A DNA stretch of 41,478 nt from positions 1 to 41,478 of the forward strand of contig NVWP01000042.1 in the NCBI GenBank assembly GCA_002733705.1. Direction: 5' to 3'. The notes beneath the pieces are model-generated. The model saw nothing but the letters and a program-made list of their open reading frames with translations. It was not told the DNA's origin and searched no databases. A program made the translations under genes and the position numbers. Positions 1 through 41,478 of this stretch are shown here, one piece after another. Every line of letters begins with the position of its first letter. Position 1 is the first letter of the stretch. Source of the stretch: Henriciella sp. (lineage in GTDB: Bacteria > Pseudomonadota > Alphaproteobacteria > Caulobacterales > Hyphomonadaceae).

Positions 1-753
1 CTGAAGACCGTCTATCCCGGCGATACGCTGACCGCGATTTCAGACGTGATCGGGGTCAAGGAGAACTCTAACGGCAAGACCGGCGTTGTCTGGGTCAGAA
101 CGCGCGGGGAAAACCAGCGCGGCGAGACTGTGCTTTCCTATGTGCGCTGGGTCATGGTCCACAAGAAGGACCCATCCAGTCCTGCACCAGATTTTACCGC
201 TCCGGACCTGCCCGACGCAGTTTCGCCAGACGATCTCGTCGCGCCAGATTACAAGGACTGGAACAGTGCGCTTGCCGGATCCAGCTGGCGCTATGACGAC
301 TATGAAATTGGCGAGAAGATCGACCATGTCGACGGCATGACGGTGGAGGAAGCCGAGCACCAGACCGCAACGCGCCTCTATCAGAATACCGCAAAGGTCC
401 ATTTCGACGCCCATGCGCAGGCCGGCAGCCGGTTCGGCAAACGTCTCATCTATGGCGGCGTCGTGATCTCTATCGCGCGCGCCCTGTCCTTCAATGGGCT
501 GGAAAGCGCCGCGCAGATGCTGGCCATCAATGCCGGCACGCATGCAGGCCCCCTCTTTGCCGGCGACACGGTCTATGCCTGGTCGGAAGTCCTGGACAAG
601 GCAGAACTGTCTGACGGGACCGGCGCCCTGCGCCTGCGCCTTGTCGCGGCGAAGAACCACCCCTGCAGCGACTTTCCGCTCAAGGGGGAGGATGGCAAAT
701 ATCACGCCGATGTCCTTCTCGACTTTGATTACTGGGCCGCGATCCCCAGATAG
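1..753 (+). CDS. mch: Mesaconyl-CoA hydratase (MaoC-type, double hot-dog), 5'-truncated by the window edge
   Basis: The reading frame is open from base 1 and ends at TAG 751-753, giving about 250 residues of a protein usually near 345. It closely resembles my recollection of rhodobacterial mesaconyl-CoA hydratase (beta-methylmalyl-CoA dehydratase). Shared segments include VYPGDTL near the start, NGKTGVVWVRT, YVRWVMV, then EKIDHVDGMTVEEAEH and ATRLYQNTAKVHFD. A second hot-dog half follows with IYGGVVIS, LSFNGL, FAGDTVYAWSE and a C-terminal DFDYW. The enzyme interconverts beta-methylmalyl-CoA and mesaconyl-CoA in the cytoplasm, a step of the ethylmalonyl-CoA pathway for C2 assimilation. Partner genes (ccr, mcl) are not visible here and may lie upstream. 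The main alternative is a generic MaoC dehydratase of unknown substrate. Confidence 0.85.
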   Translation: MKTVYPGDTLTAISDVIGVKENSNGKTGVVWVRTRGENQRGETVLSYVRWVMVHKKDPSSPAPDFTAPDLPDAVSPDDLVAPDYKDWNSALAGSSWRYDDYEIGEKIDHVDGMTVEEAEHQTATRLYQNTAKVHFDAHAQAGSRFGKRLIYGGVVISIARALSFNGLESAAQMLAINAGTHAGPLFAGDTVYAWSEVLDKAELSDGTGALRLRLVAAKNHPCSDFPLKGEDGKYHADVLLDFDYWAAIPR

Positions 754-811
754 CCGGTCATGACGCACATCCACCGCACGCCCCTTTCTGCCAGACCGGC
801 CGGCGCCTGAT

Positions 812-1234
812 ATGGGCGGCGTTCCTGGCTTTGATGGCGTGGCCTATGTGGCGACCGCGATTGCGATCCTGCTCTCGGCTCTGGCGAGCCTGCTCAGCAC
901 GATGACCCGCAAGCAGCAGGTCGAGGGCGGCGCCGTCGATGCGGCCCTGCTTTGCGAGCTGACCGGCATTCAGGATCCACGCATCCTGCAGGACGTCTTC
1001 GGGCCGCCGACCATGAACCGGCTCTGGCAGGGAATCACCCTTAAACAGATCGAGAAAGAGCGGCGCTTTCCCGGCTATCTCATAAGTGATGACCGCGTCG
1101 ACTGGGCCTGTATGGGCGTGGTTTTCCTGTCTTTCTTCTGGCAGCACGCCCTGATGGACGGCCTCGTCATTACCGCTGCCCTGGCCCAGATCTCCGGCTG
1201 GGTCCTCGCCTATCAGTTGCCGCGGCAGGTCTAG
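812..1234 (+). CDS. Small predicted membrane protein, unknown function
   Basis: This is an unrecognised 140-residue protein starting at ATG 812. An N-terminal hydrophobic stretch (about residues 9-29, rich in Ala/Leu/Ile) and a C-terminal one (about residues 102-134, containing GVVFLSFFWQHALMDG) suggest two or more membrane segments. Between them lies a charged loop with LCELTGIQDPRILQDVF and RRFPGYLISDDRVDW. A helical hairpin with a cytoplasmic or periplasmic loop is the simplest reading. The antisense frame (758-1240) is also open, but its translation is polar and non-descript, so the plus strand is preferred. It sits between the mesaconyl-CoA hydratase and dapF with no overlap, and a short hairpin directly at its stop may end its transcript. 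No function is proposed. Confidence 0.6.
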   Translation: MGGVPGFDGVAYVATAIAILLSALASLLSTMTRKQQVEGGAVDAALLCELTGIQDPRILQDVFGPPTMNRLWQGITLKQIEKERRFPGYLISDDRVDWACMGVVFLSFFWQHALMDGLVITAALAQISGWVLAYQLPRQV

Positions 1235-1250
1235 CGCCAAATCTGGCGCT
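1233..1250 (+). terminator. Short hairpin at the stop codon of the membrane protein gene
   Basis: AGCGCCA (1233-1239), a four-base loop AATC, and TGGCGCT (1244-1250) form a perfect 7-bp stem followed by TCCTCT. It begins inside the TAG stop codon at 1232-1234. The U-run is weak, so this may be only a partial intrinsic terminator or an mRNA-stabilising hairpin ahead of dapF. Confidence 0.4.
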
Positions 1251-1285
1251 TCCTCTGTAGCCCTATCGCGCCTACATAGGCCGCC

Positions 1286-2095
1286 ATGAAAGTCTGGAAG
1301 ATGAATGGTGCCGGCAATGCGTTCGCGGTCTTTGACGCGCGCGAAGAAGCCTTTGCGCCCGATGCGGAGAAAATCCGCAGCATTGCCGCCGAGATGAAGG
1401 CCGATCAGGTCATGTCGATAGAGCGTGACCCCTCAAGCGATGCCTTCCTGCGCATCTGGAATTCTTCCGGCGAGGAGGTTGGCGCCTGCGGGAATGGGAC
1501 ACGCGCCGTCGCACACCTCCTGCTGGAGGAGGCAGAAGCAGACAGCGTCTCCATCAGGACGTCCGCCGACCTTCTGAAGGGCGCACGCGCCGAGGGCGGC
1601 CTCGTAACCGTGGATATGGGCCAGCCTCGTATGGGCTGGAAAGAGATTCCGCTTGCCGAGAAGATGGATGTCCGCGGCGTCGATGTGCGCATCGGGCCGA
1701 TGGATAATCCCTATCTTTCAAAGCCTGCTGTGGTCTCCATGGGCAACCCTCATGCGGTGTTCTTCGTCGACGATGTCGATGCCTATAACATTCCGCAAAT
1801 CGGGCCGCTGGTCGAATGGCACCCCTTGTTTCCGGAAGGCACCAATGTCGGCTTTGCACAGGTGATTGACCGCGAAACCATCCGCCTGCGCGTCTGGGAA
1901 CGCGGCGCAGGCCTCACCAAGGCTTGCGGGACGGGCGCCTGCGCGGCGCTGGTCTGCGCGGCGCGGGCCGGAAAGACAGAGCGGACGGCGAAACTCATCC
2001 TTGATGGCGGCGATCTCATCATCGAGTGGCGGCAAAGCGATAATCACGTCATGATGACCGGACCGGTCGAGGTCGAAATGAGCTTCGACCTTTAG
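1286..2095 (+). CDS. dapF: Diaminopimelate epimerase
   Basis: This 269-residue cytoplasmic enzyme converts LL-2,6-diaminopimelate to the meso form, supplying peptidoglycan cross-linking and the substrate of LysA, which is encoded about 6 kb downstream. The N-terminus MKVWKMNGAGNAF matches the family start (usually KMxGxGNDF, here Asn-Ala instead of Asn-Asp). Both catalytic cysteines are visible: one in ACGNGTRAVAHL at about residue 68 and one in KACGTGACAALV at about residue 214. GNPHAVFFVDDVD and FPEGTNVGFAQ are further family signatures. The start ATG 1286 directly fits the conserved N-terminus. The length is normal for the family (about 270-280). It is followed by mtaB after about 88 bases, an arrangement common in alphaproteobacteria. 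Confidence 0.97.
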   Translation: MKVWKMNGAGNAFAVFDAREEAFAPDAEKIRSIAAEMKADQVMSIERDPSSDAFLRIWNSSGEEVGACGNGTRAVAHLLLEEAEADSVSIRTSADLLKGARAEGGLVTVDMGQPRMGWKEIPLAEKMDVRGVDVRIGPMDNPYLSKPAVVSMGNPHAVFFVDDVDAYNIPQIGPLVEWHPLFPEGTNVGFAQVIDRETIRLRVWERGAGLTKACGTGACAALVCAARAGKTERTAKLILDGGDLIIEWRQSDNHVMMTGPVEVEMSFDL

Positions 2096-2183
2096 CGGTT
2101 ACGCGCGCCCGTCCTGCCCGCGAAACCTTGATTTCAGAGGCGTTCGGCGCGATGTGGCGGGGTTCTGGACAGGCATTCTGGCA

Positions 2184-3464
2184 ATGACGGCGATTAAAGA
2201 CCCACAATCGAAAGCCCGGGTAATCACGCTCGGCTGCCGCCTCAACTCCTATGAGAGTGAGGTGATGCGCGGGCATGCCGATGCTGCAGGTCTGGAAGAC
2301 GCGATCATCGTCAACACGTGCGCGGTGACATCCGAGGCTGTCCGAAGCGCCCGCCAGACCATCCGCCGCGCCAGGAAAGACAATCCGGATGCCCGCATCC
2401 TGGTGACGGGCTGCGCCGCGCAGATCAATCCAGATGAATTCGCCGCCATGCCGGAAGTCGATCGCGTGATCGGCAATCATGAAAAGATGCAGGCCGGAAC
2501 ATGGACCTCACCGGCGCTGAATGAGGGTCGCGAGAAAATCCTCGTCAATGACATCATGTCGGTGAAGGAAACGGCCGCCCATCTCATCGACGGGATGGAG
2601 GGCAGGGCGCGCGCCTATGTCCAGGTCCAGAATGGCTGCGACCATCGCTGTACCTTCTGCATCATTCCCTATGGCCGCGGCAATTCCCGCTCGGTCCCGG
2701 CCGGCGATGTCGTGCAGATGGTCCGGCGCCTGGTTGAGACCGGCCATTATGAAGTCGTCCTGACCGGCGTCGACCTGACCAGCTGGGGCGCCGACCTGCC
2801 CGGCCAGCCGCAGCTTGGCAATCTGGTCCAGCGCATTCTGAAACTGGTGCCGGAACTGCAGCAGCTGCGCATTTCCTCCATCGATGCCATCGAGATGGAT
2901 GACGCGCTATTCGACGCCATTGGTGATCCGCGTCTTGCGCCCTTCATGCACCTCTCGCTTCAGCATGGCGACAATCTGATGCTGAAGCGGATGAAGCGGC
3001 GCCACTCACGTGAAGAGGCGATCGAGCTCTCTGACAAGCTGCGCGCCATTCGACCGGATATCGCCCTGGGCGCAGACATTATCGCGGGGTTTCCAACAGA
3101 GACCGAGAGCGCGTTCGAGAATTCGGTCCGTCTGGTCGAGGACTGTAACCTCGCTTTCCTTCACGTCTTTCCCTACAGCCCGCGCCCCGGCACGCCGGCC
3201 GCGCGCATGCCGCAGCTGGAAAAGTCCCTGATCAAAGAGCGTGCCGCGCGCCTGCGCGAGGTTGGCGAGCGCGCGCTCGCCCGTCACCTCGACACCCATG
3301 TCGGCGCCGTGCGGGATGTTCTTGTCGAGCAGGAAACTGACGGGCGACTTTCCGATTTCTCGCGCGTTGCCCTGAGGGGGTTTGCCGCGCTTGAGGCTGG
3401 ACGCCCCGTGCCCGCGCGGATAGTCGCTCAGGACGGACAGAAACTGATTGCGGAGCCTGTATGA
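2184..3464 (+). CDS. mtaB: tRNA t6A37 methylthiotransferase (radical SAM)
   Basis: This is a three-domain methylthiotransferase that converts t6A37 to ms2t6A37 in tRNAs reading ANN codons. The N-terminal UPF0004 domain begins ARVITLGCRLNSYESEV, with further cysteines in VNTCAVTSEA and LVTGCAAQ that bind the auxiliary [4Fe-4S] cluster. The radical SAM motif is GCDHRCTFCIIPYGRG at about residues 151-166. The middle domain carries FMHLSLQHGDNLMLKRM and ADIIAGFPTE, and a TRAM-like C-terminus follows. The ATG at 2184 gives 426 residues and places the first conserved segment near the N-terminus; a GTG at 2154 would add ten residues. The GCR-type N-terminus and the operon with dapF and ftsY favour MtaB over MiaB or RimO. 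Its stop overlaps the ftsY start (ATGA). Confidence 0.93.
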   Translation: MTAIKDPQSKARVITLGCRLNSYESEVMRGHADAAGLEDAIIVNTCAVTSEAVRSARQTIRRARKDNPDARILVTGCAAQINPDEFAAMPEVDRVIGNHEKMQAGTWTSPALNEGREKILVNDIMSVKETAAHLIDGMEGRARAYVQVQNGCDHRCTFCIIPYGRGNSRSVPAGDVVQMVRRLVETGHYEVVLTGVDLTSWGADLPGQPQLGNLVQRILKLVPELQQLRISSIDAIEMDDALFDAIGDPRLAPFMHLSLQHGDNLMLKRMKRRHSREEAIELSDKLRAIRPDIALGADIIAGFPTETESAFENSVRLVEDCNLAFLHVFPYSPRPGTPAARMPQLEKSLIKERAARLREVGERALARHLDTHVGAVRDVLVEQETDGRLSDFSRVALRGFAALEAGRPVPARIVAQDGQKLIAEPV

Positions 3465-4804
3465 TCCTCTGGTTCGGAAAGAAAAAGAAAAAAGAAGAGC
3501 TTGAGGACGCTGGCGCGCAGATGCGCGAGCCGGAGCTTTCGGCAGAAGAGATCGCCGAAAAGGAAGCCGCCGAAAAGGCCGAGGCGGACCGTAAAGCCGC
3601 CGAGGAAGCTGCCGAAGCCGAGCGCAAAGCCGCAGAGCAGGCCAAGATCGATGCCGCTATCGCCGAGGCAAACAAGGCCTGGGAAGAGCGCCAGAAGCGC
3701 GAAGCGGCGGAGGCCGAAGACGAAGCGGCCCGCCAGAAGGCTGAAAACGAACTCAAGATCCTGGAGGAACGCCGCCGCGCGGAAGCGGCCCGAGAGGAAG
3801 CGCGCCGCAAGGAAGAAGAGCGACAGGCCGCCATCGCACGCGGCGAACCTGACCCTTATGCCGAAATCCGCGACCCCGGCTTCTTCGACAGGCTGTCGGG
3901 CGGGCTCTCCAAATCCTCCTCCAAGCTCGGCACCAGCCTGACCGGTATGTTCGGCGGGCGTAAGCTCGATGATGACGCGCTGGAAGATCTGGAAGACCTG
4001 CTGATCATGTCCGACATGGGCGCCAAGGTCTCATCGAAGATCACGTCAAACCTCGCAAAGACGCGGTTCGACAAGGATATCAGCGACGATGAAATCCGCG
4101 TCGCGCTGGCCTCAGAGATCGAAGCGATCATGAAACCGCGTGAACAGGTCGTCGACTTTTCGGACGGGCCGCGTCCACGCGTTGTCCTGTTCGTTGGCGT
4201 CAACGGCTCTGGCAAGACAACGACAATCGGCAAGATTGCCTCGAAACTGAAAGAGCAGGGGGCAAAGGCGCTCCTTGTGGCGGGAGATACATTCCGCGCC
4301 GCCGCCATCGAGCAGCTGACCGTCTGGGGGGAGCGGGCCGGTATTCCGGTTCTCTCCAAACCAACGGGCGCAGATGCGGCCGGGCTTGTCTACGAGGCTA
4401 TCGAGAAGGCCAAGCAGGAAGACCTCGATCTTGTTCTGGTCGATACGGCCGGCCGGCTTCAGAACAAAGCCGAGCTCATGTCGGAGCTTGCAAAGATTGT
4501 CCGCGTAACCCGCAAGCTCGACCCCGACGCCCCGCATGACGTGATCCTCGTTCTCGATGCCACGGTTGGCCAGAATGCGCTGAGCCAGGTTGAGGCTTTC
4601 CGCCATACGGCCGAGGTCTCCGGCATTGTGATGACAAAGCTGGATGGCACGGCCAAGGGCGGCGTGCTCGTCGCCGTGGCCGAAGCGCATGCCCTGCCGA
4701 TCCATTTTGTCGGCGTGGGCGAGAAAGCAGAAGACCTTCAGCCCTTCAGCGCGAAGGCCTATGCCAGGGCTCTGGTCGGCCTCACAGAAGAGGAAGCGGT
4801 TTGA
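3461..4804 (+). CDS. ftsY: Signal recognition particle receptor FtsY
   Basis: FtsY is the GTPase receptor that docks SRP-ribosome complexes at the inner membrane for co-translational insertion. The 447-residue product starts with a short hydrophobic-basic MILWFGKKKKKE, followed by an Ala/Glu/Arg-rich coiled-coil A domain to about residue 125. The NG domain then begins at FFDRLSGGLSKSSSKL. GTPase motifs are GVNGSGKTTTIGKIA (G1, about residues 246-260), AGDTFRAAAIEQL (G2), LVDTAGRLQNK (G3, about 327) and TKLDGTAKGG (G4, about 392), and the C-terminal FVGVGEKAEDLQPF is typical of the family. The A domain length is in the proteobacterial range. The gene overlaps mtaB by ATGA and is overlapped by the next gene by TTGA, so the three are probably translationally coupled. 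Confidence 0.97.
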   Translation: MILWFGKKKKKEELEDAGAQMREPELSAEEIAEKEAAEKAEADRKAAEEAAEAERKAAEQAKIDAAIAEANKAWEERQKREAAEAEDEAARQKAENELKILEERRRAEAAREEARRKEEERQAAIARGEPDPYAEIRDPGFFDRLSGGLSKSSSKLGTSLTGMFGGRKLDDDALEDLEDLLIMSDMGAKVSSKITSNLAKTRFDKDISDDEIRVALASEIEAIMKPREQVVDFSDGPRPRVVLFVGVNGSGKTTTIGKIASKLKEQGAKALLVAGDTFRAAAIEQLTVWGERAGIPVLSKPTGADAAGLVYEAIEKAKQEDLDLVLVDTAGRLQNKAELMSELAKIVRVTRKLDPDAPHDVILVLDATVGQNALSQVEAFRHTAEVSGIVMTKLDGTAKGGVLVAVAEAHALPIHFVGVGEKAEDLQPFSAKAYARALVGLTEEEAV

Positions 4805-5436
4805 GCGCCGAGGAGAAATCTGCCCTTCGCAAGGAGCTGAAAACCCTGCGCGAGGAAGCCCATGCGCGCGATCCGGATGCGGGCGAGACGCTTGCGGCGA
4901 AGTTTCCGCTGAAACTTCTGGAGCGCTACGGCCCCGTCGTCGCCGGCTATATGCCCATCGGCAGCGAGATCGACCCGCAGCCGCTCATGGCGCGTCTGGA
5001 AGGCGAGGGGGCGCAATTGGCTCTGCCCCGCCTTGAAACGAAGGAAACGATGACCTTCCGGGCCTGGAAAACCGGGGACGCTCTGGAGAAAGGCCCGATG
5101 GGCCTGCAGCAGCCGATGGACGACGCGGAGATTGTCACCCCGACGCTGATCCTGATGCCGCTTCTCGCCTTCGACAATCTCGGCGTCCGCCTCGGCTATG
5201 GACAAGGCCATTATGACAAGACGATTGCGCGCCTTCGCGATGAGGGCCGCGTCTTTGCCTGCGGTCTCGCCTTTCATGCGCAGATGATGGATGAGCTCCC
5301 GTCAGAACCGCATGACCAGCCGCTCGACTGGGCCGTCACTGAGCGCGGCTCCGTGCCCATCTTCATGATGCGCGCCTTCCGGGAAAATGCCGAAGAGGAC
5401 AGTGATACCGGGGGAGACGGCCCGGGCGCCGCCTAG
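4801..5436 (+). CDS. 5-formyltetrahydrofolate cyclo-ligase
   Basis: This 211-residue member of the MTHFS family uses ATP to convert 5-formyl-THF to 5,10-methenyl-THF, returning folinate to the one-carbon pool. The N-terminal helix SALRKELKTLREEAHA carries the basic patch, GYMPIGSEIDPQPLM is the substrate loop, and the C-terminal signature LGVRLGYGQGHYDKTIARL is fully present. The start is a TTG overlapping the ftsY TGA (TTGA), preceded by a purine-rich GAAGAGGAAG; no better start lies upstream. The product is slightly extended at the C-terminus by an acidic tail. Its TAG stop shares the tetramer CTAG with the stop codon of the convergent DUF4175 gene. The symbol varies between organisms (ygfA, fau), so none is assigned. 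Confidence 0.92.
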   Translation: MSAEEKSALRKELKTLREEAHARDPDAGETLAAKFPLKLLERYGPVVAGYMPIGSEIDPQPLMARLEGEGAQLALPRLETKETMTFRAWKTGDALEKGPMGLQQPMDDAEIVTPTLILMPLLAFDNLGVRLGYGQGHYDKTIARLRDEGRVFACGLAFHAQMMDELPSEPHDQPLDWAVTERGSVPIFMMRAFRENAEEDSDTGGDGPGAA

Positions 5437-8096
5437 AAACGGTCGAGCAGGCGTTCGAGATAGTTGCGCTCTTCCTCGTCAGCCGGGTCGCCATAGCGCC
5501 GGCGAAGTTCTTCCAGAATGTCCTTGGCGCGCTGGCGTTCGGCCTCGTCGGGAATATTGACGTCCTGATTATCCGAAACGCCGCCCATGGGCCGGCCAAA
5601 CGGATCGACCTGATTTGACGGGTCGCCATATTGATCGCCAAGCCGCTGGCGGCGCAGCTCGTCGAGCTCACCGGCAAGGTCCTGGGCAAGGTCGCGGAGC
5701 TGATCGGTCGCGTCCTGCTGATTGCGCTGGGCACGCAGGCCATTGCCATCCTCCAGCGCTTCGGCGGCCCGCCGCTGCGCGCGCTCAATGGTTTTCAGCG
5801 TGTCTTCGTCCATCCCTGACCCGCCTTCGCCGTCCTCATTTGAACCGGCGCCCCTGCGGGCAAGCTCATCGACCAGGTCGCCAAGCCGCCTCTGGCGCTC
5901 TGCCAGGGAAGGTCCGCTGCCGTCTTGCTCACCTTCTTCACCCGGACGCTGGCCGGGCTGGCGACCCTCCTCATCACCTGGCTGTTCGCCGGGTTGCTGT
6001 CCTTGCTGGCCACCCGGTTGCTCACCCTGTTGTGGCCCTCTTCGCTCACCGCGTTGCTCGGCCATCGTGTCGTCATTGAGTTCGCGCTGTTCGCGCAGAA
6101 GGTCTGAGAGCTCACGCAGCGTATCGGACAGCTCGCGCTCTCCTTCAGGCAGGTCTTCGTCATTCTCGCCCTCACCCTGACCCGGCATGCCGGGCAGGCC
6201 ATCGCCGGACCCGTTGCCCTGCTGGAACTGCAGATTCTCCAGCATGTTCGTGATGTCGGAGAGAAGCTGCCGCGCCTGGTCGCTGGCGCCGGTTTCAGTC
6301 AGGTCCGACAGGGCGTCCAGCATGCCGGCAAAGTCGGATCCGCCCATCATGGACCCCTCGCCGCCACCTTGCGCACTGTCGGTATCGTTCGGCGGCGCTT
6401 CGAGACCATTTGCCATCGCTTCGGCCATGCGCGCGGCGAGATAGTTCTTTGCCGCCTGCTGGAAGGCTTCCAGCCGGCGGCGGATCTCTGCCTCGGACGC
6501 CCCATCGCGCAGAGCCTCCTCCAGCGCTTTCTTGGCCGCCTGCAGCGCACGCAGGGCGTCCGCAGCGCTGCCATATTCGACGCGCATCGCCAGCGACCAG
6601 AGAAGCGGGTCCGTCTCATCGGCTTCATCGGTTGAGCTCGCCGCCTGCAGCATTGAGCCCGCATGGCTCAGCCCGAGATAGACGCTTACATCCTCGAAGT
6701 AATGTTCCGGCTTGTAGGTGACCGCCTCAATCATGCGGGAGGCGCGCTGAATGCCGTCCGGGGCGCGCGAAATGCGCTGTGTGGCGGCCGCGAAGAGCTC
6801 GCCGGCCTCCAGAGCTTCAGCATTGGGGTTTTCCGCAGCCTCATACTCGCCATCCTCACGCAGCACGGTCACGCGGATATCCTGGATCGCCCTCGCCAGC
6901 GGCTGCAGCAGCAATTTCTCCGGCAGCACGAAAACCGCAGGCTCGCTATAACCCACCTGACCGGCACCGTCCGTGACGCGCAGGCGCGCGCTCAGCTCCA
7001 GACCGGCCCAGCGATGGCGGGTCAGGTCGATGGAGGTCACTTCCTGTGAGTCGCGCGGCGCCACGCCGGGCAGTTGCAGGTCAACAATGTCGGGGGGGCT
7101 ATCAGGCCCGCGATCGGTCCGCTGCAGGACGAGCTGAAGGCTTTCCACGCCATAGTCGTCGCTCAGCTTCCATTCGAACTCTGTCCGGTCCGTGGGCGTC
7201 ATCTCGGGTGTGGAGACCCATTCAGCCTCTGGCGGTGTATCGGGAGAAGCCTGCACCGGCCAGCTCGCCCGCTCGCTCCACCAGGTGACGCGAATGTCGC
7301 TGTCTGCGGTAATCGTCCCCGTTGCTTCGAAGGCGTCCTCGGGCGTCTTGCTGAAGCGGATCTTTTGCCTGGCATCTGCGGTCTCGATAACCAGCTTCGG
7401 GGCCGATGGCGCCTGCGCCCGCACGGTGATCTGCGACCCGGCGGGCACGCGCACGGGCCCTTGTCCGGCCGAGAGGAAGACGGGCGGCTTGCCCGTATGC
7501 TCAGGCGGTGTGATCCACGCCTCGATGCGGATGGTCTCGGCACCAAACAGGCTGCCAATATCGGGGCCAAACGCACGCGACAGGCGCTCGCCCGCGCTGG
7601 AGGCCGCCAGAAGCGCGGCTCCGGCGAGCAGAAGCGGCAGAAGATAGCGCAGATAGAAAGGGTCGGTCTTTTTCCAGCGGCTGGCAAAATCGGGCACATT
7701 GAGACGGCGCGCCGCGTCAGTTAGCTCGGCTTCATGCGCGCGCCAGAGCGCGGCTCCGGTCGCGTCGGGCCGTGACGGGCGGTCGGAAAGCGTGGACAGG
7801 GGGCGAAGTTCGGACTGGCGGTCGAGCAGGCGGATCGCGTCGGGACGCGTTGGCGGTCTGAAACGCGCCGCCCCCAAGGCAGCGAGCGGCAAGAGCCCCG
7901 CAAGGAAGAGAATGAGCGCCACCGAAGCGACTTTCTCACTGGCCGCGTCAATCAGGCCGGTGAGCGCCATGATGAGAAAAACAGACACGAAAACAGCGAG
8001 CGGCCAGAAGGAGCGGGCCGCACCTAGCCGCCAGAGCGCCGCCTTTGTGCGGGCAATCCTGGGCTCCAGTCCGGGAATCCGTTTCAGCTCAGCCAA
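5433..8096 (-). CDS. DUF4175 / TIGR02302 family membrane protein
   Basis: This 887-residue protein resembles the alphaproteobacterial TIGR02302/DUF4175 family, whose function is unknown to me. Two hydrophobic segments lie near the N-terminus (about residues 28-48 and 58-78) and a third near 150-170 (LRYLLPLLLAGAALLAASSAG). A long beta-rich, probably periplasmic part follows, containing ITPPEHTGKPPVFLSAG. The helical C-terminal half carries a Gly/Pro/Gln/Glu-rich low-complexity tract encoded at roughly 5925-6045, then a charged region rich in RRR, EL and DL repeats. The start is TTG at 8096, overlapping the end of lysA by 13 bases, so it is probably the last gene of the argH-lptM-lysA operon. 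It might work in the cell envelope, judged only by topology and neighbours. Confidence 0.8.
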   Translation of the reverse strand: MAELKRIPGLEPRIARTKAALWRLGAARSFWPLAVFVSVFLIMALTGLIDAASEKVASVALILFLAGLLPLAALGAARFRPPTRPDAIRLLDRQSELRPLSTLSDRPSRPDATGAALWRAHEAELTDAARRLNVPDFASRWKKTDPFYLRYLLPLLLAGAALLAASSAGERLSRAFGPDIGSLFGAETIRIEAWITPPEHTGKPPVFLSAGQGPVRVPAGSQITVRAQAPSAPKLVIETADARQKIRFSKTPEDAFEATGTITADSDIRVTWWSERASWPVQASPDTPPEAEWVSTPEMTPTDRTEFEWKLSDDYGVESLQLVLQRTDRGPDSPPDIVDLQLPGVAPRDSQEVTSIDLTRHRWAGLELSARLRVTDGAGQVGYSEPAVFVLPEKLLLQPLARAIQDIRVTVLREDGEYEAAENPNAEALEAGELFAAATQRISRAPDGIQRASRMIEAVTYKPEHYFEDVSVYLGLSHAGSMLQAASSTDEADETDPLLWSLAMRVEYGSAADALRALQAAKKALEEALRDGASEAEIRRRLEAFQQAAKNYLAARMAEAMANGLEAPPNDTDSAQGGGEGSMMGGSDFAGMLDALSDLTETGASDQARQLLSDITNMLENLQFQQGNGSGDGLPGMPGQGEGENDEDLPEGERELSDTLRELSDLLREQRELNDDTMAEQRGERRGPQQGEQPGGQQGQQPGEQPGDEEGRQPGQRPGEEGEQDGSGPSLAERQRRLGDLVDELARRGAGSNEDGEGGSGMDEDTLKTIERAQRRAAEALEDGNGLRAQRNQQDATDQLRDLAQDLAGELDELRRQRLGDQYGDPSNQVDPFGRPMGGVSDNQDVNIPDEAERQRAKDILEELRRRYGDPADEEERNYLERLLDRF

Positions 8097-9346
8097 TCGG
8101 GGATGCTCTCCAATGCGATCATCTCTTCGAAGTCCGGGCGCCTGCGGATAACGGCATATCTGTCACCGTCGACCAGCACTTCCGGAACAAGAGGTCTCGC
8201 ATTGTATTGCGACGAAAGCACGGCGCCATAGGCGCCCGCTGACATTATCGCGAGCCGGTCGCCGCCTTCAATGGGGGGCATGTCCCGCTCTGCAGCGAAC
8301 TTGTCAGTCGACTCGCAGATCGGCCCGACAATGTCATACCGCATCTTGTCGCCGGCCGGACGCTCGCGAAGCGGCAGGATATCGTGATGCGCCTGATAGA
8401 GGGCGGGCCGCATGAGGTCATTCATCCCCGCATCGACCATCAGGAAATTCCGCGCCGGCCCAGGCTTCACGAACAGGGCTTCCGTGACCAGCACACCGGC
8501 ATTGCCCGCAATGACGCGGCCCGGCTCGAGTATGACTTCAAGACCCAGACCCTCGGTGACTTCACGGATCATATTGGCATAGTCAGAGGGCGGCGGAGGG
8601 TTGTCCGTGGATTTATAGGGAATGGCGAGGCCGCCGCCCAGGTCCACACGCTGGATGTCATGACCTTCCTGACGAAGCTCCCGCACAAGCCCCATCACCT
8701 TCTCGAACGCCGCGCGCATCGGTGTAATATCATCGATCTGCGAGCCGATATGGACATCGACGCCAACCGCTTCGACCCCGTCGATCTCGGCAATCTGGGC
8801 ATAGGCCTTGCGCGCTTCATTCCATGGCACGCCGAACTTGTCGCCGGACTTGCCGGTCGAGATGTTGGGATGGCCGCCGGCCGCCACATCCGGATTGACG
8901 CGGACCGCCACCTTTGCCGTCTTGCCCGTGCTCGCGGCAACCTCTGCCAGCACGGCCAGTTCTGCCGCGCTTTCGATATTGAACTGGTGGATGCCTTCCT
9001 CCAGCGCGAGGCGCATTTCCGCGCGCGTCTTTCCGACGCCGGAAAAGACGATGCGGGAGGCCGGGATGCCCGCCCGCCGGGCCCGCATCAGCTCGCCGCC
9101 GCTGACCACGTCTGCCCCGCAGCCCTCCTCAGCGAGCGTCCGCAGCACACCGAGATTGCCATTCGCCTTGACCGAATAGGCGATAAGACAGCTCATTCCA
9201 TCAAACGCGCCAGCGATCACCCGCGCATGGCGGCGCAGCGTGGCCGAGGAATAGACATAGACGGGCGTTCCCACCTCATCAGCGATGGTATCAAGCGCCA
9301 CATCCTCACAATGGAGGCGGCCATTCCGGTAATCGAAGTGATGCAC
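8084..9346 (-). CDS. lysA: Diaminopimelate decarboxylase
   Basis: This 420-residue PLP enzyme decarboxylates meso-diaminopimelate to L-lysine, the last step of lysine synthesis. It has the fold-III alanine-racemase-like barrel with the PLP lysine in LIAYSVKANGN (near residue 59). Further motifs are GCGADVVSGGEL, a HIGSQI motif, VDLGGGLAIPY, and EPGRVIAGNAGVLV. The C-terminal domain has GPICESTDKFA, the catalytic cysteine of the decarboxylase group, and SAGAYGAVLSSQYNARP. The start is GTG 9346, five bases after the lptM stop, which fits coupling. dapF, which makes its substrate, is about 6 kb away on the other strand. Length and motifs are normal. Confidence 0.97.
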   Translation of the reverse strand: MHHFDYRNGRLHCEDVALDTIADEVGTPVYVYSSATLRRHARVIAGAFDGMSCLIAYSVKANGNLGVLRTLAEEGCGADVVSGGELMRARRAGIPASRIVFSGVGKTRAEMRLALEEGIHQFNIESAAELAVLAEVAASTGKTAKVAVRVNPDVAAGGHPNISTGKSGDKFGVPWNEARKAYAQIAEIDGVEAVGVDVHIGSQIDDITPMRAAFEKVMGLVRELRQEGHDIQRVDLGGGLAIPYKSTDNPPPPSDYANMIREVTEGLGLEVILEPGRVIAGNAGVLVTEALFVKPGPARNFLMVDAGMNDLMRPALYQAHHDILPLRERPAGDKMRYDIVGPICESTDKFAAERDMPPIEGGDRLAIMSAGAYGAVLSSQYNARPLVPEVLVDGDRYAVIRRRPDFEEMIALESIPDWLS

Positions 9347-9351
9347 TGGGC

Positions 9352-9627
9352 TTATTCCGGCGACACGTCGCCCATACCGGACTCATCGATATCCGCCTCT
9401 GGGTCCGATTTCGGGATCTCGCCGCCAAGGTCGTTATAATAGGCTTCGTCGGCCGAACGCGCAGGCGGGCCATCGACCTCCACGGCGGTGTCCACCGGCG
9501 TGCGGGCGGCCTCATCGGGCGCCGAAGAGAAGATTGGCGGCGGGCGGTCCAGATCGCCGCGAACACCACAGCCGGCAAGGCCGAATGTTGCGGCGCCGAG
9601 AAGGACGATAGCACTCAGTCGTTTCAT
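9352..9627 (-). CDS. lptM: LptM-like small lipoprotein
   Basis: A 91-residue lipoprotein starting at ATG 9627. The signal peptide ends in a lipobox FGLAGC with Cys at residue 20, followed by the short motif [11 protein letters not shown] that resembles the LptM/YifL signature (CGxKGxL..P). The rest is acidic and probably disordered. In enterobacteria LptM assists oxidative maturation of the LptD-LptE translocon in the outer membrane; a matching role here is inferred from the family. Its start overlaps the argH stop (ATGA) and it precedes lysA by 5 bases, and an lptM gene beside lysA is a common proteobacterial arrangement. An ATG-like extension to 9663 adds residues without signal character and was rejected. 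Confidence 0.75.
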
Positions 9628-11039
9628 GATGTCGCGGCCTCCAGGCCCAGGCGTTTGGTCCAAAGTTCGATCTGCTCTTTCACGCGTTTGGGCGCCGTCC
9701 CGCCATAGCTTTCCCGGCTCGCAGCAGACGCCTCGACGCTTAGCACGGAAAAGACAGCCTCTGTAAGGCGGGGCTCGACCTCCTGCATGGAATTTAATGA
9801 AAGCGCCTCAAGGCCAACGCCGTCTGCCTCCGCCATGGCCACAATGCGCCCCGTGACATGGTGCGCCTCACGGAAAGGGAGCTTCAGCTCACGCACCAGC
9901 CAGTCGGCAAGGTCGGTTGCGGTGGAATACCCCTTCGCTGCGGCGGCCCGCATATTGGCGGCATCAAAACTGATCGTATCGATCATGCCGGTCATGGCCT
10001 TGGCGCAGAGGCCGAACGTGTCGAACGCCTCGAAGGTAAGGCGCTTGTCATCCTGAAGGTCCTTGGCATAAGCGAGTGGCAGGGCCTTTACCGCGCCCTG
10101 GAGGCTCGCAAACTGACCTGCGATAAGGGCCGCCTTGGCGCGGATAAGCTCTGCCGCATCCGGATTACGCTTCTGCGGCATGATGGAGGAACCGGTCGAC
10201 CACGCGTCAGAGAGGCGGGCAAAGCCGAACTGCGCGCTGGTCCACAGCACGATTTCCTCAGCAAGACGCGACAAGTGGGTCGCCGCAATGGAAAGCGCGG
10301 CCAGCGCCTCCAGTGCGAAATCGCGGGCAGAGACGGCATCAAGCGAGTTTGCCATAGGACGGTCAAAGCCGAGCGCTTCGGCTGTCATGTCGCGGTCGAT
10401 GGGGAAGCCGGTGCCCGCGAGCGCCGCTGCGCCCAGCGGCGATTCATTAAGCCGCGCGGCAGCCCCCATAAGACGCGCCTTGTCGCGCTCTGCCATCTCG
10501 ACATAGGCCAGCAGATGATGTCCGAGCGTCACCGGCTGGGCTGTCTGCAGGTGCGTGAAGCCGGGCATGACCGTCTCGGCGTGCTCACTCGCCCGGCCGA
10601 TAAGCAAATGCTGAAGACCGGTCAGCGCCCGCGCTGCCTCACTCAAGGCCCCGCGCGTCCAGAGGCGGAAGTCTGTTACCACCTGATCATTGCGCGAGCG
10701 GGCCGTATGCAGCCGGCCGGCCGGCGCGCCGATAAGCTCCTTCAGGCGCGCCTCGATATTCATGTGAATGTCTTCAAGTTCGACGCGGTAAGGGAAAGTC
10801 CCGGCCTTCACCTCTTCCAGAACCTGGTCGAGGCCGGACTGGATCGCCTCATTGTCCTCTGGCTCGATTATGCCTGTTTCGGCCAGCATGTCCGCATGCG
10901 CGCGACTGCCGGCAATGTCCTGCAGCGCCATGCGCCGGTCGACGTCAATCGACGCGTTGATCGATTGCATGATGTCGGAGGGTTGCGCGGCAAAGCGTCC
11001 TCCCCACATCTGCTGGCCTTTTGAGGGCTTATCTACCAT
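9624..11039 (-). CDS. argH: Argininosuccinate lyase
   Basis: This 471-residue enzyme of the fumarase/aspartase superfamily splits argininosuccinate into arginine and fumarate. Family signatures are MWGGRFA near the N-terminus, [45 protein letters not shown], and the flexible loop [20 protein letters not shown] (about residues 279-298) carrying the catalytic serine. The start ATG 11039 gives [16 protein letters not shown], the usual alphaproteobacterial beginning; the open frame to 11117 adds a non-conserved stretch that would run into the divergent tlpA gene. argH-lptM-lysA-DUF4175 forms an apparent operon. Only 34 bases separate its start from that of the divergently transcribed thioredoxin. 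Confidence 0.97.
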
Positions 11040-11073
11040 TGTCCTGCATCCTGGAAAGTGAGAGGGCTTGCAT

Positions 11074-11664
11074 ATGTCCCGCCTGGTGAAATTTGGTATC
11101 CCGGCACTTCTGGTCATAGGGCTTGTGACGGTCGCTTTCGCATGGCTTCAGGCAACTTCCAAGGGCGGAAGTAAGGATGCCATCGCGGAACTTGCGACGG
11201 GATCGATTGCCGCACTCGATGTCACGCAGCGCGGAGACCCCACATCGAGCGCCAGTTTCGACGGACCAGACGGCAGTCCGGTCACCCTGAAGGACTTTGA
11301 AGGCCGCATCACGCTCGTCAATTTCTGGGCCACCTGGTGCGGGCCATGCGAGCGCGAGATGCCCTCTCTGGCCGCGCTGCAGAAACTGAAGGGCGATGAG
11401 GACTTTCAGGTTATCGCCATCAGCGTCGACGCCGAGGAAGACCGCGACTATGCACGCGAACGCCTGCAGGAGCTGACGGGCGGCGTGCTTGATTTTTATT
11501 TCGCCCCGCCGGATCGCTGGGACATTGTCTATGACAGCGGAGCGCGGGGCTTTCCCACCACGGTCATCTATGACGAGACGGGCGCTGAAATCGCGCGCCT
11601 TTCTGGCGAGGCTGACTGGGAATCCTATGAAGCCGCTGCCCTGATCGACGCCATCAAGGACTAG
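11074..11664 (+). CDS. tlpA: TlpA-type membrane-anchored thioredoxin
   Basis: A 196-residue thiol-disulfide protein. An N-terminal hydrophobic segment (about residues 6-26) acts as uncleaved anchor or signal, and the thioredoxin domain faces the periplasm. The active site [16 protein letters not shown] has cysteines at residues 89 and 92. [11 protein letters not shown] and the cis-proline loop [10 protein letters not shown] follow. In Bradyrhizobium, TlpA reduces the copper-site partners of cytochrome oxidase; the same gene beside argH is recurrent in alphaproteobacteria, so a role in cytochrome or copper-centre assembly is inferred. ATG 11074 is chosen because GAGAGGG lies seven to eight bases upstream; a TTG at 11068 would leave almost no spacing. 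The stop shares CTAG with the convergent gene. Confidence 0.88.
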
Positions 11665-12737
11665 CTGAGCCCCTCTGTCTCGAAAACGTAGAGAAGTGTG
11701 CGCTGGTTATCGCTGAAATTGTTGTCCGACAGGATGAAAATCCGGTGTTCGCCCGTCTCCAGCGGCCAGACCGCAACTGCCTCGAAATTATCAAGCGTGA
11801 GCGGCGCGCGCATGAAAGCCAGAGTGCGGCTTTCGCCACCTTCCCTCACACGGATGGCGATGGTGTTTTGCCGGGTCAGCGGGTTATAGGCGCGGTGCAG
11901 CGTATAGAGTCGGCCCTCTGCTTCATCGGCACCGACCAGCGGTGTGCCCTCTGCATTGACCCAGTCGTTCGCGGAAAACGAAACACCCCCATCTTCGGTG
12001 ACGCGGCCAAGAGGGCCTTGACCGCCAACAAGTGTCTCAAGACCGACAAGCAGGCTGTCATCCACCATGGCCAGGGCCTCTGCGCCTGAATTTTGGCTGA
12101 TGCCCCGGTCGAGCCCTGCTGGGCGCGGGTCCATACTGGCGATGCGGACCGCGCGCGCATTGCCGCCGCAGCGTTCGTAGCCATAGGCCTCTATACGGTG
12201 ATTGCGCTCGAAGCTGACAAAGGCGATGCCATCGCGCAGCTGCAGGCCTTCAGCATCGCCCTCGGCCTTTCCGGTCAGCATGTCACCATCCTGATCCTTC
12301 AGATAGGTGAGCGTGGCCTGGGTCTGCGGCTCAAGCGCGGCCTGGTCAAAGGGAAGATGGACCAGCGCGCCCGCGTCAGAAACGGCCAGAAGGTCGCCGC
12401 CGGGCAGGATATCGAGGCCGGAAAGCCCTCCAAAAGACGCAAGCGACGTATCGAGCGACCATCCGCCACGGAAAATGAGCCCGTCCAGGGCTTTCGCCTT
12501 GTCGGCGGCCTTGCCCAGATCGACAGGCTGGACATTGAGGAGAACGGACATCGCAAAGCCAGCCGGTTCGCTACCGGGGCAGGACTGGTCTGCAATCTCG
12601 CGCGCCTTCTCTGGCGTGTAGACCCATGGCGCCGCCTCTGGGGCCGGGGGCCCACTGGGTGAGCCGGCCGTACAGGCGCCAAGCAGGATGCCGACAAGAA
12701 GACCCGATAACAGGCGAGAGCGGGGCATCCGTCTCAT
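11661..12737 (-). CDS. Esterase-like activity of phytase family lipoprotein
   Basis: A 358-residue predicted lipoprotein with a basic N-terminus, hydrophobic core and lipobox LLGAC (Cys 22), followed by a Pro/Ala/Ser linker. The body looks like the phytase-esterase-like beta-propeller family (PF13449-type). Supporting segments are FGGLSGLDILPGGDLLAVSDAGALV, then EGDAEGLQL, FVSFERNHRIEAYG, NSGAEALAMVDDSLLVGLE and a C-terminal FILSDNNFSDNQRTLLYVFE. These are the spaced propeller-blade motifs of that family. Some members are annotated as phosphohydrolases, but the substrate cannot be read here. It probably sits on the periplasmic face of the outer membrane. It starts 11 bases downstream of the cobT stop and may be co-transcribed with cobST. 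Its stop shares CTAG with tlpA. Confidence 0.75.
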   Translation of the reverse strand: MRRMPRSRLLSGLLVGILLGACTAGSPSGPPAPEAAPWVYTPEKAREIADQSCPGSEPAGFAMSVLLNVQPVDLGKAADKAKALDGLIFRGGWSLDTSLASFGGLSGLDILPGGDLLAVSDAGALVHLPFDQAALEPQTQATLTYLKDQDGDMLTGKAEGDAEGLQLRDGIAFVSFERNHRIEAYGYERCGGNARAVRIASMDPRPAGLDRGISQNSGAEALAMVDDSLLVGLETLVGGQGPLGRVTEDGGVSFSANDWVNAEGTPLVGADEAEGRLYTLHRAYNPLTRQNTIAIRVREGGESRTLAFMRAPLTLDNFEAVAVWPLETGEHRIFILSDNNFSDNQRTLLYVFETEGLS

Positions 12738-12748
12738 GGCTTTCTCTC

Positions 12749-14752
12749 TCAGCTCTTTGAGGCCTTGCTGGCTATATCCTGCAAGGACGTCCGTTTTACG
12801 TCACGCGAGCCATAGCGCGGCCCGCCGCGGGCCGTTTCGGAGACACCGCTCAGCGAAGACCGCCCGCCGCTCCCGCCACGCGGCGTCTGCACGGCCATGG
12901 CTTTCTGGTCGGGCAGATTGCCTTCCTCATCGAAGAGGCTGGCAAGCTGTTCGGTGATGGCGCCGCCGAGCTGTTCGGCATCGACGAGCGTCACGGCGCG
13001 GCGATAATAGCGGGTCACGTCATGGCCGATGCCGATGGCAATCAGTTCGACAGGGCTGCGGCTTTCGATCTCGGAAATGACCTGGCGCAAATGGCGCTCA
13101 AGATAATTGCCGACATTCACGCTGAGCGTCGAATCGTCGACCGGCGCCCCATCGGAAATCACCATCATGATCTTGCGCTGTTCGGGCCGGCCGAGCAGGC
13201 GTTCATGCGCCCAGAGCAGGGCCTCGCCATCGATATTCTCTTTCAGCAGGCCCTCACGCATCATCAGGCCGAGATTGCGCCGCGCCCGGCGCCAGGGCGC
13301 ATCGGCCGACTTGTAGACGATGTGACGAAGGTCGTTGAGACGGCCAGGCCCGGCCGGCTTGTTCGCCTTGACCCAGTCCTCACGCGCAAGCCCGCCTTTC
13401 CACGCCTTGGTGGTAAAGCCGAGGATCTCAACTTTCACGCCGCAGCGCTCCAGCGTGCGCGCCAGAATGTCGGCGCAGAGGGCCGCGATCATGATCGGGC
13501 GCCCGCGCATGGAGCCGGAATTGTCCAGCAGCAGCGTCACCACCGTGTCGCGGAACTCGGAGTCTTCTTCCTGCTTGAAGGAAAGCGGCGCCGTCGGGTC
13601 CGTGATGACACGGGTGAGGCGCGCGGTATCCAGCACACCTTCCTCAAGATCGAAGGACCAGGAGCGGTTCTGTTGCGCCATGAGGCGGCGCTGGAGCCGG
13701 TTGGCCAGCTTGGACACCGCACCCTGAAGCGACTGAAGCTGGTGATCGAGATAGGCCCGCAGCCGCGTCAGCTCTTCAGCATCACAGAGGTCGGCCGCAT
13801 TGGCGATCTCGTCATGGGCGGTTGTGAAGACGCGATAGGTGAAATCCTTGCGCTCATCCCCGTCGCGATAGTTCGGACGCAGCGGCTTGGAACCATCCTC
13901 GCTGTCCTCATAATCGTCTTCACCCTCAGCCTCTGACTCAGCGTCGACGGAGACATTGGTCTCTTCCCCCTCGACATCGTCGCTCTCGCCGGCCTCCATC
14001 TCCTCGGTAGAGGAACCGTCCGTGTCATCGCCGCTGTCGGGCTCGTCGCTGGAGCTCTCCTGCTGCTCGGATTCCTCTTCGGTCTCGGATTCGGTGTCGT
14101 CTTCCTGCTCGTCGCCGGCCTCATCGCCTTCGGTCAAATCCTTGATGAGGCGCTGGACGGTCTTGGCGAAGGCACGCTGGTCATTGAGCTGGCTGAGCAG
14201 GTCTTCCAGGGCGTCGCCGCCGCGTTCGGTCACTTCCTCACGCCAGATCGAGGCAATGCCTTCAGCTTCCGGCGGCAGCGGGCGGCCCGTCAGCTTCTCA
14301 CGCAGCAGGAACTCGATCGCCGGCGCAATCGGCGCATCGGTCCGGTCCTGCATGCGGGTATATCCGGCCTTCTCGCAGCGCGCGGCCAGCGCCGCATCGA
14401 GATTGGCGGCCGTGCCGTTCATCGCATTGGCGCCTATGGACTCGATGCGCGCACGCTCGGCGGCCTCATAGACCTGTCGGGCCATCTCGCCGCTCGGACG
14501 GTCTGCAAGGTGGGCCGCTTCATCATGGTGGGCCATGCGCAGCGACAGGGCATCTGCCTCCCCGCGCGCCCGCGCGGCCTGCTGCGGGGAAAGCTCCCGC
14601 GGCGGCGACTGCAGCATGAGGCGCCTGTCGTCAGCGCGGCCCGCTTCGGACACGAACGAGGTTTCGACGTCCCGCGTCTGGCTCATCGCCTTGGCGGTGG
14701 CCGCAAGCGCCTGCTTGAAGAGTTCGTAAGGCGTATCGTCCTTGTTTGCCAT
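12749..14752 (-). CDS. cobT: Aerobic cobaltochelatase subunit CobT
   Basis: This 667-residue protein has the CobT architecture: an N-terminal helical region, a very acidic Glu/Asp/Ser linker (about residues 210-280), and a C-terminal von Willebrand A domain. The MIDAS motif is [13 protein letters not shown] (about residues 404-416), with the later [12 protein letters not shown]. CobT pairs with the AAA+ protein CobS to form the chaperone-like ring that drives CobN to insert cobalt into hydrogenobyrinic acid a,c-diamide during aerobic B12 synthesis. cobS lies immediately upstream with a 59-base gap, so both are probably transcribed together. cobN is not in the window; see the findings. A C-terminal Gly/Ser/Arg-rich tail is typical for alphaproteobacterial CobT. 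ATG 14752 is the natural start. Confidence 0.93.
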
Positions 14753-14811
14753 GAGTCTTACCTAGCGCCGGATTTCGCAGATGCGATGAAGAATGCAGGC
14801 TGGCCCAGCGA

Positions 14812-15795
14812 TCAGGCCACCCGCACCATCAGGGCGCTTTCCGGCAGCTCCTCGCCAAAGCAGCGCTGATACATCTCGGCCACCAGCGGGCGTTCGAGTT
14901 CATCGCACTTGTTGAGGAAGGTCATCCGGAAAGAGTGCCCCAGATCGCCGAAGATCTTGTAGTTCTCCGCCCAGGTGATCACGGTCCGCGGGCTCATCAC
15001 GGTAGAGATGTCGCCATTCATGAAGGCGTTCCGCGTGAGATCGGCCAGACGCACCATCTTGGACAGCAGCTCCTTGTCGAGGTCGGGCGCCTTGGTCGAG
15101 ACGATCTCCACCTCGGCGTCATGCTCGAGATAGTTGAGCGTGGTGACAATGCTCCAGCGGTCCATCTGGCCCTGGTTGAGCTGCTGTGTGCCGTGATAGA
15201 GGCCGGTCGTATCGCCGAGGCCAACCGTGTTGGTCGTGGCGAAGAGGCGGAAATACGGGTTCGGCGAGATAACGCGATTCTGGTCCAGCAGGGTCAGGCG
15301 GCCGGAGGCCTCAAGCACGCGCTGGATCACGAACATCACATCGGGGCGGCCGGCATCGTATTCGTCAAAGGTGATCGCGACCGGGCGCTGCAGGGCCCAT
15401 GGCAGGATGCCTTCGCGAAATTCGGTGACCTGGACGCCTTCCTTCAGGACGATGGCATCCTTGCCGACCATGTCGATCCGGCTGACATGGCTGTCGAGGT
15501 TGATACGGATCATCGGCCAGTTCAGGCGCGCGGCGACCTGTTCGATATGGGTCGATTTGCCGGTGCCGTGATAGCCCTGCACCATGACGCGGCGATTATG
15601 TTCAAAGCCGGCCAGGATCGCCATCGTGGTTTGCGGGTCGAACCGGTAGGACGGATCGATTTCGGGCACATATTCGGTCTTCGTCTCGAAGCCGTGAACG
15701 ACCATGTCGGTGTCGATGCCGAAGACATCGCGGACGTTGATCTCCACGGTCGGCTCGAGCTCGGTCAGAACATCGGTATCGCTGGTCAGGCTCAT
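14812..15795 (-). CDS. cobS: Aerobic cobaltochelatase AAA+ subunit CobS
   Basis: A 327-residue MoxR-like AAA+ ATPase. Visible are [21 protein letters not shown], the CobS N-terminal signature, and Walker [16 protein letters not shown] (about residues 72-86). Walker [17 protein letters not shown] is near residue 140, sensor 1 is [15 protein letters not shown], and the [13 protein letters not shown] segment is nearly invariant in CobS. It forms hexameric rings that dock on CobT and power cobalt insertion by CobN. ATG 15795 is preceded by GAGGACGAT, a good ribosome-binding site. The 90 bases upstream (15796-15885) must hold its promoter. I see no cobalamin-riboswitch-like structure there, and the space is too short for one. 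Confidence 0.95.
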
Positions 15796-15885
15796 AAAAC
15801 TATCGTCCTCGAATTGGTCTCGCGGGTCTCAACAGGGGGTTCTAGCACGCGAATGACATGCGACTAGTGCGACGTGAGGTAAAGG

Positions 15886-17571
15886 TCACTCCGCCGCAGA
15901 CCAGACGATTTCACCGTTGACGACTGTCATCACTGCATTTGCCTCCAGGATTTCGTCTTCAGGGACCGTCATCAGATCCCGGTCGAACACAGTGAAATCT
16001 GCAAGCTTGCCCGGCTCAATCGTTCCCAGATCATCCTCCATGAAGGCCGCATAGGCCGCTGAAGAGGTAAAGAGCGCCAGCGCATCCTGACGCGAGAGCG
16101 CCTGTTCTGGATGCCAGCCCTCACCGGAATTGCCTTCCAGATCCTCGCGCGCCACAGCAGCATAGAATTCGATCAGCGGGGAGCCGACCTCGACGGGCGC
16201 ATCCGACCCGCCAGCTATCACCGCGCCGGCATCCAGCAGGTTCTGCCAGGCATACGCGCCGTCCAGGCGGTCGAAACCGAGCCGGGCAGGGGCGAATTTC
16301 AGGTCTCCAATGGCATGCGAGGGCTGCATGGAGGCAATCAGACCGAGCTCCGGGATACGGGCAATATCATCGGGGTGCAGGATCTGGGTGTGCTCGATGC
16401 GCCAGCGCCGGTCGGGGCTGATGTCCAGCTCCTCATAGACGTTCAGGATGCGGCGATTGGCAAGATCACCAATGGCGTGGATCGCGAGCTGAACGTCCTC
16501 TTCCTCAGCCTTCATCATGAGATTGTGCAGGCCCTCAGGCTCCAGAAGGGAGAGCCCGTTCGTATCCGGCCTGTCGGAATAAGGCTCTATCAGCAGAGCC
16601 CCGCGAGAGCCGAGTGCGCCGTCCATATAGAGCTTCACTGCCCGGTTCGAGATTGTATCGGTCTCGTACTCATGTCCGGCGGCGAGCGGAAAGCCGTCTT
16701 CCGACAGGGCATTATAAATTCGCACGGGCATCTCACCGGCCGCGTCCAGCTCCGCCATCAGCGGGGCATGCGCAGGCGGCACACTCATATTGTGAAGGCC
16801 CGTCCAGCCGCGCTCTGCATAGACGCGCGAACCCTCGACATAGGCGCGGCGGATTTCCTCCTCGCTTGGCTCGGCAACCAGGCCCCAGACGGGTGTCATC
16901 GCATTGTCGATGAGAATTCCCGTCGCCTTGCCATCGCTATCACGTTCGATCTTGCCGCCTTCCGGGTCAGGCGTCGTCTCATCGATGCCGGCGGCGTTGA
17001 GTGCAGCTGTGCTTGCCACAAGGGCGTGCCCGTCGGCCCGCATCAGGATAACCAGCCGGTCGCCCACCGCCGCATCGAGATCCGCGGCAGCCGGCATGCG
17101 GCCCTCCGGCCAGTCGGTCTCGATCCAGCCGCGCCCCACAATGATCGCCTCATCGCCAAGACCGCCGGCTTCCGCCTCTATCCGTGTCACCAGCTCTTCG
17201 AGCGAGGCGGTGTCAGCAAGATCGAGCGACAGCTCCCGCTGACCGATACCAAGAAGGTGAGCGTGGCTGTCTGTAAAGCCGGGATACATGAAATTATTGT
17301 CCAGCCAGACGAACTCAGCCCCCTCGATATCCACCTCTGCATCAAGATCGTCGATGGAGCCGGTCCAGACGATGCGGCCATCATCATCGACCGCCACTGT
17401 ATCCACTGTCTCACCCTCGACACCCGTATAGATCGTGCCGCTTGCGAAAATGCGCGCCGCTACCGGCTGAACCGTTTCCGCAGACTCAGAGGGCCCCGCC
17501 GCTCGCGGCATGGAAGGCTGCGCACAGGCAGACAGGACAATGGCGGACAGAATGAAGGTGTTTCGCAACAT
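15886..17571 (-). CDS. Amidohydrolase (YtcJ-like) lipoprotein
   Basis: A 561-residue protein with a short signal and lipobox LSAC (Cys 16) from ATG 17571, then the amidohydrolase-3 fold. Metal-binding motifs are GFTDSHAHLLGIG in the N-terminal part, AIHAIGDLANRRIL and RIEHTQILHPDDI in the middle, and GGSDAPVEVGSPL toward the C-terminus. The ending GKLADFTVFDRDLM is typical of the superfamily. YtcJ-type enzymes hydrolyse amides such as N-substituted formamides, but many members have unknown substrates, so only the class is called. Being a lipoprotein it acts in the periplasm, facing envelope or imported molecules. The longer frame to 17673 begins with a non-signal sequence that crosses the rpmB terminator and was rejected. 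It reads in the same direction as cobS, 90 bases before it. Confidence 0.85.
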   Translation of the reverse strand: MLRNTFILSAIVLSACAQPSMPRAAGPSESAETVQPVAARIFASGTIYTGVEGETVDTVAVDDDGRIVWTGSIDDLDAEVDIEGAEFVWLDNNFMYPGFTDSHAHLLGIGQRELSLDLADTASLEELVTRIEAEAGGLGDEAIIVGRGWIETDWPEGRMPAAADLDAAVGDRLVILMRADGHALVASTAALNAAGIDETTPDPEGGKIERDSDGKATGILIDNAMTPVWGLVAEPSEEEIRRAYVEGSRVYAERGWTGLHNMSVPPAHAPLMAELDAAGEMPVRIYNALSEDGFPLAAGHEYETDTISNRAVKLYMDGALGSRGALLIEPYSDRPDTNGLSLLEPEGLHNLMMKAEEEDVQLAIHAIGDLANRRILNVYEELDISPDRRWRIEHTQILHPDDIARIPELGLIASMQPSHAIGDLKFAPARLGFDRLDGAYAWQNLLDAGAVIAGGSDAPVEVGSPLIEFYAAVAREDLEGNSGEGWHPEQALSRQDALALFTSSAAYAAFMEDDLGTIEPGKLADFTVFDRDLMTVPEDEILEANAVMTVVNGEIVWSAAE

Positions 17572-17631
17572 GATGAGGGCTCCCCGGACTTTCCCCTTTC
17601 TGGCTGACCCATATATCCGCGCAACGCAAAC

Positions 17632-17661
17632 AAAAACGCGCCCCGGGAAGGAGCGCGTTTT
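17632..17661 (-). terminator. Intrinsic terminator of rpmB
   Basis: AAAACGCGC (17633-17641) and GCGCGTTTT (17653-17661) form a perfect 9-bp stem around an 11-base loop. Read on the minus strand the stem is followed by a run of T (GCGCGTTTTTG), so it can end rpmB transcripts about 30 bases after their stop. The T-run on the plus side makes it nominally bidirectional. Confidence 0.8.
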
Positions 17662-17689
17662 CAGAATGTTCAAAGTTCAATCGGGCGTC

Positions 17690-17983
17690 TTAGGCGCTTG
17701 CTTCAGCAGCCTGCTTCTGGATGTCCCGCTTGATCTTCAGCGCTTTCGGGGAAAGCGTGTCGTCCTTCGACTGGGCCAGATAGCCGTCGAGGCCGCCCAG
17801 CTTGTCGACCGTGCGCAGCGTCTTTGCGGCAATGCGCAGGGAAACGTTGCGGTCAAGGGCTTCAGAGCGAAGGGTGACGTTGACCAGGTTCGGCAGGAAC
17901 CGGCGCTTGGTCTTGACGTTCGAGTGGCTCACTTTGTGGCCAATAATCGGCTTGACGCCTGAAAGTTCGCATTGGCGTGCCAT
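17690..17983 (-). CDS. rpmB: 50S ribosomal protein L28
   Basis: This 97-residue basic protein has the L28 pattern: MARQCELSGVKPIIGHKVSH at the N-terminus, then SNVKTKRRFLPNLVNV, and VSLRIAAKTLRTVDKLGGLD. It binds 23S rRNA in the large subunit. The first cysteine region CELSGVKP lacks the paired zinc cysteines of Cys-plus forms, as usual in alphaproteobacteria. It is a single-gene transcript, with a recognisable sigma-70-type promoter upstream and a strong hairpin terminator downstream. The divergently read DUF3108 gene beside rpmB is a recurrent neighbour in this class. Confidence 0.97.
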   Translation of the reverse strand: MARQCELSGVKPIIGHKVSHSNVKTKRRFLPNLVNVTLRSEALDRNVSLRIAAKTLRTVDKLGGLDGYLAQSKDDTLSPKALKIKRDIQKQAAEASA

Positions 17984-18026
17984 GGGGCGCTCGCTTAAAT
18001 AGTGTTAGATCAAATCCGAAGCGGCG

Positions 18027-18055
18027 CTCATACGCGCCGGGGGCGCCGACGTCAA
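18027..18055 (-). promoter_or_regulatory. rpmB: Sigma-70-type promoter of rpmB
   Basis: On the minus strand TTGACG (18050-18055) is followed after exactly 17 bases by TATGAG (18027-18032). Start of transcription would fall near 18020, giving a leader of about 36 bases before the rpmB ATG at 17983. The -35 element and spacing are excellent and the -10 is moderate. Confidence 0.65.
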
Positions 18056-18192
18056 CCGCCACCCACAGCCCATCGCACAAGGCAGAACAGTGATATAAAT
18101 GCGGCAAAGCACAGGCGCCCCTGTTCAGCCCGGGTTGAGGTGTGCACATTTATGACCGGCGTGCCGAAATGCCCAACAAGGACCAATCCCTT

Positions 18193-19059
18193 ATGAAGAA
18201 GATGATCGCAGCCACCAGTCTCATTGCGCTGACCGCAGCAGGCGCCACCTCTGCCCAGAGCGCCTCTGGCGCCATGGCAACACCGCTGACCGATATCCGT
18301 GATGGCGAGCCGATGCGGCTCATCTATGAGGTCAAGGCGACCGCCTGGGCGCTGTTCATCCCGATCACGGGCAAGGCAAATTTCCGAATGGACCTCAAGC
18401 CCGACACCTATTCGATCAACGGGAATGTGAAGACCACCGGTCTTGCCGACATTCTGGTTAATTATGACCTTCGCCTGGCCGCCAGCGGCTATGTGAGGGA
18501 AGATCATCTCGAACCCTACGCCTATATTTCGCAGAACCGGGACGGGAAGAAGAACCGCCGCGTTGAAATGACTTATGGCAAGGATGATGTCGCCATGACC
18601 GCGACGCCGGCCTTCGGCAATCTTGGCGAACCTCCGGCCACACCTGCGCAGAAACTCGAAGCCGCCGATCCCCTCACGGCCTTTCTGGGTCATGCCTTCA
18701 CCCCGCGCCCCGCAGACGGCAATCCATGCGGCGGCCCGATGAAGATTTTCGACGGCCGCCAGCTCACCCATCTCACTTTCGAGAATGCCGGCCTCAAGGA
18801 CGTGAAGACTGCCGCCTATCGCGGCAAGGCCTATGAGTGTCACGTCTCCATGGACAAGGTGGCCGGCTATGACGCCGACGAGATCAGCGCCAAGGAAACA
18901 CTGACCGGGATCGACGGCCCGCTCCGCATGTGGATGGCCCCGCTCGACAATGGCGCCTACATGCCTGTGAAAATCCAGGCCGATACGGATGATATCGGTA
19001 CGGTCACGCTTCAGGTCTCGAAGCTGCGCTTTGAACCGCTGGATACGGAGTCAAACTAG
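18193..19059 (+). CDS. DUF3108 domain periplasmic protein
   Basis: A 288-residue exported protein. From ATG 18193 the N-terminus MKKMIAATSLIALTAAGA is a clear Sec signal with a probable cleavage after ATSAQS. The mature part contains LIYEVKATAWALFIPITGK, GLADILVNYDLRLAASGYV, then YISQNRDGKKNRRVEMTYG and DPLTAFLGHAF. This order matches the DUF3108 family. Family function is not established to my knowledge; it is beta-rich and periplasmic. AAGGA lies about ten bases before ATG 18193; ATG 18169 would put polar residues before the signal and is less likely. It is divergent from rpmB across 209 bases and followed by exonuclease III in the same direction after 72 bases. Confidence 0.82.
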   Translation: MKKMIAATSLIALTAAGATSAQSASGAMATPLTDIRDGEPMRLIYEVKATAWALFIPITGKANFRMDLKPDTYSINGNVKTTGLADILVNYDLRLAASGYVREDHLEPYAYISQNRDGKKNRRVEMTYGKDDVAMTATPAFGNLGEPPATPAQKLEAADPLTAFLGHAFTPRPADGNPCGGPMKIFDGRQLTHLTFENAGLKDVKTAAYRGKAYECHVSMDKVAGYDADEISAKETLTGIDGPLRMWMAPLDNGAYMPVKIQADTDDIGTVTLQVSKLRFEPLDTESN

Positions 19060-19131
19060 CGTCCCGGCCGCCCTTCTCGTTTGCCAGCGTCTGCGTTGAC
19101 CAGCCCGGGCGGCGCGGCTAAGGCCATCGCC

Positions 19132-19950
19132 ATGCCTTCGACCCCGTTCAAGATCACCACCTGGAACATCAATTCGATCCGCCTGCGCGCACCGAATGTC
19201 CAGACCTTCCTGAAAGAGGAAGCCTCTGACGTTCTCTGCCTGCAGGAGATCAAGTGCCAGACCGATCAGTTCCCGCAGAAAGCTTTCCGCGAAATCGGCT
19301 ACAATCACTTTCAGGTGCTCGGCCAGTCCGGCGGCCATCACGGCGTCGCCATTGTGTCACGCCATCCGATTGAACCGGTAGACCCCCATCCACTTTGCCG
19401 GGAGGGTCATGCCCGCGTGCAGACTGCGCGCATCAAGGGGGTGGAGATCCACAATATCTACCTGCCCGCAGGCGGCGATGAGCCGGATCCTGAGACCAAT
19501 GACAAGTTCGCGCACAAGCTGGACTTTCTGGCCTGCATGGCCCGCGATTTTGCGCCGGCAGCGTCTGACAGTTCCCCGCGCCTCCTGGTCGGCGACCTGA
19601 ATGTGGCGCCGCATGAGAATGATGTCTGGTCGCACAAGCAGCTTCTGAAAATCGTATCGCACACCCCCGCCGAGACCGAGGCACTGGAAAAGGCGCGGAA
19701 GGCTGGCGGCTTTACCGACATCGCCCGCGAGCGCCATTCTGACGACCAGAAACTCTATAGCTGGTGGTCCTACCGCGCCAAGGACTGGGCCGCCTCTAAC
19801 CGTGGGCGCCGTCTGGACCATATCTGGGCCAATGACGCGGCGATGAGCGGCGCGGACCTGGACAGCTATGAGATTCATCTCGCCTGGCGCGGTGGATGGA
19901 AACCTTCAGATCACGCGCCTGTCAGCACCACTTTCCACATACAGAAATAA
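19132..19950 (+). CDS. xthA: Exodeoxyribonuclease III
   Basis: A 272-residue AP endonuclease/3'-5' exonuclease for base-excision repair. All endonuclease-exonuclease-phosphatase motifs are visible: FKITTWNINSIRLR (catalytic Asn), LCLQEIKCQTDQFP (metal Glu), HNIYLPAGGDEPD, LVGDLNVAPHENDVW (Asp/Asn), and SWWSYRAKDWAASNRGRRLD with the terminal SDHAPV catalytic His. The ATG at 19132 places the conserved core at residue 6; a TTG at 19081 would add 17 unconserved residues. It converges with cenR, with six bases between the two stop codons and no room for a terminator. Confidence 0.94.
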   Translation: MPSTPFKITTWNINSIRLRAPNVQTFLKEEASDVLCLQEIKCQTDQFPQKAFREIGYNHFQVLGQSGGHHGVAIVSRHPIEPVDPHPLCREGHARVQTARIKGVEIHNIYLPAGGDEPDPETNDKFAHKLDFLACMARDFAPAASDSSPRLLVGDLNVAPHENDVWSHKQLLKIVSHTPAETEALEKARKAGGFTDIARERHSDDQKLYSWWSYRAKDWAASNRGRRLDHIWANDAAMSGADLDSYEIHLAWRGGWKPSDHAPVSTTFHIQK

Positions 19951-19956
19951 ACCCGC

Positions 19957-20655
19957 TCAGGCCGGGTCGCCCGATTGCAGGCGATAGCCACCGGCCTCGG
20001 TCAGAAGAAGGCGCGCATTGGCCGGGTCGGGCTCGATCTTCTGGCGCAGGCGGTACACATGCGTCTCCAGCGTGTGGGTCGTAACAGCCGCGTTGTAGCC
20101 CCAGACTTCCGATAGCAACTCATCGCGGGCCACCGGCTTTCCCCCCGCGCGGTAGAGATATTTGAGGATGCTGGTCTCTTTCTCGGTCAGGCGCACCTTG
20201 CGGTCGTTTTCCATGACCAGAAGCTTCATCGCCGGCTGGAATTCATAGGGACCCAGCTTGAAGATCGCGTCCTCGCTCTGTTCGAAACTGCGAAGATGCG
20301 CCCTCACCCGGGCGAGCAGCACCGAGAAGCGAAAGGGCTTGGTCACATAGTCATTGGCCCCGGACTCCAGGCCGAGAATTGTGTCCGCATCACTATCCTG
20401 ACCTGTCAGCATGATGATGGGGGCCCGAAGGCCGCGCTGACGCATCAGCTTGCAGGCCTCGCGCCCATCCATGTCCGGCATGTCGACATCAAGAAGAACG
20501 AGGTCCAGCCGCTGCGCCTCTGCTGTCTGCAGGGCTTCCGCCGCATTCGCCGCCTCAACGGCTTCGAACCCGTCATGCAGGCTGAACTGTTCGGCGAGCG
20601 CGCCGCGAAGCTCGTCATCATCATCGACGAGAAGGATGGTCTTGGTGCTGATCAT
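19957..20655 (-). CDS. cenR: OmpR-family response regulator, CenR-like
   Basis: A 232-residue regulator with a receiver domain (acidic pocket DDDD at 11-14, phospho-acceptor Asp 56 in LLDVDMPDMDGRE, Thr in MLTGQDSDADTILG, Lys in YVTKPFRF). A winged-helix DNA-binding domain follows with VRLTEKETSILKYLYRAGG and the recognition segment TTHTLETHVYRLRQKIEPD. The sequence closely resembles my recollection of Caulobacter CenR, the essential cell-envelope regulator paired with CenK. No histidine kinase is adjacent, which fits CenK being encoded elsewhere. The next likely label would be a generic OmpR-type regulator. The start is ATG 20655; the 98 bases up to the divergent transpeptidase gene hold the promoters for both. 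Confidence 0.8.
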   Translation of the reverse strand: MISTKTILLVDDDDELRGALAEQFSLHDGFEAVEAANAAEALQTAEAQRLDLVLLDVDMPDMDGREACKLMRQRGLRAPIIMLTGQDSDADTILGLESGANDYVTKPFRFSVLLARVRAHLRSFEQSEDAIFKLGPYEFQPAMKLLVMENDRKVRLTEKETSILKYLYRAGGKPVARDELLSEVWGYNAAVTTHTLETHVYRLRQKIEPDPANARLLLTEAGGYRLQSGDPA

Positions 20656-20753
20656 GGTCTGTGCAGTGGTTGCTGGCTATGGCCCGGGCGCGATACACAT
20701 AATACCGACTCGCCGTCGAATAACTAGGCGATCACGATTTTGGGAGCGGCCGC

Positions 20754-21269
20754 ATGCCAACACGTTTCCGGGTGACCCCCGACAGGAAGATTTCAGGTCA
20801 GGGCCTGACCTTCCAGTGCGCCATCGGGCGCGGCGGTATGCTCGATGCCGACCGCAAGGTGGAAGGCGATGGCGCCTCACCGATCGGTCTCTGGGCGGTC
20901 AAGCGGGTCTTCTGGCGGGCCGACAAGTTCGACCGGCCGAGGACAGCCCTGCCGGCGACCCCCCTTCATCCGGACGATGGCTGGTGCGATGCACCCGGCG
21001 ACCCGCTCTATAATTGCGCCGTCAAACGCCCCTATCCGGCCAGCCATGAGGTCATGTGGCGTGACGATGACCTCTATGACATCGTCGTCCAGCTCAGCCA
21101 CAACACCGATCCGGTCGTGCCCGGCAAGGGGAGCGCCATATTCATGCATGTCGCAAAACCCGATTACGCCCCAACCGAGGGCTGTATCGCCCTCAGCCTC
21201 GACGATCTGCGCCAGCTCCTCGCGCGCTGCGAGAAGGATACGAAGATCGAGATCCTGCGCGCGAGCTAG
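20754..21269 (+). CDS. L,D-transpeptidase (YkuD-fold) family protein without signal peptide
   Basis: A 171-residue protein of the YkuD fold. It has ISGQGLTFQCAIGRGGM and KVEGDGASPIGLW near the N-terminus, then YDIVVQLSHNTDP, SAIFMHVAK and PTEGCIALSLDDLRQLL. The catalytic cysteine would be residue 144, in TEGCIAL, with the His in the preceding FMHV. This H...TEGC arrangement matches the smaller COG3786-type group rather than the classical SHGC enzymes. L,D-transpeptidases form or edit 3-3 peptidoglycan cross-links, but no signal peptide is visible, so either the start is misjudged or it acts on cytoplasmic or recycled muropeptides. GGGAGC precedes ATG 20754. Its stop shares CTAG with yggS. Confidence 0.8.
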   Translation: MPTRFRVTPDRKISGQGLTFQCAIGRGGMLDADRKVEGDGASPIGLWAVKRVFWRADKFDRPRTALPATPLHPDDGWCDAPGDPLYNCAVKRPYPASHEVMWRDDDLYDIVVQLSHNTDPVVPGKGSAIFMHVAKPDYAPTEGCIALSLDDLRQLLARCEKDTKIEILRAS

Positions 21270-21934
21270 GCCGTCTCGCGCTCGCCGAAGAAGGCACTGC
21301 CGACCCGCACATGCGTCGCACCAAGCTGCGCGCCCAGCACGTAGTCGGCACTCATCCCCATGGAGACCCAGGGCAGACCGGCCGCATCAGCCATCTTCTT
21401 CAAGAGCGCAAAGTGCGGCGCGGCCGGCTCATCCACCGGGGGTATGCACATCAGGCCCTTCAGCTCACCTGGATAGGTCTCGCGCGTATAGGCGATGAGA
21501 TCATCGAGATCGCGCGGCAGCACACCAGACTTCTGCTCTTCCTCGCCCGTATTCACCTGGATGAGGAGGTCCGGATACCGGCCAAGCTTCTCGGCTGCTT
21601 CGGACAGGGTGCGCACGATCTTCTTGCGATCCACCGTCTCGATCACGTCGAAGAGGGCAACGGCGTCCTCCGACTTGTTGCTCTGAAGCGGGCCAATGAG
21701 ATGCAGCCGCAGCCCGTCAATATCTCGACGCGCCTGCCAGTGCTCCTGGGCTTCCTGAACACGGTTTTCGCCAAAGACACGCTGGCCGCAATCGAGCGCG
21801 GCCTGCAGCCGCTCATCGGGCTGTTTCTTGGAGACAGCCACAAGCTCGACCTCATGGCTGGCGGCCTCGCTGAGTTCCTTGAGGATCCGCGCGCGGCTGG
21901 CTTCTATATCCGGCTCTGTATGGGTGCTAGTCAT
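21266..21934 (-). CDS. YggS/PLPBP-family pyridoxal-phosphate homeostasis protein
   Basis: A 222-residue TIM-barrel PLP-binding protein without known catalysis, involved in vitamin B6 and amino-acid homeostasis. The PLP lysine is in VELVAVSKKQP (Lys 36). Other signatures are GENRVQEAQEH, LHLIGPLQSNK, IQVNTGEEEQKSGV, GLMCIPP, and the C-terminal LPWVSMGMSADYVLGAQLG followed by GATHVRVGSAFFGER. ATG 21934 gives MTSTHTEPDIEASR and keeps it clear of the divergent thiE-like gene by seven bases; the frame is open to 22006 but would then overlap that gene. Its stop shares CTAG with the convergent transpeptidase gene. Confidence 0.93.
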   Translation of the reverse strand: MTSTHTEPDIEASRARILKELSEAASHEVELVAVSKKQPDERLQAALDCGQRVFGENRVQEAQEHWQARRDIDGLRLHLIGPLQSNKSEDAVALFDVIETVDRKKIVRTLSEAAEKLGRYPDLLIQVNTGEEEQKSGVLPRDLDDLIAYTRETYPGELKGLMCIPPVDEPAAPHFALLKKMADAAGLPWVSMGMSADYVLGAQLGATHVRVGSAFFGERETA

Positions 21935-21941
21935 ACCTGCG

Positions 21942-22544
21942 ATGAAGCACGCCCCGGCCCGTTCCCGCAAGTTTCGAAACGCTGCGCGCCGCGCCAGCGC
22001 GCACACAGGGCCGCACCTGCCGGGCGGCTTTTTCCTGACAGACCCGGATCGTCTTTATAGCGCGCGCACCATAGCTGCCGGTCTTCCGGAAGGTATAGGC
22101 GTGATCATCCGCCACTTCGGACAGGCGGAGGCGATAGGGGAAGCCCGCGCCATTGTCGCCGACGCCAGACGGGCAGGGCGCATCGTTCTCATCGCGGCAG
22201 ACCCGGCGCTGGCAAAAGAAACCGGCGCCGATGGGGTGCACTGGCCGTTTCGCCTGCAGCGGCAGATGCTGAAGCAACGCCATGAGGGCGGACTTCATAC
22301 GATGAGCGTACATTCGGCCCATGAAGTCCGGGCCGCCACACGCTGCCGGCCGCACGCGCTGATCTATTCGGCCGTTTTCCCCTCATCCAGCCCCAGCGCC
22401 GGAGCGGCCAAGGGCCTCATGCGGTTTGCTGCCATAGCCCGACAGACCCAGTGCCCGGTCTATGCACTCGGCGGAATCACGCACATAAATGCCGAAAGAG
22501 CCGCGCAGTTTGGCGGCTTTGCGAGCGTGTCTGGTTTCAGGTGA
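21942..22544 (+). CDS. Thiamine-phosphate-synthase-like (ThiE/TenI fold) protein
   Basis: A 200-residue predicted TIM-barrel protein. FFLTDPDRLYSARTIAAGLP is the family-like first strand, GVIIRHFGQ the second, IVLIAADPALAKETGADGVHWP the third and fourth, MSVHSAHEVRAA and ALIYSAVFPSSS follow, and PVYALGGITHINAERAAQFG closes the barrel. True ThiE joins the thiazole and pyrimidine halves of thiamine. This copy lacks the usual LGQ after GVH (it has HWP), and no other thi gene is nearby, so it may be a TenI-like or diverged paralogue. The basic N-terminal 25 residues are not part of the barrel and the true start might be downstream. It is divergent from yggS with only seven bases between start codons. 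Confidence 0.7.
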   Translation: MKHAPARSRKFRNAARRASAHTGPHLPGGFFLTDPDRLYSARTIAAGLPEGIGVIIRHFGQAEAIGEARAIVADARRAGRIVLIAADPALAKETGADGVHWPFRLQRQMLKQRHEGGLHTMSVHSAHEVRAATRCRPHALIYSAVFPSSSPSAGAAKGLMRFAAIARQTQCPVYALGGITHINAERAAQFGGFASVSGFR

Positions 22545-22556
22545 AAGGCAAAATGC

Positions 22557-22997
22557 CTAGAATTTGAAGGCCGACCGCAGACGGATACCCGTCTCGATTT
22601 CCTCGTTCTGAAGCTGCTGCAGATTGTCGTCCAGCTCCGTCGCGCCCAGCGTCAGGACACCGCCAACACTGATGCGCGGCGTAATGCGGAACTCTGCCCC
22701 AGCGCGCATTTCTTCCTTCGCCAGTGGGGACTCTGCAGGACGCGAGGTCAGATCGACGCTCAGCTGCCACCGGTCGCCCTTCACCCAGGCGAGGCGGACT
22801 TCCTTGCTGGGCGCGCCTTGCCAGATCGGCGTGGCGTCGGATGGGGAGTTGAGCGTAAACTGGCGGTACCAGTCCGGCTCTGCCTCTTCCGTCTCGGAAA
22901 CGGTTGGCGGCGACAGCTCAATAGGCTCGGATTGCGCCGCGGCCGGAAGGGCCGTGAACGCACCGAGCGCCGCAAGAGCTGTCAAAGAATATTTCAT
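22557..22997 (-). CDS. NtrZ-like periplasmic protein
   Basis: A 146-residue secreted protein. MKYSLTALAALGAFTALP is a signal peptide with likely cleavage after PAAAQS. The mature protein ends with an outer-membrane-like or beta-rich segment: WQLSVDLTSRPAESPLAKEE, then MRAGAEFRITPRISVGGVLT, and GIRLRSAFKF at the C-terminus. This order resembles the NtrZ family of Caulobacterales, in which NtrZ is a small periplasmic inhibitor of the sensor kinase NtrY. That assignment rests on remembered family pattern, and the ntrYX genes are not in the window. AAGGTGG precedes the ATG. It follows the porin gene on the same strand after 53 bases, so both may be expressed together. It converges with the thiE-like gene after 12 bases. 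Confidence 0.6.
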   Translation of the reverse strand: MKYSLTALAALGAFTALPAAAQSEPIELSPPTVSETEEAEPDWYRQFTLNSPSDATPIWQGAPSKEVRLAWVKGDRWQLSVDLTSRPAESPLAKEEMRAGAEFRITPRISVGGVLTLGATELDDNLQQLQNEEIETGIRLRSAFKF

Positions 22998-23050
22998 CTG
23001 CCACCTTGTTCTGAGCGGTTACATAATCAGACAGAAACGCGAAATGAATA

Positions 23051-24208
23051 TTAATTCCTGCTCATCCGGAAAAAATCACTGCTGAGTGTGATTTCTACCA
23101 CAATGCCCGCACCGGACCTTTCGCCTGCCGGAGTATCCAATTTCTCGTCCTGATAAGAAAGCGCGACGTCAAAACCGTCGGAAAGTTCCCGCGCGGCTGC
23201 GATATTGAAGCCTTTTGAGGAAAGGCGGGCCAGATTGTCATCGGCTTCTCCATAGCCAAGCGAGACCTCCGTCTCCCCGAAATCCCGCGCGATGCCGGCC
23301 TCCCAGGCTTCATAATCACCGCCCTGAAACCCGTTATCGCTGCCCAGCCAGGAAGCGCCGACGGAAAATTCGCTAAACTCGACATTCGCCCCCGCCGACC
23401 AGGTCTCCATCCGGCCGCGTGCGCCTGGCGCCGGACTGTCGATCTTGGCGCTGGACCAGCCCAGCGACGCCTCGATCCGCGTGCCGGAGCTGCGCAAAGT
23501 GCGGGAAAGATTGGCAGCAACCTCGAAGACATCGCTGAGGCCTGGCTGTTCGCGAAACTGCGACAGGCTCCGGTCAAGATGGCGCCCATCGCCATCCGGG
23601 GTGAAGGACGCCCCCGCGCGCAGCCCGAGGATGCGCGGCGTCGCATAGCTGAGCTTTACCGACGGCCCAGTCACGTCGTGATTGGTCCGGTTTATCTTCA
23701 GGCCCGTCGGATCGAGATACGGGTTGGAAACACCTGAAAAGACAAGGCTGGTCGGACCGCCTTCGTGAAATCGTGCCGCAACGCCCCGGTCCTTGCCAAG
23801 GCGCAGCTCGCCATAGCCGCCATCGGCGACAAGATAGGCTGTCTCCAGACGGCCCCGCGCGCCGGTCTCCTCGTCAGGGGCCAGGCCTGACAAGCCGCTA
23901 TATCCGCCCGCCAGGGGAGCGCCCGTGTCGAACCGGCCTGCAAATCCCGGCCGGTCCGGATGGTCGCGCTGGCCGCGCAAGGTCAGCCTGGCGCCCAGCA
24001 CTGTCCCGTTCTTCAGGATGGTTTCCGCCTCGGTGTCCAGCGTGATCTCATAGAGTATGTCCTCCGCGTCGCTGGCGTCTTCATCGAGCAGGCCGATCAC
24101 GGTCGCCGCTTCGATCTCCGATTCAATATCGAGGGGCAGGGCGGCCGCAGGCAGGGCCAGCAGGGAGGTCCCGCCAAACAGGGCAGTGATGAGGGCGGTT
24201 CGTGTCAT
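23051..24208 (-). CDS. Outer-membrane porin
   Basis: A 385-residue protein from ATG 24208 with signal peptide MTRTALITALFGGTSLLALP. The mature part is a beta-barrel pattern of alternating residues with many Gly, Asp and aromatic residues: EITLDTEAETILKNGTVLG, GRLETAYLVADGGYGELRLG, then VSLGYGEADDN and GFDVALSYQDEKLD. The GELRLGKDRG segment is characteristic of Gram-negative general porins (PF13609-like). The end IVVEITLSSDFFRMSRN lacks the usual terminal Phe, which is unusual for a barrel recognised by BamA and worth checking. The solute is unknown. It reads toward the NtrZ-like gene; the 116 bases up to the divergent DUF3576 gene hold its promoter. The in-frame extension to 24247 precedes the signal peptide and was discarded. 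Confidence 0.8.
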   Translation of the reverse strand: MTRTALITALFGGTSLLALPAAALPLDIESEIEAATVIGLLDEDASDAEDILYEITLDTEAETILKNGTVLGARLTLRGQRDHPDRPGFAGRFDTGAPLAGGYSGLSGLAPDEETGARGRLETAYLVADGGYGELRLGKDRGVAARFHEGGPTSLVFSGVSNPYLDPTGLKINRTNHDVTGPSVKLSYATPRILGLRAGASFTPDGDGRHLDRSLSQFREQPGLSDVFEVAANLSRTLRSSGTRIEASLGWSSAKIDSPAPGARGRMETWSAGANVEFSEFSVGASWLGSDNGFQGGDYEAWEAGIARDFGETEVSLGYGEADDNLARLSSKGFNIAAARELSDGFDVALSYQDEKLDTPAGERSGAGIVVEITLSSDFFRMSRN

Positions 24209-24324
24209 GGCAATCGGGTCCGGTCGGCTGGTATTGGTCGAGCACATATCAGCACTGGCCCGACGGGTCGCAGATGATATACAGGTCGGCGAACAAAGAA
24301 GATATTGCCGACAGGATTCTCGAT

Positions 24325-24756
24325 ATGAAGGCTTCCATCAAGATTGCCGCCGCCATGACCGGACTGTTTGCCCTCTCCGGGTGCCTGTTCGGTGGCAATA
24401 GCTCTGACCAGAATATCAGTGTGGCTGAAGATTTCGAAGGCGGGGTCAATCCGTATCTCTGGCGTGCCAGCCTCGATACGCTCGACACGCTCCCCCTGAT
24501 GACGGCCGACCCGATTGGCGGCATCATCAATTATGACTGGAAGTCCTATCCCGGCGCGGAAGGCGAACGGATCCGCGCGACCGTCTACATCCTCGACTCC
24601 CGGCTACGGGCTGACGGTGTGAAAGTGTCGGTCTTCCGCCAGGTCCAGGAAAACGGAACATGGACGGATGCGCCGGTCGACCGGGCCACAGGACCCCAGC
24701 TGGAGAATGCCATCCTGACCCGGGCACGCGTTCTCAAATCTTCTGAACTCAGCTAG
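24325..24756 (+). CDS. DUF3576 lipoprotein
   Basis: A 143-residue predicted lipoprotein: MKASIKIAAAMTGLFALSG is followed by Cys 20. The mature domain has NPYLWRASLDTLDTLPLMTA, DPIGGIINYDWKSYP, IRATVYILDSRLRADGVKV and ILTRARVLKSSEL. This is the conserved core of DUF3576, a family that I know only as a lipoprotein commonly encoded directly before leuS in alphaproteobacteria, as here (41 bases upstream). The function is unknown; the leuS-lptE neighbourhood suggests envelope work. An upstream in-frame ATG at 24274 is possible, but the ATG at 24325 puts the signal peptide at the N-terminus. Confidence 0.82.
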   Translation: MKASIKIAAAMTGLFALSGCLFGGNSSDQNISVAEDFEGGVNPYLWRASLDTLDTLPLMTADPIGGIINYDWKSYPGAEGERIRATVYILDSRLRADGVKVSVFRQVQENGTWTDAPVDRATGPQLENAILTRARVLKSSELS

Positions 24757-24797
24757 GCGAGCACGCCGGCACATAATCAATTCCAGGAGGGGCGCCC

Positions 24798-27359
24798 GTG
24801 ACGTCTCGCTATGATCCGCAGGCTGCGGAAACCCGATGGCGTAAGGCCTGGGCCGATGCAGGGATATTCCGCACCCGGCCACCGTCCGAGGCCAAGGACC
24901 AGCCAAAATCCTATGTCCTTGAAATGTTTCCCTATCCCTCAGGGAAACTGCACATGGGACATGTGCGCAATTATGCGATGGGCGACGTCGTCGCCCGTCA
25001 CCGCCGGGCAAAAGGCCATAATGTGCTTCACCCGATGGGCTGGGACGCTTTTGGCCTGCCGGCGGAGAACGCTGCCATCGAGCGCGGCGTGCATCCGGGC
25101 GAGTGGACCTACAAGAATATCGACGCGATGCGCGCCCAGCTGCAGAAGCTCGGCCTGACCCTCGACTGGGACCGCGAATTTGCGACGTGTGACACCGATT
25201 ATTATGGCGAGCAGCAGCGTCTGTTCCTGAAGCTGCTCGAAGGCGGGCTCGCCTACCGCAAGGCAAGCAAGGTCAATTGGGATCCGGTCGACAATACGGT
25301 TCTGGCCAATGAGCAGGTCATTGACGGCAAGGGCTGGCGCACGGGCGCCCCGGTCGAGCAGCGGGAGCTGACCCAGTGGTTCTTCCGGATCACAGCCTAT
25401 GCGGATGAGCTCCTTGAAGGCATAGAGACGCTGGACAACTGGCCTGAGAAAGTCCGCGTGATGCAGGCCAACTGGATCGGCAAGTCCAAGGGCGCCACCG
25501 TTCGTTGGGTTGTGGACGGTGACGACGCACAAGCCAGGTTCGGAAAAGAGATTGAGGTTTATACCACGCGGCCGGACACGCTTTTCGGCGCGAGCTTTCT
25601 CGCCCTGGCTCCCGATCATCCCATAACAAAGGCCCTGGCCGAGGACCGCCCGGATATCAAGCAGTTCATGTCTGACGCCGCAAAGATCGGCACGTCGGAA
25701 GAGGCCATCGAGAAAGCGCCCAAGCTGGGTATTGATCTTGGTCTCAGGGTTCAGCATCCGTTCAATCCGGAGTGGACCATACCTGTCTGGACGGCGAACT
25801 TTGTCCTTTCCGGTTACGGCACGGGCGCGATATTTGGCTCGCCCGCCGGCGACCAGCGCGACCTCGATTTCGCACGAAAGTACGGCCTGCCTGTACAGCC
25901 CGTCGTCCTGCCGCCCGATGAAGCGGCGGAAACCTACGAGGTTACTGACACAGCCTATACCGGGCCGGGCACGATCTTTAATTCTGATTTCCTGGATGGC
26001 ATGGCCACAGACGAGGCCATCAGCGCCGCGATCGAGAAGCTTGAATCTCTTGGCCTCGGCGGAGGCAGCGTGAATTATCGCCTTCGCGACTGGGGCGTCT
26101 CGCGCCAGCGCTATTGGGGTTGCCCGATCCCGATCATCCATTGCGCCGCGTGTGGCTCGGTCCCGGTGCCAGAGGCTGATCTGCCGGTAAAACTGCCGGA
26201 GGATGTGAGTTTTGACAAACCCGGCAATCCGCTCGCGCATCACCCGACATGGAAAAAGGTCAAATGCCCGGAATGCGGCGGGGATGGCCAGCGTGAAACC
26301 GACACGCTCGACACCTTTGTCGATTCCTCCTGGTATTATGCCCGGTTCGCAGGGATCAAGGACCGGGAGGAGCGCGCCTACTGGCTGCCCGTCGACCAGT
26401 ATATCGGGGGCGTCGAGCACGCTGTGCTTCACCTTCTCTATTCGCGCTTCGTCGCCCGGGCCCTTCATGCTCTGGGAGAGCTGGATCTGCCGGGAGGAGA
26501 GCCGTTTCTGGGCCTTTTCACCCAGGGCATGGTCACCCATGAGACCTATCGCACGGCCGATGGAAAATGGGTCGAGCCGGCTGATGTTGACCGCCGCGAT
26601 GAGGGCCTCTTCCTGAAGGGCAGCGATGAACCGCTAACCGCGGGCCCGATCGAGAAGATGTCGAAATCGAAGAAGAATGTCGTCGACCCGGACGCCATTA
26701 TTGCGACCTTTGGCGCGGATGTCGCCCGCTGGTTCGTCCTTTCCGACAGTCCGCCCGAACGCGATGTCGAATGGTCCCAGGCCGGGGCGGAAGGTGCCTC
26801 CCGTTTCGTTCAGCGTGTCTGGTCGATCTTCGCAGGGCTCGAAGGCACGGCGGCGTCCGGCAAGACCGATCCGACGCCGTTGCTGCGCTTCTCGCACCGG
26901 GCTGCCGCGGAGGTGGACAAGGCCATCGCAGAGTTCCGGCTCAACGCGGCCATTGCACTCTGCCACGACTGGGTGAACACGCTCAAAAAGGCGGAATCCT
27001 CAGACGCGGAAAACCTCGCCGCCCGGCGCGAAAGTGCGCGCATGCTAGCCCTGTGCCTCACACCCTTCATGCCGCACCTTGCTGAGGAATGCTGGCGCGC
27101 GCTCGGACAGGAAGGGTTTGCCTCAGACGCGGCCTGGCCGGTGTCCGACCCGGACCTCATGGTTGAAAACACCATGACCCTGCCCATCCAGGTCAATGGC
27201 AAACGCCGCGGCGAAATTGAGGTCGAACGGTCCGCCAGCAAGGACGACATTGAAAGCCTCGCGCTCGCCAGCCCCGACGTCTCCAGCTTCATTGAAGGCA
27301 AGGAGATCAAGAAAATCATTGTGGTCCCCGGCCGCATCGTGAATATCGTGGCGTCATGA
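24798..27359 (+). CDS. leuS: Leucyl-tRNA synthetase
   Basis: This 853-residue class I synthetase charges tRNA-Leu. The HIGH-type motif is [16 protein letters not shown] (about residues 50-65), followed by [15 protein letters not shown]. The CP1 editing domain contains [20 protein letters not shown] and [19 protein letters not shown], and the zinc-like segment has CAACGS and KCPECGGDG. The KMSKS motif is exact ([13 protein letters not shown], about residue 620). The C-terminal anticodon and C-domain ends [14 protein letters not shown]. The start is GTG 24798 after a strong CCAGGAGGGGCG ribosome-binding site. The stop overlaps the lptE start (ATGA). leuS-lptE-holA is a conserved proteobacterial operon. 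Confidence 0.97.
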
Positions 27360-27871
27360 TCCGACTTGCCAGCCTGCTTGCCGCTATCGCGCTCCTTCCC
27401 GCCTGTGGGTTTCAGCCGCTTTACGCGGGCAGTGATTTCAGCGGCGTCAATTCGTCCGGGATCCAGATAGCCGAGATTCCGGGCAGGTCGGGCTATATGC
27501 TGCGGCGGGAGCTTATGCGCGAATTGTCGGTGGGCCTTCCGAATCTGGAAGAACCTGCGCAGCTGACAATATCACTCTCGGAATCCTATCCGCGGATCGC
27601 CCTGTTCCCGGACGGCGGCGTCTCCCGCTCCTATTATGATGGACGTGCCAATTATGTGCTGGCGACGAGCGACTCGACGCTGAACGGATCCGCCGGCGTT
27701 CAAGTGCCATTTGCGGCCGCGCCCTCTCCCTTTGCGGACGTCGCGGCCCAGACGCAGTCCGCCGAACAGGGCATGCAGCTGCTCGCCCGCCGGATCGTCG
27801 CGGACCTCAGAATCCAGCTGCAAAATGCCGACGACACCGATACGCGGCAACCCGACCCGACGAAGAAATGA
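27356..27871 (+). CDS. lptE: LPS-assembly lipoprotein LptE
   Basis: A 171-residue lipoprotein with a short signal and lipobox LLPAC (Cys 17), followed by the diagnostic [13 protein letters not shown]. LptE plugs and stabilises the outer-membrane LPS translocon LptD. The body includes [18 protein letters not shown] and [20 protein letters not shown], fitting the alphaproteobacterial LptE pattern. It overlaps leuS upstream and holA downstream by ATGA, so all three are translationally coupled. The LptM-like lipoprotein at 9352-9627 could act on the same translocon. Confidence 0.92.
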
Positions 27872-28911
27872 TCCTGAAAGCCGGACAGGTCTCCAGCCGT
27901 TTAGGAAAGTCCGACACATCTCCATGGTGCGCGCTTGTTTTTGGCGACGATGATGGCGTTGTGAATGATCTCGCAGATGAAATTGCGGACGTATGGACCA
28001 ACAAGGCCAGCGGAGCGGCACGTCAGATCACGCTGGATGACGATGATATACGCCGCGAGCCGCACCTTCTGTCAGACAGGATTGAAACCGGCTCGCTTCT
28101 TGGAGAGATCGAAATCGTACGGGTGCGAACCTCGGGCGAGAAGATATCCAAACCGGTTCTCGACCTCATAGCCCGCGCCGATCAGATGTCGGCTGGTTTT
28201 GCCAACCGTCTTCTCGTCCTCAATGGCAGCCTGAACAAACGCTCCAAACTTCGAACGACGATAGAACAGTCGAAGTCGGCCGCGGCGATCCAGGTCTATT
28301 CGGATACCACTGAAAGTCTGAAATCCATTGTGCGGGACAAGCTCGCCGCCTTCGATGTGGAGATTGCCCCTGAGGCGCTGGAGGATTTCGTCGGTCTCCT
28401 GCCGGGGCATAGAGGACTTGCCAATCAGGAAACCGAAAAGCTTGCCCTCTATGGCAAGGGGCTCGGCCGGCCACTCTCGGTCAGTGACGTGCGCGAGGTT
28501 TGCCGGACCGATGCCGAGGACAGCGTCCGCGATCTGGCCCAGGCCGCCCTCAGCGGCGAGCCAAACCGCACCCAGGCAGAATATGAACGCGTCATCGAAA
28601 GCGGCACGACGACAATCAGCGTGCTTCGCGTGCTTGAGATGGAGATCCGGCGCCTCCTCCAGGCGCGCGGTCTACTCGGAACGGGCGGTGATATCGGCAA
28701 AAGACTGCGCCCGCCGGTCTGGGGCTCCGAATGGCCCGGTTTCAGAGCCCGGCTCGATCTCTGGTCGGCGACCTCGTTGACACGGCTGCTGTCTGCTGTC
28801 CACGACATGGAAATGCAGGCGAAGACAGCCGGCGCGGCAAGCGATCCGGCCCTGCGGCTGCTTCTACTTGATATCGTGCGGTCTGCGGCCGTTCGCCGAA
28901 AGCAGGTCTAG
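27868..28911 (+). CDS. holA: DNA polymerase III delta subunit
   Basis: A 347-residue clamp-loader subunit that opens the beta sliding clamp. It begins [13 protein letters not shown], then ALVFGDDDGVVNDLADEI in place of the usual GxDxxL pattern, LLSDRIETGSLLGEIEIVRV, FANRLLVLNGSLNKRSKLR, and the middle domain LEDFVGLLPGHRGLANQETE. The C-terminal collar has ISVLRVLEMEIRRLLQARG. No ATPase motif is expected, and none is present. It overlaps lptE by ATGA. Its TAG stop shares the tetramer CTAG with the stop of convergent parB. Length agrees with the family (about 340). Confidence 0.93.
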   Translation: MILKAGQVSSRLGKSDTSPWCALVFGDDDGVVNDLADEIADVWTNKASGAARQITLDDDDIRREPHLLSDRIETGSLLGEIEIVRVRTSGEKISKPVLDLIARADQMSAGFANRLLVLNGSLNKRSKLRTTIEQSKSAAAIQVYSDTTESLKSIVRDKLAAFDVEIAPEALEDFVGLLPGHRGLANQETEKLALYGKGLGRPLSVSDVREVCRTDAEDSVRDLAQAALSGEPNRTQAEYERVIESGTTTISVLRVLEMEIRRLLQARGLLGTGGDIGKRLRPPVWGSEWPGFRARLDLWSATSLTRLLSAVHDMEMQAKTAGAASDPALRLLLLDIVRSAAVRRKQV

Positions 28912-29813
28912 CGCTTCGCAGTCAGCCGGCGACACAGGTCGTCCAGCTGCTCTAGGTCACTGTATTTAATACGGATTTCGCCCTTATCGCCTTTGTGGCG
29001 GATATCGACATCAAGGCCAAGCGCCCGGCCGAGGTCGGCCTCAAGCGCCTCTGTATCGACATCCTTCTCCGCCCGGCGTACCCGGCCGGCGACGGCCTCG
29101 ACGCTCCCATCATCCTTGGCCGAGCGTGAAAGTTTCTCGACCTCGCGCACGCTGAGCCCCTTGGTCACCGCCATCGCGATGACCGCGTCAGGATCCGGTG
29201 CCCCCAGCGCCGCGCGCGCATGGCCGGCAGAAATGCGGCCTTCGCGCAGATGGTTGCGCGCAACCTCTGAAAGGTTGAGCAATCTCAATGTATTAGCGAT
29301 GTGCGCCCGGCTTTTTCCAACGCTTTCGGCAAGGCCTTCCTGCGTGCGGCCAAAACGCTTCATCAGCGCGCCATAGGCCTCGGCCTCTTCAATCGGGTTG
29401 AGATCTGTCCGCTGGACGTTCTCGATGATACCGATCTCGAGAAGCTCCAGCTCATCCATCTGGCGGATTGTGGCCGGAATCTCGGTCAGCCCCGCCTGTT
29501 TTGCCGCCCGCCAGCGGCGTTCACCGGCGACGATCTGATACTTCCCGCCGCTCTTCGGGTCCGGGCGCACCAGAATAGACTGAAGCACACCCTTCGCCCG
29601 GATGGATTCGGCCAGCTCCGCAAGGTCGGCCTCCGCGAAATAGCGGCGCGGCTGCTGCGGGTTTGGACGAATATCGCTGATCGCGATGGTCGACGCGTCG
29701 GTCTTTGCCTCCGGGTCGCGGCTTTCATAGCTGGAGGCCCCTTCGACCTCACCGATCAAGGCGGAGAGGCCGCGGCCCAGGCGGCTCGGCTTCTGCTTCG
29801 GATCACCAGACAT
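28908..29813 (-). CDS. parB: Chromosome-partitioning protein ParB
   Basis: A 301-residue CTP-switch DNA clamp that loads at parS and spreads to form the partition complex. The N-terminal domain has KPSRLGRGLSALIGE (the ParA-stimulating basic start), SDIRPNPQQPRRYFAE, the CTP-binding VAGERRWRAAKQAGL (about residues 96-110) and ELLEIGIIENVQRTDLNPIE. The parS-binding helix-turn-helix is GLAESVGKSRAHIANTLRLL (about residues 155-175). The C-terminal dimer domain ends LEQLDDLCRRLT. The start ATG overlaps the parA stop (TGATG). Four parS palindromes lie 1.4-4.5 kb upstream of its start, inside rsmG, mnmG and mnmE. Confidence 0.97.
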   Translation of the reverse strand: MSGDPKQKPSRLGRGLSALIGEVEGASSYESRDPEAKTDASTIAISDIRPNPQQPRRYFAEADLAELAESIRAKGVLQSILVRPDPKSGGKYQIVAGERRWRAAKQAGLTEIPATIRQMDELELLEIGIIENVQRTDLNPIEEAEAYGALMKRFGRTQEGLAESVGKSRAHIANTLRLLNLSEVARNHLREGRISAGHARAALGAPDPDAVIAMAVTKGLSVREVEKLSRSAKDDGSVEAVAGRVRRAEKDVDTEALEADLGRALGLDVDIRHKGDKGEIRIKYSDLEQLDDLCRRLTAKR

Positions 29814-30634
29814 CAGGCTGGCTCCATCGCGCGGGCGCGCTCTCTCTGCAGCACCTCAGAAGCGAGCCGGATATAAGCCTCACTCCCGGGACAACGATAA
29901 TCATAGAGCAGGGCGGGTTTGCCGAAACTCGGCGCCTCGGACAAACGTACGTTGCGCGGGATCACGGTTTTATAGACCTTTGAACCCAGAACCTCACGTA
30001 CCTCATCAGCCACCTGGTCGGACAGGTTGTTGCGCCGGTCATACATGGTGAGCACGATGCCCTGAATCTCAAGGTCCGGATTGAGACCGGAGCGCACAAC
30101 TTCCACCGTCCGCAGCAACTGGCTAAGCCCCTCAAGTGCCAGGAACTCACACTGGAGTGGCACAAGCAGCGCATCCGCGGCTGTCATGGCGTTGATCGTC
30201 AGCGAGGAAAGCGAAGGCGGGCAGTCAATCAGGATGAAATCATACCGCTTGTCCGGGTCATTGGCGTACTTTTCCACATGGCCACGAATAGCATCCCGCA
30301 AACGATAGGAGCGCCGCGCCTCATCAGCGAGTTCGGTCTCCACACCAGAGAGGTTTTCGTCCCCAGGTACGATTTCAAGACGCGGGACGAGAGTTGGAAG
30401 GATCGCCTCTTCAAGCGGCAAGGCGTCGACAACCACGTCATAGCTGGTCAGCTTCCGGTCGGCCCGGCTGATGCCAAGTCCGGTGGAGGCGTTGCCCTGC
30501 GCATCGAAATCCACAACAAGGACGCGGCGGCCCACAGCGGCGAGCGCCGTGCCGAGATTGATTGACGTTGTGGTCTTGCCCACGCCGCCTTTCTGGTTCG
30601 CGATAGCCAGGATCCGGGTACCAGTCTTAGACAC
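29813..30634 (-). CDS. parA: Chromosome-partitioning ATPase ParA
   Basis: A 273-residue Walker-type ATPase that positions ParB-parS complexes and pulls the duplicated origin toward the new pole. Deviant Walker A is NQKGGVGKTTTSINLG (residues 13-28), followed by VDFDAQGNASTGLG, the Walker B-like FILIDCPPSLSSL, and GLSQLLRTVEVVRSGL. A GTG start at 30634 is chosen because AGGAGG lies six bases upstream and the family N-terminus follows at once; the longer frame to 30697 is not conserved. This start overlaps the rsmG end by eight bases. It lies in the rsmG-parA-parB order standard for chromosomes of this class. Confidence 0.96.
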   Translation of the reverse strand: MSKTGTRILAIANQKGGVGKTTTSINLGTALAAVGRRVLVVDFDAQGNASTGLGISRADRKLTSYDVVVDALPLEEAILPTLVPRLEIVPGDENLSGVETELADEARRSYRLRDAIRGHVEKYANDPDKRYDFILIDCPPSLSSLTINAMTAADALLVPLQCEFLALEGLSQLLRTVEVVRSGLNPDLEIQGIVLTMYDRRNNLSDQVADEVREVLGSKVYKTVIPRNVRLSEAPSFGKPALLYDYRCPGSEAYIRLASEVLQRERARAMEPA

Positions 30635-31244
30635 GGTGGGCCTCCTCGATCTTGAGTATGATCCCGGCCGGGTTGGTTCGACTCGGGATCGCTTCATGCC
30701 TCAAAGTCCAGTAATCTGAGGCATCCGTCAATTCTTCCTGCCACCGTTCGCCCTTGAAAAACAGCCCCGTCGCGCCACGTGAAATCCACGGATATGCGTA
30801 ACTAAGGAGACGGGGCAGGGGGGCGAGCGCCCTCGCTGTAATAAAATCAACGCGTTCCGGAGGCGCAGACTCGATCCGCGCGTTGATGACCTTTGCCGGG
30901 AGCTTCAGATCGGCGATGACGGTCTGGAGAAATGCACACTTTTTTGCGGTCGACTCCACCATGGTCACGTCGCCGCCACGCGTCGCTGCCTCACAAGCGA
31001 GCACGAGACCGGGAAACCCGGCCCCAGATCCGATATCGACAATCCTCTTTTCCGGCCCCGTCAGCGCAATCATTTGCGCGCTGTCGATGATGTGGCGCGT
31101 CCAGATCTGCTCCATCTCACGCGGCCCGATCAAATTCATCCGCTGGCGCCACTCATCCAGTAGCGCGACAAGCCGCTCGAGCCGCTCGAATGTTTCACGT
31201 GAAACACCCAGCTGGCTGAGTTCGTTTTCAATATCTTTCTGCAT
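30627..31244 (-). CDS. rsmG: 16S rRNA (guanine527-N7)-methyltransferase
   Basis: A 205-residue SAM-dependent enzyme modifying G527 of 16S rRNA. Family motifs are LLDEWRQRMNLIGPREMEQI, then RHIIDSAQMIAL, VDIGSGAGFPGLVLACE (SAM loop), and TMVESTAKKCAFLQTVIADL followed by DFITARALAPL. The mnmG stop and this ATG overlap (TGATG); a GTG one codon earlier is also possible. Near the N-terminus the peptide VSRETF is encoded by a perfect parS palindrome (31191-31206). The gene connects the tRNA-modification genes with parAB and is probably part of the same transcript. Confidence 0.96.
   Translation of the reverse strand: MQKDIENELSQLGVSRETFERLERLVALLDEWRQRMNLIGPREMEQIWTRHIIDSAQMIALTGPEKRIVDIGSGAGFPGLVLACEAATRGGDVTMVESTAKKCAFLQTVIADLKLPAKVINARIESAPPERVDFITARALAPLPRLLSYAYPWISRGATGLFFKGERWQEELTDASDYWTLRHEAIPSRTNPAGIILKIEEAHRV
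31191..31206. promoter_or_regulatory. parS site 1 (inside rsmG)
   Basis: The perfect 16-bp palindrome TGTTTCACGTGAAACA, the universal ParB-binding consensus, lies within the rsmG coding sequence. In the rsmG frame it encodes part of VSRETF. Confidence 0.95.
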
Positions 31245-33118
31245 CACCCAACCGAACGCAGCTTCTGGCTACGCTTTACATGAGAGAGAAGAGCGATGAG
31301 CGCGCCCGGAGTCACGCCTTCAATGCGCGAGGCCTGGCCAATCGTCGAGGGACGGATGGTTTCCAGCTTGGAGCGGGCCTCATTGGAAAGCCCGCCGACC
31401 CGCGCATAATCGAAGTCCTTCGGAATCTCGACTGCTTCGTCACGGCGTAAGGCCTCAACGTCGGCGCGCTGGCGTTCGATATAGCCCGAATAGATCGCTT
31501 CGATCCCAAGCTGGGTCTTTGTCGGCTGATCCAGATCTTGAAGTTCGGGAAAGGCGGTCTCGATCTCAGCAAAACCAATATCTGGGTATGCCAGATAATC
31601 CCAGGCGCTCCGCTTCTGGCCGTCCTGATTGATCTTCCAGCCCTGTTTAGCCGCCTCGTTTGGCGTGAGGGCAAGCGACTGCAGAACATCGCGCCCGCGA
31701 GAGAGCTTCTTATGTTTCACGTGAAACATCTCTTTTCTGGACCCATGCACAAGTCCAGTCTCGATACCCTTCGGCGTAAGCCTCTGGTCGGCATTGTCGG
31801 CGCGTAGGGCCAGACGGTATTCGGCGCGCGAGGTAAACATCCGATAGGGCTCGGTGACTCCATGTGTTGTCAGATCATCGACGAGCACCCCGATATAGGC
31901 CTCAGCACGATCGAACTCGACGGGTGAATGGCCCGCAGACGCCCGGGCCGCATTCATGCCAGCAACAAGCCCCTGAGCGCCCGCCTCTTCATAGCCCGTT
32001 GTCCCATTAATCTGGCCGGCCAGATAAAGCCCGCCGAGTGCCTTGACTTCCAGGCTGCGGTAGAGCGCGCGCGGATCAACATAATCATACTCAATGGCAT
32101 AACCGGGCTGGATGATCCGGACATCTTCCAGACCCTCAATTGTGCGGATAAATGCCTCCTGCACATCTACGGGCAGGGAGGTCGAAATGCCGTTCGGGTA
32201 GACCGTGTCATCGTCCAGCCCCTCGGGCTCCAGAAAGATCTGGTGGCGATCCTTGTCCGCGAACCGGTGAACCTTGTCCTCGATGGACGGGCAATAGCGT
32301 GGACCCTTACCGGCAATCGCACCGGAATAGACCGCCGACTTGTCGAGGTTCTCCGCGATGATGCGGTGGGTCTCTGCATTCGTATAGGTGATCCCGCACG
32401 CGACCTGGGGCACATCAACGCTTTCGTTCAGAAACGAAAAGGGCACCGGGCGCTCATCTGCAGGCTGTTTTTCCAGCCGGTCCCAGGCAATTGTCTTGCC
32501 GTCGAGGCGGGCAGGCGTGCCGGTCTTCAGCCGCCCCATCGGCAGATCAAGCGCATAAAGCCTCTCGGCAAGACCGATCGCCGGCGCTTCACCAACGCGG
32601 CCGGCTTCGACTCTTTCGGTGCCGCGATGAATGATGCCGCGCAGAAAAGTGCCCGTTGTGATGACAACACAACGCGAAGACCAGCTCTCGCCCGAAAGTC
32701 CAACGACACCGGCAACATGACCGTCCTGAACAAGAAGATCGTCAACGCCATCTTCAATGATGGTCAGGTTCGGGTAGTCGGCTAGCTCCGCCTGCATCGC
32801 TTCGCGATAGAGTTTGCGATCAATCTGCGCACGCGGACCCCAGACGGCGGGACCCTTCGACCTGTTCAGAAGCCTGTACTGGATGCCGGCCTTGTCAGCG
32901 ATCCGGCCCATGAGGCCATCGAGCGCGTCAATCTCACGTACAAGGTGACCTTTTCCCAGGCCGCCAATAGCCGGGTTGCACGACATCTCGCCGATGGTCG
33001 CCTTCTTGTGGGTGACGAGCGCGGTTCTTGCGCCCACTCGCGCGGACGCCGCCGCAGCCTCGCAACCGGCATGGCCGCCGCCAACCACAATGACATCGAA
33101 ATCTTTTGCTGAGGGCAT
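31244..33118 (-). CDS. mnmG: tRNA uridine-5-carboxymethylaminomethyl modification enzyme MnmG
   Basis: A 624-residue FAD/NADH enzyme that works with MnmE to install cmnm5U34 in tRNAs. It begins with the dinucleotide-binding [19 protein letters not shown] and [20 protein letters not shown]. The middle has [27 protein letters not shown] and [14 protein letters not shown], and [20 protein letters not shown] lies in the second half. The C-terminus [19 protein letters not shown] followed by [20 protein letters not shown] is diagnostic. A parS palindrome (31713-31728) is embedded and encodes MFHVKH, an addition seen in alphaproteobacterial MnmG. mnmE, its obligate partner, lies upstream on the same strand after an 83-base gap. 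Confidence 0.97.
31713..31728. promoter_or_regulatory. parS site 2 (inside mnmG)
   Basis: The perfect palindrome TGTTTCACGTGAAACA lies within mnmG, 522 bases from site 1. In the mnmG frame it encodes part of MFHVKH. Confidence 0.95.
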
Positions 33119-33171
33119 ATTACCTCGCAGGCCTGACTATCTTACTTGTCTGAATGTCAGCGCCTATACCT

Positions 33172-33185
33172 TATCCGGGGGATAA
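33172..33185. repeat. Inverted repeat TTATCC-GG-GGATAA in the mnmE-mnmG gap
   Basis: TTATCC (33172-33177) and GGATAA (33180-33185) form a perfect inverted repeat with a two-base spacer, in the 83-base gap between the mnmE stop and the mnmG start. Each arm matches the first six bases of a DnaA box. It could be an operator or a weak DnaA/regulator site; the spacer is too short for a normal RNA hairpin. Confidence 0.5.
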
Positions 33186-33201
33186 AACACAGGGGCGCGA
33201 G

Positions 33202-34524
33202 TCATTTCCCGATGCAGAAGCTGGAGAAGACTTCGCCCAGAATGTCCTCCACACCGATCTGCCCGACCAGGCCGGAAAGCTTCTGGGCCGCCAGACGCAC
33301 ATCCTCAGATACCAGCTCAGCGCCAAACCCCGCTGCAAGATTTTGTCTGGCCTGTTTCACGTGAAACAATGCCGTCTCAAGGGCCAGCCTGTGCCGGCGA
33401 CGCGTAATGACCGGGGCAGGGCGCCCCGACGTAAATGCCCTGATGCGCCTTTCAATATCATTCTCGAGGGCTTCAATCCCTTCGCCTGTCCGCGCCGAAA
33501 CAAAGATTGTATTGCCGGACGCATCCGCAGGGCGGGTCTGATCCACCTTGTTCAGAACGATAATATCACCCTCATCCGCCTCATGATCGTAAGGTGTATC
33601 TGACGAAGACACACGGATACGGATATCCGAGGCCGAGGCCCGCTCCAGAGCACGCCGAACGCCCTCTGCTTCGACGATATCCCGCGTTTCACGAAGTCCA
33701 GCGGTATCCGCAATCCAGACGACCTGTCCCGCGATCTTCACGCGGACTTCCACCACATCGCGGGTCGTGCCAGGGATGTCGGTAACAATCGCTGCGTCCC
33801 GTCTGGCAAGACGATTGAGGATCGAGGACTTGCCGGCATTTGGCGGCCCGATAATCGCAATACGAAATCCATCCTGGATCCGTTCGCCCAGCTGATCGTC
33901 GTCCAGCGCTTTCGCAAGCGCCAATTCGAGCATATCAAGTTTCACGGCGACCGGACCGTCGGACTCGTCTGGCGCATCCTCCTCATCCGGGAAGTCTATG
34001 CTCGCCTCCAGAAGCGCCATTGCTTCCAGCAAATCACCACGCCAGCTCTGATAGGATTGCGAGAGACTTCCGCCCAGCTGCTCGAGGGCGAGGGATTTCT
34101 GGGCCCGCGTCTCGGCATCGATCAGATCCGCAACGCCTTCAGCCTCCACGAGATCCAGACGGCCATTCTCAAAGGCCCGCCGCGTGAACTCACCCGGCTC
34201 AGCAAGGCGTACACCATCAAACGCGCAGAGCGTGTCGAGCACATGCTCGATAACCGCAGCGCCGCCATGAAGGTAAAGCTCGGCTGTATCTTCCCCTGTA
34301 TACGAATTAGGCCCCGGCATGAACACACCGAGGCCCTCATCTATTGTTTCACGTGACACATCAAGGAAGCGGCCAAACACCATCTTCCGCGGCGCGGGAA
34401 CGCCATGCTCAAAAATCGCCGCGCAGATATCCCGCACGCCCGGCCCACTGATCCGCACAATTGCGATAGCAGATGGCGGCGGGCCAGAGGCCAGCGCGCA
34501 GATCGTATCTTGCGCGCCAGACAT
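33202..34524 (-). CDS. mnmE: tRNA modification GTPase MnmE
   Basis: A 440-residue partner of MnmG. The N-terminal formyl-THF-binding domain has IVRISGPGVRDICAAIFEHG, NSYTGEDTAELYLHGG and EPGEFTRRAFENGRLDLVEA. The inserted G domain has GPPNAGKSSILNRLARRDAA (G1, about residue 225), DIPGTTRDVVEV (G2), IADTAGLRETRDIVEAEG (G3) and VLNKVD (G4). The C-terminus FCIGK carries the catalytic C-x-G-K motif. It starts two bases after the rho stop. Two parS sites lie inside: one perfect (33353-33368, encoding LFHVKQ) and one with a single mismatch (34345-34360, encoding VSRETI). Confidence 0.97.
   Translation of the reverse strand: MSGAQDTICALASGPPPSAIAIVRISGPGVRDICAAIFEHGVPAPRKMVFGRFLDVSRETIDEGLGVFMPGPNSYTGEDTAELYLHGGAAVIEHVLDTLCAFDGVRLAEPGEFTRRAFENGRLDLVEAEGVADLIDAETRAQKSLALEQLGGSLSQSYQSWRGDLLEAMALLEASIDFPDEEDAPDESDGPVAVKLDMLELALAKALDDDQLGERIQDGFRIAIIGPPNAGKSSILNRLARRDAAIVTDIPGTTRDVVEVRVKIAGQVVWIADTAGLRETRDIVEAEGVRRALERASASDIRIRVSSSDTPYDHEADEGDIIVLNKVDQTRPADASGNTIFVSARTGEGIEALENDIERRIRAFTSGRPAPVITRRRHRLALETALFHVKQARQNLAAGFGAELVSEDVRLAAQKLSGLVGQIGVEDILGEVFSSFCIGK
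33353..33368. promoter_or_regulatory. parS site 3 (inside mnmE)
   Basis: The perfect palindrome TGTTTCACGTGAAACA lies near the 3' end of mnmE. In the mnmE frame it encodes part of LFHVKQ. Confidence 0.95.
34345..34360. promoter_or_regulatory. parS site 4, one mismatch (inside mnmE)
   Basis: TGTTTCACGTGACACA differs from the consensus by one base in the outer part of the right arm (GACACA for GAAACA). It lies near the 5' end of mnmE and encodes part of VSRETI. It is probably a weaker ParB site. Confidence 0.75.
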
Positions 34525-34526
34525 GC

Positions 34527-35846
34527 CTAGTTCTTCATTGCCTCAAAGAACTCGTCATTCGTCTTGGTCTGACGCAGCTTGTCGAGCAGGAAGTCGACCG
34601 CATCGGATGTGCCCATCGGATTGAGGATGCGGCGCAGGATGTAGATCTTCTGCAGCTGTTCCTTGGGTGTGATGAGTTCTTCCTTACGCGTGCCGGACTT
34701 CATGATGTCGATGGCAGGGAAGGTCCGCTTGTCGGCAATCTTGCGATCGAGCACAACTTCCGAGTTACCCGTGCCTTTGAATTCCTCGAAGATGACTTCA
34801 TCCATGCGCGAGCCCGTATCGATCAGCGCCGTCGCAATGATCGTCAGCGACCCGCCACCTTCGATATTCCGCGCGGCACCGAAGAAACGTTTAGGGCGTT
34901 GAAGCGCGTTGGCATCGACACCGCCGGTGAGCACCTTGCCGGAGCTCGGAACCGTCGTGTTATATGCCCGCCCCAGACGCGTGATCGAGTCGAGCAGGAT
35001 GACGACATCACGGCCGTGCTCTGCGAGACGTTTTGCCTTTTCGATAACCATCTCGGCCACTGCAACGTGACGCGTCGCCGGTTCATCAAAGGTCGAGGAA
35101 ATGACCTCACCTTTCACCGAGCGCTTCATGTCGGTGACTTCTTCCGGCCGCTCATCGATCAGAAGGACGATGAGATAGCATTCAGGATGGTTTTCCTCGA
35201 TGGATGCCGCGATGTTCTGCAGCAGCACCGTCTTACCGGTACGCGGCGGCGCCACGATCAGGGCCCGCTGACCCTTACCGATCGGGGACACAATATCGAT
35301 GACACGGCCCGACCGGTCTTTCTTCGTCGGGTCCTGGCTCTCCATATGGAGGCGTTCTTCCGGATAAAGCGGAACAAGGTTGTCGAAGTGGACCTTCTGG
35401 CGGGCTCTTTCCGGTTCCTCGAAATTGATCGAATTCACGCTGGTCAGCGCGAAGTAACGCTCACTTTCACCCGGTTCCTTGATCGGGCCGTCAACCGTAT
35501 CGCCGGTCTTGAGGCCAGCCTGCTTAATGACCTTCGGGCTGACATAGATGTCATCGGGACCCGGCAGATAGTTCGATTCCGGTGAGCGCAGGAAGCCGAA
35601 GCCGTCGACCAGAACTTCCAGAACACCCTGACCGATAATCACGATATCGCGTTCGGCCAGTTCCCGCAGGATCGCGAACAGCATGTCCTGCGTCCGCAGC
35701 GACGACGCGTTCTCGACCTCAAGGCTCTCGGCATAGGCCAGCAGCTCTGTCGGGCTCTTGGCTTTCAGGTCGCGCAGATAGACATGGCTCGGGGTTTCGG
35801 CACCGGGCGCAGCGGGAGAGTCGGGGGGCGTTTGGAGATCGGACAT
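34527..35846 (-). CDS. rho: Transcription termination factor Rho
   Basis: A 439-residue hexameric RNA helicase that ends untranslated transcripts. The N-terminal part has [20 protein letters not shown] and the RNA-binding cold-shock-like segment [20 protein letters not shown] (from about residue 75). The ATPase motor has [20 protein letters not shown] (Walker A near residue 200), [17 protein letters not shown] and [16 protein letters not shown]. The Q-loop and R-loop region is followed by [23 protein letters not shown] 35846 is chosen because MSDLQTPP begins the usual short N-terminus; the frame to 35924 would cross leader elements. Rho is important here because few intrinsic terminators are visible among the convergent genes. 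Confidence 0.96.
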
Positions 35847-35914
35847 GAATTCTTCTGGATAAGGTCGGCCCGCAGGAAAGATCGCGTGGCCACTCGATTG
35901 ATATCGGGAAGTGC

Positions 35915-35936
35915 GGCCCGCCAAGGACTGGCGGCC
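35915..35936 (-). promoter_or_regulatory. Stem-loop in the rho leader
   Basis: GGCC-C-GCCA and TGGC-GGCC (35915-35936) pair as an 8-bp stem with one bulged base around a five-base loop, about 70 bases before the rho ATG. No U-run follows on the minus strand, so it is more likely a leader structure than a classical terminator. Confidence 0.35.
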
Positions 35937-35947
35937 TCTTCTGCTGG

Positions 35948-35977
35948 CTTATGTGATCAAAGTGCCGTCCAGGTCAA
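35948..35977 (-). promoter_or_regulatory. rho: Possible rho promoter
   Basis: On the minus strand TTGACC (35972-35977), 18 bases, then CATAAG (35948-35953) form a sigma-70-like promoter with a weak -10. It would start transcription near 35940, giving rho an untranslated leader of nearly 100 bases that contains the stem-loop above. Confidence 0.35.
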
Positions 35978-35992
35978 GACTTTTCCGTCAGG

Positions 35993-36418
35993 TCAGAACG
36001 GCTTCACGATCACCAGGATCACGACAAGAATCATCAGAATGAAGGGAAGCTCATTGAGAAGCTTCAGTCTTTTCGCCGGGAAGTCCTCGCCGCGGTCGAT
36101 CTTCTTGCCGATGCCGACGAAGTAGCCGTGCAGCCCGGACAGGATCAGGACCAGCAGCAGCTTCACATGAAGCCAGCCGGAACTCATCAGCGCCGGATTC
36201 ATGAAGATCATCGTCAGGCCCAGCACCCAGACCATGATGATGCCAGGCGTCAGGATAATCTTGCGCAGCTTTGCCGATGCGGACTTCATCGTCTCGAATA
36301 GCGGCTCGCCCGGCGCCGACGACAGCTGGTGAAGCTTGTAGCGCGGATAGATGAGCATCGACGCCATCCAGGCGATGACGAAGATCAGGTGAAACGATTT
36401 GACCCAGAGATAAAGCAT
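35993..36418 (-). CDS. hemJ: Protoporphyrinogen oxidase HemJ
   Basis: A 141-residue four-helix membrane protein of the HemJ/UPF0093 family, which oxidises protoporphyrinogen IX in organisms lacking HemG or HemY. The N-terminus MLYLWVKSFHLIFVIAWMAS carries the conserved His 10 heme ligand. YPRYKLHQLSS, KLRKIILTPGIIMVWVLGL, WLHVKLLLVLILSGLHGYF and ELPFILMILVVILVIVKPF are the remaining family blocks. Inserted in the inner membrane, it uses electron acceptors that are still debated. It lies directly after hemE, two haem steps earlier, with a gap of about 20 bases, so the pair forms a haem cluster at the origin. Confidence 0.93.
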   Translation of the reverse strand: MLYLWVKSFHLIFVIAWMASMLIYPRYKLHQLSSAPGEPLFETMKSASAKLRKIILTPGIIMVWVLGLTMIFMNPALMSSGWLHVKLLLVLILSGLHGYFVGIGKKIDRGEDFPAKRLKLLNELPFILMILVVILVIVKPF

Positions 36419-36439
36419 TTTCGCTCCGTATACGGAAAT

Positions 36440-37489
36440 TTACTGGCTGGCTTTCCAGTCGCGCACAGTCTTCACTGCGCGCTCGACATTGGCAATCGGC
36501 GTCTCGGGTTTGACGCCATGGCCAAGATTAAAAATGTGCGGCCTGTTCTTGTAGGCTTCCAGTATGTCAACGATCCGGCGCTCCATGGCCTCACCGCCCG
36601 TCATCAGCAGCAACGGATCCAGATGCCCTTGAACCGGCATGGTTGCCGGCAGTTCGCGGTTCACAAAGCTCGGCAGCGCGGCGGTATCGAGCCCGACAGC
36701 ACTTACCCCGGTCTGGGCGGCATAGTCTGGCAGCTGAACACCCGCGCCGCGCGGAAACCCGATGAGCGGGACGGTCACGCCGAGCTCTCTTAAGCGCTTC
36801 ACCAGTTTCTGGTTCGGCCGGATGATGATCTGTTCGAAAATATCGTTGGGCAGACCCTCGGCCCAGGAGTCGAACATCATCAGCGCCTCGGCGCCGGCCT
36901 CTGCCTGCGCAGCCATATAATGGGCCGTCGCCTCGACAAGATCATCCAGAAGCAGGTCGAGCTCGGCCGGATACTTGTGCGCCCAGATCCTTGCGGTTGC
37001 CTTGTCGGTGCCGCCGCGGCCCTCAATGGCATAGAGCGCCACGGTCCAGGGCGCGCCTGCAAAACCGATGAGTGTCGTTTCCGATGGCAGGCGCGATTTT
37101 ACCCGTGAGACCGTCTCATAAACAGGCGAGAGACGCTCCACCACGGTCTGCACAGGCACCTCATTGAGCCGCCCGCCGACATCGACCGCTTCCACGATAG
37201 GGCCGACACCTTTCTCGAACCGCACACCCCGGCCAAGGGCATCAAGGATCAGGAGGATGTCCGCAAACAGGATGGCACCATCCATCCCATAGCGCTCGAT
37301 CGGCTGAAGCGTCGCCTCGCAGGCCAGAGACGGCGTATAACAGAAGTCCAGAAAGTTCTTCGCCCGCCCGCGCAGCTCCATATATTCCGGCAGATGCCGA
37401 CCAGCCTGTCTCATCATCCAGAGGGGCACAGGGTCCTGACGTTTGCCATGCAGAACGTTCAGAAGTGGTTTTTGCGGGGCAGGGGCCAT
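36440..37489 (-). CDS. hemE: Uroporphyrinogen decarboxylase
   Basis: A 349-residue cytoplasmic enzyme converting uroporphyrinogen III to coproporphyrinogen III in haem synthesis. Signatures are PVPLWMMRQAGRHLPEYMEL, then CYTPSLACEATLQPIERYGM, DGAILFADILLILDALG (active-site Asp), LIGFAGAPWTVALYAIEGRG, LMMFDSWAEGLP and the C-terminal FNLGHGVKPETPI. In Caulobacter hemE flanks the chromosomal origin and its promoters overlap CtrA sites; here the origin-like region likewise lies directly upstream (37490-37849). The start ATG 37489 gives MAPAPQKPLLNVLHG, as expected for the family. Confidence 0.97.
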   Translation of the reverse strand: MAPAPQKPLLNVLHGKRQDPVPLWMMRQAGRHLPEYMELRGRAKNFLDFCYTPSLACEATLQPIERYGMDGAILFADILLILDALGRGVRFEKGVGPIVEAVDVGGRLNEVPVQTVVERLSPVYETVSRVKSRLPSETTLIGFAGAPWTVALYAIEGRGGTDKATARIWAHKYPAELDLLLDDLVEATAHYMAAQAEAGAEALMMFDSWAEGLPNDIFEQIIIRPNQKLVKRLRELGVTVPLIGFPRGAGVQLPDYAAQTGVSAVGLDTAALPSFVNRELPATMPVQGHLDPLLLMTGGEAMERRIVDILEAYKNRPHIFNLGHGVKPETPIANVERAVKTVRDWKASQ

Positions 37490-37541
37490 CTGGTCCTCTT
37501 TAATCCTTCAAGCATCTAATGCGCTCTTATCATTACTAAGC

Positions 37542-37559
37542 GCTGGATAAGGTGGACAA
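37542..37559 (-). promoter_or_regulatory. Two adjacent DnaA-box-like sites (hemE side)
   Basis: On the minus strand TTATCCAGC (37542-37550) and TTGTCCACC (37551-37559) abut each other, each with two mismatches to TTATCCACA. Tandem weak boxes of this sort are usual in alphaproteobacterial origins. Confidence 0.5.
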
Positions 37560-37586
37560 ACAGTCCCAGGCAGGTTTGTCGACAGG

Positions 37587-37595
37587 TTTTCCACA
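37587..37595 (+). promoter_or_regulatory. DnaA box, one mismatch
   Basis: TTTTCCACA matches the TTATCCACA consensus with one mismatch. It is flanked by a weaker TTGTCGACA at 37576-37584 (two mismatches). Confidence 0.6.
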
Positions 37596-37620
37596 GCGCA
37601 TCCATAGGCGGGCTGTTCTG

Positions 37621-37635
37621 TTAACCATTCGTCAA
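37621..37635. promoter_or_regulatory. CtrA-type box A (one mismatch)
   Basis: TTAA-N7-TCAA differs from TTAA-N7-TTAA by one base. It lies exactly 31 bases (about three helical turns) before box B, on the same face of the DNA. Confidence 0.55.
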
Positions 37636-37651
37636 CGAATTGGAATCGCCG

Positions 37652-37666
37652 TTAATTCTTCGTTAA
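37652..37666. promoter_or_regulatory. CtrA-type box B (perfect)
   Basis: A perfect TTAA-N7-TTAA(CC) in the AT-rich part of the origin region. In Caulobacter, phosphorylated CtrA at such sites blocks initiation and also affects the hemE promoter; here this is inferred from motif and position. Confidence 0.7.
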
Positions 37667-37728
37667 CCATTTGCGAAATTCGCTGGTCTGGAACACCCGG
37701 TGAATCCGGCCTGTGAGTCCTTTGGGAA

Positions 37729-37737
37729 TGTGGACAA
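37729..37737 (-). promoter_or_regulatory. DnaA box, one mismatch
   Basis: Minus-strand TTGTCCACA matches TTATCCACA with one mismatch. On the PPSR side it is accompanied by plus-strand TCTTCCACA (37776-37784, two mismatches) and TTGTCCATT (37789-37797, three mismatches). Confidence 0.6.
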
Positions 37738-37849
37738 GACGTGCATGGCTGCGGATGAAATTCTGTGCCCACAGGTCTTCCACAGGGGTTGTCCATTTTG
37801 TGAAGACACGGCAGGGTCCAGCCGGTTTCAACAGATTGGCGGGGAGCGG

Positions 37850-38680
37850 ATGCGCCCGAGTATATATTTCAATGTCCATCTCGTCTCCGATTCGACGGGG
37901 GAGACATTGAATGCCGTGATGCGCGCCGCCGCTGCGCAGTTCGAGAATGTGACCCCGCTGGAGCACAATTACTATCTCGTCCGGTCCGATCGCCAGCTGG
38001 AACGGGTCATGCGCGATATCGAGGCGGCGCCCGGCGTTGTCTGGTTCACCGTGTCGGATGAGGCCCTGCGCCTCAAGCTCGAACAGTTCTGCCGCGCCCG
38101 TCACATTCCCACACTGGCCGTGCTCGACCCCTCCATTCATATGCTGAGCCGCCATCTCGGCGTGACGGCAAGCGACCGTGTCGCCGGACAGCACGCGCTC
38201 AACGCCGAATATTTCGAGCGGATCGAGGCGATCAATTTCGCGCTTGCCCATGATGACGGCCAGAACCTTCAGGGCCTTGCGGACGCCGATGTCATCCTTC
38301 TCGGGGTCAGCCGGACATCGAAGACCCCGACCTGCGTCTATCTCGCCAATCGCGGCGTCAAGGCCGGCAATATCCCGCTCGTGCCAGGCATGGCCATGCC
38401 ATCCGTCCTCGATTCGATAGATCCCGTGACCGGGCCGATGATTATCGGCCTCAAGATCGGCGTGGAGCGCCTCGTCCAGATCCGCAGCCAGCGGCTCATG
38501 GCGCTCAATGAGAATTCGGTAACCGACTATACCGACGAAGAGGCCGTGCGCGCAGAAGTGACCGAGGCGAGCCGCCTTTTCCAGCGGCGCAAATGGCCGA
38601 TCATCGATGTCTCCCGCCGCAGCGTCGAGGAAACCGCGGCAGCCATCCTCAACAAGCTCAATCAGAGGCATAGCCAGTGA
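37850..38680 (+). CDS. Pyruvate,phosphate dikinase regulatory-type kinase/pyrophosphorylase (DUF299)
   Basis: A 276-residue member of the bifunctional PPDK/PEP-synthase regulatory family, which phosphorylates and dephosphorylates a Thr of the dikinase using ADP and Pi. Family motifs are FNVHLVSDSTGETLNAVMRA at the N-terminus, a P-loop-like LGVSRTSKTPTCVYLANRG (about residues 151-169), AGNIPLVPGM, and YTDEEAVRAEVTEASRLF. ATG 37850 is chosen because GGGGAGCGG immediately precedes it and the conserved sequence starts at residue 4. The frame is open to 37700, but that extension overlaps DnaA boxes and is not family-like. This is the gene called RP001 beside Caulobacter Cori. The target dikinase is not in the window. 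Confidence 0.9.
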   Translation: MRPSIYFNVHLVSDSTGETLNAVMRAAAAQFENVTPLEHNYYLVRSDRQLERVMRDIEAAPGVVWFTVSDEALRLKLEQFCRARHIPTLAVLDPSIHMLSRHLGVTASDRVAGQHALNAEYFERIEAINFALAHDDGQNLQGLADADVILLGVSRTSKTPTCVYLANRGVKAGNIPLVPGMAMPSVLDSIDPVTGPMIIGLKIGVERLVQIRSQRLMALNENSVTDYTDEEAVRAEVTEASRLFQRRKWPIIDVSRRSVEETAAAILNKLNQRHSQ

Positions 38681-39270
38681 CGCGCGTCATCCTTGCCTCT
38701 GGCAGCGAGAGCCGCCGCCGCCTCCTTGCCAATGCCGGCGTCACCGCCGAAGCCGTGCGCCCCAATGTCGATGAGGATGCCGCCAAGGCCACATTCCGCG
38801 CCAAGGGCATGCGCGTGTCCGATCAGGCGATGCAGCTGGCTGAGCTGAAAGCCGTGAAGGTCTCGCAGCGCCGCGAAGGTCTCGTTATCGGCGGCGACCA
38901 GATGCTCAACCTCGATGGCGAACCGATCGACAAGCCAAAGGACATGACCGAAGCTGCCGGCCATCTGCGGCGGTTTTCAGGAAAGACCCACAGGCTCGAA
39001 ACCGCCATCGTTATCGCGGAAAACGGAGAATCCGTCTGGCGCCACCTCGCCGCGCCAAAGCTGACGGTCCGCCCCTTGAGCGAAGCGTTCATCGCGTCCT
39101 ATCTGGAGGCCAGCGGCCCAGGTCTGCTCAAGACCGTGGGTGCCTATATGCTCGAAGATCTAGGTGCGCAGCTATTCACAAGGATCGAAGGCGACTATTT
39201 CACCATTCTGGGACTGCCGCTCCTTCCACTACTCGACTATCTGCGCACGCGCGGCGTGCTGGAGGCCTGA
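38677..39270 (+). CDS. maf: Maf-family nucleoside-triphosphate pyrophosphatase
   Basis: A 197-residue Maf protein. The N-terminal RVILASGSESRRRLLANAG is the family signature, followed by GLVIGGDQMLNLDGEPIDKP (catalytic Asp region), FSGKTHRLETAIVI, and the C-terminal GAYMLEDLGAQLFTRIEGDY. Maf proteins hydrolyse non-canonical or canonical nucleotides to monophosphates and have been linked to septum inhibition. The subgroup substrate is not decidable by eye. GTG 38677 overlaps the PPSR stop (GTGA) and its own stop overlaps the aroE ATG (TGATG), so it sits in a translationally coupled row. Confidence 0.9.
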   Translation: MTRVILASGSESRRRLLANAGVTAEAVRPNVDEDAAKATFRAKGMRVSDQAMQLAELKAVKVSQRREGLVIGGDQMLNLDGEPIDKPKDMTEAAGHLRRFSGKTHRLETAIVIAENGESVWRHLAAPKLTVRPLSEAFIASYLEASGPGLLKTVGAYMLEDLGAQLFTRIEGDYFTILGLPLLPLLDYLRTRGVLEA

Positions 39271-40091
39271 TGGAACGCCTAGCTGTCATTGGTGACCCGG
39301 TCGGTCATTCGCTTTCACCCCTGATCCACATGACCTGGATCGATACGCTGGGGCTCGAAGCCTCCTACGAATCCATTCGCGTGCCTGAAGGTCAGACAGC
39401 GAGCGCTCTCGATGATTTTCTGCGCGAAGGGTTCCGCGGGCTCAATGTCACCCTGCCGCATAAACAGGCTGTTCTCGACAAGGTGGCGCGCCGGTCCGAA
39501 GCGGTCGATGCCATCGGCGCAGCCAATACGCTGACCCATCTCGGGGATGAAGGCTGGCGCGCCGACAATACCGATGCGCCGGGCCTTATCATGGCTCTCG
39601 CCCGCATGGGCCTGAAGGACTTGTCCGGCAAGACGGTGCTGATCCTTGGCGCGGGCGGCGCCGCACGCGCAGCGCTCTTTGCCCTGGACCGGGCCGGTGC
39701 CGATATCTTCCTTCTCAACCGGACCGTCGACAAGGCCGCCGCCGTTCTCGCCGCGTGTTGCGAGCGCCCGCATCAACATGGTCCGCTGGATGATCTGACA
39801 CGGCATGCGGACAGCGCCGACCTGATTATCAACACGACAAGCGCTGGTCATGGCGGTGCAGTCATCGAGCTGCCAGCCGGGAATGGCCGCCTCTTCTATG
39901 ACATCAGCTATGGCGCCCCTGCCGCAGCGCAGCTCAGCCACGCGCGAGAGCAGGGCTGGGAGACCGAGGACGGTCTCGCCATGCTGGTCTGCCAGGCGGC
40001 TGAGAGTTTCGCGATCTGGTTTGACGGGACGCGCCCCGACCTGGAGGCGGCAATCACTGTCTGCCGCGACTATATGGAGGCGGGCGAGTGA
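39270..40091 (+). CDS. aroE: Shikimate dehydrogenase
   Basis: A 273-residue NADPH enzyme reducing 3-dehydroshikimate to shikimate in aromatic amino-acid synthesis. It shows VIGDPVGHSLSPLIHMTWID (substrate pocket), GLNVTLPHKQAVLD with the catalytic Lys near residue 65, GAANTLTHL, and DNTDAPGLI with the catalytic Asp. The NADP-binding loop is ILGAGGAARAALFAL near residue 127. It also has LIINTTSAG and, near the C-terminus, the usual MLVCQAAESFAIW. Length is normal. It overlaps maf upstream and coaE (GTGA) downstream. Confidence 0.95.
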   Translation: MERLAVIGDPVGHSLSPLIHMTWIDTLGLEASYESIRVPEGQTASALDDFLREGFRGLNVTLPHKQAVLDKVARRSEAVDAIGAANTLTHLGDEGWRADNTDAPGLIMALARMGLKDLSGKTVLILGAGGAARAALFALDRAGADIFLLNRTVDKAAAVLAACCERPHQHGPLDDLTRHADSADLIINTTSAGHGGAVIELPAGNGRLFYDISYGAPAAAQLSHAREQGWETEDGLAMLVCQAAESFAIWFDGTRPDLEAAITVCRDYMEAGE

Positions 40092-40693
40092 TCATATTGG
40101 GCCTTACCGGCTCGATCGGCATGGGCAAGAGCGCCACGGCCGCCATGTTCGCCGATGCGGGAATCCCGGTCTACGACGCCGACGCGGCTGTCCATTCCAT
40201 CTATGCCGAGGGCGGCCTTGCCGTCGAACCGCTGGGTGAGCGCTTCCCCGGCGTGGTCGTGGACGGCGCCGTCAGCCGCCAGCGCCTGCGCGACATCGTC
40301 ATGGAGGACCCGGACGCGATGAAGGATCTGGAAGCCATTGTTCATCCGCTGGTCGGCCGCACGCAGGTTGAGTTTCGCACCAAAGCATTGAAATCCGGCG
40401 CAAAACTCGCCGTCCTCGATATTCCCCTTCTCTATGAGACGGGCGGTGACCAGCGCTGCGACTATGTTGCCGTCGTGACGGCGCCGCCGGAAATCCAGCG
40501 TGAACGGGTCATGGCCCGGCAGGAAATGTCGGAAGCCGACTTCGAAAAGATCGTCGCGAAACAGGTCCCGGATGCCGAGAAGCGCGCCCGCGCCGATTTC
40601 ATCATTTCGACAGCCTTCGGTTTCGATTTCACCCGAACACATGTACACGCGATCATTGACCTGCTCAGTGAAATGGACACCGAAAACCGATGA
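40088..40693 (+). CDS. coaE: Dephospho-CoA kinase
   Basis: A 201-residue P-loop kinase for the last step of coenzyme A synthesis. The N-terminal GLTGSIGMGKSATAAMFAD is the ATP loop (residues 5-23), followed by GIPVYDADAAVHSIYAEGG, LEAIVHPLVGR, and the signature VLDIPLLYETGGDQRCDYV. The later RVMARQEMSEADF is the lid arginine region. The start is GTG 40088 overlapping the aroE stop, and its own stop overlaps dnaQ (ATGA). maf-aroE-coaE-dnaQ is a conserved block beside the origin in this class. Confidence 0.95.
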   Translation: MIILGLTGSIGMGKSATAAMFADAGIPVYDADAAVHSIYAEGGLAVEPLGERFPGVVVDGAVSRQRLRDIVMEDPDAMKDLEAIVHPLVGRTQVEFRTKALKSGAKLAVLDIPLLYETGGDQRCDYVAVVTAPPEIQRERVMARQEMSEADFEKIVAKQVPDAEKRARADFIISTAFGFDFTRTHVHAIIDLLSEMDTENR

Positions 40694-41394
40694 GCCAACC
40701 GCTCCGCGAGATTGCTTTCGATACAGAAACCACGGGCCTCGACTGGGCCGGTGAAGACCGCATCATTGAGCTTGGCGCCGTCGAACTCATCAATCATGTG
40801 CCGACCGGGCGCACCTTCCATGAGCGCATCAATCCGCGCCGTGCGGTCTCTGCCAAGACGGTAGAGATCACCGGCATCACCGACGAAATGCTGGTCGACA
40901 TGCCGTTCTTCGAGGATCCCCGCATCGTCGATGCGCTTCTGGAGTTTATCGGGGACTCGCCGGTCGTCGCGCACAATGCCAGTTTCGACCGCGGCTTTCT
41001 GAACGCAGAGCTGGTGCGCTGCGGAAAGGCCGAAATCCCGCTGGAGCAGTGGGTGGATACGCTCGATATCGCAAAGAAGCGTCACCCCGGCGCGCCAGCC
41101 TCACTCGATGCGCTCTGCAAGCGCTATAATATCGGGCTTGAAGCGCGCACCCTGCACGGCGCGCTTCTCGACAGCCAGCTTCTGGCAGAAGTCTATCTTG
41201 AACTTCGCGGCGGCCGCGCGCGGGCGTTCGACTTTTCAGGCGATGAGGGCGGCGACGGCCAGGCGCGTTTCCGTCAGGCAAAAGTGCGCCCGCAGCCGCT
41301 CAGCCGCGAGCTCGATCCAGCTGAAGTCGAAGCTCACGCAGCCTTTATCGCCACGCTCGGCGATAATCCGATCTGGGCGCGCTATACCGGTTAA
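40690..41394 (+). CDS. dnaQ: DNA polymerase III epsilon subunit (proofreading 3'-5' exonuclease)
   Basis: A 234-residue DEDDh exonuclease. Exo I is EIAFDTETTGLDW (catalytic Asp 11 and Glu 13), Exo II is VVAHNASFDRGFLNAEL, and Exo III is RTLHGALLDSQLLAEVYLEL with the catalytic His and Asp. PGAPASLDALCKRYNIGLE is the typical preceding block. The C-terminal tail QPLSRELDPAEVEAHAAFI is the part that binds the polymerase alpha subunit. It starts by ATGA overlap with coaE and ends 25 bases before the stop of a convergent gene, probably secB. Confidence 0.95.
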   Translation: MSQPLREIAFDTETTGLDWAGEDRIIELGAVELINHVPTGRTFHERINPRRAVSAKTVEITGITDEMLVDMPFFEDPRIVDALLEFIGDSPVVAHNASFDRGFLNAELVRCGKAEIPLEQWVDTLDIAKKRHPGAPASLDALCKRYNIGLEARTLHGALLDSQLLAEVYLELRGGRARAFDFSGDEGGDGQARFRQAKVRPQPLSRELDPAEVEAHAAFIATLGDNPIWARYTG

Positions 41395-41419
41395 GTCCGG
41401 CGCGCGCCCTGTTCGGGAC

Positions 41420-41478
41420 CTATTTCTCGTTGTCTTTGTTTTCCGGCTCGCCGGCAGGTGCATCGGCTGCGCCGGTTT
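41420..41478 (-). CDS. 3' end of a minus-strand gene, probably secB
   Basis: On the minus strand a frame enters from the window edge and ends at TAG (41420-41422). The 18 visible residues read TGAADAPAGEPENKDNEK, an acidic, polar tail. Alphaproteobacterial SecB often ends in such a tail and secB is the usual convergent neighbour of dnaQ at this locus. The product cannot be confirmed from the tail alone. Confidence 0.4.
   Translation of the reverse strand, partial: TGAADAPAGEPENKDNEK

Follow-up and report, generated by a model that had tools for sequence, protein, structure and literature searches.

The 360-base intergenic region between hemE and the gene for the pyruvate phosphate dikinase/PEP synthase regulator (PPSR), at positions 37490-37849, is in all probability (about 0.95, judged from sequence) the chromosomal replication origin (oriC) of a marine Henriciella-like bacterium. 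The assignment draws on the density of motifs in this gap, on runs conserved in 32 aligned rows, and on a skew switch and parS sites in two congeners. The window, i.e., the whole stretch of 41,478 nucleotides analysed, is a complete contig (C16) of a draft genome of 156 contigs. When its PPSR protein is compared with 10 named loci, it is 86-95% identical to six labelled Henriciella, four of these reaching 93-95%, and the host is Henriciella-like, near Henriciella within the Hyphomonadaceae. A sequence-only reading of this DNA had proposed an origin between hemE and PPSR, and that proposal is supported by the skew of congeners, by the placement of parS and parAB, by a kept gene neighbourhood and by conserved DnaA and CtrA sites. 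Since origins occupy the same place in Hyphomonas, Caulobacter, and Rickettsia, the finding is an expected one; the place itself is already known from relatives, and what is added here is a map at the level of single bases together with a candidate unwinding block.

The gap is flanked on the left by hemE for uroporphyrinogen decarboxylase (36440-37489, minus strand; TIGR01464, 350 bits, above cut-off) and on the right by the PPSR gene (37850-38680, plus strand; NF003742, 316 bits, above cut-off), and genes do diverge from it on both sides, as had been read. The genes parB, parA, rsmG, mnmG, mnmE, rho, hemJ, and hemE lead up to it, all on the minus strand, and PPSR, a Maf-like gene, aroE, coaE, and dnaQ follow, all on the plus strand. 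Matches for hemE, PPSR, aroE, coaE, dnaQ, rho, mnmE, and mnmG lie above curated cut-offs, and hemJ and the Maf-like gene score under the cut-offs of their best models. That this is the sole gene-free stretch above 300 bases looks right, as the other ORF-sparse places examined carry genes for a redoxin, ribosomal protein L28, a DUF3576 protein, and a ThiE-like protein. For one stretch, 17650-18200, the matches listed in a plasmid search were only rpmB (L28) or unannotated stretches. Neither an Rfam RNA at gathering score nor a tRNA was found in the window.

The neighbourhood is widely kept. PPSR is present in 59 of 60 relatives searched (60 of 61 if the genome of the window is counted), and hemE adjoins it in 57 of the 58 relatives read (29/29 and 28/29), a set that leaves out G050, where the PPSR match lies at a contig end. 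In locus L109 no hemE was found within about 800 bases upstream of PPSR, and among three distant named loci, L010 and L011 show hemE and L009 does not. According to PMC1914354, in the part available, the origin of Caulobacter lies between hemE and the PPSR (COG1806/DUF299) gene and measures 404 bp, and Rickettsia origins of 383-396 bp lie between the same genes. The origin of Rickettsia prowazekii, 384 bp between hemE and COG1806, is alike in place, but its AT content is 82.55% (PMC1914354) as compared with 49% here. Closest to the present case is Hyphomonas neptunium of the same family, for which the available portions of two studies report that replication starts close to hemE by marker frequency, that parAB is about 7 kb away with two parS sites near (PMC6650430), and that CtrA binds next to the origin (PMC7200025). 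It differs from the present case in that its skew is described there as unclear, whereas the skew is clear in two congeners of the window, and in having two parS sites instead of four. A literature search for a replication origin of Henriciella returned a single match, which to judge by its listing concerned casposons.

Because the genome of the window is split into 156 contigs, GC skew was followed in two single-contig congeners, G017 and G028. The sequence-only reading had named a skew switch at this place as its own check, and both congeners show the switch as predicted. In 20-kb samples of G028, skew is negative to the left of the locus in 8 of 10 and positive to the right in 10 of 10, with a mean right-minus-left difference of 0.049 that none of 2000 permutations equalled. 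In G017, where the sample spanning the locus was omitted, the corresponding counts are 8 of 9 and 6 of 10, with a difference of 0.038 (p 0.0075); skew is noisy in this genome, four of the ten right-hand samples being negative. When contiguous sequence of 100 kb on either side was used, the minimum of the cumulative skew came out about 1 kb away from the start of PPSR in G028 and about 10 kb away in G017. In the window itself, the 3.6 kb to the right of the gap still have a slightly negative skew, a stretch too short to judge.

Partitioning elements lie close by. The window contains four plus-strand parS sites when up to three mismatches are allowed (0.06 expected), of which three are perfect, at the 5' end of the rsmG ORF (31191-31206), inside mnmG (31713-31728), and inside mnmE (33353-33368), and one, also inside mnmE (34345-34360), has one mismatch. 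The sites found in the congeners with at most one mismatch, three in G028 and four in G017, are without exception 3-7 kb away from the locus. The genes parB (28908-29813; Pfam ParB_N, HTH_ParB, ParB_C) and parA (29813-30697; AAA_31) occupy 28908-30697 on the minus strand, at a distance of about 7 kb from the gap.

Within the gap, seven near matches to the DnaA box TTATCCACA with at most two mismatches were found, three on the plus and four on the minus strand, where at least six in both orientations had been claimed. Their density averages 0.67 per 360 bases, with a maximum of 4 elsewhere in the contig, and no sliding window of 360 bases outside the gap reaches seven (4112 scanned in all). As already observed from the letters, all boxes are imperfect: two have one mismatch and none is perfect. 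At the hemE side, two minus-strand boxes with two mismatches each abut one another, TTATCCAGC (37542-37550), 2 bases from a trio-like block, and TTGTCCACC (37551-37559), whose GTGGA core is widely kept in relatives. On the plus strand follow a weak box, TTGTCGACA (37576-37584, two mismatches), and TTTTCCACA (37587-37595, one mismatch), which overlaps the conserved run TTCCACAG (37589-37596). Towards PPSR lie, on the minus strand, TTGTCCACA (37729-37737, one mismatch), with a conserved TGTG part, and a weak match, TCATCCGCA (37750-37758, two mismatches), for which conservation is not clear. A plus-strand array of three co-directional boxes (37765-37797) comprises GTGCCCACA, TCTTCCACA, and TTGTCCATT with three, two, and three mismatches, respectively; at the place of its first member, GTGCCCACA, some relatives carry TTATCCACA itself.

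Conservation was read from an alignment of 32 rows, consisting of the window, 28 congeners, and a single representative from each of three further genera; it does not include the remaining four family members or any other family. As the rows are related, the conservation counts are not independent. Against a diverged background, the runs GTGGAMAA (37552-37559), TTCCACAG, and the TGTG within the box at 37729-37737 stand out, and on the right side CCACA (37769-37773) and TCCACAGGGSTTGTC (37779-37793) are conserved, the latter stretch, TCCACAGGGGTTGTC in the window, being the longest conserved run on the PPSR side. A further conserved element is the plus-strand GGAACA at 37690-37695, of which GAACA (37691-37695) is present in 29 of 32 rows and the full hexamer in 21. 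Its beginning resembles a -35 element of ECF sigma factors; a -10 part to go with it was not seen.

Two sites of the CtrA type, TTAA-N7-TTAA, occur in the 41,478 bases at one mismatch or less, and both are inside the gap. Site 1, TTAACCATTCGTCAA (37621-37635, plus strand), has one mismatch and site 2, TTAATTCTTCGTTAA (37652-37666, plus strand), is perfect, so that the two boxes named by the sequence-only reading turn out to be the only ones of this quality in the contig. Of the 32 rows, 30 have site 1 and 27 have site 2 with no more than one mismatch; both are kept in 26, and six rows are without one or both. By number alone, two sites per contig are not unusual, since chance predicts 1.43 and two are reached in 40 of 100 shuffles. 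That both fall inside the gap is unusual; shuffles of the gap give an expectation of 0.07 and reach two in 1 of 100 cases. Between site 1 and the DnaA box nearest to it lie 25 bases, and between site 2 and the box that follows towards PPSR lie 62, spacings at which CtrA would part two groups of DnaA boxes instead of covering boxes. The genome of the window has a CtrA match (model NF045991, 401 bits against a cut-off of 350) and also carries dnaA, gcrA, and a CcrM-like gene with a RAMA domain. We take this domain to be part of CcrM; a control run found it in Caulobacter alone of 14 genomes.

Two descriptions of the gap need qualification. It is richer in AT than the contig (49% versus 38%), yet the AT-rich core that had been described does not stand out sharply: nine positions elsewhere are at least as rich in AT as its richest 40 bases (37499-37538, 67.5%). 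Nor is there support for the region being unusually compact, as had been thought. Its 360 bases are ordinary beside 344-361 in the 32 rows, 338-565 in 26 further relatives (gene starts in relatives being extrapolated from the proteins of the window), and 404 in Caulobacter. A perfect IHF site was not found in the window, and one-mismatch IHF matches are as frequent there as expected (10 versus 10.25). Two of them are in the gap (0.32 expected; two reached in 19 of 500 shuffles), where they are retained with at most one mismatch in 8 and 1 of 32 rows, i.e., not in most relatives.

The methylation motif GANTC occurs three times in the gap (1.4 expected), which is nothing special, since 14 of 100 shuffles reach three. 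In nine congeners (L026, L027, L028, L030, L031, L032, L033, L035, and L036), however, 6-11 sites per gap of about 350 bases were counted where about 2 are expected, numbers reached in 0-2 of 100 shuffles, and five to six of these sites fall in the stretch that separates CtrA site 2 from the right array. Five others (L029, L034, L037, L038, and L040) have 4-5 sites. High counts in L020 (7) and L025 (6), both nearer to the window, and in L041 (10) from another genus, none reached in 100 shuffles, indicate that the enrichment is not confined to one subgroup.

Two other locations or roles have to be weighed against an origin in this gap. An origin next to dnaA is a common arrangement outside the Alphaproteobacteria, and this generality is what speaks for looking there. 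In the two congeners dnaA is 396 kb (G017) and 547 kb (G028) from the locus, and the nearest skew samples on both sides of it have the same sign, the values of G017 lying within about two standard errors of zero; we consider an origin beside dnaA extremely improbable. The gap could instead do no more than drive hemE and PPSR from divergent promoters, DnaA and CtrA serving as transcription factors and the true origin lying elsewhere nearby. A conserved block at the left edge has the position expected of a promoter, 37-51 bases upstream of the start of hemE, and DnaA is also a transcription regulator in Caulobacter (PMC4468827, in the part available). Against this, a simple consensus scan of 37400-37950 found no promoter of the sigma-70 type (and no terminator), the density of DnaA boxes in the gap is unmatched in the contig, skew and parS point to the gap locus in two congeners, and in Hyphomonas the peak of marker frequency is near hemE (PMC6650430, available portion). 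A purely regulatory gap thus seems very unlikely, and the roles of promoter and origin are not exclusive.

Within the putative origin, the left block deserves particular attention. This conserved block, CTTATCATTACTAAG (37526-37540, plus strand), is singled out as a candidate unwinding element by its conservation and its trio pattern; in the form CTTATCATTAYTAAG it lies at the hemE-side edge beside the two tandem weak DnaA boxes, and 27 of 32 rows depart from the window there by no more than two bases. In the DnaA-box/spacer/DnaA-trio (BUS) layout, a box with at most two mismatches is followed, after a spacer of 0-16 bases, by three or more triplets whose middle base is A (PMC8287927, in the part available), and DnaA filaments load 3'->5' from the boxes (PMC6669920, likewise). 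Here the tandem boxes TTGTCCACC and TTATCCAGC are followed on the other strand, after 11 and 2 bases, by the four triplets AAT, CAT, TAC, and TAT, as the plus strand is read 3'->5' from the adjacent box (37539 to 37528), an arrangement that agrees with the loose form of the rule. The pattern is weak by itself, since 11 box sites in the 41-kb window pass the loose rule with three triplets; only three pass with four, two of them being the tandem pair. At the place of the left block 25 of 32 rows pass, and L020, L024, L037, L040, L041, L103, and L104 fail. In comparison with the BUS of Bacillus subtilis oriC (PMC8287927, PMC6669920, and PMC10721633, as far as these sources were available), two co-directional boxes, a short spacer, and middle-A triplets read 3'->5' are alike, whereas here both boxes carry two mismatches, the triplets are not GAT, and dnaA does not adjoin. 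The exact DnaA-trio consensus 3'-GAT-5' is thus absent from the four triplets of the window; the first triplet is GAT in L022, L023, and L039.

Overall, the left block is somewhat more plausibly than not the unwinding element of a BUS layout, with triplets that fit the consensus partly. It might alternatively be the site of some regulator or a part of the hemE promoter, to which we would give a little under an even chance. The block is near-palindromic (CTTA-N7-TAAG), and its triplets match the DnaA-trio consensus loosely, both of which suit this alternative. The short, fixed distance to tandem co-directional boxes is what a BUS requires, four triplets within reach are found at just three box sites in 41 kb, two of them at this block, and the trio pattern holds across most rows. 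Moreover, two of five loci of family f3 (L117 and L119) carry GAT triplets on this edge, adjoining a GGTGGATAG box. A minus-strand reading of the block as the trios TAG, TAA, TGA, and TAA was rejected, since filaments load from boxes in the 3'->5' direction and the boxes are situated on the opposite side of the block. In L103 (456-468), from another genus of the family, GATGATGATTAAG stands in place of the left block, a run of identical triplets that are not the DnaA-trio consensus in the right direction.

The place, the skew switch in relatives, the parS cluster, the enrichment and conservation of motifs, and the presence of dnaA, ctrA, gcrA, and RAMA-domain genes were computed here; we infer binding by DnaA and CtrA, the point of unwinding, and the mode of blocking by CtrA. 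In the proposed course of events, DnaA-ATP would bind two groups of weak boxes, at 37542-37595 and 37729-37797, and a DnaA filament would run leftwards from the tandem boxes (37542-37559) onto the AT-rich block at 37526-37540, and there the duplex would open, at the end of the gap that faces hemE. Bound to the pair of sites in the middle of the gap (37621-37666), phosphorylated CtrA might prevent the two DnaA groups from becoming joined or filled and would in this way block initiation in cells of the type that does not replicate. Once the origin has fired, ParB bound to the parS cluster, at a distance of 3-7 kb, would move the new origin.

The label 'Caulobacter-type', given to this origin by the sequence-only reading, fits in part. 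With Cori of Caulobacter crescentus it shares the place between hemE and PPSR, weak DnaA boxes, CtrA sites of the form TTAA-N7-TTAA, and a similar size, so that place and kind of parts agree. Two CtrA sites are found here as compared with five in Cori, and they lie between groups of DnaA boxes, whereas in Cori the G-boxes are close to or overlapped by CtrA sites (PMC4468827, in the part available). That Cori-specific design, in which G-boxes (the T to G variant) are associated with CtrA sites, is not seen in the gap, nor is the TGATCCACA box present there; the presence of an IHF site is uncertain, and the gap is of ordinary size.

More speculatively, and with clear reservations, Henriciella and near genera may possess an origin design of their own. 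At its hemE edge, two weak DnaA boxes in tandem would drive an unwinding element that has diverged but is strongly kept; its PPSR edge would have the far array, with three boxes in the same direction, and the CtrA pair would stand between the two groups. With this design, CtrA would act by keeping two DnaA groups apart and not by covering boxes as in Cori. In part of the genus, CcrM (GANTC) sites clustered next to the far array would add methylation control. The portions available of published Hyphomonas work place the origin only close to hemE, and the present map, with 32 aligned sequences behind it, resolves a Hyphomonadaceae origin to single bases and supplies clear test sites for unwinding and for the blocking of an origin by CtrA. 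That a CtrA pair has kept its position throughout most of a genus other than Caulobacter also bears on the question whether control of origins by CtrA arose more than once.

Two further observations concern the contig and its assembly. In the window, a gene of the NtrZ family (22557-22997) adjoins a gene for a Porin_4-type porin (23051-24247) on the same strand. In the same assembly, pieces of another contig, C97 (L139:1-7529 of G000), match the rho/mnmG/parA region of the window at 68-77% DNA identity; this contig carries three parS-like sites and most likely entered the assembly as a contaminant, its source being a related species.
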